Assembly: GCA_017394765.1 (NCBI GenBank)
Contig: JAFPXF010000007.1
Span: 54,981-118,980, forward strand
DNA length: 64,000 bases
Reading direction: 5' to 3'
DNA from: Bacteroidales bacterium
Lineage (GTDB): Bacteria; Bacteroidota; Bacteroidia; Bacteroidales; WCHB1-69
The translations under genes were made by a program, and so were the position numbers. The notes beneath the pieces were generated by a model that was not told where the DNA came from, ran no database searches, and saw nothing but the letters and a program-made list of their open reading frames with translations. Position 1 is the first letter of the stretch; every line of letters begins with the position of its first letter. Positions 1 to 64,000 of this stretch are shown here, piece by piece.

Positions 1-892
1 CGTTGTGGGCGTCGATGGTGTGCAGGTCGAAAACCTCCTTGAACACGACGATGTTGCGGCTGGTCGGGATGCCCGAGCTGTTGCGAAGCAGAAAATGCCC
101 CTCTTGCGTGTCGTGCCGGACCGTCGGCACACTGACGAAGAGCTGCGGAGTGTAATATCCGCATCCGTCGTGGCAGAGCAGCCGATAGTCTCCGGATTCG
201 AGGCTGTCAATCGTGTAATAGTGACGGTAATCGTACCGTAGCGGATCCTCACCGTTCTGCTGCGGCGCATCAAAGACAACACGGCGCACAAGGATGGTGT
301 CGTGGGCGGAATACCTCCACACATCGATTGTGTAAGGGAAGGAACCCTCTTCAATGCGCACTTGGACTTTGCCGGTCGGGCTGCAGCTCAACGAGGGCAC
401 AATGCCGTATGGCGTGCTGTAGGTGAACAGGTTGTAGAGAACGCCGGCGGTGGGAATCCTGTATGAGTTTTCCACTTCAGCCTCCACGGAGTCCGTCACG
501 ATGGTGTAAGCATCTCCATACGACAATCCCGTGGCACAAAGCGCTGACACCTTGACTTTGTATCTGCCGGGCCTCAGGTGGCCGATGTGCGCATCAGTGG
601 TCTCCACGATGGAATCGCTGCCGTTGTCAATGGGAACGTAGCTGAAACGGATCTGCTCCAGACTCGCCCCCGCAGTGTCCGACAGGGTGCAGCTGATCCT
701 TCCGTTTGCTTGGCACGAGGCCGCTTCTGTGGCGACAGACAATCGGACGTTACATACTGATTGTCCATGGATTAAGGACGAATCTGTCCAAAATGAAGAA
801 ATAATTGTTAAAATCAGAATCCATAAAAAAGGGAGCCGTTTGGCTCCCTTCCTTATGTTGGTCTCCTCTTGGAGAAATGTTTTTCTTTTCAT
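1..892 (-). CDS. Large secreted Cys-containing surface protein, 5' part only
   Basis: An open frame of 297 codons starts at the ATG whose A is at 892 and has no stop before the window edge, so the 3' part is missing. The protein begins MKRKTFLQEETNIRKGAKR, then a hydrophobic stretch LPFLWILILTIISSFW, then a likely signal cleavage near IHGQS. The mature part has beta-rich segments of the kind seen in Bacteroidota adhesin or gliding-type proteins: SCSPTGKVQVRIEEGSFPYT (about residues 170-190) and CHDGCGYYTPQLFVSV, which resemble the repeats of SprB-like and type IX-secreted proteins. No catalytic motif is visible and the C-terminus that would show a secretion domain is outside. The start is the only in-frame ATG near the signal peptide. 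The family assignment is an inference; the reading frame is solid. Confidence 0.75.
   Translation of the reverse strand, partial: MKRKTFLQEETNIRKGAKRLPFLWILILTIISSFWTDSSLIHGQSVCNVRLSVATEAASCQANGRISCTLSDTAGASLEQIRFSYVPIDNGSDSIVETTDAHIGHLRPGRYKVKVSALCATGLSYGDAYTIVTDSVEAEVENSYRIPTAGVLYNLFTYSTPYGIVPSLSCSPTGKVQVRIEEGSFPYTIDVWRYSAHDTILVRRVVFDAPQQNGEDPLRYDYRHYYTIDSLESGDYRLLCHDGCGYYTPQLFVSVPTVRHDTQEGHFLLRNSSGIPTSRNIVVFKEVFDLHTIDAHN
829..850 (-). other. Terminator-like hairpin inside codons 14-22 of the partial surface gene
   Basis: On the minus strand the sequence forms an 8-bp stem AGGGAGCC/GGCTCCCT with a 4-nt loop, followed directly by six T. It has the form of an intrinsic terminator, but it lies downstream of the start codon at 892 and is translated as KGAKRLPFL. 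It may be an attenuator; no function is shown. Confidence 0.5.
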
Positions 893-973
893 TTTGATTC
901 TTGTTAATTAATTGATATTGATATATATATGTTTTGTCTGCAACATGAAATGCCGTTTTTCTTTTTCATGCGG

Positions 974-981
974 CAAAAGTA
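974..981 (-). promoter_or_regulatory. Candidate -7 element of the partial surface gene
   Basis: Read on the minus strand this is TACTTTTG, a match to the Bacteroidota consensus TAnnTTTG, about 80 bases upstream of the start codon. No good -33 TTTG was found at the usual distance. Confidence 0.4.
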
Positions 982-1045
982 TAAAAAATATCAATACGAT
1001 TAATAATAAATCAAGTAAATATTTATAATAAATTAAAAATAAATA

Positions 1046-2314
1046 TTATTTGTTAATTTTTGGCCGTGGGGCGCCTGTCCAAAGCAGCACGTTGGTCAAG
1101 GCGATAAAGCCGACGCCGGAGCGGGTCTCGAACATGCACTCCACCGTGATGTTCAGCATGACGAGAATGGCAAAGGAGAACTGCAGGATGTCTTTGCGGC
1201 GAATACTCTCAAAAAGGGGGTAGAGACAGTAGGCGAGGAGGATGGCCAGGCCGAGGATGCCGGTTTCGACAAGTTCTTGCAGATATTGGCAATGAGCGTT
1301 GTAGTTGTGTTCGATGAGGTTAGTGTAGTTTTTCTGGAGGGCATTGAGCTTGAGGTCTTCGGTGGCGTCGCCGGTGCCGGTGCCCCAAGGCAGGTTGTTC
1401 ACGGCCACTTCCCAAGAGGATTTCCAGATGGTGAGCCGGATCTCGCCGCTTCCCTCGCCGTATGGCTCGTCCTTGTGGTTCTTGATTTGTTCAAGCGCGA
1501 TGAGGGCGCGGTTGTTGCTTATGATGCCGGATTGATAGACGAAGATGGAGATGCCCACCACGGCGCCGAGGATCAGCAGGCTGATGAAAGGATGATGCCG
1601 GCGAATGGCGAAATAGAGGAGGATCCAAAGGGTGGAGAGCAGGGAGATACAAATCAGACCGGCTTTGGATTGCAACAGGACGACAGTCAGTGCCAGCATC
1701 GCGAGTGCGGGAACGGAGATCGTCTTGTATCTTGTGGTGGAGGAGTGCCAATACAGATGCATGTCTCGCAGCAGCCAAAAGAAGGCAAAAGTCATGTACA
1801 TCGCCACGTATGAGGGATGCTTGAAGAGGGATAGATAGATATAATAGAGGTATTTGCTGTTTCCGCTATAGACGACTCGGTATAAGCCAAACGGCACGAT
1901 GATCAGGCATTGGAGCACGCAGCTGGCAACGAAGACTCCGAACAGGAGGCGCATCCGGGCGGGGGTGAAGAGTTCGGGTTTGCAGGAGAGAATGACAACA
2001 GGCGCCACCAAGAACCATATATCGCAGTCGAATGCGGCCAGCGCGGTGCTTTTCCGGGAGGAGATGAGGAATCCCACGATGGTGAGCAGGTATAGGGCGG
2101 AGAAGATGATGACAGCGGGGAGAGTGTGGCGAGCCCGCAGGTGGTCGCGTTTTTCCCGCCAGTTCCATTCCCATATCCAGTTGACAACCATGGCGACGGC
2201 TATGGGCAGCATCAGCCAGTTGGTGAAAGGCAGGGTGCCCATGGCCAGCAACAACAGTGCATAGAGCACGTTGAAGTGTTTGTTGTCAGAGAACAGTTCT
2301 TTCGGGTTTGGCAT
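1046..2314 (-). CDS. O-antigen ligase / polymerase-like membrane protein
   Basis: A 422-residue polytopic inner membrane protein with about ten to twelve hydrophobic segments. The pattern fits the Wzy/WaaL (O-antigen ligase, Wzy_C) superfamily: a central HPSYVAMYM motif (about residues 166-174), a long periplasmic loop with EGSGEIRLTIWKSS and WGTGTGD (about 287-316), and HNYNAHCQYLQE (about 336-347) just before the last helices, the typical position of the conserved loop histidine. Such proteins join or polymerise lipid-linked glycans at the periplasmic face. The substrate cannot be told from sequence. It is the last gene of the minus-strand run and begins 2 bp after the trmD stop, so it is probably cotranscribed with trmD. 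No glycosyltransferases are adjacent. Confidence 0.75.
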   Translation of the reverse strand: MPNPKELFSDNKHFNVLYALLLLAMGTLPFTNWLMLPIAVAMVVNWIWEWNWREKRDHLRARHTLPAVIIFSALYLLTIVGFLISSRKSTALAAFDCDIWFLVAPVVILSCKPELFTPARMRLLFGVFVASCVLQCLIIVPFGLYRVVYSGNSKYLYYIYLSLFKHPSYVAMYMTFAFFWLLRDMHLYWHSSTTRYKTISVPALAMLALTVVLLQSKAGLICISLLSTLWILLYFAIRRHHPFISLLILGAVVGISIFVYQSGIISNNRALIALEQIKNHKDEPYGEGSGEIRLTIWKSSWEVAVNNLPWGTGTGDATEDLKLNALQKNYTNLIEHNYNAHCQYLQELVETGILGLAILLAYCLYPLFESIRRKDILQFSFAILVMLNITVECMFETRSGVGFIALTNVLLWTGAPRPKINK

Positions 2315-2316
2315 GG

Positions 2317-2994
2317 TTATTTGTCTAAGAGGTCAGGCCTGCGCTCTTTGGTGCGGATGAGCTGTTGCTCGAGTTTCCATTCGTTGATGAGCTTCTCGTT
2401 GCCGGAGAGCAGCACGTCGGGCACGCGGTGGCCCCGGAAGTCGGCGGGGCGCGTATAGACGGGGGCGGAGAGCAATCCGTCTTGGAAGGAGTCGGAGAGG
2501 GCGGAGGTGCCGTCGCCGATGACGCCCGGGATGACGCGCGCCACGGCGTCCGTGATGGCCATGGCGGCGATCTCGCCTCCGGAAAGCACGTAGTCGCCGA
2601 TGCTGATGTCCTCGGTGACGTAGAGTTCGCGCACACGCTCGTCCACGCCCTTGTAGTGGCCGCAAAGCAGAATGATGTTGTTCAACATCGACAACTCGTT
2701 GGCCTTGTGTTGGTTGAAGACCGCACCATCGGGTGCCATCAGATAGATGCCGTCGTAGGTGCGCTCGCTCTTCAGCTGCTCGATGCAGCGTGCGATGGGT
2801 TCAATCATCATCACCATGCCGGCCTCGCCCCCGAAAGGGTAGTCGTCAGCTTTGTGGTGCTTGTCGGTCGTGTAGGCCCGGATGTCATGGGTGTGCAACT
2901 CCAATAGCTGCTTGTTCACAGCCCGTTTCAGAATGGAATTTCCAAAAACGCCCTCGAACATGTCCGGAAACAAAGTGAGTATGTCTATGCGCAT
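2317..2994 (-). CDS. trmD: tRNA (guanine-N1)-methyltransferase
   Basis: TrmD methylates G37 of tRNAs that read CNN/CGG-type codons, using S-adenosylmethionine, and prevents +1 frameshifting. The 225-residue length is usual. Family motifs are all visible: LFPDMF (about 8-13), [10 protein letters not shown] (53-62), the knot-fold SAM site [11 protein letters not shown] (111-121), [11 protein letters not shown] (131-141) and [13 protein letters not shown]. The start at 2994 gives [13 protein letters not shown], the standard N-terminus. It lies 6 bp after the O-methyltransferase stop and 2 bp before the O-antigen ligase-like gene. In many bacteria trmD sits with rpsP/rimM/rplS; here it does not, as is common in Bacteroidota. 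Confidence 0.96.
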
Positions 2995-3000
2995 GAATTA

Positions 3001-3660
3001 TCAGTTATCCGTTATTTTCTCAATCATCATAATCCCGTCCCGAAAGGGTAGGAGCAGGTTGCGAACACGCGGGTCGCTTTGCACTTTGTCGTTGAAAGCG
3101 AGGATGGCGTGCGTGTCGCGGTCGTTGTGGGCCACCTTCCCGGCGACCTTGCCATTCCAAAGGGCATTGTCCACCAGTATGAAACCGCCTTTGCGGGTGC
3201 GGGGCAGCAGCAAGTCGTAGTAGGTGCCGTAGTCCTCCTTTTCGGCATCGATGAAGCAGAGGTCCCAGTTGCAGTCCAAAGTGGGGATGATATCACGGGC
3301 ATCTCCGATGTGCAGCTCGATGCGGTTGCACAGCGGGGATTGTGAAAAATAGCCGCGGATGCGGTCTTCGTATTCCACATTTTGTTCGATGGTGTGCAGC
3401 GTGCCGTCGGATGCAACTCCTTCGGCGAGGCAGAGGGCCGAGTAGCCGGTGAAGGTGCCCACCTCCACAACGTGGCGGGGATGCAACATGCGGGCCACCA
3501 TTGTCAGGAATAATCCCTGCAGCTGTCCTGAAAGCATCCTTGGATTGATGGTCTCCAGATGCGTCTGCCGGTTCAGGCGATATAGCAAGCCGCTTTCAGG
3601 TGAGCTGTGGGCCTCGCAATACTCCTCGATGTCGTGGTCAATCAGGTCGAACGTGGACAT
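3001..3660 (-). CDS. Class I SAM-dependent O-methyltransferase (caffeoyl-CoA OMT-like)
   Basis: A 219-residue protein of the methyltransferase_3 family, which acts on catechol-like or other small hydroxyl substrates. The SAM-binding motif VVEVGTFTGYSALCLAEG is at about residues 64-81. It is followed by IEQNVEYEDRI, HIGDARDIIPTL, and the metal and substrate region CFIDAEKEDYGTYYDLL and VDNALWNGKV. I chose the ATG at 3660 (MSTFDLIDHD) because it leaves 2 bp after the xseB stop; a longer frame to 3726 would run through the end of xseB. It is translated in the xseB-trmD run. The physiological substrate is unknown. Confidence 0.85.
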   Translation of the reverse strand: MSTFDLIDHDIEEYCEAHSSPESGLLYRLNRQTHLETINPRMLSGQLQGLFLTMVARMLHPRHVVEVGTFTGYSALCLAEGVASDGTLHTIEQNVEYEDRIRGYFSQSPLCNRIELHIGDARDIIPTLDCNWDLCFIDAEKEDYGTYYDLLLPRTRKGGFILVDNALWNGKVAGKVAHNDRDTHAILAFNDKVQSDPRVRNLLLPFRDGIMMIEKITDN

Positions 3661-3662
3661 GT

Positions 3663-3866
3663 CTATGATAGTTCTGCTATGGTTTTGTTCACCTCTTCTT
3701 CTGTTTTGGTGAGCTTGTCTTTGCAAATCTTGATCAACTGGGTGGCAGTCTTGATGTTGTCAGCCAAGTCGTCCACGGAGATGTCTGCATCCTCCATCTG
3801 TTTCACAATCTGCTGCAGTTTTTCGAATGCTTCGGTATAGGTCAGGTTTTCTTTCATCTCTTCCAA
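3663..3866 (-). CDS. xseB: Exodeoxyribonuclease VII small subunit
   Basis: A 67-residue helical protein with the XseB signature: LTYTEAFEKLQQIVKQMEDAD then SVDDLADNIKTATQLIKICKDKL. It binds XseA to form exonuclease VII, which degrades single-stranded DNA from both ends. The large subunit gene xseA is also in this window but more than 50 kb away at 55917-57311 and on the other strand, whereas the two are often neighbours. An alternative start three codons later (MKENLTYTEAF, 3857) is equally plausible. Confidence 0.92.
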   Translation of the reverse strand: MEEMKENLTYTEAFEKLQQIVKQMEDADISVDDLADNIKTATQLIKICKDKLTKTEEEVNKTIAELS

Positions 3867-3874
3867 AACAAAAG

Positions 3875-4555
3875 TTAGTATTTGACACCGACCTTGAAGC
3901 CGGCGAAATGGTAGAGCGCGGGTTGGATGCTGTTCGCGAAAAGAGCGGAATAGTCGGTCTCGCCCTCCACAGGAATGGTGTAGCGGATCTTGGAATACTG
4001 CACCTTGTAGGTGCCGGCCAGGATCAGCGACACCTTGTCTGTGAGGTTGATGTTGATGCCGATGCCCCCTTCGCCCATGGGACCCCAGTTGCTGCCATGG
4101 ATCACATGGTCCTTGTCAGGCTCGGAGGAGATATACCATTTGAAGCCCCAGCCGAGGTTGATGAATGCCATGGGCGCCACCTTGCTTTGCATCATGTTGA
4201 CGCTGAAGTTGAGATACAACGGCACGAATGCGGTTCTGTTCCAGAAGTCGATGCCGGCACCCACGCCCATGTAGAAGAAATTGTTGAACTGGTAGGCAAT
4301 GAGTTGGCCGACCTGGATGTTGAAGTTCTTGTTGCGAACCGTTTTCAGCACATCGTCGTCCTCCAGTACCGGCGGCAGGAGGAGGTCGTGGCAGTCGTGG
4401 GCGGCCAGACGGAATTCACCCACGCCGCCACCGTAGCCCAGGGAGGTCATGAAGGTGAATCTTCTTTGTTGTTGCACTTTGTTGCGTTGGGCTTGTGCGT
4501 TCGGGGCCGCGGCGAGAAGGAGGCCGAGGAGCAGGAGGAGAGCGGTATGTTTCAT
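3875..4555 (-). CDS. Outer membrane beta-barrel protein, unknown role
   Basis: A 226-residue protein with a clear signal peptide (MKHTALLLLLGLLLAAAPNAQAQ) and alternating polar and hydrophobic strands with aromatic ends, such as FMTSLGYGGGVGEFRLA, INLGWGFKWYIS, and the terminal strand YHFAGFKVGVKY, as in outer membrane beta-barrel proteins. The start at 4555 is preferred over the longer frame (4597) because it begins at the signal peptide. It lies 8 bp upstream of xseB and 64 bp downstream of recN. No specific function can be assigned. Confidence 0.75.
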   Translation of the reverse strand: MKHTALLLLLGLLLAAAPNAQAQRNKVQQQRRFTFMTSLGYGGGVGEFRLAAHDCHDLLLPPVLEDDDVLKTVRNKNFNIQVGQLIAYQFNNFFYMGVGAGIDFWNRTAFVPLYLNFSVNMMQSKVAPMAFINLGWGFKWYISSEPDKDHVIHGSNWGPMGEGGIGININLTDKVSLILAGTYKVQYSKIRYTIPVEGETDYSALFANSIQPALYHFAGFKVGVKY

Positions 4556-4619
4556 GAAATTCGGGTTTCGCATATCAAAAAGGTGTTTAATTAGCATTAT
4601 ATAATAATTGTAAGAATGG

Positions 4620-6281
4620 TCATTGTTTTTTCAGCAGTTCACGGGCGGTGGCGCGGGCGGCTTCGGTGGTGCCGGCACCCCCGAACATGGTGGCGATGGC
4701 CTCCACACGCTCCTCCCCCTCCAAAGGACGAAGGTCGGTGACCGCCTCGCCTTCGCGGTTTTCCTTGAAAACCAGGAGGTGGCGGTTGCCCCGTGCGGCA
4801 ATTTGCGGCAGATGGGTGATGGCGACTACTTGGTGGCGCTGCGACAAAGCCTGCATGGCAACGCCCACCTTGTGGGCCGTCTCCCCGGAGATGCCTGTGT
4901 CGATTTCATCGAAAATGACGGTCGGCAATACCGTGGAGTCTGTGATGACCGACTTGAGCGCCAGCATGATACGGGACATCTCGCCGCCGGAGGCCACCTT
5001 CCCCAGATCAGCCGGCTCCATGCCGGGATTGGCCGTAAAAAGGAATGTGGCGCGGTCCATGCCCGACTCCTGCATCTCGTCCACGGGTTCGAGCACAATC
5101 TCCATGCGGCTGTCAGGCATGCCCAACTCCCGCAGGTGGTGCTCAATCTCCTTCTGGAGTTTTGCGATGACTTGCTGACGGCTTTTCGACAGCTGCTGCG
5201 CTAACGCCAACGTCTCTTTCCGTGCCGCGTGACAAGCTTTCTCCAACTCCTGGAGTTGCTCCTTGTCATTGCTTTGCTGCGACAGTTCTTGGCGGAGACG
5301 GTCAGCCAAGGCGAGCAACTCGGGTATGTTGTCCACTTGGTATTTGTGTTGCAAAGTGTAGATGAGGTCGATGCGTTCGTTGAGGCGGTCCAGCTCTTGC
5401 GGGTTGACTTCCACCTCGTCCTCTTTGCGGGCGATTTCGTATGCGATGTCCTTGAGTTCCACGGCGGCCTCGTGGAGGCGGTGCCGGATCTCTTCAAAAT
5501 CGGGACCCAAGTCGCGCAAGGATTCACATTCGGCTTGTACGGCCTTGAGTTGTTGCAGCACGTTGCCCTCCTCCTGCTCGGAGAGCTGCTGTGCGGCGGC
5601 GTAGAGGTGTGATTTGATCTCCTCGGCATGGCTGAGCAGTCGTATCTGCTGTTCAGTCAGCTCCTGCTCGCCGGGTTGCAGCTGCGCTTTGTCCAGCTCC
5701 TCAACCGTGTATTGCAGGAATTCCTGCCGCAAGGCATCCTCGGTGCATTTTTGCTTGAGATCCGCATGTTGTTGTTCCAACTGACGAAGTTGGGAAAGAT
5801 TTTGTCGATAACGGATGCGTAAGTCGCCGTTTTGGGCATATTGGTCGATGACGCGCAGGCGGAATGAGGAGTCGCGCGGCAGCAGGTTCTGGAGCTGGGA
5901 GTGTATGTCGATGAGCTTGCCGGCCAATGTGCGCAGGATGACCAAAGTCACGGGCGTGTCGTTGATGAAGGCGCGCGACTTGCCACTCTCGTTGATTTCG
6001 CGGCGCAGTGTGGTCAGCGGCTGGTAATCGAGGTCGTTTTGTTCGAAGAAATTCCGGAGGTCCAAACCCTCGATGTCAAAAAGTCCTTCCACGATGCACT
6101 TGCGTGTCTTGTCGCGGAGCACCTCTGTTTCGGCGCGGCTGCCTAAGATCAGCGACAACGCGCCCATAAGGATGGATTTTCCCGCACCTGTCTCGCCCGT
6201 GATGACCGTCAGGCCCCGGTCGAACGCCATCCGCAAGGACCGGATGAGCGCATAGTTCTCTATCTGCAGGGCGCGGAGCAT
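4620..6281 (-). CDS. recN: DNA repair protein RecN
   Basis: RecN is an SMC-like ATPase that acts in double-strand break repair. The 553-residue length is normal. Walker A GETGAGKS is at residues 29-36, followed by LIDIHSQLQNLL. A long coiled-coil middle is rich in Leu, Glu and Gln (about 150-370). The ABC signature VASGGEMSRIMLALK, Walker B TVIFDEIDTGISG and the ITHLPQIAARGNRHL switch are near the C-terminus. The gene is 6 bp downstream of the DUF4835 gene and is part of the bamD to trmD run. No SOS box was looked for successfully; none is evident. Confidence 0.96.
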   Translation of the reverse strand: MLRALQIENYALIRSLRMAFDRGLTVITGETGAGKSILMGALSLILGSRAETEVLRDKTRKCIVEGLFDIEGLDLRNFFEQNDLDYQPLTTLRREINESGKSRAFINDTPVTLVILRTLAGKLIDIHSQLQNLLPRDSSFRLRVIDQYAQNGDLRIRYRQNLSQLRQLEQQHADLKQKCTEDALRQEFLQYTVEELDKAQLQPGEQELTEQQIRLLSHAEEIKSHLYAAAQQLSEQEEGNVLQQLKAVQAECESLRDLGPDFEEIRHRLHEAAVELKDIAYEIARKEDEVEVNPQELDRLNERIDLIYTLQHKYQVDNIPELLALADRLRQELSQQSNDKEQLQELEKACHAARKETLALAQQLSKSRQQVIAKLQKEIEHHLRELGMPDSRMEIVLEPVDEMQESGMDRATFLFTANPGMEPADLGKVASGGEMSRIMLALKSVITDSTVLPTVIFDEIDTGISGETAHKVGVAMQALSQRHQVVAITHLPQIAARGNRHLLVFKENREGEAVTDLRPLEGEERVEAIATMFGGAGTTEAARATARELLKKQ

Positions 6282-6287
6282 AAGAGG

Positions 6288-7196
6288 CTATTTGGATGCG
6301 GAGTTGATGGCGTCGTAACGGGAAGAGTTGGTGGGGTCGATTTGTTTCATGATGTTGACGACCTGCGACTTCTCACTTGGCATGCCCTCTTTGAAAATGT
6401 TGATGATTTCATCGCACTTGGCAGCGGCGAAAGCCTTTACCATGGCAAGGTTGGAACGCTGTTGCGCCACCTGTTGCAGCAACTTGAGGCTTTCCAGGAT
6501 GACCGCGCGACCGGCATCGGGTGACTCGCTCATCACGTCTAACCCGAGGCGATGGTACTGATATAAGAAGTCATGCAGCTTGCTGTAGGAACTGTTGGTG
6601 AAATTCTCAATGATCCAGTAGCGGTTGTTCTGGCCGTTGTCGGCACGTGTCCAGCCCTTCTCCTTGGAAGATTGGTTGAGATCGACGATGGACTGCATCT
6701 TGCTGAAGTATGGACTGCCGCCGTTCGGGGAGAAGCTGTCAAACTCAACAGCTAAGAAAAGGTTGAGGTAATAGGCAATCAGCGAGGTGAACTGAGAGAG
6801 GTTCTGGTCGTCGGCATACTCCAACGGATCACCCTCGGCATAGGTGAACTGGATGTTCTTGTCTTGGAAGTTGACGAGCGTGGTCTTGTAGCTGGCCTTA
6901 TAGACAGGACGTTGCAACAGGATGGTCATCGTGCCCTCGAATACGTCGCCCGATACCTTGGTGAGGTTGATTTGCAGGGCGCACTCGATGCGCTCCGTCA
7001 TCTTCAGGTTGTATTGGCACCATTTGCGGTCGTGGATGAATTGATACAACTTTTGTTGCAGGTCGTTGTACCGCTGTTGGTTGACGCCACCGGTGACTTG
7101 GTGGGCGTTGACGGAGACCTGGCATTGGAAATCCTGGGCGTGCAACATGCAGCCTATGAGGAGCGCGCAGGTCAGTATCAAGATTTTTTTCATCAT
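6288..7196 (-). CDS. DUF4835 / PorD-like type IX secretion protein
   Basis: A 302-residue secreted protein with signal peptide MMKKILILTCALLIGCMLHAQ. The mature part begins DFQCQVSVNAHQVTGGVNQQ, then QFIHDRKWCQYNLKMTERIECALQINLTKV, and has ADDQNLSQFTSLIAYYLNLFLAVEFDSFSPNGG in the middle. This matches the DUF4835 family, which is annotated as PorD in type IX secretion systems. In Bacteroidota it is commonly found between coaBC and recN, as here (12 bp after coaBC, 6 bp before recN). The exact role of PorD is poorly defined, so the functional label is from family knowledge, not from a catalytic motif. Confidence 0.85.
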   Translation of the reverse strand: MMKKILILTCALLIGCMLHAQDFQCQVSVNAHQVTGGVNQQRYNDLQQKLYQFIHDRKWCQYNLKMTERIECALQINLTKVSGDVFEGTMTILLQRPVYKASYKTTLVNFQDKNIQFTYAEGDPLEYADDQNLSQFTSLIAYYLNLFLAVEFDSFSPNGGSPYFSKMQSIVDLNQSSKEKGWTRADNGQNNRYWIIENFTNSSYSKLHDFLYQYHRLGLDVMSESPDAGRAVILESLKLLQQVAQQRSNLAMVKAFAAAKCDEIINIFKEGMPSEKSQVVNIMKQIDPTNSSRYDAINSASK

Positions 7197-7208
7197 AGTG
7201 TTCGTTGG

Positions 7209-8423
7209 TTATGCTTCTTTGGAGTTTGTGAGCTCGTGCACAAAGCGCAGGATGTCGCGGGCGATCTCTTTCTTGTCCTTGAGTTCGCTCTCGCGGGTCT
7301 GCTCGTCGCGGGTGATCATCAGCACCTTGTTGGTCTGGGTGCGGAAGCCCGCGCCTTCTGTGCGCAGCGAGTTGAGAACGATCATGTCGGCGTTTTTAGT
7401 GTGCAGTTTCTTGAGCGCGTTGGCCTTTTCGTTTTCTGTTTCGAGGGCAAAGCCCACGAGGAACTGGTCCGCGCGCTTCTGTTGCCCGATGGTGGCGAGG
7501 ATGTCGCGGGTCTTGACCAGATGCAGGTCGAGGTGATCGGCGGTCTTCTTGATCTTCTCGGGCGCGGTCTGTTCGGGTGTGAAGTCGGCGACGGCGGCAG
7601 ACATGACCATGATGTCCTGCCGGTCGGCGACGGCCATGCACTGCTCGAACATCTGGGCGGCGGTGGTCACGTCAACACGTTTGATGGCTGGGTGCCGGGT
7701 GCTCAGGTTGGTGGGCCCGGTGACGAGGGTCACCTCGGCGCCCCACTCGGCGGCGGCCTCCGCAATGGAGAAGCCCATGAGCCCGGAGGAGTGGTTCCCG
7801 ATAAAACGCACGGGGTCGATAGGCTCGTAGGTGGGCCCGGCGGTGATCATGACGCGCTTGCCGGCAAGGATTTGCCCGCCTTGCAGGAATTGGTCCACAA
7901 TGGCGAAAATCTGCTCCGGTTCCTCCATGCGGCCTGTGCCGGTGGTGCCGCAGGCAAGGAATCCGCTCTGCGGCTCAATGATGCGGCAACCTTTTTGGCG
8001 CAACAACTCGATGTTGTGCTGCACAGTGGGCTCGGCAAACATGCGGTCGTTCATCGCGGGGGCGACGAACACAGGGCCGCGGGCCGCCAGCAGAAGCGTC
8101 GAGAGCGCATCGTCGGCGATGCCATGGGCGTACTTGCCGATGATGTTCGCCGTGGCCGGCGCCACCACCACGCAATCCGCCCAGTCGGCCATGCTGACAT
8201 GCTGCACGTCGCGATGCTCCGTGGGGTCGAAAAGCTCCGTGTAGAGCTTGTTCTGCGACAGCGTCTCGATGGTCAGCGGCGTGACAAACTCCAAGGCGTG
8301 CCGCGTGGCCGTGACCTTGACCTCGTAGCCGTGCTTCTTGAACAGACGGATGAGCAACAGCGACTTGTAGGCCGCGATGCCCCCCGTGATGCCAATGACA
8401 ATGTGGTTGCGCCCGGTATCCAT
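7209..8423 (-). CDS. coaBC: Bifunctional phosphopantothenoylcysteine decarboxylase / phosphopantothenate-cysteine ligase
   Basis: This enzyme makes 4'-phosphopantetheine from phosphopantothenate and cysteine for coenzyme A. The 404-residue protein has the N-terminal FMN-binding CoaC half, with GITGGIAAYKS (about 12-22), PAMNDRMF, and the active-site cysteine loop LACGTTGTGRM. The CoaB half starts with ITAGPTYEPIDPVRFIGNHS and includes PEKIKK and NSLRTEGAGFRT. In the SSG.MG loop the usual Lys is Leu (SSGLMG), a small oddity of unclear effect. The gene is 8 bp after rpoZ and 12 bp before the DUF4835 gene; the order bamD-rpoZ-coaBC-DUF4835-recN is a conserved Bacteroidota arrangement. Confidence 0.95.
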   Translation of the reverse strand: MDTGRNHIVIGITGGIAAYKSLLLIRLFKKHGYEVKVTATRHALEFVTPLTIETLSQNKLYTELFDPTEHRDVQHVSMADWADCVVVAPATANIIGKYAHGIADDALSTLLLAARGPVFVAPAMNDRMFAEPTVQHNIELLRQKGCRIIEPQSGFLACGTTGTGRMEEPEQIFAIVDQFLQGGQILAGKRVMITAGPTYEPIDPVRFIGNHSSGLMGFSIAEAAAEWGAEVTLVTGPTNLSTRHPAIKRVDVTTAAQMFEQCMAVADRQDIMVMSAAVADFTPEQTAPEKIKKTADHLDLHLVKTRDILATIGQQKRADQFLVGFALETENEKANALKKLHTKNADMIVLNSLRTEGAGFRTQTNKVLMITRDEQTRESELKDKKEIARDILRFVHELTNSKEA

Positions 8424-8431
8424 GGCCCTGT

Positions 8432-8761
8432 TTAGTCGTTGTCAGTGTCCTGGAAATAGACTTGGTCGTGCTCGAACTCGTACAAGGCCAACTGCGTGGG
8501 CTTGGGGAGTTGCTCATAGAACTTGGAGAGCTCGATTTGCTCGCGGTTCTCGAAGACCTCTTCCAGACTGTCGGCGTTGGTGGCGTACTGCAGGGAACTC
8601 TCCTGGAACTCCTGCTTCAAGTCGGCAGCAATTTGGTCGGCACGCTTCGACATGATGACGATGCTCTTGTAAAAGTTGCCCGTCGCCTTGTCGTATTGGC
8701 GAATGTCCTTGGTCTTGGCGTAAAGGTCGGTTTTGAGTTTCTTGTAATCAGCTGCTTTCAT
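8432..8761 (-). CDS. rpoZ: RNA polymerase omega subunit, Bacteroidota type
   Basis: A 109-residue protein matching the Bacteroidota form of the omega/Rpb6 subunit: MKAADYKKLKTDLYAKTKDI at the start, then ATGNFYKSIVIMSKRADQIA (about 26-45), which is the segment that grips the beta' subunit, and an acidic C-terminus. It helps assemble the core RNA polymerase. It lies between bamD (6 bp) and coaBC (8 bp). Confidence 0.88.
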   Translation of the reverse strand: MKAADYKKLKTDLYAKTKDIRQYDKATGNFYKSIVIMSKRADQIAADLKQEFQESSLQYATNADSLEEVFENREQIELSKFYEQLPKPTQLALYEFEHDQVYFQDTDND

Positions 8762-8767
8762 AAAATA

Positions 8768-9682
8768 TCAATTGTTTTGTGTTTCTACAATATGTTTTCT
8801 TGCCTCTTTGGCGATTTTTTCGGTCTCTTTGAAATATTTGGTGTCCTTGTAGTCGCGTTCCATGCGGTCGCACGCTTCCAAACAGGCCTTGTAGCGCTCT
8901 TGCTGTTTGCGCTCCACACTTCGCTTGGCGTACTCGTAATTGTTGAGCACCAAATAATAAACTGCCTCCGGCATCAGGGGCGAGTATGAATATTCGTTGA
9001 AAAAGTTCTTGGCCGCAATCTGGCATGCCTCGTAGTGATCGGTGTTGTAGTAGAGTTTCAGCACCTCCAGATCCTTGCGGGCCAGCTTGAGCCGAAGGTC
9101 GTCCAACATCACGTTGCATTCTTCCATGTGGGCGTTGTTGGGATAGGCGAGCAGGAAGGCCTTGATTTCGTCAATGGCATATTGCGTGCTGGATTGGTCG
9201 AGACTGTAGTCCGGGGAGGTCTTGCTGATGGCGGAGATGCAATAGTAATAGGCGTCTTCCGTCTTGTCGGTGTTGGGATAGCGCCTCACATAGTCTCGAA
9301 AATGGAAGGCTGCCATGTTGTAGTCCTTGTTGTTGTAGTAGCATTCCGCAAAGCGGTAGAGGATGGTGTCCGCGCGCGGCGTGCCGAGTGAGAGCGGATA
9401 AAGCTCCTCGAATAGCGTGGCGGCAGAAAGGTACTGTCGGTTGTCGTAGAACTTCATGGCACGTTCATAGCACTGGTCGAAGTTCTCGAAAGTGACTTTC
9501 TTGATACGCTTGGAGGCCTGATTGTCCTTTCTTTTGTTCCCCTTCGCAGGCTTGGTGGTGTCCTGCACCGACCATGAAGTCGGCGCGTTTGGCACGCAGG
9601 GCAGGGGAGACTCCGCGCCCCGACCGGCTGCTGCGACAACTAACAGCATTATTACCAATATGTTGAATATATTTTTAACCAT
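8768..9682 (-). CDS. bamD: Outer membrane assembly factor BamD, without an evident lipobox
   Basis: BamD is the TPR-containing partner of BamA in outer membrane protein insertion. The 304-residue protein has tandem TPR-like helices: FDQCYERAMKFYDNRQYLSA, DTILYRFAECYYNNKDYNMA, HFRDYVRRYPNTDKTEDAYY, AIDEIKAFLLAYPNNAHMEE and YEACQIAAKNFFNEYSYSP. The order of repeats fits BamD. Unlike usual BamD, which is a lipoprotein, the N-terminus (MVKNIFNILVIMLLVVAAAG) has a hydrophobic segment but no Cys in a [LVI][AST][GA]C context; the first Cys follows Pro (PLPC). The region after the signal is basic (KPAKGNKRKDNQASKRIKK). It heads the bamD-rpoZ-coaBC run. Confidence 0.85.
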   Translation of the reverse strand: MVKNIFNILVIMLLVVAAAGRGAESPLPCVPNAPTSWSVQDTTKPAKGNKRKDNQASKRIKKVTFENFDQCYERAMKFYDNRQYLSAATLFEELYPLSLGTPRADTILYRFAECYYNNKDYNMAAFHFRDYVRRYPNTDKTEDAYYYCISAISKTSPDYSLDQSSTQYAIDEIKAFLLAYPNNAHMEECNVMLDDLRLKLARKDLEVLKLYYNTDHYEACQIAAKNFFNEYSYSPLMPEAVYYLVLNNYEYAKRSVERKQQERYKACLEACDRMERDYKDTKYFKETEKIAKEARKHIVETQNN

Positions 9683-9697
9683 AGTAAGTCAAACTTG

Positions 9698-9728
9698 CAA
9701 ATATACGTTTTTTATGTCAATTGGCAAG
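9698..9728 (-). promoter_or_regulatory. Promoter of the bamD operon
   Basis: On the minus strand a -33-like CTTG (9725-9728) is separated by 19 bases from TATATTTG (9698-9705), which fits the Bacteroidota consensus TTTG-N19-21-TAnnTTTG. The start codon is at 9682, so the leader is very short. Confidence 0.6.
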
Positions 9729-9742
9729 ATTATATTTTGGAG

Positions 9743-9770
9743 GTTGGAAGTTGGATGTTAGATGTTAGGG
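9743..9770. repeat. Four imperfect 7-bp tandem repeats (GTTRGAW-like)
   Basis: The units are GTTGGAA, GTTGGAT, GTTAGAT and GTTAGGG in a row. The stop codon of the plug-like gene (TAA, complement of 9765-9767) lies within the last unit. Short heptamer tracts like this are common in Bacteroidota spacers. Confidence 0.7.
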
Positions 9771-11027
9771 TTGTGAGTACCATACCCCGATCAGGCGGTC
9801 GTAGGTGCCGCCGTCTTCGCGGAAATAGATGTAAACGGTGTAGTCGTTGTGTGTCTCGTAGTGATTGCCTTCGATGTAGGACGGGTCAATGGTATGGGTG
9901 CCGTGGGGTACGTGGACGTACTGGTAATTATGCAGTCCCTGCTTCAACAGGAAGTCGGTCTCCCAGAACTGGTATTGCTCGTTGTAATGGAGTTTTGCCT
10001 CGGGCAGGATGTTCCAGTCGGTGAGTTGCCCGAACACATAGACATCGCCTTGGTCGAAGGGGAAAGGGCTCTTGAGCGTGAAGTGGGTGTGAACATAGTC
10101 CTCGGAAAAGGGGTTTTGCATGTCGATGTTGTGATAGTAGCTGCCTCCGTTGAGGGTGTTGCGGCTCTCGTATGCGCCGAAAGGCCGGGCTTCGTCTTCC
10201 AGCACGTAGGCGTGGTTCTGCCGGTGGTCGAAGCTGATGCCGATGATGCGGTCGCCGTTGCTGCGGAGGGTGCGGGTGTCGAAGGTGCGGAACTCGGCGC
10301 CGCCGGGGAAGGTGTTGCGCCCGTCGTCATAGTCGAAGCTGTACTCCCCCGGGAACCCGGAACGGTAGGTGAGCCCCAAGATGGCGTTGTCCCAACGGCC
10401 ATTCTGCTGGATGGCGGCATGCAGGTTCATGGCGGGGTTGCGCACAATGTAGGGACCGCTGTTCACCACGAAGTCCACCTCCTGGTGCGTGAAACGGTCG
10501 GCCACCACGGAGGAACTGTGCACGGAGCCGGTGACACCGGCCTGCTCGTCTTCCCGCACCATGAAACGACGCGTCAGCAACGGATGGTCCGGCGTGTCGT
10601 CATAGACAAACAGGACATAATTCCCCGACTTGGTGGGCCGCAGGTTGTCGTTCGGAATGGTCAGATGATACTGCATGTAGTGCTCTATCGTGTTGAATGA
10701 GTAGTCGTAGGCCGAAATCTCGTCCTCGATATAGCCCTCTATGTATTCGATAGGGTTCAGGTCGGACGGCTTCCAGTCGTGCGTGCAGTGGATGAGCGTG
10801 TATTTGACGTAGCGCGAGGTCTCCACCAAGTCGTCGAAATCAAGATACAGCTCGCCGGTGGAGAGCGTGATGACGGGGTGGTCCTGCAGGTGGCCGGTGG
10901 AGAGCGTGACACTCCGGATGCCCTCCTCGTAGATGCGGTTCTCAAGCTGGATGGAGCGTGCGTCGTACTGCGCACGCAATGTCACAGACAGGATGATGGC
11001 ACATAACAAGATTAAGGTCTTCTTCAT
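9765..11027 (-). CDS. Type IX secretion plug protein (DUF5103 family)
   Basis: A 420-residue secreted protein with signal peptide MKKTLILLCAIILSVTLRAQ. The family features are visible: an N-terminal beta domain with IYEEGIRSVTLSTG, DHPVITLSTGELYLDFDDL, and YTLIHCTHDWKPSDLNPIEY, then FVYDDTPDHPLLTRRFMV, and a C-terminal E-set-like domain FGQLTDWN and QGLHNYQYVHV. This matches the DUF5103 family, described as the plug that closes the SprA translocon of the type IX secretion system from the periplasm. I chose the ATG at 11027 at the signal peptide rather than the upstream ATG at 11057. It is a single gene, divergent from the DPP IV gene. Confidence 0.88.
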   Translation of the reverse strand: MKKTLILLCAIILSVTLRAQYDARSIQLENRIYEEGIRSVTLSTGHLQDHPVITLSTGELYLDFDDLVETSRYVKYTLIHCTHDWKPSDLNPIEYIEGYIEDEISAYDYSFNTIEHYMQYHLTIPNDNLRPTKSGNYVLFVYDDTPDHPLLTRRFMVREDEQAGVTGSVHSSSVVADRFTHQEVDFVVNSGPYIVRNPAMNLHAAIQQNGRWDNAILGLTYRSGFPGEYSFDYDDGRNTFPGGAEFRTFDTRTLRSNGDRIIGISFDHRQNHAYVLEDEARPFGAYESRNTLNGGSYYHNIDMQNPFSEDYVHTHFTLKSPFPFDQGDVYVFGQLTDWNILPEAKLHYNEQYQFWETDFLLKQGLHNYQYVHVPHGTHTIDPSYIEGNHYETHNDYTVYIYFREDGGTYDRLIGVWYSQP

Positions 11028-11076
11028 TTGTGGTGCATTTGAATGGACATAACGCAAAAACGTTGTTTATAGCGTG

Positions 11077-11084
11077 CAAAAGTA
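11077..11084 (-). promoter_or_regulatory. -7 element of the plug-like gene
   Basis: Minus-strand TACTTTTG matches TAnnTTTG and lies 50 bases upstream of the ATG at 11027. No clear -33 was seen. Confidence 0.5.
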
Positions 11085-11181
11085 CAAAAAAAAGATAATG
11101 CTGCCAAAGTCTCAGGTGTCAGGCGGACAGCTCGCGGTTAACCGTGCCGGCGATCCCGATGGCGGCAAAGAGCTTTTTTAC

Positions 11182-11189
11182 TATCTTTG
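11182..11189 (+). promoter_or_regulatory. -7 element of the DPP IV gene
   Basis: TATCTTTG followed by CCGCC matches the Bacteroidota -7 consensus, 38 bases before the start codon at 11228. Confidence 0.55.
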
Positions 11190-11227
11190 CCGCCCGAATG
11201 TGACGGATAATAAAAACACCCCGCAAT

Positions 11228-13408
11228 ATGAAAAAAATTCTGCTTCCTCTCCTTTTGTTGGCTTTCGCCATGACCGTTTTCGGCCAGGACAAAAAAATCA
11301 CTGTTGAAAGAATCTGGAACGATTATTACTTTTACCCTCGTGGAGTCGCCGGTTATACCGCCATGCCCAAGAGCGACTATTACACTGTCGTAAAGCGCGG
11401 TGGCATTGAACGTTACAGCTTTGCCACGGGCGAGATGGTTGACATGCTGCTCTCCAACGCGGATTTGACACGTCTCAGCGACGGTGCCGTGAATATGGGC
11501 AGCGTCAGCAGCTACAAGTTCACATCCGACGAGTCCAAGATCGTGCTCGCCATCGATGAGGAGAGCATCTGGCGCCGCTCCACCCTCGCATATTACTATG
11601 TCTATGACATTGCCGCCCAGACGCTGACCCGCGTGGCCGGCACGGAAACCAAGCTCCACTTCGCCGAGCTCACCGAGGACGGCACCAAGGTGCTCTTCGC
11701 CCGCGATTGCGACCTCTTTTACCAAGACATGGCTACCGGCAAGATTACCCAAATCACCCATGACGGCAAGCCCAACGCCATCCTCAACGGCTATGCCGAC
11801 TGGGTCTATGAGGAGGAACTCGACATGTCGGGCGCCGCCTCCTGGTCGCCCGACGGCACCAAGATCGCCTTCCTGCGCTTCGATGAAAGTCGCGTCAAGG
11901 AGTACAACTTCGCCCTCTATGACGATCTCTATCCCACCGATTTCAAGTACAAGTACCCGAAGGCCGGCGAGGACAACTCTTTGGTGGATGTCTGCATCTA
12001 CGATGTCGCCACCGGTTCCCTCACGAAAGTTGACCTCGGCGACAACACCAACTGCTACTTCCCGCGCGTCTATTGGATGCCCAACAGCCGCGACGCCATC
12101 ATCTTGAAGCTCAACCGCCACCAGAACCGTCTCGACTTCATCCGCTACAACACCGTCACGAAACAGCAGGATGTCGTCTATACGGACGAGAACGACAAGT
12201 GGCTGGATGTCACCGACAACTATTATTTCCTCAAGGACGGCCAGACGATGATCGTCACCTCCGAGCGCGACGGCTTCAACCACATCTACAAGGTGACCCT
12301 TGGCGATGGCCTGCAGCAACTCACCTCCGGCAATTGGGAAGTCAACGAGATCCAATATGTCAGCGAGGATAAGAAGCTCATCTACTATCTTTCCAACGAG
12401 AGCGGTGTGCTGAACCGCGACCTTTACGTCATCAATTTCGACGGCAAGAAGAAAAAGCTGCTGAGCAAGGGCGACGGTTGGGCGAGCACGGAGTTCAGTC
12501 CGAATGGTAACTACTACCGTCTGCAATACTCCGATCTGAACACCCTGCCGAAATATACCATCAACGACAGGACAGGCAAGGAGTTGCGGGTGCTCAACGA
12601 CAACCACAACGTGCAGGAGACGATGGACAAATTCGGCTTTGTGAAACGCGAGATCATCCATTTCACCACCGATGACGGCACCGAGCTGTACGGCTGGATG
12701 ATGAAGCCCGCCGATTTCGACCCCAACAAGCGTTATCCGGTGATGATGAACTGCTACGGCGGTCCGGGAAGCCAGCAGGTGATGAACGCCTACAGTGGCG
12801 CACAAGACCTTGCCTTCTACCAGATGCTGGCGCAGCACGGCTACATTTCCGTCTGTGTCGATGGGCGCGGCACCGCCACCCGCGGCGACGCCTTCAAAAA
12901 GGTTATCTACCAGCAGATGGGCAAGTACGAGGCCATCGACCAGATTGCCGCCGCCAACTGGCTCAAGAAGCAGCCTTTCGTGGACGGCGACCGCATCGGC
13001 ATCTGGGGCTGGAGCTTCGGCGGCTACCTCTCCGCGTTGTCGCTGTTCCGCGGCGACGGTGCCTTCAAGATGGCCATCTCCGTGGCCCCGGTCACCAACT
13101 GGCGCTACTACGACAACATCTACACCGAGCGTTTCATGCGCACCCCGCAGGAGAACCCCGACGGCTACGACCTCAATTCACCGACCACCTACGCCAAGGA
13201 CCTCAAGGGCAGCTACCTGCTCGTGCATGGCACCGCCGACGACAATGTACACTTCCAGAACGCCATGGAGTTGGTGAAGGCCCTCAACGAGGCCGGCGTG
13301 GAGTACGACCAGTTCTTCTTCCCCAACAAGAACCATTTCATCATGGGCGGCAACACCAGAACATACCTCTATAATAAACTGGCCAAATATATTTTGGAGC
13401 ATTTGTAG
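11228..13408 (+). CDS. Dipeptidyl peptidase IV (S9B serine peptidase)
   Basis: DPP IV removes X-Pro or X-Ala dipeptides from peptide N-termini, here probably in the periplasm or at the cell surface. The 726-residue protein has a signal peptide (MKKILLPLLLLAFAMTVFGQ), an eight-bladed beta-propeller with the substrate-binding double-Glu motif DWVYEEEL (about residue 190), and an alpha/beta hydrolase domain. The catalytic triad is visible: Ser596 in GWSFGGY, Asp671 in HGTADDNVHF and His703 in KNHF. The length fits the family. Its promoter is separate from the divergent plug-like gene. It has no type IX C-terminal domain; it ends with the hydrolase fold. Confidence 0.94.
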   Translation: MKKILLPLLLLAFAMTVFGQDKKITVERIWNDYYFYPRGVAGYTAMPKSDYYTVVKRGGIERYSFATGEMVDMLLSNADLTRLSDGAVNMGSVSSYKFTSDESKIVLAIDEESIWRRSTLAYYYVYDIAAQTLTRVAGTETKLHFAELTEDGTKVLFARDCDLFYQDMATGKITQITHDGKPNAILNGYADWVYEEELDMSGAASWSPDGTKIAFLRFDESRVKEYNFALYDDLYPTDFKYKYPKAGEDNSLVDVCIYDVATGSLTKVDLGDNTNCYFPRVYWMPNSRDAIILKLNRHQNRLDFIRYNTVTKQQDVVYTDENDKWLDVTDNYYFLKDGQTMIVTSERDGFNHIYKVTLGDGLQQLTSGNWEVNEIQYVSEDKKLIYYLSNESGVLNRDLYVINFDGKKKKLLSKGDGWASTEFSPNGNYYRLQYSDLNTLPKYTINDRTGKELRVLNDNHNVQETMDKFGFVKREIIHFTTDDGTELYGWMMKPADFDPNKRYPVMMNCYGGPGSQQVMNAYSGAQDLAFYQMLAQHGYISVCVDGRGTATRGDAFKKVIYQQMGKYEAIDQIAAANWLKKQPFVDGDRIGIWGWSFGGYLSALSLFRGDGAFKMAISVAPVTNWRYYDNIYTERFMRTPQENPDGYDLNSPTTYAKDLKGSYLLVHGTADDNVHFQNAMELVKALNEAGVEYDQFFFPNKNHFIMGGNTRTYLYNKLAKYILEHL

Positions 13409-13424
13409 AAGCCGTTTCCGCAAT

Positions 13425-13456
13425 CCCTGGCTACCGAGCTCTTGCCCCTGACAGGG
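13425..13456. repeat. Fragment of the upstream FISUMP repeat (A) after the DPP IV stop
   Basis: The 25 bases from 13425 match the complement of 17431-17456 at about 23 positions (core CTGGCTACCRAGCTCTTG) and also resemble 31751-31770. CCCTG and CAGGG at the ends can pair. The segment lies in the 70-bp gap between two convergent genes. Confidence 0.6.
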
Positions 13457-13478
13457 CAGCATGAGAAAGATCGCGTTC

Positions 13479-13874
13479 TTACACCACTACTGTTGCCGGC
13501 ATCAGCTTGGCGCAGTGGTCGATGATGGCATTGGCCCACTCAAAGCCCTCGTCGCAGGTCTTTTTGCTTTGTGTGCCATCATAGCCCATGGTCAAATGCA
13601 TTATATTGTAGCCGGCCAGAATAGCTGCCAAAAGTTTTCTGTTTCGCTTGCCGGCCGCTTCCTTGTATTTATCGATGGAGGGGCGGCCTTTGCCCTTGCG
13701 TATCTGCAATACAGCGTCAAGGGCAATCAGGCATCCATTCCATAAGGTGTTTCCCGCTATTTTTATATATTTGTTGTCCATGTAGATTTTCAGGTCCGGG
13801 TCATAGTTGGCCTTCTTGATGACCTCCTCGGCATTGGCCACATAGCGCTGTGCTTCCTCTATAGGATCTTTCAT
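13479..13874 (-). CDS. DUF5618 family protein
   Basis: A 131-residue cytoplasmic protein with no signal peptide: MKDPIEEAQRYVANAEEVIKKANY, then KYIKIAGNTLWNGCLIALDAVL, GRPSIDKYKEA, and NIMHLTMGYDGTQSKKTCDEG. This matches DUF5618, a small helical family in Bacteroidota related in layout to HEPN-like nucleotidyltransferase partners. The function is unknown. The ATG at 13874 is preferred to the longer frame at 13925 because the known family begins MKDPIEEA and because the -7 element at 13906-13913 lies within the longer frame. It stands alone between DPP IV and the repeat region. Confidence 0.8.
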   Translation of the reverse strand: MKDPIEEAQRYVANAEEVIKKANYDPDLKIYMDNKYIKIAGNTLWNGCLIALDAVLQIRKGKGRPSIDKYKEAAGKRNRKLLAAILAGYNIMHLTMGYDGTQSKKTCDEGFEWANAIIDHCAKLMPATVVV

Positions 13875-13905
13875 AACCTTGTCGTTTTTATGTTTTATAA
13901 GATTG

Positions 13906-13913
13906 CAAATATA
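13906..13913 (-). promoter_or_regulatory. -7 element of the DUF5618 gene
   Basis: Minus-strand TATATTTG matches TAnnTTTG, 32 bases upstream of the ATG at 13874. Confidence 0.55.
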
Positions 13914-14118
13914 CAATAAAAACAAGCTATTGTCAATATTTTTGAAAATTTTTTATTTGGCTAAGAATCAATGCTATGAAATTTTTAGATACAATAATTT
14001 AATAATAATTAGTTAAACCATATTTTATATTTTGCATGGATTAATGTAATTTTGTGTTTTATCCATTGTTCCTCGCGTTGAATACATCACTAACGACCAA
14101 TCGCCAACCGCTTTGCTG
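13914..14118. other. AT-rich spacer without a gene
   Basis: A very AT-rich stretch (13914-14060) with no credible coding frame or structure, followed by the start of the GC-rich repeat block. Nothing further is seen in it. Confidence 0.6.
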
Positions 14119-14376
14119 GGGATTCCGCTCGCTCACTGCGTTCGCGGCGGAATGGTGGTTGCACGCTGACGGGCAGGGAAAGGGAAAAGATGGGCGGCGG
14201 GAGGCTGTGCCGAAATTGGGAATTGGTATTGTCCGCCGCCCATCTTTTCCCTCTTTTTACCCCCCCCTCCACCGCGCACCATTCCGCGCGCTCTGCGCGC
14301 GGAACCTCCAGCCAACCCCCGCAGACCTGGCGGCCTGCTTGCGGCGACAGCCGGCGGAACCTCCACTCCAACCCCT
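14119..14376. repeat. Downstream FISUMP repeat, copy B1 (hairpin block)
   Basis: GC-rich composite of inverted repeats. A 19-bp perfect stem pairs 14182-14200 (GGGAAAAGATGGGCGGCGG) with 14233-14251. A 10-bp stem pairs 14282-14291 with 14295-14304 (TTCCGCGCGC). Another palindromic unit covers 14121-14153 (ATTCCGC...GCGGAAT). The same blocks, in the same order relative to the gene, follow the second FISUMP gene at 36080-36261. No protein is encoded. Confidence 0.8.
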
Positions 14377-14383
14377 AATGGCC

Positions 14384-14416
14384 AAAAAAAAGGCGCGGCC
14401 TCGCGGCCACGCCCTT
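14384..14416 (-). terminator. Terminator of FISUMP gene 1
   Basis: On the minus strand GGCGTGGCC-GCGA-GGCCGCGCC (14413-14392) forms a 9-bp stem with one wobble, followed by eight T, 24 bases after the stop codon. The equivalent hairpin follows FISUMP gene 2. Confidence 0.85.
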
Positions 14417-14440
14417 GCAATTATGAATGATAAATTATTC

Positions 14441-17266
14441 TTATCTCTTGATACAGCGGATGCTGAAGCCGAGGCCCTTGTCATAGTTCATGATGAGCAT
14501 TTCGGGGCAGACGTGCGTGATTTCGCTGCAGACGCCCTTCGTGACATCGGATGTGGTGGTGCTGGTCCAGAAATCGGTCTGGCCGAGCAGGTTCATATAT
14601 TGGCTTGTGCTGCCGTCATAGTAGCCGGCGCCCTTGGCTTTGAAGCCGCTGCCGGGATCGTTGCCAGCATGGCCGGGCAGCCAGGTGGTCACATCGGGAG
14701 ACTTGACATTGGGGAGAGAGCCGGCAATGTTTCTCATCGTGAGGTAGTCGGCTTCGGTCGGGATAGCCCAGCCCTCGGGACATGCACCCTGCACGAATGG
14801 GCCAACGGGGCTGTTGGTCGTGGTGGGCGTGGCACTGTTGTTGCCCTCGGGCACGTTCATGGCGGAATACCAGCTGTAGAGACGGCCGAACTTGTTCAGG
14901 TTTGCGGTCTCGTCAGGATAATCGGTGCTGTTGTAGATGTTGGCCACAGCGATAGAGTTGCCGTTGGAGTACTTGGTGTTGCGCAGGTTCTCAGTGGTCC
15001 AGCACTCGCAGCCGATACGGACGGACTGGTAGGTGTAGCCGTCAATGGTAGCGGTCGGGCAGTCGGGATAGACCACGGTGATGGTCTGCGGACGTTGCAC
15101 GGAGTTGCCGCAAGGATCGGAGATGGTCCAGGTTATGTTGTAGGTGCCGGGCTCAAGACGGGTGGGCAGAGCGGTGTGCGTCAGTTCGAGCGCGCCACTG
15201 TACTCGGGGATGTCGATGGTCACTGTCGGCTCGGGGAACGTGTATGCCGTGTCGCAGGCGCCGAAGTAGAGGGTTACGTTGACCTCCGTCGGGGCGATGG
15301 TGATGTTGGCTGCATCGCTGGTCGTGATGTCGGGTCTGGTCAGCGTGAGCTGCTTGTGCTCGCTCTCATGGCCGCACTTGTCAACCACCCAGTAGTTCAC
15401 GGTCGTCTCGGTCGCTGTGATGGGCGTGTTGGCGGCAGGGTTTTGAACAACCGTCAGGTCGTCGTTCGAGGTGCAGTTGTCGCCGGTGCCGGTGGCAGCC
15501 TTGACTGCTTCGGAGAGGTCAGGAACCAGGTAGTTGCAGGTTGACGGATCCACGGCAGCAGGTGCTGCGGTGATGGTGCCCACGGTGGGGTTCACATCGT
15601 CGCTTACGGTGAAGCTGCCCGGCTTGGAATCGCTGGTGCAGCCGTTGTTGTCGGTGACGGTCAGGGAGTAGTTGTAGGTGTTGCCGCAATCGTTGGCGGA
15701 CGGTACGATAGTGCCGGTCTCGCTGCCGGCTGCGCCGGTCCAGTTGTAGGTGGTGATGATGGCGTCGCCGCCCGCTGTGGCGTCCGCTACGATGCTATAG
15801 CTGCTCTGGTTGGGGCAGAGGTTCGTGGGAGCCGTGAGGCTGTTCACCACAGGACGGTTGTAAGCATGAATTGTATATATATTATTAGAAGGCACACCGC
15901 AAGTGGTGGTGTAGTTGTACACGAAGCGCACATAGACGTCTTGTGTGATATTGTTCACCGTGAAGGGGGTTACGGAGGTGACATCGGTCCAGTTGACCCT
16001 GTCGGTGGACTGTTGCCAGGTGATGTTGCCGGAGTTGCTGGCAATGAGGTTGACGCTCACATCGCTGTTCTTGCAGACGTTCTTGACGGTCTTGTTCTCA
16101 TTGTCGGTCAGGGTGCCGGGGTTGACATCACTCGGGCGGGTCACGGTGACAGCATCGGTATAGACGGTGCTGCAGCCCGTCACCTGGTAGCCTCTGCGGT
16201 AGGTGCCGGAGGTGGTAGCCGTGTAGGTTGCGCCATTGGCACCGGAGATGGTGGTACCGTTCTTTTGCCAGATATAGGTGCCGGTCACTTCGCTGTGGGC
16301 GGCTGTGACGTTGTTGAGGACCACGGCAGTGTCGGTACTGCTGCAGGTCCATGTGCCGGCTGAGATGGCACCGGCGGTGAGGTTGTTGCAGTTGCTGGCC
16401 GTGTAATAGATGAACACGGCACCGGGGGCACCGTCGCCACCGTTGCTGGCGACAAAGCCACCGCCAATAATTCCAGCTCCTGTTGCGCAACCGGAGCCGC
16501 CGCCGCCATAGTTGGAACCGTTTTTACCATTACGGCCTCCAGTATGGCTTACCGCACCTTCCGCACCATTGCCGGCATGGGCAAGGGAAGTGGTGCCGCC
16601 AGCACCAGGTTTATATCCAGAGATGGGACCGCCATTAGCACCGTTTCCGCCGTTGCCGCCGCCAGCGGCGCCGCCGCCGCCAGCACCGCACCAAGCGCCG
16701 TCGGAGCCTGTGCCGCCGTTGCCGCCAGGATGTTTGTCATCACCAATGCAAGTGCCTCTGGGTCCATTGAGTTGTCCACCTACTCCAGCTACGTCGCTGC
16801 CATCGCCAACGTCACCGGCTCCGGTGGCCCTAATCAGTATGGTACTACCGCGGGAAACCCAACTGTTTCCGCCCCAGCCAGGGTTTGTTGCCGATTTGCT
16901 ACAGTCGCCGCTGCCCTTGGAACCTGCATGGATGTTGAGGGTTTCACCAGGTGTGACAGCGATGGTACTTTTCACCCATGCGCCACCGCCACCGCCAGGA
17001 TAGCCGTGTGTGGCTTGCCATCCCGAAAATTGGCATGCGGCGCCGCCGCCGCCACCGCCGCCGATGGCGATGATGGTGATTTCGTTGACACCGGCGGGAA
17101 CTTGCCAAGAGTAGTCTTGGCCGTCGCTATCCCATGTCGTGAAATTGCTTGTCGTGAACGCCACCTCTGTAGGTGGTGTTTGTGCAGAGAGCTGGTTCAT
17201 GAACAGACCCAGCACGAAAATTGCAGTGAGAAGCAAGCCTCCCACGCATAATTGCAACTTTTTCAT
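14441..17266 (-). CDS. Glycine-rich FISUMP surface protein 1
   Basis: A 941-residue secreted protein with signal peptide MKKLQLCVGGLLLTAIFVLG ending near LSAQ. After it comes a glycine-rich domain (about 30-300) with GGGGGGGAACQF, GGGGGAWVK and VTPGETLNIHAGSKGSG. Next are several Ig- or HYR-like beta domains (about 300-740). The C-terminal FISUMP domain (Fibrobacter paralogous major domain, TIGR02145 type; about 750-941) has VRIGCECWTTENLRNTKYS, FGRLYSWYSAMN, CPEGWAIPT and LGFSIRCIKR. Such proteins are surface or secreted adhesin-like factors of unknown activity. The start at 17266 is set by the signal peptide. It is a paralogue of 31900-36015; both are flanked by the same repeats. The protein ends in FISUMP without a recognisable type IX sorting domain. 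Confidence 0.88.
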   Translation of the reverse strand: MKKLQLCVGGLLLTAIFVLGLFMNQLSAQTPPTEVAFTTSNFTTWDSDGQDYSWQVPAGVNEITIIAIGGGGGGGAACQFSGWQATHGYPGGGGGAWVKSTIAVTPGETLNIHAGSKGSGDCSKSATNPGWGGNSWVSRGSTILIRATGAGDVGDGSDVAGVGGQLNGPRGTCIGDDKHPGGNGGTGSDGAWCGAGGGGAAGGGNGGNGANGGPISGYKPGAGGTTSLAHAGNGAEGAVSHTGGRNGKNGSNYGGGGSGCATGAGIIGGGFVASNGGDGAPGAVFIYYTASNCNNLTAGAISAGTWTCSSTDTAVVLNNVTAAHSEVTGTYIWQKNGTTISGANGATYTATTSGTYRRGYQVTGCSTVYTDAVTVTRPSDVNPGTLTDNENKTVKNVCKNSDVSVNLIASNSGNITWQQSTDRVNWTDVTSVTPFTVNNITQDVYVRFVYNYTTTCGVPSNNIYTIHAYNRPVVNSLTAPTNLCPNQSSYSIVADATAGGDAIITTYNWTGAAGSETGTIVPSANDCGNTYNYSLTVTDNNGCTSDSKPGSFTVSDDVNPTVGTITAAPAAVDPSTCNYLVPDLSEAVKAATGTGDNCTSNDDLTVVQNPAANTPITATETTVNYWVVDKCGHESEHKQLTLTRPDITTSDAANITIAPTEVNVTLYFGACDTAYTFPEPTVTIDIPEYSGALELTHTALPTRLEPGTYNITWTISDPCGNSVQRPQTITVVYPDCPTATIDGYTYQSVRIGCECWTTENLRNTKYSNGNSIAVANIYNSTDYPDETANLNKFGRLYSWYSAMNVPEGNNSATPTTTNSPVGPFVQGACPEGWAIPTEADYLTMRNIAGSLPNVKSPDVTTWLPGHAGNDPGSGFKAKGAGYYDGSTSQYMNLLGQTDFWTSTTTSDVTKGVCSEITHVCPEMLIMNYDKGLGFSIRCIKR

Positions 17267-17373
17267 AATTTCTTTTTTTAGTTTGTAATATTGTTTTATC
17301 ATATAATTATCAATAAGTCAATACTTTATTTTTCTATTCCCTTACAATTCCTTATATGTATTCATCAAACTTG

Positions 17374-17381
17374 CAAAAATA
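17374..17381 (-). promoter_or_regulatory. -7 element of FISUMP gene 1
   Basis: Minus-strand TATTTTTG matches TAnnTTTG, 108 bases upstream of the ATG at 17266. The equivalent TATTTTTG precedes FISUMP gene 2. Confidence 0.6.
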
Positions 17382-17430
17382 ATATTTTTTCCAACATCTT
17401 TTCATTTTTTTTCATATTTTTTTGGGAAAA

Positions 17431-17564
17431 AGGGACAAGAGCTTGGTAGCCAGGGGTTAAAGCGCGAGGAACGAGCGCTGCAACCCCTGGGAGGGGTGCG
17501 TGCGCGGGAAAGTCGCGGCGCGGGAGAAGGTTGGGACGAGGTTGGGGGTTGCTCGCCGCGAAAC
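17431..17564. repeat. Upstream FISUMP repeat, copy A1
   Basis: The complement of 17493-17564 matches 31675-31746 at most positions, including GTTTCGCGGCGAGCAACC, CTCCCGCGCCGCGA and CGCACCCC. It lies just upstream of the gene 1 promoter, in the same orientation to the gene as copy A2. Copy A1 also holds an extra palindrome, CCAGGGGTT...AACCCCTGG (17450-17489). A 25-bp part recurs at 13425. Confidence 0.8.
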
Positions 17565-17830
17565 TCCCCAGTTGCGATTTTCCATTTTTTTCCAAAAAAT
17601 TCCAATTTTTGAGGTGTGAAAGAGGGATATGAACATTCATTTTTCATATCTTTTATGCTAAATACCTATTGTTCAGTTATATAATAATTAGTGGCATACA
17701 ATGGAACATAAACATCGGGTTATCAACATTTTGTTATTTATAACATGGTGTCTGTAAAATTTTATCCATTTTTTTCCATATTGTAAATCAGTATTTTATG
17801 TCGATTTTGAGGATGTTAATAACTTTTTTG
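17565..17830. other. AT-rich spacer upstream of mraZ
   Basis: An AT-rich stretch with no coding frame. It separates the FISUMP repeat from the mraZ control region. Apart from short runs of T and TTCCA, nothing is seen in it. Confidence 0.6.
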
Positions 17831-17855
17831 TGTGAATTTATGGAAGTGATGTGAA
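17831..17855 (+). promoter_or_regulatory. Candidate MraZ operator: three TGNGAA-like repeats
   Basis: TGTGAA (17831), TGGAAG (17841) and TGTGAA (17850) are spaced about 10 and 9 bases apart, on one face of the helix, just upstream of the mraZ -7 element. MraZ is known to autoregulate through short direct repeats of TGGGA type spaced by about 10 bp. The match here is loose, so this is a suggestion. Confidence 0.3.
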
Positions 17856-17872
17856 AAAATGCTATTTTTGGC

Positions 17873-17880
17873 TCGTTTTT
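17873..17880 (+). promoter_or_regulatory. -7 element of the dcw cluster
   Basis: TATTTTTG followed by GC matches TAnnTTTG and lies 12 bases before the mraZ start codon, giving a nearly leaderless transcript. Confidence 0.55.
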
Positions 17881-17892
17881 TAAAGTTGAACA

Positions 17893-18381
17893 ATGACCAC
17901 GAACTTGGCATACGGCTACTGGGAGGCATCCATCGAGAAGAGCGGGCGCGTGAAGCTGCCCACGGCGCTGCTGCGTGCCCTGCCGGAAGACGAGCGCAAG
18001 GTCTTCCATGTGACCCACGGCTTCGGCGAACACATCATGCTCTGGTCCGAAAAGGCCTACCTCGAGCAGATGGCCTACCTCGACTCGCTCGACCGCAACA
18101 TCGTGACCGTGAAACGCTACCGCAACGCTTTCATCCGCAACACCGCATGCCTGGAGTGCGACGCGCAGGACCGCATCGTCATCCCGCGTCCTCTCATGGA
18201 ACAGTACGCCATCCAGAAGGAGATTGTGCTGTTGCTGGACAATGGCCGCATCGAGATATGGAACTGCCAGAAGTATCATGAGAAGTTCGACATGTCGCCC
18301 GAGGAGCTGGAAGCCCTCAACGAACAGATTCACACCGGACATTTTCAAGCGGAAAAGGAGGCCTCGGATGCGCTATCATGA
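17893..18381 (+). CDS. mraZ: Transcriptional regulator MraZ
   Basis: First gene of the division and cell wall cluster. MraZ is an AbrB-like DNA-binding protein that represses its own operon. The 162-residue protein has the two SpoVT/AbrB-type halves: YGYWEASIEKSGRVKLPTAL (about 8-27) and NTACLECDAQDRIVIPRPLM (about 82-101), followed by LLLDNGRIEIWN. The stop overlaps the rsmH start by 14 bp, which supports coupled translation. Confidence 0.95.
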   Translation: MTTNLAYGYWEASIEKSGRVKLPTALLRALPEDERKVFHVTHGFGEHIMLWSEKAYLEQMAYLDSLDRNIVTVKRYRNAFIRNTACLECDAQDRIVIPRPLMEQYAIQKEIVLLLDNGRIEIWNCQKYHEKFDMSPEELEALNEQIHTGHFQAEKEASDALS

Positions 18382-19294
18382 CCCTGTGCTCCTGCAAACC
18401 TCCGTTGACCATCTTGTGACAGACCCTTCCGGCATCTATGTCGATGCCACTTTCGGCGGCGGCGGTCACTCCCGCGCCATCATGGAGCGTCTTTCGCCCG
18501 ACGGCCGCCTCATAGCGTTCGACCAGGACGCCGAGAGCCGCGCCAACGCCATTGACGACCCTCGTTTCCGGTTCGTGCCGTCCAATTTCAAGAACCTCAC
18601 CCGCTTCCTGCAATATCACAAGGCCTATCCCGTCCATGGCATCCTCGCCGACCTGGGGGTCTCCTCCCACCAGATCGACACGCCGGGGCGCGGTTTCTCC
18701 TACAGCCATGACGGGCCGCTCGACATGCGGATGAACGCCGACGCGGATCTCTCCGCCCACGATGTGGTGAACCAATACGACGAGGAGCAGCTGGCCAAGG
18801 TCTTCTTCGCCTATGGCGAGTTGAGCGACGGACGCCGTCTGGCCCGCCGGATTGTGCGCGCCCGCGACATGCAGCCCCTTGACACGACCTTCCAACTGGT
18901 GGAGGCCCTCAAGCCCTGCCTTCCCCGTGGCCGCGAGAACAAAAGCCTCTCCAAGGTGTTCCAGGCCATCCGCATCGAGGTGAACCGCGAGACGGAGGTG
19001 CTGGAGGCCCTGCTGTCGCAGACGCCGGACGCCCTCCTGAACGGCGGACGGTTAGTGATCATCTCCTACCACTCTTTGGAGGACCGAATGGTGAAGAACT
19101 TCATGCGCGCCGGCAACTTCTCCGGCGAGGTGGAGAAGGACTTCTTCGGCAACCCGCTCACCCCCTTCAAGCTCATCACCCGCAAGGCCATCGTGCCCGA
19201 CGAGGCGGAAATCATGAACAACCCGCGCGCCCGCAGCGCCAAGCTGCGTGTCGCCGAAAAAATAGAAAACCAAGCCCATGGACTCGACCACTAA
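18368..19294 (+). CDS. rsmH: 16S rRNA (cytosine1402-N4)-methyltransferase
   Basis: RsmH (MraW) methylates N4 of C1402 in 16S rRNA near the P site. The 308-residue protein has DPVLLQTSVDHLV at the start, the SAM motif YVDATFGGGGHSRAI (about 23-37), ADLGVSSHQIDTPGRGFSY, PLDMRM, RIEVNRETEVLE and VIISYHSLEDRMVK. The start ATG at 18368 lies inside the end of mraZ; a longer frame upstream is just mraZ in another frame. Confidence 0.96.
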   Translation: MRYHDPVLLQTSVDHLVTDPSGIYVDATFGGGGHSRAIMERLSPDGRLIAFDQDAESRANAIDDPRFRFVPSNFKNLTRFLQYHKAYPVHGILADLGVSSHQIDTPGRGFSYSHDGPLDMRMNADADLSAHDVVNQYDEEQLAKVFFAYGELSDGRRLARRIVRARDMQPLDTTFQLVEALKPCLPRGRENKSLSKVFQAIRIEVNRETEVLEALLSQTPDALLNGGRLVIISYHSLEDRMVKNFMRAGNFSGEVEKDFFGNPLTPFKLITRKAIVPDEAEIMNNPRARSAKLRVAEKIENQAHGLDH

Positions 19295-19742
19295 GCGCAA
19301 TGACAGCAAAAAACGGGAACGCAAGCACTGGCTGAGAAAGGTGTTCGGCGGCGAGTTCCTGCTCAGCGAGCAGATGCGCCCGTGGTACCCTTACATCGCC
19401 TTCGTGCTCCTGTTGGCCGCCATCCTCGTGCTCAACGAGCAGCTGGTCAACGAAAAGAAGGCGGAGATCGGCCGGCTGGAGAACGAGTACAAGTCGGAAT
19501 TGAGCAGGCTCAAGGCCAACAACCAGTTCATCCCCTACGAGGAGAACCAGATCCTTATCCAGAAGATGAAGGACCGCGGCTATGTGCTTGACGAGGAACA
19601 CAACTACACCATTCACGTGCCGCGTCCGGTGAAGGAAAAGCATCACGTCCTCTTTTTCTGGAAGAACAGGAAGAAAGAGGTCGCCGCGTCCGATTCCGTG
19701 GCGGTGGCGGATGACCGGGATGATGAAGAGATTATACAATAA
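19278..19742 (+). CDS. FtsL-like cell division protein
   Basis: A 154-residue bitopic membrane protein in the ftsL place of the cluster. A basic N-terminus (KKRERKHWLRKVFGGEFLLS) is followed by one membrane segment YPYIAFVLLLAAILVL (about 37-53) and a periplasmic coiled coil (NEKKAEIGRLENEYKSELSRLK). This layout matches the FtsL-like family of Bacteroidota. It probably joins the FtsQLB-type divisome subcomplex. It overlaps the rsmH end by 17 bp. The acidic C-terminal tail (VADDRDDEEIIQ) is unusual for FtsL but common in this subfamily as far as I can judge. Confidence 0.88.
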   Translation: MDSTTKRNDSKKRERKHWLRKVFGGEFLLSEQMRPWYPYIAFVLLLAAILVLNEQLVNEKKAEIGRLENEYKSELSRLKANNQFIPYEENQILIQKMKDRGYVLDEEHNYTIHVPRPVKEKHHVLFFWKNRKKEVAASDSVAVADDRDDEEIIQ

Positions 19743-19764
19743 TCATATATAAAACCGATAAAAA

Positions 19765-22041
19765 ATGGCTCAGAGAGGCAGACAACAAGGCAAGAACGGC
19801 GGCATTCACCCCATCAGGATGACGGTGGCGGTGCTCGCCATGCTCTTTTTGGGGGTGCTGTGTGTGGTGCAGGTCTGCTATCTCTCCTTCTTTGAACGGG
19901 GCATCGCTTCCGGCACGGACAGCAAGGAGTGCGTGGACGCCACCTCCCCCGACTTCGACCCCGACCGCGACACGAACTTCCTCTGCTATGTGCGGGCCAA
20001 CACGCTGCGTCCAGCACGCGGCGAGATCTACGACGACCACGGCCGCCTGCTCGTGGGCAACTACAACGTCTTCGAGGTGGCCTTCGATGGCAAGCAGTTC
20101 GCCAAGGAGTACGGTGACAGCACCAAATACTCCTCCGCCGAGGTCGATGAGATGCTCCATCGCCTTGCCAAGGACTTTCAGGAGCAGTTCAAGGACCGTT
20201 ATCCCAAGCGCTCGGAGCAGTTTTACTACAACTTCTTCACCCGCAATTACAAGAACCGGCATTATGAGACCCTGTTCCCCGTGAATGTCTGGAACGAGCG
20301 CACGTGGGTGTCGAGCATCGACACGGCGCAGATCAAGAGGCTGCCCTATCTGCAGCGCAAGATCAAGGACAAGAAGACGGGCGAGATTGTGCGTACGGTG
20401 AAGAGCACCCGTTTCCTGAACTTCGTGACCTTCCCGGTGCGCATCAACCCTTACGGGGAAATGGCGCGCCGCACGCTCGGCATCAGCTTGGGCGACCGCC
20501 AGTATGGCATGGAGGCCGAGTTGAACGACATCCTGGCCGGCGAGGAGGGGAGCAAGAAGTTTCTGGAACTCAACCATGCCGTGGTTCCCCTCAATGCACG
20601 CATCGACCCCGTGGACGGCAAGAACATTCACACGACCCTCAACCTGGAGATCCAGAACGCGGTTCACAACGAGATGTCACGCAAGCTGCAGGAGCTTGGC
20701 GCCGAGTGGGGCTGCGCCATCGTGATGGAGACGCGCACGGGCGAGATCAAGGCCGTCACCAACCTGCGCCGCAAGGACAAGGACAACTGGGTTTATGACG
20801 AGAGCATGGAATATGCCCTCAATGCCAAGGTGGAGCCGGGTTCCACGTTCAAGTTGGCTTCGCTGCTGGCGTTTTTGGAAACCATGCCGACGGACACCGA
20901 GCGCATCTACCCGATGTTCGTCCACACCTTCAAATATCCGCTCAAGTCGGGCGGCTTCCGTTCCTATTACAAGGCGGACAGCAAGGTGCGCGGCGAGGCT
21001 CTCGGCACCCCCAACGAGGTGTTCCAGCGTTCTTCCAACATCGGCATCGCCTCGATGATCTTCCATGCCTTCGGGATGAAGAACTTCCCCGCCTACACAG
21101 CGCAGTTGGCCAAGTTCGGCCTCTTCGACACCATCCATACACAGATGGGCGACCTCATGCCAGCTGGCATCCGCAACGACGGGCGTTTCGACAACTATTA
21201 CGCCACCTGCTTCGGCGCCGGCTTCAACATCCCCGTGCTCCGCACGCTGATGTACTACAACGCCATTGCCAACAATGGGCGGATGATGGCCCCGCTGTTT
21301 GTGAAATATATCACCAACGGCTACGACACGCTGGAGCGTTTTGTGCCGGAGGTCGTGATGGAGAAGATGGTCTCCGACCGCACTCTCCGCATCGCGCGCG
21401 CCTACCTTGACAGCGTGGTATGGGGCAAGTACGGCACGGGGCGCCGCTACAAGGACCCCACCTGTCCCTTTGCCGGCAAGACCGGCACACGCGACCTGTG
21501 GGACGAGAAGACCAAGAGTTACAACTACGACCGCAACGCTGTCTCCTTCTGTGGATACTTCCCCAAGGACAACCCCAAATACACGATGATTGTCTATATC
21601 TACGACGTGCTCCAGCACAGCGAGGTCGCGGTGGATGTCTTCGGAAAAATCGCACGCAGCATCATGAACAGCAACAACTACAGCGCGATGCACAATATCG
21701 AGGAGTATGAGCTTCGGCCCTTGAAGAACACCGGTCCTGTGAACCGCCGCCTTGTCAACCCGATATTCCTGGCGATGGGCTACGACACGGTGCGTTTCGC
21801 GGAGGCGCAGGACTTCTATTCTGTCCGCACGGATGACTCCCTGCGGTGTGTGTTGGTGCAGCCGCTGCAGATGGCGAAGGAGAACGGGCTGCCCGACTTG
21901 CGGGGCATGATCGCCTCCGACGCCGTGGCCGTCCTGACCCGCAAGGGCTACCGCACCGCCCTTCAGGGACGCGGCGTGGTGAAACGCTACGAAGTGGAAT
22001 CTGGCAAGCTCGTGCGCCTCTATCTGGAACCGGTCCGTTGA
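19765..22041 (+). CDS. ftsI: Division transpeptidase (class B penicillin-binding protein)
   Basis: FtsI (PBP3) cross-links septal peptidoglycan together with FtsW. The 758-residue protein has one N-terminal membrane segment (MTVAVLAMLFLGVLCVVQVC), a dimerisation/pedestal domain with NTLRPARGEIYDDHGRLL, and the transpeptidase domain. The active motifs are visible: SxxK with Ser360 (PGSTFK), SxN at 423-425 (RSSN), and KTG at 572-574 (AGKTGT). A PASTA-like domain closes the protein (LPDLRGMIASDAVAVLTRKG). The gene lies 22 bp after ftsL and 38 bp before murE. It is longer than Gram-negative FtsI but normal for Bacteroidota. Confidence 0.93.
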   Translation: MAQRGRQQGKNGGIHPIRMTVAVLAMLFLGVLCVVQVCYLSFFERGIASGTDSKECVDATSPDFDPDRDTNFLCYVRANTLRPARGEIYDDHGRLLVGNYNVFEVAFDGKQFAKEYGDSTKYSSAEVDEMLHRLAKDFQEQFKDRYPKRSEQFYYNFFTRNYKNRHYETLFPVNVWNERTWVSSIDTAQIKRLPYLQRKIKDKKTGEIVRTVKSTRFLNFVTFPVRINPYGEMARRTLGISLGDRQYGMEAELNDILAGEEGSKKFLELNHAVVPLNARIDPVDGKNIHTTLNLEIQNAVHNEMSRKLQELGAEWGCAIVMETRTGEIKAVTNLRRKDKDNWVYDESMEYALNAKVEPGSTFKLASLLAFLETMPTDTERIYPMFVHTFKYPLKSGGFRSYYKADSKVRGEALGTPNEVFQRSSNIGIASMIFHAFGMKNFPAYTAQLAKFGLFDTIHTQMGDLMPAGIRNDGRFDNYYATCFGAGFNIPVLRTLMYYNAIANNGRMMAPLFVKYITNGYDTLERFVPEVVMEKMVSDRTLRIARAYLDSVVWGKYGTGRRYKDPTCPFAGKTGTRDLWDEKTKSYNYDRNAVSFCGYFPKDNPKYTMIVYIYDVLQHSEVAVDVFGKIARSIMNSNNYSAMHNIEEYELRPLKNTGPVNRRLVNPIFLAMGYDTVRFAEAQDFYSVRTDDSLRCVLVQPLQMAKENGLPDLRGMIASDAVAVLTRKGYRTALQGRGVVKRYEVESGKLVRLYLEPVR

Positions 22042-22079
22042 CCCTCAATGAAAACCCATTAACCTATTAAGAAACCTAT

Positions 22080-23558
22080 ATGATGAAACCGTTAACCCAA
22101 TTGCTGAAGAGCATCAAGCCGCAAGAGATTCTTGGCGACGTGGAGTGCAATGTCACCGACATCGTGTTCGATTCCCGCCGGGTGGCCGCCATGGTGGCGG
22201 AGGGCGGCCTGCCGCTCTATGTGGCGCAACGCGGCACGCAGACGGACGGTCACCGCTTCATCCCGCAGGTCGTGGAGGCCGGCGGTCGGGTGATTGTCTG
22301 CGAGGAGCTTCCGGAAGAACCGCATCCCGGCGTCACGTATGTGAAGGTGCGCGACAGCTCCGTGGCATTGGGCTGCTTAGCCAGCGCGTTTCACGGCAAC
22401 CCCAGCCGCAAGCTGAAGCTGGTCGGCATCACAGGCACCAACGGCAAGACCACCACCGTGACGCTGCTGCACCGTCTCTTCACGCTGCTCGGCCACAAGT
22501 GCGGCTTGCTCTCCACCATCGTCAACAAGATCGGCGAGGAGGAAGTGCCCGCCACGCATACCACGCCCGACGCGGTGGAACTCAACACACTGCTGGCCCG
22601 CATGGTCGAGGCCGGCTGTGAGTACTGCTTCATGGAGGTCAGCTCCCACGCCGTCTGCCAGCACCGCATCTCCGGACTGCATTTCACTGGCGCCATCTTC
22701 AGCAACATCACCCACGACCATCTCGACTTCCACAAGACTTTCCAGAACTATATCAGGGCCAAGAAGGCTTTCTTCGACGGACTCTCCAAGAATGCGTTCG
22801 CCCTCACCAACGCCGATGACAAGAACGGCATGGTGATGGTGCAGAACTGCAAGGCGCGGGTCTGTACGTACAGCCTGCTCACCGCCGCCACCTTCAAGGG
22901 CGTGGTTTTGGACGATTCTTTCAAGGGCTTGCAGATGCGTGTCAACGGCAGGGAGGTCTTCTTCAAGCTCTGCGGCCGCTTCAATGCCTACAACCTGCTG
23001 GCCATCTACGGCGCGGCGGTGCTTTTGGGCGCCGATGAGGACGAGGTGTTGACACGAATGAGCCTGTTGGAGAGCGCCGCCGGACGGTTCCAGCTGCTGT
23101 ACCGCCAGGACGGGGCCACCGCCATCGTGGATTACGCCCACACTCCGGATGCTTTGCAGAATGTGCTGGAGACCATCCGCGAGACCATCGGCAACCGTGC
23201 CGAGGTGATCACTGTGGTGGGGTGCGGCGGCGACCGCGACCGGACCAAACGCCCCGAGATGGCTGCCATCGCCTGCAAATACAGCAGCCGTGTGGTCTTC
23301 ACCTCCGACAACCCTCGCACGGAAAATCCCGGGGCGATTCTTGACGAGATGCTCGCCGGGGTGCCCGAGAACAAAAAGAAGAACATCCTGGTCATCGAAA
23401 ACCGCCGTGAGGCCATCAAGGCCGCCTGCATGATGCTGCCCAAAGACGGTGTGCTGCTCGTCGCCGGAAAAGGCCATGAGAACTATCAGGAAATCAACCA
23501 CGTCAAGCACCATTTCGATGACAGCGAAGAGGTGCGGGACTGCTTCGCGATGAATTAA
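22080..23558 (+). CDS. murE: UDP-MurNAc-tripeptide synthetase (meso-DAP adding)
   Basis: MurE adds the third residue to UDP-MurNAc-L-Ala-D-Glu. The 492-residue protein has all three Mur ligase domains: an N-terminal UDP-binding domain, the ATP site GITGTNGKTTTVTLL (about 115-129), the VSSHAVCQHRISGLHF motif, and the C-terminal domain with DYAHTPDALQNVL. The specificity loop reads TSDNPRTENP; the DNPR motif is the known sign of meso-diaminopimelate use. Two adjacent ATGs (22080 and 22083) could start it. This intact three-domain ligase contrasts with the murD fragment two genes downstream. Confidence 0.95.
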   Translation: MMKPLTQLLKSIKPQEILGDVECNVTDIVFDSRRVAAMVAEGGLPLYVAQRGTQTDGHRFIPQVVEAGGRVIVCEELPEEPHPGVTYVKVRDSSVALGCLASAFHGNPSRKLKLVGITGTNGKTTTVTLLHRLFTLLGHKCGLLSTIVNKIGEEEVPATHTTPDAVELNTLLARMVEAGCEYCFMEVSSHAVCQHRISGLHFTGAIFSNITHDHLDFHKTFQNYIRAKKAFFDGLSKNAFALTNADDKNGMVMVQNCKARVCTYSLLTAATFKGVVLDDSFKGLQMRVNGREVFFKLCGRFNAYNLLAIYGAAVLLGADEDEVLTRMSLLESAAGRFQLLYRQDGATAIVDYAHTPDALQNVLETIRETIGNRAEVITVVGCGGDRDRTKRPEMAAIACKYSSRVVFTSDNPRTENPGAILDEMLAGVPENKKKNILVIENRREAIKAACMMLPKDGVLLVAGKGHENYQEINHVKHHFDDSEEVRDCFAMN

Positions 23559-23603
23559 AAAACAAGACAAAATCCAAACCAGAAACCATTAACCTGCAAG
23601 AAT

Positions 23604-24860
23604 ATGTTATACACCCTTTTTGAATGGCTGCACAAGTTGGGAATGCCCGGATCGGGTATTTTCCAATACATCTCTTTCCGGTCTGCCATGGCTTTCGTGG
23701 TGGCTTTGATCATATCCATCTTCTTTGGAAAGCCTTTCATCCGCTTGCTGCGCAGAAAGCAGATCGGCGAGTCGGTGCGCGACTTGGGACTGGCGGGGCA
23801 GGCTGAGAAGGCCGGTACCCCGACCATGGGCGGACTGATCATCATCGCGGCCATCCTGATTCCGGCGTTGCTCTTTTGCCAGCTGAACAACGTCTATGTG
23901 CGGCTGATGCTCTTTACCACTGTGTGGCTCGGCGGCTTGGGCTTTGCCGACGATTATATCAAGGTCTTCAAGAAAAACAAGGAGGGACTTTCCCCGCGCA
24001 AGAAGCTGATTGGGCAGATTGTCCTCGGCGTGATGGTCGGTGCGGTGATGTATTTCCATCCCGATGCCGTGATTTGCGAGAAGAACGCCACTGCAAACGT
24101 GATGACGCCGCTCGAATCCGCCTTGCAGGTGGAAAACCAAGCCAACGCCGAGACCCCCAGGATTTTCGGCGAAGCGCACCACTCCACCAAGACGACCATC
24201 CCGTTCTTCAAGAACAATGAGGCTGACTACAGCTCCCTCACCCGTTGGATGGGCGACAAGACCGGCAAGTGGTCGTTCCTGCTCTTCATCCCCATCATTG
24301 TCTTCATCATCGCGGCGGTCTCCAACGGAGCCAACCTTACCGATGGGTTGGACGGGCTCGCGACGGGTACCACCTCCGTCATCGCGGTGGGTATCGCCAT
24401 ACTGGCATACGTGTCTGGCAATGTGGTGTTTGCCAATTATTTGGATATAATGTATATACCCAATATCGGGGAGTTGGTGATCTTTGTGTCCGGCGTGATT
24501 GGCGCCTGTCTGGGCTTTTACTGGTGGAATTGTTATCCCGCACAGATCTTCATGGGCGACACCGGCAGTCTGATGCTGGGCGGTATCGTGGCTGTCTCTT
24601 GCATCATCGTCCGCAAGGAGCTGCTCATCCCGATACTCTGCGGCGTCTATCTGGCCCAGTCCGTTTCTGTCATCATGCAGGTTTCCTATTTCAAATACAC
24701 CAAGAAGAAATATGGCGAGGGTCGCCGCATCTTCCTGATGGCGCCCCTGCATCATCATTTCCAAAAGAAGGGTGTGCACGAATCCAAAATCGTGCAGCAT
24801 TTCATCATCATCAGCCTTCTCCTGGCTGTCCTCACCGTTGTCACACTCAAGATCAGATAA
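23604..24860 (+). CDS. mraY: Phospho-MurNAc-pentapeptide translocase
   Basis: MraY transfers phospho-MurNAc-pentapeptide to undecaprenyl phosphate, making lipid I. The 418-residue polytopic protein has the family motifs AGTPTMGGLIIIAAI (about 70), GGLGFADDYIKVFKKN (the Asp-Asp pair, about 110-125), NLTDGLDGLATG and FMGDTGSLMLGG, and the H-rich cytosolic loop PLHHHFQKKGVHE near the C-terminus. An insertion of about 60 residues between helices (about 150-210), with many charged residues, is typical of Bacteroidota MraY. Confidence 0.96.
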   Translation: MLYTLFEWLHKLGMPGSGIFQYISFRSAMAFVVALIISIFFGKPFIRLLRRKQIGESVRDLGLAGQAEKAGTPTMGGLIIIAAILIPALLFCQLNNVYVRLMLFTTVWLGGLGFADDYIKVFKKNKEGLSPRKKLIGQIVLGVMVGAVMYFHPDAVICEKNATANVMTPLESALQVENQANAETPRIFGEAHHSTKTTIPFFKNNEADYSSLTRWMGDKTGKWSFLLFIPIIVFIIAAVSNGANLTDGLDGLATGTTSVIAVGIAILAYVSGNVVFANYLDIMYIPNIGELVIFVSGVIGACLGFYWWNCYPAQIFMGDTGSLMLGGIVAVSCIIVRKELLIPILCGVYLAQSVSVIMQVSYFKYTKKKYGEGRRIFLMAPLHHHFQKKGVHESKIVQHFIIISLLLAVLTVVTLKIR

Positions 24861-24918
24861 TCATTACGCAAAAAAGAAAATTAGTTCAAAATAACCTCAA
24901 TACTAAAAACCAAAACCT

Positions 24919-25476
24919 ATGCCGACCCAAAAAACCAACAGTTTCAGCCTCTTCGAGAGAGAAAGAGAAAAAGACAATCCCATGGTGGCCACCTTGGCCA
25001 GCCGTCTGGTCAACATCCGCAAGAAAAACATCGCCGCCTCGTTGTCCGACTTTGAGGGCAGCTCGCACAAGTTAGAGCGCGTCAAGACCATCAACACCAT
25101 TGATTTTATCGACGATTCCCGTTCCACGAACGTCAATTCGGTCTGGTATGCTTTGCAGAGCATGACCAAGCCGACAGTGTGGATCACCAGCATCGACAAT
25201 GTGGAGAAAATATCCGAGGATCTGGTGGAACAGGTGCGCCAGCATGTGAAAGCCATCGTGTTGCAGAGTGTTTACAACACGGATGTCTATGATTTCCTCT
25301 CCTCGTTGGATATTCCCGTCTATGTGGAGATGAGCTGTGAAGATGCCGTGCGCCAAGCCTTCTATGCTTGCGACAGGAACTATGCGGTTCTCTTCTCCCC
25401 GGGCGTGAACGGTACTCCGCAGATGACATACCGTGAGCGTGGCGACAAGTTCCAGGAGGCAGTAGGACAACTATAA
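24919..25476 (+). CDS. Free-standing MurD C-terminal ligase domain (truncated MurD)
   Basis: A 185-residue protein in the murD place between mraY and ftsW. After a 20-residue charged leader (SLFEREREKDNP), residues 21-185 match only the end of MurD: ATLASRLVNIRKKNIAASLS, DFEGSSHKLERV, the C-terminal substrate motif DFIDDSRSTNVNSVWYALQS (normally INDSKATN), KPTVWI, VKAIVLQ, and VLFSPGVNGTPQMTYRERGDKF. The UDP-binding domain and the central ATP-binding domain with its GTNGKTT loop are absent. The usual GGVDKG loop is replaced by TSIDNVEK. The 58 bp back to mraY hold no remnant of the missing part. The frame is open, with codon use like its neighbours, so it does not look like fresh decay. It cannot be a ligase alone; it may be a regulatory or scaffold part, or a relic. 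A complete murD is not in this window. Confidence 0.8.
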   Translation: MPTQKTNSFSLFEREREKDNPMVATLASRLVNIRKKNIAASLSDFEGSSHKLERVKTINTIDFIDDSRSTNVNSVWYALQSMTKPTVWITSIDNVEKISEDLVEQVRQHVKAIVLQSVYNTDVYDFLSSLDIPVYVEMSCEDAVRQAFYACDRNYAVLFSPGVNGTPQMTYRERGDKFQEAVGQL

Positions 25477-25488
25477 ACCGTTTTATCC

Positions 25489-26661
25489 ATGAGCCTTGGC
25501 ATTATAGAGAGAATCCGGCGTTTTCGTGGCGACAAGATCATCCTGATTTTGGTGGTGGGGTTGTCGCTGATATCCATCCTTCTGGTGTATAGCACGGAGG
25601 GCAAACGGGTGGTGACGCACATCGTCCACCTGCTGTTCTGCTATGCGGGGTTGGGGATTTTCTATTTCATCAACTACAAGAAACTGGTGACCAACTTCTC
25701 TTTGTTAGGGCTGTTGTTGGCTATTGTCTTGTTGGTTTGGACATTGGGCTCCTCGGCAGTGCGCGGCGTGACGCTCTTTGGTTTCGACCTGCAAACGTTC
25801 TATTTTATCGGTTTTTTGATTATTGTGTTTATTTCCAACTATATAGGTCGCCGTTTTGATAATGGGCAGACCGAGCTTGACAACAAGGAGATGGTGTATG
25901 CGTCCATCGTGTTGCTCGGTTTCTGCGGTGGCATCGCACTTCTGAATATGTCCACGGCCATTATTTTGTTCCTCACGGGGTTGGCTATGTTTTTTGTGGG
26001 CAACTTCAAATGGCGCGGCATCTTTTCGCTGGTCGGGCTTGTGGGCGGATTGGTGCTGATTGTCACGTTGTTGGTGGCGACGGGCAAGTTGGACAATGTG
26101 GGACGTATCTCCACGTTTGTCAACCGTTGGGAATACTATTTCACCAAGGACAACCAGGACGGCTATGGCGACCAGATGATCCTGTCGCGGGCCGCCATCG
26201 CGCGCTCCGGCCTCCATCCCGCCGGGCCGGGCCGCGGCGTCATCAAGTACCGTCTTCCCGAAAACTCCACCGACTATGCCTTTGCCTCCCTCTTCGAGGA
26301 GACGGGCCTCGTTGTCGGATTGATTGTCATCTTCATCTACATGACCATTTTTTACCGATCGTGGCACATATCGCGCAATTCAAAGTCGGCAATGGGCTCG
26401 CTGCTGGCCTTTGGCATAGGTTTTTGGATGACCTGCCAGGCATTTGTGCACATCGGGGTGAACTGTGAGCTGCTGCCCGCCACTGGCCAGACGCTGCCCT
26501 TCATCAGCACGGGCGGCGCCTCTCTCTTCGTTTCGGGATGCGCCGTGGGCATGCTCTTGAATGTGAGCAAGATGAATGTGATAGATAGCCAGAAACCTGA
26601 TCCGCATTCCATGTTTATCAGAGGGGAATCACGCCAATCGGGCATGCCAGCGCAGATGTAG
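25489..26661 (+). CDS. ftsW: Septal peptidoglycan glycosyltransferase FtsW
   Basis: FtsW is the SEDS-family glycan polymerase of the divisome, working with FtsI. The 390-residue protein has about ten membrane segments. The large extracytoplasmic loop reads GPGRGVIKYRLPENSTDYAFASLFEE, which is the SEDS region with the essential Asp in PE..TDY (about 255-265). The last motif is ELLPATGQTLPFISTGGASL. It starts 12 bp after the murD fragment. It is the last classical dcw gene here; murG, murC, ftsQ, ftsA and ftsZ do not follow. Confidence 0.95.
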   Translation: MSLGIIERIRRFRGDKIILILVVGLSLISILLVYSTEGKRVVTHIVHLLFCYAGLGIFYFINYKKLVTNFSLLGLLLAIVLLVWTLGSSAVRGVTLFGFDLQTFYFIGFLIIVFISNYIGRRFDNGQTELDNKEMVYASIVLLGFCGGIALLNMSTAIILFLTGLAMFFVGNFKWRGIFSLVGLVGGLVLIVTLLVATGKLDNVGRISTFVNRWEYYFTKDNQDGYGDQMILSRAAIARSGLHPAGPGRGVIKYRLPENSTDYAFASLFEETGLVVGLIVIFIYMTIFYRSWHISRNSKSAMGSLLAFGIGFWMTCQAFVHIGVNCELLPATGQTLPFISTGGASLFVSGCAVGMLLNVSKMNVIDSQKPDPHSMFIRGESRQSGMPAQM

Positions 26662-26694
26662 AGTTTCGCTATATCACGGCTCTACAATTTTTTG

Positions 26695-26702
26695 TACCTT
26701 TG
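26695..26702 (+). promoter_or_regulatory. -7 element of the SGNH-SGNH-MBOAT unit
   Basis: TACCTTTG, a good match to TAnnTTTG, 18 bases before the ATG at 26721. It separates this three-gene unit from the dcw cluster, though read-through from ftsW (33 bp upstream) remains possible. Confidence 0.55.
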
Positions 26703-26720
26703 CGCCCTCAAAAAAATGGC

Positions 26721-28154
26721 ATGAAACCCTATCAGATACTGATTTTCATCGTTCTAATAATCTGTGCATTAGGTGCTGTGGTCTTCTTTTTTCCGAAAGA
26801 CGGCGTGCGCATTGGAAAGGAAGAACTGCACTTTCCGACGATGGAACAGGTGTTGGTGGGCCCCGACGAGCCCGAGTTGAAAATCCAGGAGAAGAAGGCC
26901 GATTCCGTGGCGCAAAAGAGGCTCAACGACATCAAGGACACACTTCGCCACTACCAGACTGCATTGACCGAGCAGGCAGGGCAATTCTACCTTCCCGACA
27001 ACGACGTCACCTTCTTCGACCGACTGTTTGGGCGCATGGAGCGGGCGCGTGGCAACCAGGAGGTGGTCCGTGTGCTGCACTACGGCGACTCGCAGATCGA
27101 GATGGACCGTATCTCCTGCAATTTGCGCAGCTATTTCCAGCGGCTTTTCGGCGGCGGCGGTCCCGGACTGGTGCCGGTTATCCAGACTATCCCCTCCTTT
27201 GCTGTCAGCCAGTCGGCCAGCGGTGCGCTGACGCTCTACTCGTCCTACGGCGAGGGCTCGCGCACGAAAGGCAACTACGGACTCATGTGCAAGTGCTACC
27301 GTCTTACGGGTGGCGCCACCTTCACGGCCTACGCCTCCCGCCACAAAGACACCGACCCGCGTGTGAAGCGCTTCTCCAACATCACCCTGCTCTACAACGA
27401 CCGTGACGGCCACTTCAAAGCCACCCTCCGCGACCGCATGGGCTCCTATAAAGATACATGCTCGCTTGGTCTTATGGGCATTCATGCATGCCATTGGCAG
27501 CTGGATTCGGCCACCACTTCCGTGCAGATCTCCATGCAGGGCAACGCCGACCTCTACGGCATCATGTTGGATGACGGATATGGTGTCGCGGTGGACAACA
27601 TCCCCCTGCGGGGCTCCTCCGGCGAGCAGTTCACCCTCATCACCGACACCCTGTTGCGCACCAACTACCGGCAGGCCAATGTGGGGATGATCATCCTCCA
27701 GTTCGGCGGCAACTCCATGCCCGTGATTTACAATGACAAGTCGCTTGAAAGGTATTGTGTGAGCATTGAGCGGCAAATCCGCCGCATCCGCAACAGCTGT
27801 CCGTCGGCGACGCTGCTGTTCATCGGCCCTTCTGACATGAGCACGCGGCGTGGCGGTGTGTTGCAGACCTACCCCATGCTGCCCCGTGTGGTGGACAGCC
27901 TGCGCACCATCGCCTTGCGCAACCATGCCGCCTATTGGGACATCTACGAGTACATGGGCGGCCACAATTCCATGATTGCCTGGCAACGCAACGGACTGGC
28001 CGGCCCCGATTATGTACACTTCACCCCGGCGGGGGCACGGCGTGTGGGCAAGGCCCTGGCCGACAACTTCGCCACCCTCTACGAGCTGTACCGCACCCGC
28101 AAGAATATTCCCCAAAACCAATTCGACACGCTATGGAACACCTCCGCCCGATAG
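26721..28154 (+). CDS. Membrane-anchored SGNH/GDSL hydrolase
   Basis: A 477-residue protein with an N-terminal membrane anchor (YQILIFIVLIICALGAVVFFF) and a periplasmic SGNH hydrolase fold. Block I is VLHYGDSQIEMDR with the nucleophile Ser (about residue 124). Block III is LQFGGNSMPV with the Asn, and block V is DYVHFTPAGARR with the Asp and His. SGNH proteins next to an MBOAT protein commonly move acetyl groups onto glycans (as AlgX/AlgJ or PatB do). The start at 26721 is chosen because the longer frame (26700) would begin inside the -7 element. Its 3' end overlaps the next gene by 22 bp. Confidence 0.82.
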   Translation: MKPYQILIFIVLIICALGAVVFFFPKDGVRIGKEELHFPTMEQVLVGPDEPELKIQEKKADSVAQKRLNDIKDTLRHYQTALTEQAGQFYLPDNDVTFFDRLFGRMERARGNQEVVRVLHYGDSQIEMDRISCNLRSYFQRLFGGGGPGLVPVIQTIPSFAVSQSASGALTLYSSYGEGSRTKGNYGLMCKCYRLTGGATFTAYASRHKDTDPRVKRFSNITLLYNDRDGHFKATLRDRMGSYKDTCSLGLMGIHACHWQLDSATTSVQISMQGNADLYGIMLDDGYGVAVDNIPLRGSSGEQFTLITDTLLRTNYRQANVGMIILQFGGNSMPVIYNDKSLERYCVSIERQIRRIRNSCPSATLLFIGPSDMSTRRGGVLQTYPMLPRVVDSLRTIALRNHAAYWDIYEYMGGHNSMIAWQRNGLAGPDYVHFTPAGARRVGKALADNFATLYELYRTRKNIPQNQFDTLWNTSAR

Positions 28155-29479
28155 TCTTGCTCTTTCTGCTGGTGCTCGCAGCGTGTGCCACATCCGCCCA
28201 GGTGGTCGTCGAGTCCGACTCCATTCCGGAGATTCCCACCTTCACCGACACGACCGGCATCGACTTGATAACTGTGCCGGACACCGTGGTGGTGGACACG
28301 GTTGTCGCCGAGGACCTTTACGAGCCTGGCGAGACAAGCATCCAGTATGGCATCGACACACTCTATTGGGGCGGCGACTCCACCACGCTGAAACATTTCT
28401 TCGACAAGTGGCAGCGCCTCATGGCCACCCGGCAGGGCAACCTGCACATTGTCCACATCGGTGGCTCGCATGTACAGGCCGGCACCATGACGCACCGCAT
28501 CCGCAAGCATCTGCTCGATGAGTACGGCGGCCCGCCTGCCGCACGAGGGTTCATTTTCCCCTATTCTACCGCCAACAAGTGCAACAATCCCGTTGACTAC
28601 CGCGTCTCGAAGTTGAAAACCTTCAGCCTTATACGCAATGTCTATAAGGACTACACCTTCCCCCTCGGGGCCGCCGGCATCGCTGTATGGAACAGCGACA
28701 CCCTCAACTCCATCACGGTGAAGATGAATGCGGAAGGCTATGACTTCATGGCGGACACCATCATCCTGCTGGGCGACGCCCACGGCTGGCCTATCGACCC
28801 CATCCTGAAGGAGGATACCATCTATCATTTTCCTGACAGTATTGATTACCAGAACGGACGTTACCATTTTTATTTCGACCATCCCGTGCGCGACTTCACG
28901 CTCTTTCTCCCGTGCAGCAAGGGCGACACTTTTGTGGTCAACGGCATTCTGCTGCGCAACGGACGCCCGGGTGTCACGGTCTCTTCCATCGGCGTGAACG
29001 GTGCCCAGACGGGCTCCTATCTGCGTTGCCGGAACTTCACCCGTGACATGGAACTGCTCCGCCCCGACCTCGTCATCTTCGGCATCGGTGTCAACGATGC
29101 CTACGGTAGTTCGTTCGACTCTGTGGCGTTCAAGAACAACTATTTGGAGCTGGTTCGCCGCATCCGCAGCGTGAACCCCGACTGCGCTTTCATCTTCTTC
29201 TCCAACAATGATACCTGGAAGAAGGGACGGAAGGGCAAATATTATGTCAACCCCACGGGACCAGCCGTGGCCGAGGTGATGCACCGTCTCGCCGACCTCA
29301 CCGGCGGTGCTGTGTGGGACCAGTTCGCCATCATGGGCGGCCTCAAGTCCATGGAGACTTGGCGCAAAAAGGGCTTGGCCCAGAAGGACCGCGTCCATTT
29401 CACCGCCGCCGGATACAACCTTATCGGAGACCTTTTCTTCGAGGCCTTCATTCGTGAAACCAAACCCAAGACGCGATGA
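28133..29479 (+). CDS. SGNH hydrolase-like lipoprotein
   Basis: A 448-residue protein with a signal peptide and lipobox (VLLFLLVLAACATSAQ, lipid Cys about residue 18), so a lipoprotein. The SGNH blocks are VHIGGSHVQAG (Gly in place of the usual Asp before Ser), FGIGVNDAYG with the Asn, and DRVHFTAAGYNL with Asp and His. The ATG at 28133 lies inside the end of the previous gene; a longer frame upstream is out-of-frame reading of that gene. The stop overlaps the MBOAT start by 4 bp (ATGA), so the three genes are translationally coupled. It likely works in the same surface acetylation pathway. Confidence 0.8.
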   Translation: MEHLRPIVLLFLLVLAACATSAQVVVESDSIPEIPTFTDTTGIDLITVPDTVVVDTVVAEDLYEPGETSIQYGIDTLYWGGDSTTLKHFFDKWQRLMATRQGNLHIVHIGGSHVQAGTMTHRIRKHLLDEYGGPPAARGFIFPYSTANKCNNPVDYRVSKLKTFSLIRNVYKDYTFPLGAAGIAVWNSDTLNSITVKMNAEGYDFMADTIILLGDAHGWPIDPILKEDTIYHFPDSIDYQNGRYHFYFDHPVRDFTLFLPCSKGDTFVVNGILLRNGRPGVTVSSIGVNGAQTGSYLRCRNFTRDMELLRPDLVIFGIGVNDAYGSSFDSVAFKNNYLELVRRIRSVNPDCAFIFFSNNDTWKKGRKGKYYVNPTGPAVAEVMHRLADLTGGAVWDQFAIMGGLKSMETWRKKGLAQKDRVHFTAAGYNLIGDLFFEAFIRETKPKTR

Positions 29480-31335
29480 ACCTCGACAATCTCCGCATAT
29501 TCTTCACCAACATCTTTTCCTTCAACGAGGAGTACCCGCTGCTGTTCACGCAGTTCAACTTCTGGGCTTTCTTCGCCTTTGTCTTCGCCTTCTTTACAAT
29601 TTTCCATAAAAAAAGACTGCTGCGCAACAGCTTTCTCTTTTTCGCGAGCCTCTTTTTCTACTACAAAACCTCCGGGCTCTTTGTCCTGATCCTCATCTTC
29701 GACATGTTTCTCGGATATTTCCTCGGCATCCTCATGGACCGCTCCAAGCGGCAGGGATTCCGGAAATTCCATGCGATTGTCGGAGTGGCGGTCAACTTGG
29801 CGGTGCTCTGCTATTTCAAGTACGCCTACTTCTTCACAGATGCCTATAACACGATGGTGGGTAGCGACCACGAGGTGATCAACTGGCTGGCGCAGTGGAC
29901 CAACGATTTGTCTGGAAAGGACTATTTCGATGCGTCCAAAATCCTGCTTCCGGTGGGCATCTCATTCTACACCTTCCAGAACATCAGTTATCTGGTGGAT
30001 GTTTACAAGCAAAAAATCCGGCATGTCACCAACATGCTGGACTTCGGCTTCTATGTCAGCTTCTTCCCCCAGTTGGTGGCGGGTCCCATCGTGCGTGCCG
30101 ACCAGTTCGTGCCGCAGCTTTACAAGCCCTTCTTCCTCAGCCGCCGCCAGTTCGGCATCGCGGTTTTCTGGATCCTCAACGGCTTGGCCAAGAAGCTGAT
30201 CATGAGCGACTACTTGGCGGTCAACTTCGTGGACCGCGTCTTCAACAACCCTTCGCTGTTCACGCCGTTCGAGAACCTGTCGGCACTGTTCATCTACTCT
30301 TTGCAGGTCTATGCCGACTTCTCCGGCTATACCGACATTGCCATCGGCGTGGCCATGCTGATGGGCTTCTATCTGCCCAAGAACTTCAATTCGCCTTACA
30401 AGGCCGATTCGCCGTCCAACTTTTGGAAGCGGTGGCACATTTCGCTTTCCAAGTGGCTGCAAGATTACCTGTATATCCCACTCGGCGGCAACCGCAACGC
30501 CACATTCGGCACCTATTTCTGCATCCTCTTCGTCGCCGCGGTCATAGTGATGCTGACCAAGAGCGCGGTCATCGCCAGCATTCTTGTGGCGTTGGCGGTC
30601 ATCCTGCTGATTGTCTCGTTGGCTTCCAGGTCCGCGCGGCTGAAAATCAGCACCAACATTAACATGATGAACACGATGCTGTTGGGTGGTCTGTGGCACG
30701 GTGCCTCGTGGAATTTCATGATCTGGGGCGGGCTGAACGGCATCGGCATCTTGGGGTTCAAGGTATGGAGACATCTCAAACAATGGATCCGCAGTGTGGT
30801 GTCGGGCTGTGTGTTTGTCATCTTCTTTGTGTGCAATTACTTGTGGCCGGCTCCCGTGCTGGTGATTTTCACCGTCTGGTCAGGCATCTTTTTTGTGGGG
30901 ACGCTTGTCCGCTGCCTCTTTTCCGCCATTTTCCCGAACCGTGACATCGCATGGCTTAACAACAGCTGGAACATCCTGATGACCTTCGTTTTCATCTCTT
31001 TCACGCGACTTTTCTTCCGCTCTGGCTCGAATTTGGATCCTGCTGTGGCCAACGAGACGGCGTGGAACACGGCGCGCGCAATGGTCAACAGCATTGGTGG
31101 GGCATGGAACACGGCGGTGATTCCCGACATCCTGTCCAACTATTGGCGTGTTTTTGCGCTCTTCGCCGCCGGCATGGTCATCCACTGGCTTCCCGACAGA
31201 TGGAAAAGATGGTATCGCGTCAACTTCGCCTTGATGCCGGTTTGGCTCATGGGCATCGTGGTGGTGGTCATCGTGTTCGTGCTCTACCAGTTCGTCACCG
31301 CCGACCTGCAGCCGTTTATCTATTTCCAGTTTTAG
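29476..31335 (+). CDS. MBOAT family O-acyltransferase
   Basis: A 619-residue polytopic protein of the membrane-bound O-acyltransferase family (AlgI/DltB/PatA group), which moves acetyl groups from the cytoplasm to the outside for transfer to a glycan. Features include NLAVLCYFKYAYFF, GISFYTFQNISYLVDVYK, PQLVAGPIVRADQF, FCGYTDIAIG-like DFSGYTDIAIGVAM, NFWKRWHISLSKWLQDYLYI and the catalytic histidine in LLGGLWHGASWNFMIWGG. With two SGNH partners just upstream it forms a complete O-acetylation unit. Its position directly behind ftsW suggests peptidoglycan as a possible acceptor, but a surface polysaccharide is equally possible. Confidence 0.9.
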   Translation: MNLDNLRIFFTNIFSFNEEYPLLFTQFNFWAFFAFVFAFFTIFHKKRLLRNSFLFFASLFFYYKTSGLFVLILIFDMFLGYFLGILMDRSKRQGFRKFHAIVGVAVNLAVLCYFKYAYFFTDAYNTMVGSDHEVINWLAQWTNDLSGKDYFDASKILLPVGISFYTFQNISYLVDVYKQKIRHVTNMLDFGFYVSFFPQLVAGPIVRADQFVPQLYKPFFLSRRQFGIAVFWILNGLAKKLIMSDYLAVNFVDRVFNNPSLFTPFENLSALFIYSLQVYADFSGYTDIAIGVAMLMGFYLPKNFNSPYKADSPSNFWKRWHISLSKWLQDYLYIPLGGNRNATFGTYFCILFVAAVIVMLTKSAVIASILVALAVILLIVSLASRSARLKISTNINMMNTMLLGGLWHGASWNFMIWGGLNGIGILGFKVWRHLKQWIRSVVSGCVFVIFFVCNYLWPAPVLVIFTVWSGIFFVGTLVRCLFSAIFPNRDIAWLNNSWNILMTFVFISFTRLFFRSGSNLDPAVANETAWNTARAMVNSIGGAWNTAVIPDILSNYWRVFALFAAGMVIHWLPDRWKRWYRVNFALMPVWLMGIVVVVIVFVLYQFVTADLQPFIYFQF

Positions 31336-31345
31336 GGATTGGTGA

Positions 31346-31632
31346 TTGGTGGGAGGTTCCGCTGGCTGGCGCCGGCGGAATGGTGCGCGTAAAAAATGGG
31401 GAAATTATATACCTGATGGCACAGATCAGGGCTTTTGCATCCTTTTTTTTATTTGGGCGTGCCGGCGCGGCGCGGAATCGCGTCACATTCGCACGCGTCG
31501 TCAAATACCGCCGCGCCGTCGGGCTTTCCGTTCCAATGATTTTGGCTTGGAGCCCATCACCATTCCGCCACCGACGATAGGAGGTGGCGGAACCTCCGAC
31601 TGGCAACGGCACACATTCCCGCCAAAATCATT
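31346..31632. repeat. Hairpin block C between the MBOAT gene and FISUMP gene 2
   Basis: Left unit: TTCCGCTGGC (31357-31366) pairs with 31371-31380, one wobble. Right unit: TTCCGCCACC (31563-31572) pairs with 31583-31592. Between them CGGCGCGGCG (31463-31472) pairs with 31509-31518, and AATGATTTTGGC (31535-31546) pairs with 31621-31632, enclosing the right unit. The left unit, with its GGAGGTTCCGC...GCGGAATGGTGCGCG frame, is the same as in blocks B1 and B2. No coding frame is credible here. Confidence 0.75.
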
Positions 31633-31674
31633 TCCACTTCAATCCCTCACGCAGGCTCGTTGAACCTCACACCC

Positions 31675-31770
31675 GTTTCGCGGCGAGCAACCCACACCCT
31701 CGTCTCGACGTTCTCCCGCGCCGCGATTTTTCCGCGCGAGCACCCCTTTTCTACCGAGCTTTAGCCCCTG
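31675..31770. repeat. Upstream FISUMP repeat, copy A2
   Basis: Begins GTTTCGCGGCGAGCAACC and continues through TCTCCCGCGCCGCGA and GCGAGCACCCC to CTACCGAGCTTTAGCCCC. It matches the complement of copy A1 (17431-17564), lacking A1's inner palindrome. It lies 41 bases upstream of the gene 2 -7 element. Confidence 0.8.
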
Positions 31771-31810
31771 TAACATTTTATTGTTCACTTGCGTATATTA
31801 AAAAAAAAAG

Positions 31811-31818
31811 TATTTTTG
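31811..31818 (+). promoter_or_regulatory. -7 element of FISUMP gene 2
   Basis: TATTTTTG followed by CA, matching TAnnTTTG, 82 bases before the ATG at 31900 and behind a run of ten A. Confidence 0.6.
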
Positions 31819-31899
31819 CATGGTTTTGAATTAGGGTAATATATATATTAGCAATAGTTACATAAAAATCTGATTATTAAATTGTTAAATATAATGATT

Positions 31900-34800
31900 A
31901 TGAAAAAATTTACTTTAAGCACGCTGTTTTTGACAGCAATTTTGTCGTTGGGTCTGCTTGTGAACCAACTCTCCGCACAGACGGAGCCGTTCACAACAAA
32001 TGAATACACCCAAGCAAGTTCTGACGGAACGACCTATACTTGGACCGTCCCGGCTGGAGTTAACACCATCAACATTATCGCCATTGGCGGTGGAGGCGGT
32101 GGCGGTGCCGTTTGCCCTACTTTTTCGAGCTCGTTTGTTAGAGGCTGCGCTGGCGGCGGCGGCGGCGCCTACGTCAAAGTGGACAATTATACCGTAACTC
32201 CGGGTGAGGTTTTGACTATCCACGTCGGTTCCAGAGGCAGCGGACACCAAAGCTGCAGCAGCACCTACAGAGGTTGGGGCGGCCACAGTTGGGTAAAGCA
32301 TGCCGACGGCACCGTTATCGTTCTGGCCAGAGGTGCCAGCGATGTGGCAGATGGCGCTGTCAATGAACCTGGCACAGGCGGTCAGGCGTCTGCTTGTACT
32401 GCTCCTGCTGGGAGTGTGGTACTCAGCGGCGGCAATGGCGGTAGAGGATCCACGGGTGCTTGGTGCGGATCCGGCGGCGGCGGCGCAGCCGGCGGCGGAA
32501 ACGGCGGAAACGGTGCAAGTGCTGACTTCTGGGGAATAATACCAACTGCCACTCATCCTGGTGCTGCAGGCACCAATTCTATCGCCTACGCAGGTAATGG
32601 TGGTGCGGGTGTTGTCAGTCATACTGGTGGCACGAATGGCAAAGGCGGTAGTAACTACGGCGGCGGCGGTAGCGGTGGTTCCTCTGGAATTGGCTGGGGT
32701 GATGCCGACGGCGGTGATGGCGGTCCCGGTTACGTGCTCATCACCTATTCCGCAACTTGCGATGCTACGCCGGGTTCAATTAGTGCTGAGACCTGGGTGT
32801 GCACCTCTACTGACACTGCTATCGTGATTAATAGTACTGCCGCTGCCACAAGCACGGCCACTGGTGGTTCCTACATGTGGCAATCCTCCACTAACGGTTC
32901 TTCCTGGAGCAACATCTCTGGCGCAAACGCTGCTACATATACAGCACACGCCACTGGTTATTATCGCAGAGGCTATGTGGTCGGTACTTGCGATCCCGTT
33001 ATCACATCCGCTGTCTATGTGACCCGTCCGAGCGACATCGATCCGGGCACGATCAAGGATAATGAAGAACATACTGAAAAGGCGATCTGTGCAGGTGATG
33101 CCATCAACATTACCCTCAAAAAAACATATTCAGGAAGTGTTACATGGCAAACATGCCCCACTAATTCTACCAACGATGCGGATTGGACAACTGTTTCAAC
33201 AGGTAGCACATATTCAATTACCAGTGTCTCTGCCACCACATACGTGCGCTACATTGCAAACTATACGGCCACTTGCGGCATTCCTTCTAATAACGTTTAT
33301 GTGATTACGGTCAATCAACGTCCCGTGGTTAGCAGTATTGAGCCTCCTACGGAACTTTGTCCGGGCGAGTCCTATTATGAACTGATTGCGAACGTCTCTT
33401 CCAGCGCAGCCATCACCACCTACACGTGGACAGGCGCCACCGCTACCGGTACGGGTACAACAGCGCAGGTTGTCCCTTCTAGCTATCAGTGTGGACACAC
33501 TTACAATTATTCCCTTAAGGTGACGGATGAGAACGGTTGCGAAAGTGAGGAGGTGTCTGGTAACTTCACCACCACCACCCCGGCTTTGACCATCGGTACT
33601 ATCACCGATCTGACTGCGTTCTCTGATGGTGCCTGTGGCTTCAGCATTCCCACCGAAGAAGCCCTGACAGCGGCTGTCAATGCGGCCCTCACCTCCTCTT
33701 GTGGAAACACAGTGATGTTGAGCAATATCTCCCCCGCGGCTGAAAGTCCAATTACTGGTCCTACCGCGGTGGAGGCCACGGTTACCGACAGGTGCGGCAA
33801 CACCCTTACCCAGCCTGTCACCATCAACATTGTGATACCGGCCGCTCCCTCTGCGGTAAACATTACCGCTGATGATGTGTATCTCTGCCCGGGTGAGACC
33901 ACCACGCTGACCGTAGATGTTACAGCGGAGGAGCCCACATACACATGGGATCCCTCATCATTGGGCTCGGCTGCCACGGCTACTACTATCGCCTACACGG
34001 CTGAGGATGTGGTCGCACACGCGGACAACTACTCTGTTGTGGTGACTGACAAATATGGTTGCCCCAGCTCTGGCAATATCGACATCTTTACCACACCGAA
34101 GGCATACGTTGCCGACAAGGAATACACCATCTGCGCCGACAATGCCGCCACGATGTCCCTTGCTACTGGCGACAAGGTGCCGGCAGGAAACAGCACAATA
34201 GATCCCTTTACCTTCAACTACACCACCACCTACACTTGGACCATCGTTTCCAATACCGGTGTGGGCGGTGCCTCCGCAGGCACGAACCAAGCCGCCTTCA
34301 CCACGGGCACGCTGACCAACACCACCTTGGAGATGCAAACGGTGGTTTACTCAGTGGTTCCCACCACGGTCACAACAGTTGAAGGCACGGAAGTCACCAG
34401 CTGTACGGGTGACGCTTTCACGGTGACGGTCAAAGTGAGACCGAAGGTCACCAACGACGGGGCCATCACCAACTTCGACGATGACGATGTCATCATCACC
34501 CTCTGGTATGGTGCTTGCGACACGCTGTACTATGTGGAGACCCCGACCTACGACAACAACATCCTTCCCGCAGACCTTGCCGTTTATCTGACCAACGACA
34601 AGGGCGGCAATGTCAACGCCGGCACCCTGCTGGGTCGTATCGCTCCGGGCGAATATACCATCAGATGGACCTTCACGGATGAATGCGGTAACAACATCTA
34701 CTTCGACAAGAAGTATATCGTACGCTATCCGAACTGCGGCGATGCGGATCCCAACTACACGGAGCCGTTCTACGCTGTCGATGCCGATGGTGTCTCATAC

Positions 34801-36015
34801 CACACCGTGCGTATCGGCTGCGAGTGCTGGACTGCCGAGAACCTGCGCAGCACCAAGTATTCCGACAACACTGATATTCCTTCATCCAACGTCTATCATA
34901 GCGACGACTATCCCAACGATGCCGAGAACGAGGCCAAGTTCGGCCGTCTCTACAGCTGGTATTCCGCCATGCATGTGACGGAAGGCGATGACACCGCCGA
35001 GCCTTCCACCTCCAACAGCCCCATCGGACCGTACGTGCAGGGTGTCTGCCCCGCCGGCTGGGCTGTGCCTACCGTTGGCATCTACACTTCCATGAAGAAC
35101 ATCTCCGGCGCCATCGAGAATGTCAAGTCATCCGACCAGACCACCTGGCTGCCCGGTCTCGCCGGCATTGCCCCCGGCAGCGGCTTCAACGCCAAGGGCG
35201 CAGGCTACTACGAGAGCTACATCGACCGTTACATGAACCTGCTTGGCCAGACGGACTTCTGGACCAGCACCATCGGACCGACGGTACAGAAGGGCACCTG
35301 TGTCGAAATCACGCACGTCTGCCCCGAGATGCTCATCAAGGACTATATGAAGGGCCTTGGCTTCAGCATCCGCTGCGTGAAGAGAGACGAGAAAGACTTC
35401 ACTTGCGGCACTTCCAAGATGAGAGCCGCCAGTGGCAACGAGTATGAGACTGTGCAAATCGGCACCCAGTGCTGGTCTAAGAGCAACCTGCACGAAAGAG
35501 TTGGAAATGAGGGTGACAGTCACGGTAATCCCTCGAGCGACATAGCCCCTTATTACTATATTAATTCAGGACAAGATCCCGTAATCTATGGCTATTATTA
35601 TAATTGGGAAGCAGCCCAAATAGCCTGTCCGGACGGCTGGCATCTGCCATCTCAAGAAGAAGTACGTCAATTGGTCTCTTACATGTCCACTGTACCTGAA
35701 TATCAGTGTGACGGTGAGTTTTCAGCAAAATCATTAGCTTACACTTCGGGCTGGCCTGTCGATAATGACAACAGCTGTACTGTGGGTAGTGACCAAAGCA
35801 CGAATAATGCTTCAGGATTTTCAGCTATATGTACGGGTAACTATACAGGAAACATTAATCAATACCTGGCTGTTTTCTGGAGCGCAACTTCTTCTACCTT
35901 TAGTAACGGAGATTTATCAGCTTGTGATTACCATCTTTATTACAATAATACTTCTCTGTTGTTTTCTTATGTTTCCAGATGGCATAATAGTTCTGTCCGC
36001 TGTCTGAAAGATTAA
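31900..36015 (+). CDS. Glycine-rich FISUMP surface protein 2, with two FISUMP domains
   Basis: A 1371-residue secreted protein with signal peptide MKKFTLSTLFLTAILSLGLL ending near LSAQ. Order of parts: a glycine-rich domain (about 40-290; GGGGGGGAVCPTF, GGGGGAYVK, VTPGEVLTIHVGSRGSG), several Ig- or PKD-like beta domains (about 290-950), a first FISUMP domain (about 960-1160; VRIGCECWTAENLRSTKYS, FGRLYSWYSAMH, LGFSIRCVKR), and a second FISUMP domain (about 1165-1371; VQIGTQCWSKSNL, CPDGWHLPSQEEV, SSVRCLKD). The first FISUMP domain is nearly the same as that of the paralogue at 14441-17266. The second differs and its DNA from about 35500 on is much more AT-rich than the rest of the gene, a sign of separate origin. 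ATG 31900 fits the signal peptide; ATG 31894 is an alternative. Confidence 0.88.
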   Translation: MKKFTLSTLFLTAILSLGLLVNQLSAQTEPFTTNEYTQASSDGTTYTWTVPAGVNTINIIAIGGGGGGGAVCPTFSSSFVRGCAGGGGGAYVKVDNYTVTPGEVLTIHVGSRGSGHQSCSSTYRGWGGHSWVKHADGTVIVLARGASDVADGAVNEPGTGGQASACTAPAGSVVLSGGNGGRGSTGAWCGSGGGGAAGGGNGGNGASADFWGIIPTATHPGAAGTNSIAYAGNGGAGVVSHTGGTNGKGGSNYGGGGSGGSSGIGWGDADGGDGGPGYVLITYSATCDATPGSISAETWVCTSTDTAIVINSTAAATSTATGGSYMWQSSTNGSSWSNISGANAATYTAHATGYYRRGYVVGTCDPVITSAVYVTRPSDIDPGTIKDNEEHTEKAICAGDAINITLKKTYSGSVTWQTCPTNSTNDADWTTVSTGSTYSITSVSATTYVRYIANYTATCGIPSNNVYVITVNQRPVVSSIEPPTELCPGESYYELIANVSSSAAITTYTWTGATATGTGTTAQVVPSSYQCGHTYNYSLKVTDENGCESEEVSGNFTTTTPALTIGTITDLTAFSDGACGFSIPTEEALTAAVNAALTSSCGNTVMLSNISPAAESPITGPTAVEATVTDRCGNTLTQPVTINIVIPAAPSAVNITADDVYLCPGETTTLTVDVTAEEPTYTWDPSSLGSAATATTIAYTAEDVVAHADNYSVVVTDKYGCPSSGNIDIFTTPKAYVADKEYTICADNAATMSLATGDKVPAGNSTIDPFTFNYTTTYTWTIVSNTGVGGASAGTNQAAFTTGTLTNTTLEMQTVVYSVVPTTVTTVEGTEVTSCTGDAFTVTVKVRPKVTNDGAITNFDDDDVIITLWYGACDTLYYVETPTYDNNILPADLAVYLTNDKGGNVNAGTLLGRIAPGEYTIRWTFTDECGNNIYFDKKYIVRYPNCGDADPNYTEPFYAVDADGVSYHTVRIGCECWTAENLRSTKYSDNTDIPSSNVYHSDDYPNDAENEAKFGRLYSWYSAMHVTEGDDTAEPSTSNSPIGPYVQGVCPAGWAVPTVGIYTSMKNISGAIENVKSSDQTTWLPGLAGIAPGSGFNAKGAGYYESYIDRYMNLLGQTDFWTSTIGPTVQKGTCVEITHVCPEMLIKDYMKGLGFSIRCVKRDEKDFTCGTSKMRAASGNEYETVQIGTQCWSKSNLHERVGNEGDSHGNPSSDIAPYYYINSGQDPVIYGYYYNWEAAQIACPDGWHLPSQEEVRQLVSYMSTVPEYQCDGEFSAKSLAYTSGWPVDNDNSCTVGSDQSTNNASGFSAICTGNYTGNINQYLAVFWSATSSTFSNGDLSACDYHLYYNNTSLLFSYVSRWHNSSVRCLKD

Positions 36016-36039
36016 AAATAGTTAGCAATTGGCAATATA

Positions 36040-36069
36040 GGGCGTGGCCGCAGGGCTGCGCCTTTTTTT
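36040..36069 (+). terminator. Terminator of FISUMP gene 2
   Basis: GGCGTGGCC-GCAG-GGCTGCGCC forms a 9-bp stem with two G-U pairs followed by seven T, 24 bases after the stop. It matches the terminator of FISUMP gene 1. Confidence 0.85.
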
Positions 36070-36079
36070 GTGGTTGGTA

Positions 36080-36261
36080 GAGGTTCCGCCGGCGACAGCC
36101 GGCGGAATGGTGCGCGTCACCGCGAAAAAAAGATAATGGGCGGCGGCGGGAGCTGATTTACGAATTACACTCCCCAACCGCCGCCGCCCATCTTTTCCTT
36201 TCCCTGCGCGTCAGCGTGCAACCACCATTCCGCCGCGAACGCAGTGAGCGAGCGGAATCCC
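36080..36261. repeat. Downstream FISUMP repeat, copy B2 (hairpin block)
   Basis: TTCCGCCGGC (36084-36093) pairs with 36098-36107. A 14-bp perfect stem pairs 36136-36149 (ATGGGCGGCGGCGG) with 36178-36191. The unit CCATTCCGCCGCGAACGCAG, running on to GCGGAAT, is identical to the complement of 14119-14156. The order is the same as in B1. Confidence 0.8.
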
Positions 36262-36283
36262 TGACAAGGTGGTTGGTTGTTTG

Positions 36284-36414
36284 CGTTTTACGATTTACGA
36301 TTACCTTGTTCCGAAAAACGTAAAACGAAAAACGAACACCGCGGTTGGGGGTTGGTAGGAGGTTCCGCCGGCCTTCGCCGCAGGCAGGCCGTCAGGTCTG
36401 CCGGTGTTGGTAGG
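36284..36414. repeat. Inverted heptamer tracts and a displaced repeat module
   Basis: Three 7-bp units CGTTTTA, CGATTTA, CGATTAC (36284-36304) face three units AAAAACG, TAAAACG, AAAAACG (36314-36334). From 36343 to 36414, GGAGGTTCCGCCGGC with CAGGCAGGCCGTCAGGTCTG repeats the module seen (complement) at 14317-14376 in B1, but here at a different place in the block. The rest of the gap up to 36542 shows no gene. Confidence 0.65.
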
Positions 36415-36542
36415 AAATGCGGGCACGGAAACCCCATCGCACGCCGTAGGTGTGCGGGGATGGCAGTTGGATTTTGGTGATTGGTGGTTGGATAAATGGA
36501 CAATGCTGCCATCATCCCAAAGGCTTCCGGCCTGCGCCCGGA

Positions 36543-37481
36543 TCACCATGCGGTTCCCAATGCGGCGCCGCCGAGGATGGCGGCATCGTTTTGGGGCAGT
36601 TGCGACAAAAGGACTTGGACTTTCCCTTTGTAGAGAAAAAGCAGATTGTCCTCGAAATACTTGCGGAGCGGGCGCATCAGCGCCTCGCCCGCGCGGGTGG
36701 GACCGCCCATAAGGAAGATGGCTTCCGGCTCTGAGAAGGCCACGGCGTTGGCCAAGGCCAGCCCCAGCCAGCGGGCAGTGGTGTCATACGCCTCCATGGC
36801 CACGGGGTCGCCTCGCAGGGCCGACTCACCGACAAACCGGCAGGTGAGGCCTTCCGGCTCATTGGCCGTCGGCTGGACTTTTCGGAGAGCTTCGCGGTAG
36901 TTTTGGCAGATGCCCCGCGCGGAGGCATACGTCTCCAAACAGCCGTTGCGCCCGCAACTGCATGCGCGCCCGTCCGGGGAGACGATGGCGTGGCCCAGCT
37001 CGCCGGCCATGCCATGACTGCCGTGCAGCAGCTGACCCTCCACCACGAGGCCGCTTCCCACGCCCGTGCCTAATGTGAGCATGATGAAATGCTTCATGCC
37101 TTTTGCCCCGCCGTAAACCATCTCGCCGACGGCTGCGGCGTTGGCATCGTTGTCCAGACGTACAGGCACCCCGAAACGTTCCGTCAGGTAGTCGCCTAAG
37201 GGGATGGGGGTCTTGATGCGCAGGTTGGCGGTGTTGGCCTCGATGCGGACAGTCTTGTGGTTGCCGTTGGGCGCACCGATGCCTATGCCCTGTACTGTGG
37301 TCAGATGCGTGGCATCCAACATCCGTTGGATTTGGTTGGCGATGGCTTCCATGTAGGTCTCTGCCGTGTCGTAGCGGTCGGTGGGCAGACTGTCGCGGCG
37401 CACGATGACCCCGTCGTCGCGCACAATGCCGATGTCGGTGTTGGTGCCTCCGATGTCAATGCCGATGGAGTAGGTGCTCAT
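36543..37481 (-). CDS. ROK family sugar kinase (glucokinase-like)
   Basis: A 312-residue cytosolic kinase of the ROK family, which phosphorylates glucose or similar sugars with ATP. The phosphate loop is YSIGIDIGGTNTDIGIV (about 4-20). The sugar-binding part has RLDNDANAAAVGE and GELGHAIVSPDG. The zinc motif CSCGRNGCLETYAS is intact. A second glycine motif FLMGGPTRAGEAL is near the C-terminus. The start at 37481 is 13 bp after the mltG stop; a longer frame (to 37763) would be an out-of-frame reading of mltG. It ends the envelope operon; a role in recycling amino sugars would fit but is inference. Confidence 0.9.
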   Translation of the reverse strand: MSTYSIGIDIGGTNTDIGIVRDDGVIVRRDSLPTDRYDTAETYMEAIANQIQRMLDATHLTTVQGIGIGAPNGNHKTVRIEANTANLRIKTPIPLGDYLTERFGVPVRLDNDANAAAVGEMVYGGAKGMKHFIMLTLGTGVGSGLVVEGQLLHGSHGMAGELGHAIVSPDGRACSCGRNGCLETYASARGICQNYREALRKVQPTANEPEGLTCRFVGESALRGDPVAMEAYDTTARWLGLALANAVAFSEPEAIFLMGGPTRAGEALMRPLRKYFEDNLLFLYKGKVQVLLSQLPQNDAAILGGAALGTAW

Positions 37482-37494
37482 GAGGTTGCTGAAT

Positions 37495-38517
37495 TTATCG
37501 TTTGATGTTTTGGCGATTGAGGGCCGCACGGTAGCGGGCGGCATTGGCCGCATGTTGCGCGGCACTGGAGGTGAAGTTGTGATAGCCGGAGAGATCCTCC
37601 TTGGCGCACATGTACAAGTAGTCATGGTGCGTGTAATGCAGCACCGAGTCCATGGTGGACCCCTCGGGAATGCGGATGGGCCCTGGGGGGAGCCCTCTGT
37701 ATTTGTAGGTGTTGTAAGGTGAGTCCACCCCGAGGTCGGCGTTGAGGATGCGCTTGCGGGCAAAGTCGCCGAGCGCGAACTTGACGGTCGGGTCGGCCTG
37801 CAGCAGCATGCCTTTGTGCAGACGGTTCATATAGAGTCCCGCGATGATGGCCTTTTCGGCAGGACGGTGGTTCTCCTCCTCCACAATGGAGGCTAACGTG
37901 GCCACCTCCACGGGCGTCAGCCCGATGGCTTTGGCCTGCGCCTTGCGCTGCCGGGTCCAGAATTGCTGGTGGAACTCATGCATCCGCTCCACGAACCCTT
38001 CGGCGGTGATGTCATAGAAGAGGTCGTAGGTGTTGGGGATGAAAAGGGCGGGCAGGGTGTATTTGTCGAATCCCAGACGGCCGATGAATGCGCTGTCGCC
38101 AAGACAGGCCGCCAGCTCTTCGGGAGTGAAGAAGAAGCGGTTGCCCACCTTTTCGACGAATTGGTCGATGGTGCGCACGTTGTTGAAGGAAAACCGCACG
38201 GCATAGTGCTGTCCCCGTCGCAGAAGTCTGACCAGCTCGATGTTGCTGCTGTTGGGCTGGATGGTGTAACGCCCCGGCCGTATGGTCTTGAAGCGCATCA
38301 GCTGCGCGGTGCGGTCGAAAGTCTTTTCATTGCGCAGCACATGGTGTGTGCGCAGGGAGTCCTTCATCTGCTCGTAGGTGGCCCCGTGTGGCACGGTGAC
38401 CTTGACCTCGCCGCCGATGGCGGTGTTGGGGCCAAACAGGGCGAATGCCGCGTAGGCGGCCGCGACAATGGCAATGCCGAAAAGGAGGAGCAGTAACCTG
38501 AGAATCTTCTTTTTCAT
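37495..38517 (-). CDS. mltG: Endolytic murein transglycosylase
   Basis: MltG cuts nascent glycan strands and sets their length. The 340-residue protein has one N-terminal membrane segment (ILRLLLLLFGIAIVAAAYAAF), a LysM-like part, and the YceG domain with IPNTYDLFYD, the catalytic Glu in LASIVEEENHRPAE, LLQADPTVKFAL, SPYNTYKYRGLPPGPI and the terminal YHNFTSSAAQH. It starts 6 bp after the NlpC/P60 gene stop. Confidence 0.94.
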   Translation of the reverse strand: MKKKILRLLLLLFGIAIVAAAYAAFALFGPNTAIGGEVKVTVPHGATYEQMKDSLRTHHVLRNEKTFDRTAQLMRFKTIRPGRYTIQPNSSNIELVRLLRRGQHYAVRFSFNNVRTIDQFVEKVGNRFFFTPEELAACLGDSAFIGRLGFDKYTLPALFIPNTYDLFYDITAEGFVERMHEFHQQFWTRQRKAQAKAIGLTPVEVATLASIVEEENHRPAEKAIIAGLYMNRLHKGMLLQADPTVKFALGDFARKRILNADLGVDSPYNTYKYRGLPPGPIRIPEGSTMDSVLHYTHHDYLYMCAKEDLSGYHNFTSSAAQHAANAARYRAALNRQNIKR

Positions 38518-38523
38518 GTTCGG

Positions 38524-39318
38524 TTAGAAGAGGCGTTTGATGATTCGTAGAGAGTGTGTGTATTTTCCGGAAGGTGCGTGGAAGATGCCGGTGTCGTCCA
38601 GGGTGTTGATCTGGACGTGGCCGGAAGCATGCAGGATCTGTCGGTGGCCGCATACGATGCCCACGTGGATGATCCGTCCCTCCTCGTTGCCGAAAAAGGC
38701 GAGGTCGCCGATCCGTGCCTCGTCAACGAAGTCAACAGGGGTGCCCAACTCCACTTGTCGGGAGGCGTCTCGGGGCAGGTTGACGCCGATGCTGCGGAAG
38801 GCCATCTGGGAGAAGCCTGAGCAGTCGATGCCGGCGGGGGTGCGTCCGCCCCAAAGGTAGGGCGCGTTGAGGTATTGGAACGCAAAGGCGAGCAGACGGT
38901 CTTGCTGTTCGGTGAGCCCCTCGTGATGCGGCACCGCGAGTGGCGTTGCAGGCTCCAATTTGAACGTCCTGCCTGCGAGTGAGAATACGCCCTCTTCCGG
39001 CTCGGGGAGGCGAGCCCCGATGTATAGCAGCGTGGGGATGTGGCTCTGTTGGTCACGGACGAACTGAAAGAGGGTGTCAACAATGCGGTGCGGTTGCGTT
39101 TGCAGGCTGGCATGTTCCTCGTCGGAAAGGGGCACGAACTGCTTGCGCTGCAGCCACCCCTCGTAGCCGCAGTCGTCGGTGCGGATTTTGACCCACTCGG
39201 GCAGTATTTCCATGACTGTGTATGATTCTCCGAAAAGGAGTTGCGACACCATCTCGGCGGTGTGGGAAGGCTCGGCGCGAAGGGCAGCGGCCATCCAAAG
39301 GCAAATTCCGTGATTCAT
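38524..39318 (-). CDS. NlpC/P60 family cell wall peptidase with SH3-like N-terminus
   Basis: A 264-residue protein whose C-terminal half is a papain-like NlpC/P60 domain: YLWGGRTPAGIDCSGFSQ with the catalytic Cys, VGIVCGHRQILHASG with the His residues, and GDLAFFGNE. The N-terminal part (AEMVSQLLFGESYTVMEI, VKIRTDDCGYEGWLQRKQF) looks like a bacterial SH3 domain. These enzymes cleave the D-Glu-meso-DAP bond. It has no clear signal peptide, so it may act on imported muropeptides in the cytoplasm, as do related YkfC-like enzymes. It lies between the DUF3127 and mltG genes. Confidence 0.87.
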   Translation of the reverse strand: MNHGICLWMAAALRAEPSHTAEMVSQLLFGESYTVMEILPEWVKIRTDDCGYEGWLQRKQFVPLSDEEHASLQTQPHRIVDTLFQFVRDQQSHIPTLLYIGARLPEPEEGVFSLAGRTFKLEPATPLAVPHHEGLTEQQDRLLAFAFQYLNAPYLWGGRTPAGIDCSGFSQMAFRSIGVNLPRDASRQVELGTPVDFVDEARIGDLAFFGNEEGRIIHVGIVCGHRQILHASGHVQINTLDDTGIFHAPSGKYTHSLRIIKRLF

Positions 39319-39398
39319 AGGTTATGGCAATATAGTTTCAACGCCCGCTGGCGTTTGGTTTCGGATCGCGGGGCGGGCGTTGGGATGTGACAAAAGGT

Positions 39399-39884
39399 TT
39401 AGAACGGCAGGTCGTCGGGAGCACCGTCGTCCGTGAAGGTGTCCTGTGCAGGACCGTATCCGGGCAGGTCGTTGGCGGGTGGCGGCGTGCCGGCGGGCGG
39501 CGTGTAGGCCGTGTGCTGCGGCTGCACGGCGGCAGGGTTGTACTGCTGCTGTTGCGGTGCCATGCCGGCAGGATTGTAGGCCTGCGGCTGCAAAGGCGCG
39601 CCCTCCTGCACATGCTCGATTTTCCATGCCTTCACATCAGTGTACCACTTGCCGTTGAACTCCCGCGACTCCAGATCGAAGGAGACCTTCATCTGATCGC
39701 CAATGTTGTATTCGTTGAGCTGGTTTGCACGATCACCCCACAGGTTCGCGCATATCTTGCGGGGAAATTGGTCGTTGGTCTCAATGACGAACTCCTGCTT
39801 CTGCCAGGTGGACCCGGTCCTGGCGCTGGTGCCCGACTGCATTTCGAGCTTTTGTATAAGTCTGCCGGTAATTTCTAAAGACAT
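39399..39884 (-). CDS. DUF3127 protein with an SSB-like acidic tail
   Basis: A 161-residue protein. The first 95 residues form a DUF3127-type OB-fold domain: MSLEITGRLIQKLEMQSG, WQKQEFVIETNDQFPRKICA, and NIGDQMKVSFDLESREFNGK. A Pro/Gln/Tyr-rich linker (about 100-145) leads to the tip DDGAPDDLPF. This domain plan (OB fold, disordered linker, acidic tip ending in Pro-Phe) is the same as in single-stranded DNA-binding protein, whose last residues bind repair proteins. A nucleic-acid role is inferred from this; none is proven for the family. It lies 80 bp upstream of the NlpC/P60 gene. Confidence 0.82.
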   Translation of the reverse strand: MSLEITGRLIQKLEMQSGTSARTGSTWQKQEFVIETNDQFPRKICANLWGDRANQLNEYNIGDQMKVSFDLESREFNGKWYTDVKAWKIEHVQEGAPLQPQAYNPAGMAPQQQQYNPAAVQPQHTAYTPPAGTPPPANDLPGYGPAQDTFTDDGAPDDLPF

Positions 39885-39916
39885 AGTGTTGTTATAATTT
39901 TATTGTAAATATGATA

Positions 39917-40912
39917 TTAGTTGTCGGTTTTGTCCTCTTTTTTCTGTTTTTTGCCAAAGACAGTCACGTTGATGTAGTTGGACGGGTTGGCTTTGATATC
40001 CTGAATGAGCGTGTTGAGGCTTTCAAGGGTCTGGGTGACATCCTTGTATAGCTGTTCGTTGTTGATGAGCATGCCGGCGGTGCCTTCGCCATTCTCGATT
40101 TTGGTGGTCACGGCGTTGAGGTTGGCAATGGTGCTTTGGGCGTCGTTGACTAAGGAACGGATGTTGGCTTTGGCGATCGAGTCGGAAATGTTGTCAAGGT
40201 TGTCAACGATGTTGTGGATCTGCGGAGTGGCGTTGCTGAGCGTGGCGGTCAGCTGTTCCAGTTGGGTGACCACGCGCCCCACTTTGCCCTCATTGGTGGA
40301 GAGGATCTGGTCAAGGTGGCGGGTCGAAGCGTCAAGGTTGGCGAGCGTGCTCTTGATCATGAGGGCGCTGTTGACGGAGTCTTGGGGCTGGAAGGCGCTC
40401 TTGAGGGAGAGGCCTATGGTATCGACGGAGGCGATGACGCTGGCCAATTGCTCTTTGAGACCGTCGAGGCCGTCAAACATGCCCGGAGCGAGCATGCAGG
40501 CCAACGTGTCGTTCTTGTGCGCCAGGGTGGAGGAGTTGCCCATGACCAACCGTACAATCATGCCGCCCAGCACATCTTTCTGGGCCACCTCGAAATGACT
40601 GTCGGAGGGAATGTCTATTTTTTCGGTGACGAGAATCTCGGCGCAGATGCGCGGCGGATTGGAACTCAACAGCGTGATGTCGTTCACTTTGCCAATGGGA
40701 TAGCCGTTGAATACGACCGTCGTGCTCTCGTGCAGGTCCCCGACGTCCTCGAAAACCGCGTAATAGTAGGTTTTTCGATTCAAGACATTAAGTCCTTTGA
40801 GAAAGTTGCATCCGAAATAGAAGATGACGAGGGCGGCAATGCAGAAGATGCCAACCTTCATGCTCCTGATGTTCTTTTCGGAATATTGTTGGTTGTCTTT
40901 GTCGTTGCTCAT
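39917..40912 (-). CDS. MlaD family (MCE) lipid transport protein
   Basis: A 331-residue protein with one N-terminal membrane anchor (VGIFCIAALVIFYFGCNFLKG) and an MCE domain: YYAVFEDVGDLHESTTVVFNG, IGKVNDITLL and DSHFEVAQKDVLGG. A long helical C-terminal part follows (about 140-320). MCE proteins form rings that carry phospholipids between the inner and outer membranes, together with MlaE and MlaF. Those partners are not in the window. It follows the amidase gene by 28 bp and has its own -7 element, an arrangement common in Bacteroidota. Confidence 0.9.
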   Translation of the reverse strand: MSNDKDNQQYSEKNIRSMKVGIFCIAALVIFYFGCNFLKGLNVLNRKTYYYAVFEDVGDLHESTTVVFNGYPIGKVNDITLLSSNPPRICAEILVTEKIDIPSDSHFEVAQKDVLGGMIVRLVMGNSSTLAHKNDTLACMLAPGMFDGLDGLKEQLASVIASVDTIGLSLKSAFQPQDSVNSALMIKSTLANLDASTRHLDQILSTNEGKVGRVVTQLEQLTATLSNATPQIHNIVDNLDNISDSIAKANIRSLVNDAQSTIANLNAVTTKIENGEGTAGMLINNEQLYKDVTQTLESLNTLIQDIKANPSNYINVTVFGKKQKKEDKTDN

Positions 40913-40932
40913 CGGCGTATGAAAATGAGCGG

Positions 40933-40940
40933 CAAAGATA
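40933..40940 (-). promoter_or_regulatory. -7 element of the mlaD-like gene
   Basis: Minus-strand TATCTTTG matches TAnnTTTG, 21 bases before the start codon at 40912 and directly beside the amidase stop codon. It suggests that the operon can be transcribed from within. Confidence 0.5.
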
Positions 40941-42149
40941 TTATTTTTTCGTCAATTTCCGAGCCTCGGACACGGATATTTTTTTGTCGCCTTGGAAGGC
41001 GATCATGAAGGCGTCCGGATGGGTCTGCTTGATGCTGTTGAGCAGTTTGTTGGCCTCTTCGTATGTGGTTTCATTCCCGGCGGTATATTTCCACAGTCCG
41101 TTTTCCTGATAGTAACCGAGGTCGGGAATGTTCCAGATGCGTTTGTCGCTGAGTTCAAGCTTGACGGGCGACGCGAGGATCTGCACCTTGAAGCGCACCT
41201 CCTCTTCTTTGGCGGGAGCGGTTTCTGTGCTGCTGTTGCCGTTGTTTGCAACTGCCGGCTGGGGTTGTGTGGCAGGCTCGGGTGTGGCGGCCGCCGTGTC
41301 GATGGTCACGGGCGGGACCGGGTCCTCGGCAGGCTTGCCGGGTGTGCTTCCACTGACGGGCAGGTGTGCGTGCTTGGTGTTGTTGACGACATCCAGATAG
41401 TCCACAAAGGCGTTGTAGATGGAGGCGGCCAGCTTGTCTTGGTTGGCCTGCTGGATGAGGTAGGCCTGGTCTTTCGGGTTGGAAAGGAATCCCATCTCAA
41501 TCAGGATGCTGGGCATGGCCACCTTGTAGAGCACCCAGTAGTTGGCCTGTTTCACACCACGGTTGTTGAGATGCGAGGTGGCCACCAAGTTCTTCTGCAC
41601 CTTGTCGGCCAAAATGATGGATTTGTTGAGGTAGGCGGACGAGTAGAGGGAGAAGACGACGTAGGATTCCGGCGAGTTGGGGTTGAAACCATCGTAGTTG
41701 TTCTGGTAGTTTTTTTCCATCAGAATGGCGGAGTTCTCCTTGCGGGCCACGGCTTGGTTGGCCTCGCTCTTGGACAATCCCATCACGTATGTTTCCACAC
41801 CGTTGCCGGCGGGATTCTCGGAGGCGTTGCAGTGGAAGGAGATGAACAGGTCGGCATGGGCGTTGTTGGCAATCTGGGCGCGGCGGTACAACTCCACGAA
41901 AACATCGGTCTTGCGGGTGTAGATGACCTTCACATCCGGACAGTGCTCCTCGATGAGCTTCCCCACCTTGAGCGCCATGCTCAGGTTCACGGTCTTCTCA
42001 TTCACCTGGGAACCGATGCAGCCGGGGTCGTGCGCACCATGGCCGGCGTCGATGACCACCTTGAAAGGACGGGCGTTTTCCTGCCCCCAAGCCGTGCCGC
42101 AGATAAAAAATGCCAGGACATATAATAAGATTCGAATTTTACAGTTCAT
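40941..42149 (-). CDS. N-acetylmuramoyl-L-alanine amidase (AmiC type)
   Basis: A 402-residue secreted amidase that cuts the bond between MurNAc and the stem peptide. After a signal peptide (ILLYVLAFFICGTAWGQ) the Amidase_3 domain (about 27-235) shows the zinc ligands in VVIDAGHGAHDPG and FISFHCNAS, and the catalytic Glu in LIEMGFLSNPKD. A Pro/Ala-rich linker (about 240-300) is followed by a SPOR-like C-terminal domain (RFKVQILASPVKLELSDKRI, YTAGNETTYEEANKLLNSIK), which may target it to septal glycan. The start at 42149 fits the signal peptide and the -7 at 42191-42198. It is divergent from lptD. Confidence 0.92.
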   Translation of the reverse strand: MNCKIRILLYVLAFFICGTAWGQENARPFKVVIDAGHGAHDPGCIGSQVNEKTVNLSMALKVGKLIEEHCPDVKVIYTRKTDVFVELYRRAQIANNAHADLFISFHCNASENPAGNGVETYVMGLSKSEANQAVARKENSAILMEKNYQNNYDGFNPNSPESYVVFSLYSSAYLNKSIILADKVQKNLVATSHLNNRGVKQANYWVLYKVAMPSILIEMGFLSNPKDQAYLIQQANQDKLAASIYNAFVDYLDVVNNTKHAHLPVSGSTPGKPAEDPVPPVTIDTAAATPEPATQPQPAVANNGNSSTETAPAKEEEVRFKVQILASPVKLELSDKRIWNIPDLGYYQENGLWKYTAGNETTYEEANKLLNSIKQTHPDAFMIAFQGDKKISVSEARKLTKK

Positions 42150-42167
42150 CGTTTTGAAACTTTTTGA

Positions 42168-42175
42168 TATTTTTG
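42168..42175 (+). promoter_or_regulatory. -7 element of lptD
   Basis: TATTTTTG followed by CCG, matching TAnnTTTG. It lies only 15 bp from, and on the opposite strand to, the amidase -7 element, so the two polymerases would overlap. Confidence 0.5.
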
Positions 42176-42190
42176 CCGTTTTTAAACTTG

Positions 42191-42198
42191 CAAAAATA
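42191..42198 (-). promoter_or_regulatory. -7 element of the amidase operon
   Basis: Minus-strand TATTTTTG, matching TAnnTTTG, 42 bases upstream of the amidase ATG. Confidence 0.5.
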
Positions 42199-42228
42199 AA
42201 CGTATTATTTGTAGAGGTTAAGGTGTTG

Positions 42229-44856
42229 TTGAAAAAAATATACACATCTCGTTTTTCATATTTTCAAAAGCTGATTATCTTGTTTATAGTCAGTTGCTTG
42301 TGTGTTGCGTCCCAAGCACAGGGTGTGAAGACGAGAAACCGCAGGTCTGCAGTTGACACGACTGCACGTGTGATAAACGATTCTGCGCGCGCTGTTATTG
42401 TCCAAAGCGACACCAATAGGAAGACGGTTCGCTCCGTCAAAATCATCTCACCCAATGCCATACACTCCGTCGTCACCTACAGCGCCAAGGACTCCACCGT
42501 CAACGACCTTGAGCGGCGTTATACCTATCTTTTCGGCGATGCTGTGGTGAAATACGAGGATATGGAGCTGTATGCGGATTATATAGAGATCGACTTCAAG
42601 AACAACCAGCTCTATGCTTCGGGGGTGGCCGATTCTTCCGGCAACGTGCACGGCAATCCTGTCTTCGTGCAGGGCGCCGACCAATACAGGGCCCGCGAAA
42701 TCAAGTACAACTTCACCACCCATAAGGGCAAGATCTCGCACGTCATCACCACTCAGGACGAGGGCTATATCCATGGCGAACAGGTCAAGAAGATGGGCGA
42801 CAATGTGGCTTTTATGAAGAGGGGCAAGTACACCACCTGCGAACTCGACCACCCCCACTACGAGATCTTCTTTTCCAAGGCGAAGTTGATCCAGCACGAC
42901 AAGATTGTCATCGGTCCCGCCTACCTGAGTTTTACAGGCGTTCCCACCCCGCTGGTTCTGCCCTTCGGGTTTTTCCCCTTGGAAAAGGACAGGAAGTCGG
43001 GACTGGTGATGCCCACTTTCGGTGAATCCAACAGCTTGGGGTTCTATATCAAGGATATCGGCTTCTATTTCGCTCTCACCGATAATTTCGACCTGCTGCT
43101 CGGCGCGGATGTCTATACCCGTGGAAGTTGGGCCGTCAAGGCCAAGTCCAATTATGCGTATCGCTACAAATGCAAGGGCAACGCCGAGCTGGGCTTTTAC
43201 CAGACCCGTGTGGGCGACAAGCTCGACTCCACCTACCGTGTCTCCAACGACTTCAAGATCTTTTGGGATCACAAGCAGGATGTGAAGTCGCATCCCACCA
43301 CCCGCTTCAACGCCCACATCGATGTGGTCAGCTCCAACTACTCCAAATACAACCTCACATCTGCCAGCGACTACCTTTCCAACCAGTTCACCTCTTCGGT
43401 CAACGTCTCCACCTCGGCCGCCGACATCTTCTATTTCGACGCCACACTTTCGTATTCGCAAAACACGGGCCACCACACCATCAACTTCAAGTTGCCCGAT
43501 ATCAGCATGTCGGTCATCCAGTTTTATCCTTTCCGCAAAAAGAACAAGGCCGGTTCGTTGAAGTGGTACGACAATATTTCCATGAAGTGGAGTTCGCAGC
43601 TGACCGGACAGATCAACACCTACGACTCCATTTTCTTCAGGCCGCAGACATGGGAGAACTTCAATGTGGGCATGCAGCACAACATCCCGTTGACCATCCC
43701 CATCAAGATCGCCAAGCTCATCAACTGGAACACGACGGCCACGCTCATCGAAAAATGGTACTTGCAGTCGTACGCCTGTGACATGACGGTGGACACGCTG
43801 GCCGATGTGCCGTCGGCAATGGTGAACCGCAATTTGCGGCGCGGCTTCTATGCTTTGCACGACATCAGTCTCTCCACATCGATGACCACGAAGGTTTATG
43901 TGATGTACTCTTTCAAAAAGGGCGGATTGCAGGCTATCCGGCACGTGATCACGCCTCTGCTGAATTTCACCTATCGTCCCAATTTGTCGGGAGGCACGCG
44001 CGGGACCTACTTCAACCCCATTACCGGCGAACAGGTGGAGTACTCCTATTTTGACAATGCCATCTTCGGCTCCGTGGCCGCCAACACACAGGCGCTGGCT
44101 CAGCTCTCCTTCGGCAACAATGTGGAAATCAAGGTGCGCTCGCGACGCGACACCATCACGGGATACAAGAAAATACCCATCATCGACAACCTCAATGTCT
44201 CGATGAGCTACAACTTCGCGGCCGACTCCTTGAAACTGTCCAAGCTTACGCTCACCGGCCGGAGCACGCTGTTCAAACAACTGTACTTGACATACAATTT
44301 CGCCTTTGACCCCTATATCATCGGTCCCAACGGCCGCAATGTCAACAGGTTCGAGTGGAAGGAGAACCGCCGTCTGCTCCGTTTCTCCTCCACCACGTTG
44401 AGTGTCGCGCTTAACCTGCGCCTTGATCAGAACACCTTCCGGAAGAAGACGGCCGGCGGCAGCACGGCAAAGCGCAACGACAAGGACAGACTGCCCTGGT
44501 CGCTGACCTTCAACTACACCTTCACCTACGGCATCAACGACAACATATACTATTATATGTTGCGCGACACCAACCGCTATGTGAACAATATGGTGCACAC
44601 CATCAATGTCACCGGTGACATCCATGTCACGAAAAAGTGGAAAATCGGTTTCGCCACAGGCTACGATTTCGTCCAGAAGTCGATGTCATACACCTCCATA
44701 GACATCTACAGGGACATGCACTGTTGGGAGATGAGTTTCAACTGGATACCCTTCGGCTACCGCAAGGGATGGGGTTTCACCATCAATGTGAAGGCCGCCG
44801 TGTTGAAGGATGTGTTGAAATACAACAGGCCGAACGACTACCGCAACAATCTATAG
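42229..44856 (+). CDS. lptD: LPS assembly outer membrane protein LptD
   Basis: LptD forms the outer membrane gate that inserts lipopolysaccharide. The protein has a signal peptide (QKLIILFIVSCLCVASQAQ), an N-terminal OstA-type domain with YTYLFGDAVVKYEDMELYAD and ADYIEIDFKNNQLYASGVAD, and GKYTTCELDHPHYEIFFSKA. A long beta-barrel follows, starting near TPLVLPFGFFPL. No ATG lies in frame between the promoter and the signal peptide; the best starts are TTG at 42229 (giving MKKIYTSRFSYF) or GTG at 42223. From the TTG the product is 875 residues. It is followed, after 103 bp with a palindrome, by a toxin-antitoxin-like pair. Confidence 0.9.
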   Translation: MKKIYTSRFSYFQKLIILFIVSCLCVASQAQGVKTRNRRSAVDTTARVINDSARAVIVQSDTNRKTVRSVKIISPNAIHSVVTYSAKDSTVNDLERRYTYLFGDAVVKYEDMELYADYIEIDFKNNQLYASGVADSSGNVHGNPVFVQGADQYRAREIKYNFTTHKGKISHVITTQDEGYIHGEQVKKMGDNVAFMKRGKYTTCELDHPHYEIFFSKAKLIQHDKIVIGPAYLSFTGVPTPLVLPFGFFPLEKDRKSGLVMPTFGESNSLGFYIKDIGFYFALTDNFDLLLGADVYTRGSWAVKAKSNYAYRYKCKGNAELGFYQTRVGDKLDSTYRVSNDFKIFWDHKQDVKSHPTTRFNAHIDVVSSNYSKYNLTSASDYLSNQFTSSVNVSTSAADIFYFDATLSYSQNTGHHTINFKLPDISMSVIQFYPFRKKNKAGSLKWYDNISMKWSSQLTGQINTYDSIFFRPQTWENFNVGMQHNIPLTIPIKIAKLINWNTTATLIEKWYLQSYACDMTVDTLADVPSAMVNRNLRRGFYALHDISLSTSMTTKVYVMYSFKKGGLQAIRHVITPLLNFTYRPNLSGGTRGTYFNPITGEQVEYSYFDNAIFGSVAANTQALAQLSFGNNVEIKVRSRRDTITGYKKIPIIDNLNVSMSYNFAADSLKLSKLTLTGRSTLFKQLYLTYNFAFDPYIIGPNGRNVNRFEWKENRRLLRFSSTTLSVALNLRLDQNTFRKKTAGGSTAKRNDKDRLPWSLTFNYTFTYGINDNIYYYMLRDTNRYVNNMVHTINVTGDIHVTKKWKIGFATGYDFVQKSMSYTSIDIYRDMHCWEMSFNWIPFGYRKGWGFTINVKAAVLKDVLKYNRPNDYRNNL

Positions 44857-44885
44857 GGCGGAAGATATGGGAGATTGGTAATTAC

Positions 44886-44911
44886 AAAAATTATCTTTCA
44901 AGATAATTTTT
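44886..44911. promoter_or_regulatory. Perfect 26-bp palindrome, candidate operator of the toxin-antitoxin pair
   Basis: AAAAATTATCTT (44886-44897) and AAGATAATTTTT (44900-44911) are exact complements around a 2-base centre. It lies 14 bases upstream of the -7 element and so would cover the polymerase site. Autoregulation by an XRE antitoxin is the natural reading. With only one G-C pair per arm it is a poor terminator for lptD. Confidence 0.6.
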
Positions 44912-44924
44912 GCAAAAAAAAATG

Positions 44925-44932
44925 TATATTTG
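44925..44932 (+). promoter_or_regulatory. -7 element of the toxin-antitoxin pair
   Basis: TATATTTG followed by CCGCC, matching TAnnTTTG, 28 bases before the ATG at 44960. Confidence 0.6.
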
Positions 44933-44959
44933 CCGCCTGAAACTAAACCATATAAATGA

Positions 44960-45439
44960 ATGACTAAAGCAACTATCCAATCCGTCAGACAAACTGAGAA
45001 GGCCGGGCTGTTTACCATCTGTTTTGAGGGCGAGAGCTTCACCGAATTCCAGAAATTCATCGTTAAAGGCCATGAGAATGCAACTCTCCAGCCTGATTTG
45101 CAAAAGATTTTGAACGCCTTGCAACACATGATGAATGCAATGGGGTTTCTTGACAGGTATTTCAGACCAGAAGGGAAAATGCGCGACCGAGTGGCGGCAC
45201 TACCCATACAGAGCAGTAAGTTAAGGCTTTATTGTCTGCGACTGTCCGACAGCGTGCTGATTGTAGGAAACGGTGGTCCTAAAACCACTAATACTTACGA
45301 GGAAGATTCGGAACTGAACGGATATGTGATTCAACTTCAAAAATTGGATGACCTATTGAAATTGGCGGAGGCAAAGGGGGAAATCACCATTGAGGAGGCC
45401 TCCCTCTCTGGCGTGGACGACAAAGAATTTGATATATGA
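44960..45439 (+). CDS. Putative type II toxin (RelE/HigB-like)
   Basis: A 159-residue cytosolic protein. Visible features are FEGESFTEFQKFIVKGHENA, then DRYFRPEGKMRDRVAALPIQ and SSKLRLYCLRLSDSVLIVGN (about 70-108), which has the arrangement of a RelE/ParE-like toxin core (basic strand, LRLYC strand, hydrophobic strand ending in GNGG). It overlaps the downstream XRE gene by 4 bp and has a palindrome ahead of its promoter. Toxin-first order is as in higBA. The assignment rests on fold-like pattern and context; it is not certain. Base composition is lower in GC than the neighbouring genes. Confidence 0.65.
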   Translation: MTKATIQSVRQTEKAGLFTICFEGESFTEFQKFIVKGHENATLQPDLQKILNALQHMMNAMGFLDRYFRPEGKMRDRVAALPIQSSKLRLYCLRLSDSVLIVGNGGPKTTNTYEEDSELNGYVIQLQKLDDLLKLAEAKGEITIEEASLSGVDDKEFDI

Positions 45440-45714
45440 AACATTCGAGTGAAACAGAACAGCTTTTCCAGCAGACACTTGACAAAACACCAAAAGCTTT
45501 AAAGTTGCAGGTGGAGTGGTCATACGAAATTGCTGATTGGATTGACAATCTGCTGCGAAGTCGTGGGTTGTCACAAAAGGAGTTTGCAAAGATGGTGGGC
45601 ACATCTGAGGCGGCCGTATCGCACTGGGTTGGCGGCGGACACAATTTCACGCTGGCAACATTGGCAAAGATTTCCGCTGCATTGGGTGTCTCTCTTATTT
45701 CGATTGGACAATAA
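45436..45714 (+). CDS. XRE-family antitoxin-like DNA-binding protein
   Basis: A 92-residue protein with a helix-turn-helix of the Cro/C1 type: NLLRSRGLSQKEFAKMVGTS, EAAVSHWVGGGHNFTLATLA, KISAALGVSLISI (about 37-90). The N-terminal 30 residues (SSETEQLFQQTLDKTPKALK) could bind the toxin. Its ATG overlaps the toxin stop (ATGA). It probably represses the pair through the palindrome at 44886-44911. Confidence 0.85.
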   Translation: MKHSSETEQLFQQTLDKTPKALKLQVEWSYEIADWIDNLLRSRGLSQKEFAKMVGTSEAAVSHWVGGGHNFTLATLAKISAALGVSLISIGQ

Positions 45715-45843
45715 ACAACAAATCGTTGTGCGAAGGAGAGATTCTTGTGTGAAATTTCGTCAAAACCAATCAAGTCCCTGAAAGGTAAAAAATGGAGTTG
45801 AGCCATACTTGAGGCTGGAAAAACAACAATAAAAAAAACGTCC

Positions 45844-45872
45844 TTTGCCAATAAAAAAAAAGTGTATATTTG
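45844..45872 (+). promoter_or_regulatory. Promoter of secDF
   Basis: TTTG (45844-45847), 17 bases, then TATATTTG (45865-45872) followed by CAA. It matches the Bacteroidota consensus except for a spacer 2 bases short. The start codon is at 45935. Confidence 0.55.
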
Positions 45873-45934
45873 CAACCTTGAAAAATTTAGGTTGAAATAA
45901 GTATAAATATTTAAAAATCAATTAAATAAAAAAG

Positions 45935-48900
45935 ATGAAAAACAAAGGACTTATTTTATTTTTCACCATTCTCCTGGCATTGGTCTGCCTGTACTGCCTC
46001 TCTTTCACCTACGCCACATGGCGTGTGGAGAAGAAAGCCGACAGATTTGCCAACGATCCCGCTGCCATCGAGAGCGTGAAAAAGGAAGCACATGGCGACG
46101 TGATGTTGGAGAAACACCTGACGGACTCCCTCGTCGAGGCCAGAACCCGCCAGTATCTGACCAACAAGAACGATTCGACCGTGTTCATGGGGAACACTTA
46201 CAAGCAGTGTAAGTACAAAGAGCTGAATTTAGGTTTGGACTTGAAGGGTGGTATGAACGTCACCTTGGAAATTTCCATGCCGGATGTGGTGCAAAGTCTG
46301 GCCTCCAACAAGGAGGACGAGCTCTTCAAGACGGCTTTTGCGAATGCCGAGAAGGAGTTCGCGAGAACCACCAATGGCGATTTCATTGATATTTTCGTTG
46401 ATAATTTCAACAAGCAGAAGAGTGCGTTGAAGATGAACAACGCCAACCTGCGCACCTATTTCGGCGAGCGTTCCGGTATTAAGAATGCCTCTGATCAACA
46501 GATTATCAGCTGGATGAAGAAGGAGTCTTCCGAAATCGTGGAGCGCACTTTCAAGATCCTGCGCACCCGTATCGACCGTTTCGGTGTGGCTCAGCCCAAC
46601 CTGCAGATGTTGCAAGGCGGCCGTATCTTGGTCGAGCTTCCTGGCATCAAGGAACCCGAGCGTGTGACCGACCTCTTGAAGAGCACCGCAAAGCTGGAAT
46701 TCTGGGAGGTCTATAACGACATCGTGGGTGGCAAGCCCATCGTGCAACGCTTCATGGAAGCCGACGCCCAGCTGGCCGAGATGCTGAAGAACAAGGAGTC
46801 CCTCACGCCTGCCGCCACCGACACCGCTTTGGCTGCTGCCGACAGTGCTGTCAACGATGCTTTGGCCGCTGCCAACACCGAAATTGACGAGGATGAGGAG
46901 GAAGAAGAACTCGACGCCGCCGGCGGTGCCATCCTCAGCAAGGCGGTCGCCATCCCGGGCAGCTATGTGATCGGCTACTTCAAGGAGTCCGACATGCCCG
47001 CCATCAACAGCATGCTCCCGCAGCTGCAGCGTCTGTTGGGTGACAACAGCGTGGTCTTCTACTGGGGTGCTCCCGAGAAAGACTATGGCAATGCCTACCC
47101 GCTCTATCCGCTCAAGAAGAAAAACGACCGTATCGGACCGCTCTTGAGCTCCGAGACCATCGGTGGCGCCCGCGTGGTTCGCAACGCCCGCCAGGATGTG
47201 GACCAGAACAACCGCGTGGTCGTCAACATGTCCATGGAGAGCCAGGCTGCCGACGAGTGGCGTAAGATCACCCGCGAGGCATCTGAGAACAAACAGAACC
47301 CCACGGCCATCGCCATCGTGCTTGACGAGTTTGTCTATTCCGCACCGACCGTCCGCAGCGAGATCCCCAACGGCAACTCCGAGATTTCCGGTAACTTCAC
47401 CATTGAAGAGGCCAAAGACCTTGCCACTGTGTTGAACTCCGGTAACTTGGAAGCCCGCGTCAACATCGTCCAATCCGAAGTTGTTGGTCCGACCCTCGGT
47501 AAGGAGTCCATCCGTTCCGGTTTGCTCTCCTTCCTCGCCGCCTTCATCCTCGTGGTGTTGTACATGTTCTTCTACTACAGCCGCGCCGGTCTGGTCGCTG
47601 ACCTCGCGCTGTTCATGAACGTCTTCTTCATCATCGGCGTGCTCGCCTCCATGGGGGCTGTCCTGACGCTGCCAGGTATCGCCGGTATTGTGTTGACCTT
47701 GGGTATGGCCGTTGACGCCAACGTGATTATCTACGAGCGCGTCCGCGAAGAGGTGCGCGCCGGCAAGGGTATCCGCGTGGCTGTGGACGAAGGCTTCAAA
47801 CATTCCTACTCTGCTATCATCGACGGTAACGTCACCACGTTGATCACCGCTATCGTTCTTTACATTTTCGGTTCCGGTCCGATCCAAGGTTTCGCCACCA
47901 CGTTGATCATCGGTATCCTCTCCTCCCTCTTCACCGCCATCCTCGTGTCCCGTCTTATCCTCGAGGCCCGCCTCAAGAAGGGCAAGGATTTCACCGTGGG
48001 CAACAGTATTACGATGAACGCCTTCACCAACCTGCACATCGACTTTCTTGGAAAGAGAAAGATTTTCTACGCGCTCTCTCTGACCTTGATCGCCATCTCC
48101 ATCATCTCCCTCTTCACGTTGAAATTGCAACCCGGCATCGACTTCACCGGAGGCCGTTGCTATGTGGTCCGTTTCGACAAGGATGTCACAACAAGAGATG
48201 TGCGTGATGCCGTTTCCAAAGAGTTCGGTGGCAACCCTGAAGTCAAGACTTTCGGTAGCAACAACCAGATCCGTATCATCACTAACTTCCGCATCGACAG
48301 CAACGATCCTAAGGATGACCAACTCTGCGAGAAGAAACTTTACAACTGCTTGAAGGGCTTCTACGAGAAACAGGATCTCAGCGAGTACGACTTCACCCAC
48401 TTGACCAACGATGTCCGTGGTGTGCAGTCATCCCAGAAGATCCAGCCCACCGTGGCCCGCGAGCTGTTGAGAAATGCAGCCTTGGCCGTGTTGGCATCCC
48501 TGGTGCTGATTTTCATCTACATCGCCATCCGTTTCCGCAACTGGCAGTTCGGTTTGGCCGGTGTCGCCGCCTTGTTCCACGACTCCTTCCTGACCATCGG
48601 TATGTTCTCCCTCTTCTACAAGATCATGCCGTTCTCCATGGAAATCGACCAGAACTTTATCGCGGCTATCTTGACGGTGATTGGTTACTCCATCAATAAC
48701 GTCGTGGTCATCATGGACCGTGTCCGTGAGAACTTGGCCCTCTATCCGAAACGCAGCAACTATGACAACTTCAATACCGCCATCAACAGCACCATGGGCC
48801 GTAGCATCAATACTGCCCTCACCACGTTGGTGACCCTGTTGGTGATCTTCCTGTTCGGCGGCGAGGTGATCCGCGGTTTCGTGTTCGCCATGTTCATCGG

Positions 48901-49012
48901 TATCTTGTTCGGTACCTACTCCGGCATTCTCGTGGCCAACCCGTTCGCATACGACTTGCTTCGCCTCAAACGCGGCGAGGTCAAGCGCGCCAATGCCGAG
49001 ATTGCGAAGTAA
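45935..49012 (+). CDS. secDF: Fused protein translocase subunit SecDF
   Basis: SecDF uses the proton gradient to help pull proteins out of the SecYEG channel. The 1025-residue protein is a SecD-SecF fusion, usual in Bacteroidota. SecD motifs: LGLDLKGGMNVTLEIS (about 92-107), RFGVAQPNLQML, the P1 head domain, and GIVLTLGMAVDANVIIYERV. SecF motifs: GIDFTGGRCYVVRF (about 730-743) and AAILTVIGYSINNVVVIMDR. There are twelve membrane segments in two groups. A low-complexity Ala/acidic insert (EIDEDEEEEELDAAGG, about 310-330) sits in the P1 domain. A strong terminator follows the stop. Confidence 0.96.
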   Translation: MKNKGLILFFTILLALVCLYCLSFTYATWRVEKKADRFANDPAAIESVKKEAHGDVMLEKHLTDSLVEARTRQYLTNKNDSTVFMGNTYKQCKYKELNLGLDLKGGMNVTLEISMPDVVQSLASNKEDELFKTAFANAEKEFARTTNGDFIDIFVDNFNKQKSALKMNNANLRTYFGERSGIKNASDQQIISWMKKESSEIVERTFKILRTRIDRFGVAQPNLQMLQGGRILVELPGIKEPERVTDLLKSTAKLEFWEVYNDIVGGKPIVQRFMEADAQLAEMLKNKESLTPAATDTALAAADSAVNDALAAANTEIDEDEEEEELDAAGGAILSKAVAIPGSYVIGYFKESDMPAINSMLPQLQRLLGDNSVVFYWGAPEKDYGNAYPLYPLKKKNDRIGPLLSSETIGGARVVRNARQDVDQNNRVVVNMSMESQAADEWRKITREASENKQNPTAIAIVLDEFVYSAPTVRSEIPNGNSEISGNFTIEEAKDLATVLNSGNLEARVNIVQSEVVGPTLGKESIRSGLLSFLAAFILVVLYMFFYYSRAGLVADLALFMNVFFIIGVLASMGAVLTLPGIAGIVLTLGMAVDANVIIYERVREEVRAGKGIRVAVDEGFKHSYSAIIDGNVTTLITAIVLYIFGSGPIQGFATTLIIGILSSLFTAILVSRLILEARLKKGKDFTVGNSITMNAFTNLHIDFLGKRKIFYALSLTLIAISIISLFTLKLQPGIDFTGGRCYVVRFDKDVTTRDVRDAVSKEFGGNPEVKTFGSNNQIRIITNFRIDSNDPKDDQLCEKKLYNCLKGFYEKQDLSEYDFTHLTNDVRGVQSSQKIQPTVARELLRNAALAVLASLVLIFIYIAIRFRNWQFGLAGVAALFHDSFLTIGMFSLFYKIMPFSMEIDQNFIAAILTVIGYSINNVVVIMDRVRENLALYPKRSNYDNFNTAINSTMGRSINTALTTLVTLLVIFLFGGEVIRGFVFAMFIGILFGTYSGILVANPFAYDLLRLKRGEVKRANAEIAK

Positions 49013-49029
49013 AGTTTTTCGGTTACATA

Positions 49030-49068
49030 AAAAAAACGGAACGATGCTATATCGTTCCGTTTTTTTTT
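49030..49068 (+). terminator. Terminator of secDF
   Basis: AAAACGGAACGAT-GCTAT-ATCGTTCCGTTTT forms a perfect 13-bp stem with a 5-base loop, followed by a run of T. It lies about 20 bases after the secDF stop. Confidence 0.9.
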
Positions 49069-49112
49069 GTATTTTAGCAGCCGCAATTTTTATAAGGTAA
49101 ATTATCATAAAT

Positions 49113-51644
49113 ATGAATATACAAAAGCTTACTGCCGTCCTCGTAACTCTCTTAATGATAGGAGGTTTGACCTTGAATGCTCAGGCTCCGCAGAGCGTTC
49201 TGCGCGATGCGGACAATCTGTTCCGCGATTGTCAGTATGGGAATGCGTTGGAACAATACAAGAAAGGTATGAAGAAGCTCTCCTCCAACAGGGTTGAGAT
49301 ACAACGTGCCACTTTCCAGATCGCGGAGTGTTATCGCATCATGGGTGATGTGAAGAAGGCCGAACAACAATATCTTCGCTTGGAGAAGAAGAATTATCAG
49401 AAAGACAATCCCATCATCCTGTTCCACCTCGCCAGCATCTACAACATGCGCGGCGAGTACGACATGGCGCTCAAGTATTATCAGAGCTATAAAAAGCGTG
49501 AGCCCAACGATCCGCGTGTGGATATGCGTATCGAGGGCTGTAACAACGCCAAGATGTGGAACGAGAACCCCACCCGCTACGAGGTGGAGAATCTCAAGAA
49601 GTTCAACACCCGCGACGATGAATGGGCACCGCGCTGGGGTAATGAAGAGAAACGCAACTCCATCATCTTCACCTCCAATCGTGAGGGTTCGGTGGGAAAA
49701 GGCACCGACCAATGGACGGGTGTCTCCTTCTCCGACATCTATATCACCAACAAGCCCAAGAGCAAAAACACGGACTGGCCGGGTGAATGGTCTCCCGTCA
49801 CCACCCTTGACGAAGGCGGCACCCTTAACACAGGCGTGAACGAGGGCGAGGCCTGCTCCAACCGCAAAGGCTCTGTCTATTACATGACAAAATGCCCCCA
49901 AGACAAGAAAAAGGTGCAGGGTTGCTATATTTACAAGACGCTGAAAAAAGGCAAATCGTGGGGCGAACCCGAGCTGGTTGTCCTGGGCGACTCCGCCTAC
50001 AACTATGTCCATCCCTACATCTCCGGCGATGAGCTGACCATCTACTTCGCATCCAACATGCCGGGTGGAGAGGGCGGCTATGACATTTACATGGCTACCC
50101 GCGCCAAGAAGTCCGCCAAGTTCAGCAATATCACCAACCTCGGCCCGAATGTCAACACCAAGGGACAGGAGGTGTTCCCCATCCTTCGCAACGAGAATGA
50201 ACTCTACTTCTCTTCCGATGGTTGGCCGGGCCTTGGTGGGCTTGACCTCTTCCTCTCCCGCATCAAAGATGGCAAATTCCAGCCTGCAGAAAACCTTATG
50301 GTGCCCATCAACTCTTCATACGATGAAATCGGCATCATCTTTGATGAGAACGAGGCCATCGACCCGCAATCCAAGTCACCGTATCTTGCCAAAGGTTATT
50401 TTTCCTCCAACCGTCCCGGCGGCCGTGGCGGCGACGATATCTACTACTTTGTCCTCCGTCCGCTGGTCTATACGCTTTCCGGTTACATCCGCGACAAGAA
50501 CAACGGACAGTACATGGATGGCGTTGAGGTTGAAATCAGCGGCTCCGACGGCACCTCTTACAAGACAACCACTGACGTGAAGGGTTATTACCACTTCGAC
50601 AAGGCCAAGATCTTGGGTGCTACGACCTATGCCATCAAGGTGGCCAAGAAGGGATATTGGGAGAGCGGCAACACGGCCACGGCCACCACGGTGGGCTTGT
50701 CTGAAAACACCGATTTGAAACAGGATTTCACCCTCGAACCGATTCCGAAGGAGCCTATCTTGCTGCCGGAGATTCTGTACGATCTGGCCAAGTGGGACCT
50801 CAAACCCCAGTACAAAGACTCGTTGATGTACCTCTATAATATTATGGTCAAGAATCCGACCATCGTCATTGAGCTTCGTTCCCACACCGACTCCCGTGAC
50901 ACGGAGGAGAAGAACGACATCCTTTCCCAGAACCGTGCCCAGTCGTGTGTCGATTTCCTGGTGAAGGAGAAGGGCATTGCCGCCGACCGTATTGTGGCCA
51001 AGGGCTATGGTGAGCGCGTGCCGCGTAAATTGGAGAAGGACATGTACTCTACCTATAACGGCAAGAAGTATTTCTTCCCGAAAGGCACTGTGCTGACAGA
51101 GGCTTTCTGTGAGTCTCAGCCCACGAAAGCCGAGAAGGAGGCTGCCCACCAGCTTAACCGTCGTACCGAGTTCATCATCCTGCGTGACGACTATGTGCCC
51201 AGCAACGACAATATTGACAGCGTGCGTCAAGGCGGCGGTATCGCCCTTGTGCAACAACGCACGGTTCCTGTCACTGTCGATGGCGATAAAGTCATGGGCA
51301 ACTGCTTTGCCAACAGTAAATCTCTGAACTTTGTCATCGGCGACAACAGTGAAGAAGTCATGATGAACTACGCTGACGCCACCCGCTTCCTGAAGGAATC
51401 CTTCATCACCCTTAACGACTTCGAGGAGAAGTCAGGCGCTATCAAGCAGGAGGATGGTAGCATTATCGAAGGTTCGGTCCTCTATCTCGAAGAGTTGCGT
51501 ATTGGTGATGACTACTCCGAGAATGTGAAGGTCATCGTCAAGAAGAACCTGCCCGCCGCCATCGTGGTCGGTGACAAATTCATCGAGAACGAATGGGGCT
51601 CGTACACCATAGACAAATCTTCCAACCAATTGAAATTTAACTAA
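49113..51644 (+). CDS. PorE-like OmpA protein with a degenerate retropepsin-like C-terminal domain
   Basis: An 843-residue secreted protein (signal MNIQKLTAVLVTLLMIGGLTLNAQ). Domains in order: TPR-like helices (about 28-140; FRDCQYGNALEQYKKGMKKL), a PD40/WD40-like propeller (about 150-450; IIFTSNREGS, IYFASNMPGGEGGYDIYMAT, LYFSSDGWPGLGGLDLFLSR), a carboxypeptidase-regulatory-like domain (about 450-545), and an OmpA domain (about 550-700; ELRSHTDSRDTEEKNDILSQ, NRAQSCVDFLVKEKG) that binds peptidoglycan. This is the plan of PorE of the type IX system. The last about 130 residues (VPVTVDGDKV, SLNFVIGDNSEEVMM, GSIIEGSVLYLEELRIGD, PAAIVVGDKF) follow the pattern of retropepsin-like proteases, but DTGAS is replaced by GDNSE, so the catalytic Asp is lost. 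It is followed by a terminator. Confidence 0.85.
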   Translation: MNIQKLTAVLVTLLMIGGLTLNAQAPQSVLRDADNLFRDCQYGNALEQYKKGMKKLSSNRVEIQRATFQIAECYRIMGDVKKAEQQYLRLEKKNYQKDNPIILFHLASIYNMRGEYDMALKYYQSYKKREPNDPRVDMRIEGCNNAKMWNENPTRYEVENLKKFNTRDDEWAPRWGNEEKRNSIIFTSNREGSVGKGTDQWTGVSFSDIYITNKPKSKNTDWPGEWSPVTTLDEGGTLNTGVNEGEACSNRKGSVYYMTKCPQDKKKVQGCYIYKTLKKGKSWGEPELVVLGDSAYNYVHPYISGDELTIYFASNMPGGEGGYDIYMATRAKKSAKFSNITNLGPNVNTKGQEVFPILRNENELYFSSDGWPGLGGLDLFLSRIKDGKFQPAENLMVPINSSYDEIGIIFDENEAIDPQSKSPYLAKGYFSSNRPGGRGGDDIYYFVLRPLVYTLSGYIRDKNNGQYMDGVEVEISGSDGTSYKTTTDVKGYYHFDKAKILGATTYAIKVAKKGYWESGNTATATTVGLSENTDLKQDFTLEPIPKEPILLPEILYDLAKWDLKPQYKDSLMYLYNIMVKNPTIVIELRSHTDSRDTEEKNDILSQNRAQSCVDFLVKEKGIAADRIVAKGYGERVPRKLEKDMYSTYNGKKYFFPKGTVLTEAFCESQPTKAEKEAAHQLNRRTEFIILRDDYVPSNDNIDSVRQGGGIALVQQRTVPVTVDGDKVMGNCFANSKSLNFVIGDNSEEVMMNYADATRFLKESFITLNDFEEKSGAIKQEDGSIIEGSVLYLEELRIGDDYSENVKVIVKKNLPAAIVVGDKFIENEWGSYTIDKSSNQLKFN

Positions 51645-51665
51645 TCATAAATCAGAATAGATTCA

Positions 51666-51695
51666 AAGGGCAATCTTAGGGTTGCTCTTTTTTTT
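51666..51695 (+). terminator. Terminator between the PorE-like gene and the porin gene
   Basis: AAGGGCAA and TTGCTCTT form an 8-bp stem with one wobble and an 8-base loop, followed by further T to 51695. The next start codon is only 7 bases downstream. Confidence 0.7.
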
Positions 51696-51701
51696 GCCAA
51701 G

Positions 51702-52844
51702 ATGACACTTTTGAAGAAATCCATCCTCTGCTGCGCCCTCTTTGCGTTTTTTGCTATCCCGTCTTTGGCGCAAGACACCCTCCATGAAAACAAGCGCGGT
51801 TTTGATCTGATCAACAAACTGCTCCTTGAAGTGCGTGCCGACATGACCTTCAACCAGCCTTTCGTCTTGAATGAGCTGGAAGGTTTGCAATCCACGAACA
51901 TCGGTGAATGCACATACGGATTTGTGGGCCGTTATTTCAACCTGCACATGGGCGGTAATCTCACGAAGGACTTGTCGTATTATTTCCGGCAGCGCATCGT
52001 GGCCAACCCGGGCAGCAACTCCTTCTTCGACAACACGGATTTTCTTTATCTCAACTACCGTTTTCATAAAAACTGGTCGTTGCGAGTGGGAAAGGAAGCC
52101 TTGGCTGTCGGCGGCTTTGAGTACGACGCACCTCCTATCGATGTGCTCTATTGGTCCTACTATTGGGACAATTTTTACTGTTTCCAGCTCTCTGCAGGGG
52201 TGTCGTTCCATTCCAACAACGAGAAAAACACCCTCACGCTGCAAGTGGGCAACTCTCCCTACATCCACTACGGTTCCCCGTTCAGAAACTCCCTGTTGAG
52301 TTACAACCTGCTTTGGTCCGGCGACTTCGGCCATTTCAAGACACTCTATTCCTTCAATATGTTCGAGAGAAAAAGGGGTGTCTTCATGAACTACATCGCC
52401 TTGGGCAACAAACTTGATTACGACCATTTCAGCGTTTATCTGGACTTGATGCATCATGCCTGCTCCACGCGACAGCTGTTCAAAGACTTTGGCGTGGTTG
52501 CACGCGCCGATTTCAAGTTCAATCCTCTTGCCAACCTTTTTGTCAAAGCAGGCTATGAACAGAATCTTGATGAAGAGGAGATCGCCAATTTCAACACCAC
52601 GGGCGAGATCTGGGACTGCTTGGCGCTTCCTGGACAACAATATATATATTATGGTATAGGCTTTGAATGGCATCCCAGGAAATACTCCGACATACGTTTG
52701 CATGGCTTTGTGACCGACATTGCCATAGTCAATGATTATGCGCCGGCCTTGCAGGATCCCGATGTCCAAGCCGAGCACAATCTCTATGCCAACATTGGCG
52801 TGACGTGGAAAATAGACATTGCAAAATATTTCAGAAACAAATAG
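51702..52844 (+). CDS. Porin-like outer membrane protein (OprO/OprP type)
   Basis: A 380-residue protein with a signal peptide (KKSILCCALFAFFAIPSLAQ) and a barrel of antiparallel strands: DLSYYFRQRIVANPG, FLYLNYRFHKNWSLRVGKEA, GGFEYDAPPIDVLYWSYYWD, TLTLQVGNSPYIHYGSPF, FSVYLDLMHHA and NLFVKAGYEQNL, ending in NIGVTWKIDIAKYFRNK. This pattern is that of phosphate-selective porin (OprO/OprP)-like proteins, which in Bacteroidota transport a range of solutes. Substrate unknown. The start codon lies 7 bases after a terminator, so there is no space for a separate promoter with a leader. Confidence 0.75.
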   Translation: MTLLKKSILCCALFAFFAIPSLAQDTLHENKRGFDLINKLLLEVRADMTFNQPFVLNELEGLQSTNIGECTYGFVGRYFNLHMGGNLTKDLSYYFRQRIVANPGSNSFFDNTDFLYLNYRFHKNWSLRVGKEALAVGGFEYDAPPIDVLYWSYYWDNFYCFQLSAGVSFHSNNEKNTLTLQVGNSPYIHYGSPFRNSLLSYNLLWSGDFGHFKTLYSFNMFERKRGVFMNYIALGNKLDYDHFSVYLDLMHHACSTRQLFKDFGVVARADFKFNPLANLFVKAGYEQNLDEEEIANFNTTGEIWDCLALPGQQYIYYGIGFEWHPRKYSDIRLHGFVTDIAIVNDYAPALQDPDVQAEHNLYANIGVTWKIDIAKYFRNK

Positions 52845-52847
52845 GAT

Positions 52848-54080
52848 ATGAAGATAAGACGCAAGAACACCCTCGATTATGCCCAGGCCATTGAGCGGGT
52901 ATTCCAGAAGTTGGAGCAAAAGCTCAAACTGAAAAATCCATTGAAGTTTACCAGCAAACGTTCCATCGAGGCTGTCCTCTTCCTGATTCTGTTTATAGGC
53001 TTTTTCGGCCTGTTGGCCTACAAAATGTCGTTGCCGATGATGCTGAACACGTTCATGCAGACGGCCTATCGTTTGCTGTTGGAGACGGTGTTCTACATCA
53101 TGGCCATTTGTGTGCTGATGGGTGCCATCAGCAAGTTGATGGCTGAGTTTGGCGTGGTTCGTTTGATGGAAAATATTCTCAAACCTTTCATGCGTCCGCT
53201 CTATAACTTGCCCGGGGTGGCCGCCTTGGGTGCAGTCATGACCTTCTTGAGCGACAATCCCGCCATCATCACGTTGGCCAAGGACAAGAACTTCAGCCGC
53301 TATTTCAAGAAGTACCAGCTGGTGTCGCTGACCAACTTCGGCACGGCGTTCGGCATGGGCTTGGTAGTGTTGGCCTTCATGACGGGTCTCGGATTTGGCA
53401 AGGGCGCTTTGGTGGGCATCCTCGGCGCCATTATCGGCAGTATTGTCTCCACGCGCCTGATGCAGCATTCGGCATTGAAGACCTATCCGGAGCTGGATGT
53501 TCCTGTCTCCGAGGAGTCGGGCGATGAGCAGCAGATTTCCTTTAAGAGCGAAGGCAGCGTTTTCATGCGTTTTCTCAACTCCATTTTGGATGGCGGCAAG
53601 GATGGCGTGAACATCGGGTTGGCCATTATTCCCGGTGTGTTGGTCATTTCCACCATCGTGATGATGATGACCTTCGGTCCGAGTGGTGAGGGTGGTGTCT
53701 ATACGGGGGCGGCTTACGAAGGCGTTCCTGTCATCACTTGGGCGGCCGACAAGATGGATTTTGTCTTTCGTTGGCTCTTTGGCTTCACCAGTCCGCAGCT
53801 CATCTCGTTCCCGATCACGGCGTTGGGTGCCGTGGGCGCTGCGCTCGGTCTGGTGCCGCGCTTCGTTGCAGAAGGCATTATTGACAACAATGCCGTGGCT
53901 GTCTTCACCGCCATGGGAATGTGTTGGAGCGGTTACTTGAGCACACACACCGCCATGCTTGATTCCTTGGGGTATCGCAAGCTTATCGGCAAGGCTATTG
54001 GCGCGCACACTATCGGCGGGCTTGTCGCCGGCATCGCGGCCCACTGGCTGTTTGTGCTTCTCGCACTCATTTTTGCATAA
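52848..54080 (+). CDS. Nucleoside recognition (Gate) domain membrane protein
   Basis: A 410-residue polytopic membrane protein. After a charged N-terminal helix (about 1-40) there are about eight membrane segments. The pattern MTFLSDNPAIITLAKDK, NFGTAFGMGLVVLAFM, NIGLAIIPGVLVISTIVMMM and GMCWSGYLSTHTAMLDSLG fits the Gate/nucleoside-recognition group (YjiH-like, SpmA/SpmB-related). The transported substrate is not known for this branch. It starts 3 bp after the porin stop, so the two are cotranscribed; an outer membrane porin with an inner membrane transporter would make sense as an uptake pair. Confidence 0.75.
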   Translation: MKIRRKNTLDYAQAIERVFQKLEQKLKLKNPLKFTSKRSIEAVLFLILFIGFFGLLAYKMSLPMMLNTFMQTAYRLLLETVFYIMAICVLMGAISKLMAEFGVVRLMENILKPFMRPLYNLPGVAALGAVMTFLSDNPAIITLAKDKNFSRYFKKYQLVSLTNFGTAFGMGLVVLAFMTGLGFGKGALVGILGAIIGSIVSTRLMQHSALKTYPELDVPVSEESGDEQQISFKSEGSVFMRFLNSILDGGKDGVNIGLAIIPGVLVISTIVMMMTFGPSGEGGVYTGAAYEGVPVITWAADKMDFVFRWLFGFTSPQLISFPITALGAVGAALGLVPRFVAEGIIDNNAVAVFTAMGMCWSGYLSTHTAMLDSLGYRKLIGKAIGAHTIGGLVAGIAAHWLFVLLALIFA

Positions 54081-54088
54081 AGCAGGGA

Positions 54089-54820
54089 TTATCTTCTCAA
54101 CTCGAAGTTGGAGCCGAGATATACTTTCTTCACTATCGGGTCGGCGGCCAGCTCCTCGGCTGTGCCCGACTTGAGCACGCGCCCCTCGTAGAGCAGGTAG
54201 GCACGGTCGGTGATGGAGAGGGTCTCGTGGACGTTGTGGTCTGTGATGACAATGCCGATGTTCTTGTCCTTGAGCTTGGCCACGATGTTTTGAATGTCCT
54301 CCACGGCGATGGGATCGACGCCGGCGAAGGGCTCGTCCAACAGAATGAACTTAGGGTCGGAGGCCAGACAGCGGGCTATTTCCACACGGCGCCGCTCGCC
54401 GCCGGAGAGGTTGTTGCCCTTGTTGTGCCGCACCTTCTCGATGTTGAATTCTGCGATGAGACTCTCCAACTTCTCTTTCTGCTCATGTTTGCTCTTTCCG
54501 CTGAACTCGAGGATGGCTTTGATGTTGTCCTCCACGGTCAACTGGCGGAACACAGAGGCCTCCTGCGGCAGATAGGCCAGCCCTAACTGGGCGCGACGAT
54601 ACATCGGCATCTCCGTGATGTCGGTGTCGTTTAGAAAGATACGCCCGGCAAAAGGCTTGATCAGACCGACAATCATGTAGAACGATGTTGTCTTGCCGGC
54701 ACCGTTTGGCCCCAGCAATCCCACAATTTCGCCTTGCGTGAAATTGATGGAGACATTATCAACCACGGTCCGGTTTTTGTATTTCTTGACCAGACCTTCT
54801 GTACGGATCCTATATTCCAT
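54089..54820 (-). CDS. lptB: LPS export ABC transporter ATPase
   Basis: LptB powers extraction of LPS from the inner membrane by LptFG. The 243-residue protein has Walker [16 protein letters not shown] (about 35-49), the Q-loop [18 protein letters not shown] typical of LptB, the signature [16 protein letters not shown], Walker [14 protein letters not shown] and the switch His in [12 protein letters not shown]. The ATG overlaps the end of the upstream SRPBCC gene by 11 bp. It is convergent with the Gate-domain gene. Confidence 0.95.
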
Positions 54821-55226
54821 ATTCTCCCCTTTCTGCCATCTCTTTGATTTTGGATATGGCTTGGTTGAGGGCTTGTTCCACAGGACCCTTGATCAACGCT
54901 TGCATGAAAAAGGGCACATCGGCTTCGGCCTCCACTTGCACGGTGGAGCCTTCGCCCGCTGGCGCAATGTTCACAACCGCATCGGCGGCGATGCGCTTGT
55001 CGGTGTCGATGTGGTAACAAACCTTGGAGTAGGGGATCTGTTCGGTCAGGCGGAGTTGGCAGGTTATCATGCCGTTGAGCGTGAAACTGCAGGTGTCGTC
55101 AGTGACGCTCCAGTTGGAGATTTGTGGCACGGCGGGAACCTGGATGCGTTTGGTGAAATTCACCAGGGTGTCGTACACCTCCTCCTGGGCGTTGCGGAAT
55201 GTCTCTGTATTGCTTTGGATTTTCAT
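54810..55226 (-). CDS. SRPBCC (START-like) family protein
   Basis: A 138-residue cytosolic protein with the helix-grip pattern of the SRPBCC superfamily: an N-terminal helix ([20 protein letters not shown]), strands [15 protein letters not shown], and a long C-terminal helix ([25 protein letters not shown]). It probably binds a small hydrophobic ligand, but none is known. It overlaps lptB by 11 bp and likely shares a transcript with it, a pairing that hints at a role in the envelope. Confidence 0.7.
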
Positions 55227-55270
55227 ACGGATTGCATTGAGGCGGCGAAAATATAAAAAAAATGTGTGGC

Positions 55271-55303
55271 TTGGATATTGTCTGAAAAAAATTATTACTT
55301 TTG
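55271..55303 (+). promoter_or_regulatory. Promoter of mscL
   Basis: TTGG (55271-55274), 21 bases, then TACTTTTG (55296-55303) followed by CGC. It fits the consensus TTTG-N19-21-TAnnTTTG with one mismatch. The start codon is at 55344. Confidence 0.6.
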
Positions 55304-55343
55304 CGCATTGATAAATTTAAAGTATTAATTAAAACTCTTTATT

Positions 55344-55796
55344 ATGGGATTATTGAAAGAATTTAAAGAATTCGCGTTGAAAGGCAATGTCATTGACATG
55401 GCTGTCGGTGTGATCATCGGCGGTGCCTTTGGAAAAATCGTCACCTCTCTTGTGAATGACATCCTGATGCCTCCCATCGGTTGGGTCCTCGGTGGTACCG
55501 ATTTCACCAAATTAAGCCTCAAATTCCCCGCCCGTAAGGTGATGGAAACAGTGACGGGTCCGGACGGACTCCCTCAGGTTGTCGAGAAAACGCTGGATCC
55601 CGTGACTTGGAACTATGGTAACTTTATCCAAGTAACCATTGACTTCCTCATCGTGGCAGTGTGTATTTTCTTGGTGATCAAGGGTATCAACAAGCTCTCC
55701 TCGCTTCGTAAGAAAGAAGAGGAAGCCGCTCCCGCCCCCGAGCCTTCCACCGAAGAGAAACTGCTTACCGAAATTCGCGACCTGCTGAAGAAATAG
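55344..55796 (+). CDS. mscL: Large-conductance mechanosensitive channel
   Basis: MscL opens under high membrane tension to release solutes after osmotic downshock. The 150-residue protein has the amphipathic N-terminus [20 protein letters not shown], the first helix [29 protein letters not shown], a periplasmic loop, the second helix [20 protein letters not shown] and the C-terminal bundle [14 protein letters not shown]. All are family features. It has its own promoter and a terminator-like hairpin after it. Confidence 0.96.
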
Positions 55797-55841
55797 CAGC
55801 GCCGGAACCGAAAAAAGACTCCCTCATGGAGTCGAGAAAGG

Positions 55842-55870
55842 AATAGGGGCTAAAACTTTTAGCCCCTATT
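55842..55870 (+). terminator. Hairpin between mscL and xseA
   Basis: AATAGGGGCT and AGCCCCTATT form a perfect 10-bp stem with a 9-base loop. The following bases (CTTC) are only weakly T-rich, so it is a probable rather than certain terminator. Confidence 0.55.
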
Positions 55871-55916
55871 CTTCAATGTCCATTTTTCAGCATAATGATC
55901 CCATAGGAAATTTGCC

Positions 55917-57311
55917 ATGCCCGACAACGCCCGAGAGACTTTCAACGACCATCCCATCTACTCGCTCTCCGAGATCGCGATGAGCATTCATCGTGTTGTG
56001 GAGAGAACGTATCCGCAGCCCTATTACATCAAGGCCGAAATCCTCAAACTCAATTTCTATCCCTACAGCGGGCACTGTTATCCGGAGCTGGTGGAAAAGG
56101 AAGGTAACGCCATCAAAACGGAGATGCGGGCCATCATCTGGTCCTCCAACTACCAGAGGATAAACCAACGGTTTGAGCAGATCACGGGTGAGAAGTTGAA
56201 GGAGGACATCAGGATCCTCTGTCTGGCTTCCGTTGAATTCAGCCCCAAACACGGGTTGGCCTTGCATATCCAGGATATTGAGCCTTCTTATACATTGGGC
56301 GAGATGGTCCGCAACAAGATGGCGGTCATCGAACGGCTTAAAAAGGAGAATGTCTTTGCTCAGAACAAGTCTCTTGCCATGCCATTGGTGCCCAAGCGGA
56401 TAGCGGTCATCTCCGTGGAGACCAGCAAGGGGTACAGCGACTTCATGACCACGTTGGAGAGCAACCGCTACGGCTACCGCTTTGAGACGGAGCTGTTTCC
56501 GTCCATCTTGCAAGGCGACAAGGCTATCACAGGGATGACTGCGCGACTGTCTGAAATCGAGATGCGGAGCAAGGAGTTCGATTGTGTGGCTATTGTGCGC
56601 GGTGGCGGCGGCGATGTCGGCCTCAGCTGCTACGATGATTACCAACTGGCCCATCGTGTGGCCACGTTCCCGCTGCCGGTCCTTACCGGCATCGGCCACT
56701 CTACCAACCAGACGGTGACCGACATGGTGGCATACAGCTTCAACATAACCCCCACAGACGTGGCTTTTTCGCTCATTGAGCGTTTCCATGATTTCGACAC
56801 AAAGGTGCAGCTGCTCTTTGAGTCCATAGCCCGCCGGACAGCGGAGGTGATTGCGCAGGAAAAGCGGCGTCTTCTGGAAATGGATGCCGCGCGCCGAATT
56901 GCAGCCCCGCGCATCGTGGCAGAGCACAAGCGGCAGTTGCGCGACTTTGCCCAACAGGTGACCCTCAAGTCCAGGGAGATGCTACTCACACAGGGCAATG
57001 CGCTGTCCAAGCTGTGGGAGGAGCTGGTGCGCCTCGATGCCGAACGCATGGAACAGGAACGTGACCAGCTTGACAGGGCGGCGCAGAAACTTGCGACGCT
57101 GGGCAGCCAGCTGCTGCAAAATCGCAAGGAACGGGTTGCCACGTTGGAGGATAAAGTGCGGTTGCTGCATCCCGACAACATCCTTAAACGGGGGTTCAGC
57201 ATCACTCGCTTGCAGGGGCGCGCCGTCACGGGCGCGGAGGCCTTGCGCGCGGGCGACCGCATCGTGACCCAGCTTTATGAGGGCGAGGTGACGAGTGTTG
57301 TGGAATCGTAG
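55917..57311 (+). CDS. xseA: Exodeoxyribonuclease VII large subunit
   Basis: XseA is the catalytic subunit of exonuclease VII. The 464-residue protein has the N-terminal OB fold (YYIKAEILKLNFYPYSGHCY), the catalytic domain with PKRIAVISVETSKGYSDFM, AIVRGGGGDVGLSCYDDYQL, TGIGHSTNQTVTDMVA and PTDVAFSLI, and a long coiled coil (about 290-420). The C-terminal part ends with NILKRGFSITRLQGRAVTGA. Its partner xseB is at 3663-3866 on the other strand, an unusual separation. Confidence 0.95.
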   Translation: MPDNARETFNDHPIYSLSEIAMSIHRVVERTYPQPYYIKAEILKLNFYPYSGHCYPELVEKEGNAIKTEMRAIIWSSNYQRINQRFEQITGEKLKEDIRILCLASVEFSPKHGLALHIQDIEPSYTLGEMVRNKMAVIERLKKENVFAQNKSLAMPLVPKRIAVISVETSKGYSDFMTTLESNRYGYRFETELFPSILQGDKAITGMTARLSEIEMRSKEFDCVAIVRGGGGDVGLSCYDDYQLAHRVATFPLPVLTGIGHSTNQTVTDMVAYSFNITPTDVAFSLIERFHDFDTKVQLLFESIARRTAEVIAQEKRRLLEMDAARRIAAPRIVAEHKRQLRDFAQQVTLKSREMLLTQGNALSKLWEELVRLDAERMEQERDQLDRAAQKLATLGSQLLQNRKERVATLEDKVRLLHPDNILKRGFSITRLQGRAVTGAEALRAGDRIVTQLYEGEVTSVVES

Positions 57312-57355
57312 AATGTTATTTTGATAAGTATAGCAAACAATTTAAAACAATGATT

Positions 57356-58207
57356 ATGAAAAAGATACATTTTCTTTTTGTGGCAGCCTTGCTTGTGCTG
57401 GCTTGTTGTCAGTCGGACAAGAAAGAGCACAAGACGACCCCGGAGCCTCAAGAGGCGAAGGACACTACCATCGTGGAGGGCGTCTATCACTATCAGTTTG
57501 ACGGTTTTGAGTTATGGACGCTGCAAGACATGGTGCGCGGCATGTCGATGGACCTGTTTCCGGATGCCAAGCCCGCTGATATCAAGAAACTGGTGCCTAC
57601 GGGCGAGGCCGAGTCCGCTATCAATGGTTTTTTGGTGAAAAAGGGTGATGACTATATCCTCTTCGATGCCGGCTTGGGAATTGATCAGGGCGGTGCCCTG
57701 ATGGAAAAATTGTCCATGCTTGACATCAAGCCCGAGGAGATTCACACGGTCATGTTGACGCATTTTCACGGTGACCACATTGGCGGGATGTTGACGGGTG
57801 GCAAGGCGACATTCCCGAATGCGGAGGTCTATTTTTCGATGGAAGAGCAGAATGCGTGGAAGCGCGACGGGCGTGTGCAACGCATGCTGGATGCTTACGA
57901 AGGACATACGCATCCATTCAAATGCGGCCCCGATGTGGTTGAGGGTGTGGATGCCATTTTGGCGCCGGGCCATACACCCGGCCACACGTTGTACCAAATT
58001 GGCAATCTGCTGATTATCGGGGATCTGATTCATGCTTTGGCTTTGCAACAGTCGCATCCCGAGTATTGTCCCACCTACGACCAAGAGCCCCGATTGGCGG
58101 CCAAAACGCGCAAGGAGGTCTATGATTACATCCAGGACCATAAATTGGTGGTGGCCGGCATGCATTTGCCTCATTCCGGGGTGATTGAGGAGTTCCACGC
58201 CGAGTAG
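57356..58207 (+). CDS. Metallo-beta-lactamase fold lipoprotein
   Basis: A 283-residue protein with a lipobox signal (HFLFVAALLVLACCQSDKK), so probably a lipoprotein. The metallo-beta-lactamase fold shows the metal motif MLTHFHGDHIGGML (about 133-146), ILAPGHTPGHTLYQIGNLLI, and a final histidine in VVAGMHLPHSG. Such enzymes hydrolyse a variety of substrates, including lactones; the substrate here is unknown. The start at 57356 is set by the signal peptide. It begins 44 bp after xseA. Confidence 0.85.
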   Translation: MKKIHFLFVAALLVLACCQSDKKEHKTTPEPQEAKDTTIVEGVYHYQFDGFELWTLQDMVRGMSMDLFPDAKPADIKKLVPTGEAESAINGFLVKKGDDYILFDAGLGIDQGGALMEKLSMLDIKPEEIHTVMLTHFHGDHIGGMLTGGKATFPNAEVYFSMEEQNAWKRDGRVQRMLDAYEGHTHPFKCGPDVVEGVDAILAPGHTPGHTLYQIGNLLIIGDLIHALALQQSHPEYCPTYDQEPRLAAKTRKEVYDYIQDHKLVVAGMHLPHSGVIEEFHAE

Positions 58208-58216
58208 GGTCAAAAC

Positions 58217-59407
58217 TTAATATAGGAAATTGTTATAGGGGTAGATCTGGATGTGCAGTTTCTTGATCTCCTCGTAAAGCATCTCCTTCATTTCGTTGAC
58301 ATTCTCTTTTGTTTTGGCGGAGATGAAGAAGGTCTTGTGGGCGCTTTTGGCCATCCAGGTGGCTTTGAGCTCCTCCAAGGTGATGTTCTCTTTTGTTTTG
58401 GGTGTCAGGTCGTCCTCAGCCTTTTCCACCCAGGTGTATTGGTCGATCTTGTTGAAGATGATGATCATGGGCTTGTCACCGGCCTCGATTTCGGAGAGGG
58501 TTTGGTTGACGACGGCAATTTGTTCTTCGAAGTCGGGGTGGCTGATGTCCACCACATGGAGCAGCAGGTCGGTTTCGCGGATCTCGTCAAGGGTGGATTT
58601 GAAGGATTCCACGAGGCTGTGCGGCAGTTTGCGGATGAAGCCGACTGTGTCGGAGAGCAGGAAGGGGAGGTTGCCGAAGACCACTTTGCGTACCGTGGTG
58701 TCGAGGGTGGCGAAGAGCTTGTTCTCGGCGAGCACTTCCGAATTGGAGAGCATGTTCATGATGGTCGATTTGCCGACGTTGGTATAGCCTACCAAGGCGA
58801 CGCGCACATATTGGTCGCGGTGGCTGCGCTGGGTTCTTTTTTGGCGGTCAATCTCCTTGAGACGGTTTTCCAGCAGGGAGATGCGTTGGCGGATGATGCG
58901 GCGGTCGGTCTCGATTTCCTTCTCGCCCGGTCCGCGCATGCCGATGCCGCCGCGCTGTTTTTCAAGGTGCGTCCAGAGTCCTGTCAACCGGGGCAGCAGG
59001 TATTTGTACTGTGCCAACTCCACCTGCACTTTGGCGTGGGCGGTCTGTGCGCGCTTGGCGAAAATGTCGAGGATGAGGTGCGTGCGGTCCATGACCTTGC
59101 AGTGTACGATCTGCTCGATGTTGCGCTGTTGGCTGGGTGTTAGCTCATCGTCAACCACAAGGAGGTCGATGCCGTTCTCATGGATATAGTCGGCGACATC
59201 CTTGATTTTGCCGGAGCCGAGATAGGTGCGCGGGTCGGGGTAGGGAAGGTTTTGGGTGAACTGCTTCACGGCCACACCACCGGCTGTGTCAACCAGAAAG
59301 GCTAACTCGTCAAGATACTCGCGCGTCTTTTCCTCTGACACGGAGGGAGTGGATACGGCCATCAATGCCGCCCGCTCGGGAATGGTTTCTATGTTTTTTT
59401 TCATCAT
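58217..59407 (-). CDS. hflX: Ribosome-associated GTPase HflX
   Basis: HflX splits stalled ribosomes in stress. The 396-residue protein has the N-terminal HflX domain (TQNLPYPDPRTYLGSGKIKD, VVDDELTPSQQRNIEQI), a coiled coil with RGGIGMRGPGEKEIETDRRI, and the G domain with GYTNVGKSTIMNML (P loop), DTVGFIRKLPHSLVE (G3) and NKID (G4). The end of the MATE gene is 23 bp upstream. MKK at 59404 is an alternative start. Confidence 0.95.
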   Translation of the reverse strand: MMKKNIETIPERAALMAVSTPSVSEEKTREYLDELAFLVDTAGGVAVKQFTQNLPYPDPRTYLGSGKIKDVADYIHENGIDLLVVDDELTPSQQRNIEQIVHCKVMDRTHLILDIFAKRAQTAHAKVQVELAQYKYLLPRLTGLWTHLEKQRGGIGMRGPGEKEIETDRRIIRQRISLLENRLKEIDRQKRTQRSHRDQYVRVALVGYTNVGKSTIMNMLSNSEVLAENKLFATLDTTVRKVVFGNLPFLLSDTVGFIRKLPHSLVESFKSTLDEIRETDLLLHVVDISHPDFEEQIAVVNQTLSEIEAGDKPMIIIFNKIDQYTWVEKAEDDLTPKTKENITLEELKATWMAKSAHKTFFISAKTKENVNEMKEMLYEEIKKLHIQIYPYNNFLY

Positions 59408-59430
59408 TTTTCAAAAAGTAGATGCTGATG

Positions 59431-60780
59431 TCAGTTGCCTAATGTGTTGCTTTTCGATTTCCAAGGATATAGTTTCAGGAATAATATCGAGCCAACGAGC
59501 ATAATGGAGGTGTAAATCCAGTCGGCGGTCCAAACCCATTGGATGTCGAAGTGGAACACTTCCGTGGCAAGGTATATGTATATGGTATAAAAAACAAGCG
59601 CGCCGGTTTCAAGATACAGGGCGACGAGTGTTTTGCCTGTGCCGGAGATGAACTCGAAATAGACCATGGTCACCGACATGAGGACGGAGGTGATATAGAC
59701 CACATAGAGCGTGGGCACGGAGCGTGCCGCCATGGCCAAGTCTTCCGTGTAGAGGGCGGCAACCTGTTTGGGGAAAACAACCAGCAACAGCAGGATGGGC
59801 AGCAGGGTGAGCAACGAGAGCTTGAGAATGCGGCGCAGGGTGTGGGGCACCTCATCTTGCAGTCCGGCCCCGATGAGGCGGCTGGTGATGGTGTTGGCGC
59901 AGGCACCGTAGGCAAAGGCGGTCAACGTGCCGAGCAGGAACACACTCCGCACGATGCCGGAAATAGCCATCGGCTCCTCACCAAGGTGCTCTATCAGGGC
60001 GAAAAAGAGGAACCAGGTGCCAAAGGAAAAAAGTCGTTGGAACATCGTGGGCACAGAGATGCGCAACACCCGCCCGAGTAAAGGCCATTCAAGGGACTGG
60101 AAGGTGAAGATGCCGTATGTCTTGTATGGCAATTTGAGGAGGGTGTAGAGGAAGAAAAATATGCATGCGGTGGCTTCGGCGAGCACGGACGATAGACCGG
60201 CACCGGCCACACCCATCTGTGGCATCCCAAAGTGCCCGAAAATCAGGCTGTAGTCGAAGAAAATGTTGACGACTGCCATCGCCAATGTCGTGTAAGTGAT
60301 AATCGTCGTGTTGGAAAGGCCCACATAGAGTGCACGAAACAGGAAGTTTATGCTGACAAAGAGGATGCCCCATTGTCGGAAATCGATGAAGCGCAGAGCC
60401 GCCTCGTGGATGTGCGGGGAGTGGATGATGCCTCCGAGCAGGGCCGGCGTGCAGAAGTGGATGATGACAAGCATCACCGCGCCCAAGAGCAGATTGAAGA
60501 GGAATCCGTGTTCAAAGATGGAACCGATTTGCTTGAGGTTGCCTTCGCCGAGACGACGGGCCACCATGATCTGCACCCCTACGGAAAATCCTTGCAGAAT
60601 CGTGGTGAAGATCAGGTAGTAGAGTCCTGCCATCATGGCCGCCCCCAACTCCGCCTTGCCCACATGGCCTAAAAAGACAGTGTTCACAAACACTATTATG
60701 GTCTGGGCCAGGTTGCCGAATATGATGGGGTATGTGATCTGCCAGATCTCCTTGTTGGTGACGGAAATTTGCTGTGGCAT
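59431..60780 (-). CDS. MATE family efflux transporter
   Basis: A 449-residue membrane protein with twelve helices in two related halves, as in MATE transporters (NorM/DinF type): IWQITYPIIFGNLAQTIIVF, NTVFLGHVGKAELGAAMMAG, VGVQIMVARRLGEGN, and in the second half YGACANTITSRLIGAG. These proteins export drugs or metabolites in exchange for sodium ions or protons. The start codon overlaps the stop of the DUF4270 gene by one base. Confidence 0.9.
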   Translation of the reverse strand: MPQQISVTNKEIWQITYPIIFGNLAQTIIVFVNTVFLGHVGKAELGAAMMAGLYYLIFTTILQGFSVGVQIMVARRLGEGNLKQIGSIFEHGFLFNLLLGAVMLVIIHFCTPALLGGIIHSPHIHEAALRFIDFRQWGILFVSINFLFRALYVGLSNTTIITYTTLAMAVVNIFFDYSLIFGHFGMPQMGVAGAGLSSVLAEATACIFFFLYTLLKLPYKTYGIFTFQSLEWPLLGRVLRISVPTMFQRLFSFGTWFLFFALIEHLGEEPMAISGIVRSVFLLGTLTAFAYGACANTITSRLIGAGLQDEVPHTLRRILKLSLLTLLPILLLLVVFPKQVAALYTEDLAMAARSVPTLYVVYITSVLMSVTMVYFEFISGTGKTLVALYLETGALVFYTIYIYLATEVFHFDIQWVWTADWIYTSIMLVGSILFLKLYPWKSKSNTLGN

Positions 60781-62093
60781 CAGAAGGTGGTGTAGGAGAT
60801 TTCGAGACGCAGGCGTTGGTCATTGTCGAGGTTGGTGCCGCCGAATATGAGTCGGTTGGCGCGCACGGCGGAGCCGCGCACGACCAAGTTGATGGAGTCT
60901 GTCAAGTCGCTGTTGCCTTGAATGAGTTCTTGCACATAACGTGTGATCCGAAAGCGGTATTCATGGGCGATCTTGTCGTAGGAACCTCCAAAATGGGATG
61001 AGGAGGTGTAGTACTCGTCATCGGGGAGGAAGGTGACATTGCCATCGGGTTTGATGCCCTGCAGGGTAAGGGCTGCAGGAGGAAGAAGACTTTCCTCGTC
61101 AGGAGACAGATCCTTGACGACCAATTCGGCGCGGTTGATGACCACGCGGTTGTCAAGCGAGGCGAAGGCATCTTTGAGGTGCGGGAAAACAATCCTTGTC
61201 TTTACACCGCCTGTGGCCTGTGCGAACAGGCGGGTGGCACCCACGGAGGGGTCGCCCTGCAGCACCTCCTGGATGAAGTGGGTGTTGGAGGAGGCGGCAT
61301 AGTTGTGGTCGAAATGGGTGAACCTGGTGCACTCGGCATCGCAGGGGAAGGTGTATTTCACGGTGCCGCTGTTTTCATTGTGATAGTACAGCACGATGCT
61401 GCTCAAGGAACTGGTCATGTTTGTGAGCAAAACATAGCCCGTGGGTCCGGTGTGGGAAACAGCGGAAATACATAAACCCTTGAAAAATTCCTGAAAGGAG
61501 GAGGAACTGACCATCCGGTCTTGATTGTCAAGGAGATATTGTCCGAAAGCTTGCGAGAGGCGTATGCGCAGGTGAGCGCTGTAGTTGCCAGTATCGACGA
61601 TGACCGGCGTGCAGGGTTGGATGTCATAGCCGGTTTGGATATGGTTCAGTGGCGTGGGATCGTAACTTAACGTGCTGGTGTTGTAGTAATTGGCTTCGGA
61701 AGAGAACGATTCTGTGAGTTGATAGACGCGGATGCCCACTTGCGAGGTCGTGTCCCCGTACCAAGAGGAGAGCTGGAGCGTGAGCACCACGGAATCAACG
61801 GCGGGGTTGTCGCCAAAGTTCACAGACGCGCCCGAGAGGTCGAATTGGGCATACGTGGATGCCGTAAGGTCGCCGAAAACGGGGTCGTGAAGATGTCCGA
61901 TCAGGTTGGCACTGGTGTTGGTGGTGTTGATGGTGTCTTCCAAGATGGAATAGGCCTTCACAGTCACTGTGTCGCTGAAATCGGTGCCGAGCTGGTCGGT
62001 GAGCCCGAGACCGATGGAGGAGGTCTGGTTGTCGCATGCTGCCAAAAAGCATGTCAGTACGGCAAGGATGCCGATAAGCCGAAGTGTTTTCAT
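60780..62093 (-). CDS. DUF4270 family lipoprotein
   Basis: A 437-residue lipoprotein: signal and lipobox IGILAVLTCFLAACDNQTSS. The mature part begins SSIGLGLTDQLGTDFSDTVT and VKAYSILEDTINTTNTSANL, then IGHLHDPVFGDLTASTYAQF, the typical start of DUF4270 proteins, and is beta-rich throughout. The family is widespread in Bacteroidota, often next to a glycogen synthase-like gene as here (3 bp downstream of it). The function is unknown. Confidence 0.88.
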   Translation of the reverse strand: MKTLRLIGILAVLTCFLAACDNQTSSIGLGLTDQLGTDFSDTVTVKAYSILEDTINTTNTSANLIGHLHDPVFGDLTASTYAQFDLSGASVNFGDNPAVDSVVLTLQLSSWYGDTTSQVGIRVYQLTESFSSEANYYNTSTLSYDPTPLNHIQTGYDIQPCTPVIVDTGNYSAHLRIRLSQAFGQYLLDNQDRMVSSSSFQEFFKGLCISAVSHTGPTGYVLLTNMTSSLSSIVLYYHNENSGTVKYTFPCDAECTRFTHFDHNYAASSNTHFIQEVLQGDPSVGATRLFAQATGGVKTRIVFPHLKDAFASLDNRVVINRAELVVKDLSPDEESLLPPAALTLQGIKPDGNVTFLPDDEYYTSSSHFGGSYDKIAHEYRFRITRYVQELIQGNSDLTDSINLVVRGSAVRANRLIFGGTNLDNDQRLRLEISYTTF

Positions 62094-62096
62094 AGA

Positions 62097-62915
62097 CTAT
62101 CCGTTGTCCCGTTGGGCTAACAATTCGTCGTAGAATTCATCGTAAAGGTCCACGTAGTTGTCGTCTTCAGGGTGTTGCAGGACAGGCTTTCCCGACTGTT
62201 CCACATAAGTGAGGAGTCGTTTCTTGATGTCGGTGGTGAGTGCCACGGCATCGGAGAAATCCACGGCGGTTTGGACGATCTGGTCGTAGCCGGGGTTGCG
62301 GAAATGACGCAGGCATTCGCGCGGGATGTTGGTCTGGCGGAGTTTCTTGCCGAAACTGGTCGAGAACTTCTCCGGGAAGGAGTCCGGGAAGATGGTATAG
62401 ACGATTTTGCAGCCTTGCAGCAGCGGGTCGTCCTTGTAAACGGTCTTGATAAACAGTGGCACCAACGCGGAAATCCAGCCGTGACAGTGGATGATGTCGG
62501 GCTCCCAGCCTAATTTGCGGACGGTCTCCATCACACCTTTGGCATAAAAGATGGCGCGGGAGTCGTTGTCCGGGTAAAAGTTGCCCTCCGCGTCATAGTA
62601 GGGCGTCTTCCTCTTGAAATAGTCCTCGCTGTCGATGAAGTAGATTTGCATGCGAACATTTTGGAGCGAAGCAACCTTGATGATGAGCGGATGGTCGGTA
62701 TCCTCTATGATAATATTCTGCCCCGAGAGGCGAATGACTTCGTGCAACATGTGCCGATGCTCATTTACGCAACCGAATTTTGGCATGAACGTGCGAATCT
62801 CATTTTCGCGTTCCTGGATGCCTTGCGGGAGGTATCGGCAGATGTTGGAAATGTAACCCTCTGGAAAATAGGGGAATATCTCCGGGGTGATGAATAAGAC
62901 TTTCTTTTTTGCCAT
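62097..62915 (-). CDS. Glycogen/starch synthase-like protein, N-terminal catalytic domain only
   Basis: A 272-residue protein matching the first Rossmann domain of GT5 starch/glycogen synthases: KKVLFITPEIFPYFPEGYIS (about 3-22), RTFMPKFGCVNEHRHMLHEV, QIYFIDSEDYFKRK, and PDIIHCHGWISALVPLFIKT, KIVYTIFPDSF. The second GT-B domain that binds ADP-glucose is absent. This short form is common in Bacteroidota beside DUF4270, so it is a family trait, not a local truncation. Whether it is an active synthase is doubtful. Its promoter faces the tRNA gene. Confidence 0.85.
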   Translation of the reverse strand: MAKKKVLFITPEIFPYFPEGYISNICRYLPQGIQERENEIRTFMPKFGCVNEHRHMLHEVIRLSGQNIIIEDTDHPLIIKVASLQNVRMQIYFIDSEDYFKRKTPYYDAEGNFYPDNDSRAIFYAKGVMETVRKLGWEPDIIHCHGWISALVPLFIKTVYKDDPLLQGCKIVYTIFPDSFPEKFSTSFGKKLRQTNIPRECLRHFRNPGYDQIVQTAVDFSDAVALTTDIKKRLLTYVEQSGKPVLQHPEDDNYVDLYDEFYDELLAQRDNG

Positions 62916-62934
62916 GTTTATTATTTTGCGTGTG

Positions 62935-62942
62935 CAAAGATA
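62935..62942 (-). promoter_or_regulatory. -7 element of the glycogen synthase-like operon
   Basis: Minus-strand TATCTTTG, matching TAnnTTTG, 20 bases before the start codon at 62915. Confidence 0.55.
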
Positions 62943-63000
62943 CGAAATTTTTTCGAATAAAAAAAAATTTAGAAGTGATGAGCTATATCAAAAAAAAATG

Positions 63001-63008
63001 TATTTTTG
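63001..63008 (+). promoter_or_regulatory. -7 element of the tRNA-Leu gene
   Basis: TATTTTTG followed by CCGCC, matching TAnnTTTG, 15 bases before the mature tRNA 5' end. Confidence 0.55.
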
Positions 63009-63022
63009 CCGCCGCAAAACGA

Positions 63023-63106
63023 GCCCAGGTGGTGGAATTGGTAGACACGCTACTTTGAGGGGGTAGTGGGAGTACTCCCGTGCAAGTTCGACTCTTGTCC
63101 TGGGCA
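63023..63106 (+). tRNA. tRNA-Leu (anticodon GAG)
   Basis: The acceptor stem GCCCAGG (63023-63029) pairs with CCTGGGC near the 3' end, with A as discriminator. The anticodon stem pairs 63050-63054 with 63062-63066 and its loop TTGAGGG places GAG at 63057-63059, reading CUC and CUU. A long variable arm (GGGAGTACTCCC region) shows a class II tRNA. The T loop TTCGACT is present. CCA is not encoded. Total about 84 bases. Confidence 0.95.
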
Positions 63107-63120
63107 CTGCAAATCAAAAA

Positions 63121-63148
63121 AACGACACCGAAAGGCGTCGTTTTTTTT
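63121..63148 (+). terminator. Terminator of the tRNA-Leu gene
   Basis: AACGACACC-GAAA-GGCGTCGTT forms a stem with a GAAA tetraloop and one mismatch, followed by eight T. It lies 15 bases after the tRNA. Confidence 0.9.
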
Positions 63149-63228
63149 GTTCATAATGGTGAATCCTCTTTTTTCCAGCCCCTTTATGAAAAACCACAAA
63201 AAACACTTCTTGGAAAGCGTTTTTTTGT

Positions 63229-63236
63229 TATCTTTG
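63229..63236 (+). promoter_or_regulatory. -7 element of ppdK
   Basis: TATCTTTG followed by CGCC, matching TAnnTTTG, 46 bases before the start codon at 63282. Confidence 0.55.
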
Positions 63237-63281
63237 CGCCTCTTAAAAGAAACTAGTTCTAATCAATCTAAAACATTAAGT

Positions 63282-64000
63282 ATGAGTAATGTAAAGTATG
63301 TTTACACCTTTGGAGGAAAGACTGCCGAAGGTAAAGCCGATATGAAGAACCTTCTGGGCGGCAAAGGTGCCAACCTCGCCGAGATGTGTCTGCTCAAACT
63401 GCCCGTACCGGCTGGCCTGACCATCACCACCGAATGTTGCACCGCCTATTATCAAAACAATTGCCAACTTCCCGCCGGCCTTATGGACGAAGTCCACGCC
63501 GGAATGAAGAATATGGAGAACATCATGGGCATGAAATACGGCGACCCCGAGAACCCGCTGCTCGTCAGCTGCCGCTCTGGCGCCCGCAAGTCTATGCCCG
63601 GCATGATGGACACCGTGCTCAACATCGGTCTATGCTCCAAGACCATCCCTGGCCTCATCAAGAAGACCAACAACCCCCGTTTCGTGTATGACTCCTACCG
63701 TCGCCTCATTATGATGTACGCTGACGTCGTGATGGAGAAGGCCGAGGGCATCGAGCCCGCCGACGGCAAGAGCATCCGCAAGCAACTCGACGACATGCTC
63801 GACGCCTATAAAGAGAAAATGGGCTACAAGAGCGACACCGAGCTGAAGGCTGAAGAACTCCAGCAGCTGGCCGAGGATTTCAAGGTCCGCATCAAAGAAG
63901 TGCTGGGCACCGAGTTCCCCGATGACGCCGAGGCCCAACTCGAAGGCGGCATCAAGGCCGTGTTCAAGAGCTGGAACGGCAAGAAGGCCATCTCCTACCG
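63282..64000 (+). CDS. ppdK: Pyruvate, phosphate dikinase, 5' part only
   Basis: PPDK interconverts pyruvate, ATP and phosphate with phosphoenolpyruvate, AMP and pyrophosphate. The 239 codons in the window hold the start of the ATP-grasp domain: VYTFGGKTAEGKADMKNLLG, GGKGANLAEMCLLKLPVPAG (about 27-46), SCRSGARKSMPGMMDTVLNI (about 90-109) and the small inserted helical part after it. The frame stays open to the right edge, so the swivelling His domain and the C-terminal domain are outside. It has its own promoter after the tRNA terminator. Confidence 0.96.
   Translation, partial: MSNVKYVYTFGGKTAEGKADMKNLLGGKGANLAEMCLLKLPVPAGLTITTECCTAYYQNNCQLPAGLMDEVHAGMKNMENIMGMKYGDPENPLLVSCRSGARKSMPGMMDTVLNIGLCSKTIPGLIKKTNNPRFVYDSYRRLIMMYADVVMEKAEGIEPADGKSIRKQLDDMLDAYKEKMGYKSDTELKAEELQQLAEDFKVRIKEVLGTEFPDDAEAQLEGGIKAVFKSWNGKKAISY

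Follow-up and report, generated by a model that had tools for sequence, protein, structure and literature searches.

What does the last domain of an essential cell-wall ligase do when it stands alone in the cluster from which the rest of the enzyme has gone? MurD requires all three of its domains. In the window analyzed here (the whole 64,000-nucleotide stretch of Bacteroidales DNA, from contig JAFPXF010000007.1), a short gene between mraY and ftsW encodes the third only, as the original prediction had it from the letters alone. This is confirmed: profile TIGR01087 covers the short protein at profile positions 272 to 440 only, with the UDP-binding and ATP-binding domains absent, and Pfam domains identify both neighbors (Table 1). 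The score (89.6 bits) is below the curated cut-off of 211.95, the ligand motifs of the MurD C-domain (DSKATN, GGxDKG, SPxCASFDLF) are altered or lost, and the structure model matches MurD C-domains, with low confidence at residues 1 to 45. Some annotation sources call the protein a MurD ligase, for which the motifs give no support.

Table 1. Features of the short gene and its neighbors, in window coordinates.
Feature	Coordinates	Strand	Evidence
Gene of 185 aa for a free-standing C-terminal domain of MurD	24919..25476	+	TIGR01087, fold match, dN/dS
Residues 1-45: leader conserved in the genus, followed by the helix that comes before the C-domain in full-length MurD	24919..25053	+	Alignments
Residues 47-185: Mur-ligase C-domain fold	25057..25473	+	VIA-align, model 47-185 on MurD 305-447 of 8dp2
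Residues 65-71: altered DSKATN motif, reads DDSRSTN	25111..25131	+	Alignment; D66 invariant, K68 to R in 96% of genus set
Residues 91-99: GGxDKGNDY loop lost	25189..25215	+	Alignment
Residues 160-169: degenerate SPxCASFDLF loop	25396..25425	+	Alignment
mraY, upstream neighbor	23604..24860	+	Pfam Glycos_transf_4 and MraY_sig1
ftsW, downstream neighbor	25489..26661	+	Pfam FTSW_RODA_SPOVE
murE, complete three-domain Mur ligase for comparison	22080..23558	+	Three Mur ligase Pfam domains

The surroundings of the cluster hold two further observations. Two large predicted proteins flank it on opposite strands (14441-17302, minus; 31882-36015, plus) and look alike by eye, with a Gly-rich start and a C-terminal WTxENLRxTKYS...GRLYSWYSAM. 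Between ftsW and the second of them (26700-31335) lie two lipase genes of GDSL/SGNH type and a gene for an MBOAT acyltransferase, as in the nearest relative; other nearest-genus loci hold different genes downstream of ftsW.

Genome-wide searches were run in the genomes of relatives, of which G001 is nearest to the window and 36 represent the nearest genus. The G001 copy of the short gene is 97% identical to that of the window, and comparison of dcw clusters shows the gene conserved in 33 of the 36 genomes (55 to 97% identity), the other three being without an mraY match as well. It sits between mraY and ftsW in every locus checked, and six nearest-genus loci without murG/murC after ftsW on that strand (by eye) still hold it there. 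The position of its ATG is constant within two residues across 32 rows (window, L001 to L030, and L080), and a database search found 175 relatives within the allowed lengths, 119 of the 120 listed being 165 to 187 aa long. Ratios of nonsynonymous to synonymous change (Nei-Gojobori script, 16 loci) indicate purifying selection: dN/dS was 0.034 between the window and its nearest relative (L061) and 0.016 to 0.064 in the five further close pairs printed, below that of ftsW in each of the six pairs and close to that of mraY. Medians at dS<2, over differing pair sets, were 0.073 for the short gene (25 pairs), 0.157 for ftsW (45 pairs), and 0.077 for mraY (34 pairs). Strong purifying selection on the short gene is well supported.

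What selection has kept was read by aligning 64 full-length C-domains with 32 short copies of the nearest-genus set and 37 from elsewhere. The nearest-genus set is without the HN pair, the GGxDKGNDY loop, and the CASFDLF loop, and in it the Arg of HRLE has become Lys and the Lys of DSKATN has become Arg; the HN and HRLE residues of the MurD C-domain are presumably ligand contacts. Elsewhere the domain is steady, with a common residue at 70% or more in all four alignment groups at D66, N73, W76, P85, W88, I89, K109, V110, K111, G117, A143, V144, A147, L158, P161, F178, V182, L185, and a few more. The ligand-contacting parts of the short domain are gone and its core fold is retained. Loss of the ligand motifs, with strong purifying selection on the remainder, supports the non-ligase role originally proposed. 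A sensor of UDP-MurNAc-L-Ala, also proposed, is unlikely in the nearest genus because the substrate-holding loops are lost there; yet an SPxxASF-type motif persists in 23 of the 37 short copies from beyond the main genus set (14 lack it).

A search for murD in the rest of the relatives' genomes, the check first suggested for this gene, did return a full-length enzyme, but one of MurD2 type accompanied by MurL, an option that the original prediction had not listed. A second full-length MurD over the curated cut-off lies elsewhere in the genome in 34 of the 36 nearest-genus genomes, near fabF- and rnc-like genes in the loci read (names by eye). Nineteen such type-2 proteins were read, the nearest genus supplying 15; the Asp before the catalytic His is Glu and the Lys of DSKATN is Ile in all 19, and the GGxDKG motif reads GGxDRG (Lys to Arg) in 18. 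The Glu and Arg changes fall on the residues that control the use of L- versus D-Glu in Xanthomonas oryzae MurD2 (PMC8788868); by these specificity residues, 19 of the 19 proteins have the Glu and 18 the Arg, and the relatives' type-2 MurD most likely adds L-Glu.

A MurL homologue is present in 32 of the 36 nearest-genus genomes (the four without are 51 to 79% complete), and MurI over cut-off in none of the 36. Among 24 genomes of other families in the same sample, 18 have MurI without MurL, 5 have MurL without MurI, and one, G050, has neither. The best MurL score among relatives (285 bits, E value 5.8e-85) is below the curated cut-off of NF041275, a Xanthomonadales model (700 bits), and the name MurL, putative in Bacteroidales, is given on homology and the absence of MurI. 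Consistent with replacement, MurI over cut-off was found in 0 of the 84 MurL genomes tested out of 95 in the order; weaker matches occur in 16 of the 84, the best at 76 bits (G314) against a cut-off of 146.65. MurL beside MurD2 was not seen in the nearest genus, and the two lie on contigs other than that of the short gene in G001, G005, and G022; they adjoin each other in G038, G040, G047, G048, and G055. Frames of 885 to 949 aa matched both by MurL and by the type-2 MurD C-domain, apparent MurL-MurD2 fusions, were observed in G113:C12, G290:C16, G210:C6, and G138:C329. Outside the order, MurL was matched in 3 of the 296 genomes of a phylum sample, of which one is G001 and the other two are weak partial matches (about 1e-4). 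The window's own genome presumably carries MurD2 and MurL as well.

The same pattern was followed through 294 Bacteroidales genomes, each at least 80% complete, of which 95 have a MurL homologue and 199 do not; a route of MurD2-MurL type would thus extend to about a third of this sample, and if the reading is right, drugs against MurI are expected to miss the MurL-bearing Bacteroidales. Frames of the dcw-type C-domain are on record for all 95 MurL genomes and for 127 of the 199 others; the remaining 72 have no frame on record, and a few short copies may be missed among them. When 40 short frames were examined for mraY, ftsW, and sequence of the middle domain, 35 proved genuine. Those dropped were G087 and G138, which lie at contig ends and contain middle-domain sequence, G237, which has the middle domain but no MurL, and G299 and G215, which lie at contig ends in genomes lacking MurL; G038, G001, G030, and G034 were added to the genuine count. 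The short gene is found in 39 of the 95 MurL genomes, spread over 19 families, versus 1 of the 127 without MurL (G050), an association with a Fisher P value of 4e-16, uncorrected for kinship.

Full-length MurD1 is kept in 50 of the 95 MurL genomes, with motifs that look intact in the copies read, and its catalysis is therefore not dispensable everywhere. These copies have D-Glu-type motifs as far as read, and MurI over cut-off was found in none of those among the 50 genomes that were tested. Six MurL genomes count as neither short nor full: G055 and G160 have no dcw-type mraY match, G188 has a full-type start in a stretch that breaks off, G087 and G138 are the contig-end frames above, and G111, where mraY has moved, no longer has a dcw MurD, so loss of the domain is possible. 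Nine families contain both long and short forms, and the truncation therefore recurred; a tree of FtsW from 106 genomes requires at least 16 changes (by a quick method that left 42 of its 103 inner branches weak), and genus g5 has two genomes of each form. Horizontal spread of a single short gene is not favored, since the nearest C-domain is the full-length one of the same family for G252 (G047), G084 (G187), G107 (G286), and G314 (G148). For G069, G126, and G170, however, the closest C-domain belongs to a full-length copy from a different family, and G040 and G155 pair with one another. Displacement of MurD1, with selection on the short domain, is well supported.

Where the short proteins begin suggests what may have preceded the truncations. 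Outside the main genus set, 25 of 37 short proteins start with an M-x-x-E-x-L-A-like stretch (strict pattern), the stretch that precedes HN in full-length MurD genes; the other 12 fail the strict pattern, among them G107, uncounted, which starts at the second Met of the stretch, and the nearest-genus set has a different leader. Translation starts in Bacteroidota are generally A-rich and not led by a Shine-Dalgarno sequence. The 20 bases upstream of the shared Met in 41 full-length genes of MurL genomes are 46% A; the figure is 32% for other internal Mets and 48% for presumed starts, and Shine-Dalgarno-like letters precede 1 of the 41. Relative to a null model that samples synonymous codons according to the usage of each gene, the internal Met has an excess of 0.96 A letters (P = 3e-5) and RNA less structured by 1.6 kcal/mol (P = 2e-7); of 25 families, 23 show the weaker structure and 20 the A excess. 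Neither signal is present at the internal Met of 21 full-length genes from genomes without MurL (P = 0.56 and 0.34), 4 of which come from families with MurL in other members. Among other sites used as controls, neither the P-loop, HRLE, and NSM nor random positions gave a gain, and DHLD gave weaker RNA structure (P = 0.002) with no A excess. Compared with domains 1 and 2, the C-domain is better conserved in MurL genomes (identity 0.661 versus 0.566) than in the others (0.613 versus 0.572). These signals suggest, without proving, that the internal Met of full-length genes in MurL genomes serves as a translation start. It is possible, short of probable, that murD of MurL-bearing Bacteroidales is a two-product gene, with an A-rich, unstructured internal start giving a C-domain protein with an important noncatalytic role at the MraY/FtsW machinery, and that many lineages independently deleted the enzyme part and retained the embedded protein alone. 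In that case the free-standing gene would lay bare a second, hidden role of a textbook cell-wall enzyme.

One genome separates the domain from the replacement enzymes. G050 (locus L113; 2.1 Mb, 98% complete) has no MurD, MurL, or MurI over cut-off, yet a degenerate C-domain persists between its mraY and ftsW genes. Its other ligases are MurE, MurF-like, FolC-like (MurF and FolC by eye), and a MurC/Mpl-like protein below both the murC and the mpl cut-offs. Its dcw cluster was also seen, by eye, to have no murC after murG and two ftsZ-like genes in a row. G050 speaks against a role tied solely to MurD2 or MurL.

We consider it probable that the short gene is the retained C-domain of the dcw MurD1, kept for a noncatalytic job after MurD2-MurL took over catalysis. 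A MurD2-type ligase encoded elsewhere would add L-Glu to the stem peptide and the MurL homologue would then epimerize the glutamate; with MurD1 catalysis no longer needed, the UDP- and ATP-binding domains would have been deleted and the C-domain kept for its separate task. That task would most likely be as a docking or regulatory piece of a membrane-side assembly with MraY, FtsW, and MurG, any of which may be the docking partner. Of the roles first proposed, a scaffold for MraY/FtsW would be the leading candidate. A role of this kind fits best because the ligand parts are lost, the core is kept, the place between mraY and ftsW is constant, and the domain survives in G050.

Other readings share parts of this evidence. 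The domain might serve MurD2 or MurL as a dedicated subunit or an allosteric partner, for example in passing the UDP-MurNAc-dipeptide from one to the other, which would suit the 39 of 40 short genes of the order sample that lie in MurL genomes and the SPxxASF-type motif kept by many short copies outside the main genus set. This is unlikely, given that the short gene is present in G050, where neither MurL nor MurD2 is matched, that the nearest genus is without the substrate loops, and that the gene keeps its place by mraY and ftsW, with MurD2 and MurL found on different contigs from it (G001, G005, G022). A further step down in probability is that the stretch is kept as DNA or RNA, as a promoter or for translational coupling of ftsW, with the frame incidental: the gene lies directly before ftsW in every locus read, and the A-rich, unstructured stretch of the full-length genes might equally be a transcription signal, but start and fold are conserved and synonymous change far exceeds protein change, as the five further close pairs show.

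Two older proposals fare worse still. A split MurD, with the C-domain acting in trans with a partner of domains 1 and 2, would account for a gene with the third domain only and for the established need for all three; it is very improbable, since 34 of 36 nearest-genus genomes encode, at another place, a complete MurD of a different type and the catalytic loops of the C-domain are gone. The one piece with domains 1 and 2 only among the matches listed (G010, profile positions 1 to 220) is separated by 127 bases from the end of a 4,465-base contig. Scarcely credible is a decaying relic kept by chance or an assembly deletion. The degenerate ligase motifs, and the full murD that occupies the place between mraY and ftsW in other families, speak in favor; the relic is contradicted by strong purifying selection outside the lost ligand motifs, and the deletion by recurrence of the same short gene in many separate assemblies.

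If the preferred reading of a retained noncatalytic domain is right, MurD, a standard antibiotic target, has a separable nonenzyme function that has been excised and kept many times, and structural roles of Mur ligases at the membrane assembly become testable with one small soluble protein.

The openly licensed PMC literature yielded nothing on a free-standing MurD C-domain, nor on MurL/MurD2 in Bacteroidota. The relatives resemble the Xanthomonas MurD2-MurL system (PMC8788868) in both specificity residues, in having a MurL homologue, and in having no MurI over cut-off, and differ in that their MurL scores far below the Xanthomonadales model. The groups named in the available part of that review are Gamma- and Alphaproteobacteria and actinobacteria; Bacteroidota are not among them, and no leftover MurD domain such as the Bacteroidales short gene is mentioned there. 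Mur ligase assemblies on MurG and MreB, in which Thermotoga maritima MurD is reported to bind both proteins, suggest MurD contacts beyond catalysis; there the full enzyme binds, and the part of the source available (PMC6420597) describes no free-standing domain, unlike the case here. MurT, of the MurT-GatD complex, is like the short gene in being Mur-type and outside the MurC-F ladder, but the fold match is weak and the identity just 12%. MurT retains the ATP-binding domain. The closest comparison is MurD itself, from which the short gene differs in being a separate gene of its own, without domains 1 and 2 and with the ligand loops gone, and with whose C-terminal domain it is homologous, sharing the fold and standing at the dcw place that full MurD holds in other families.
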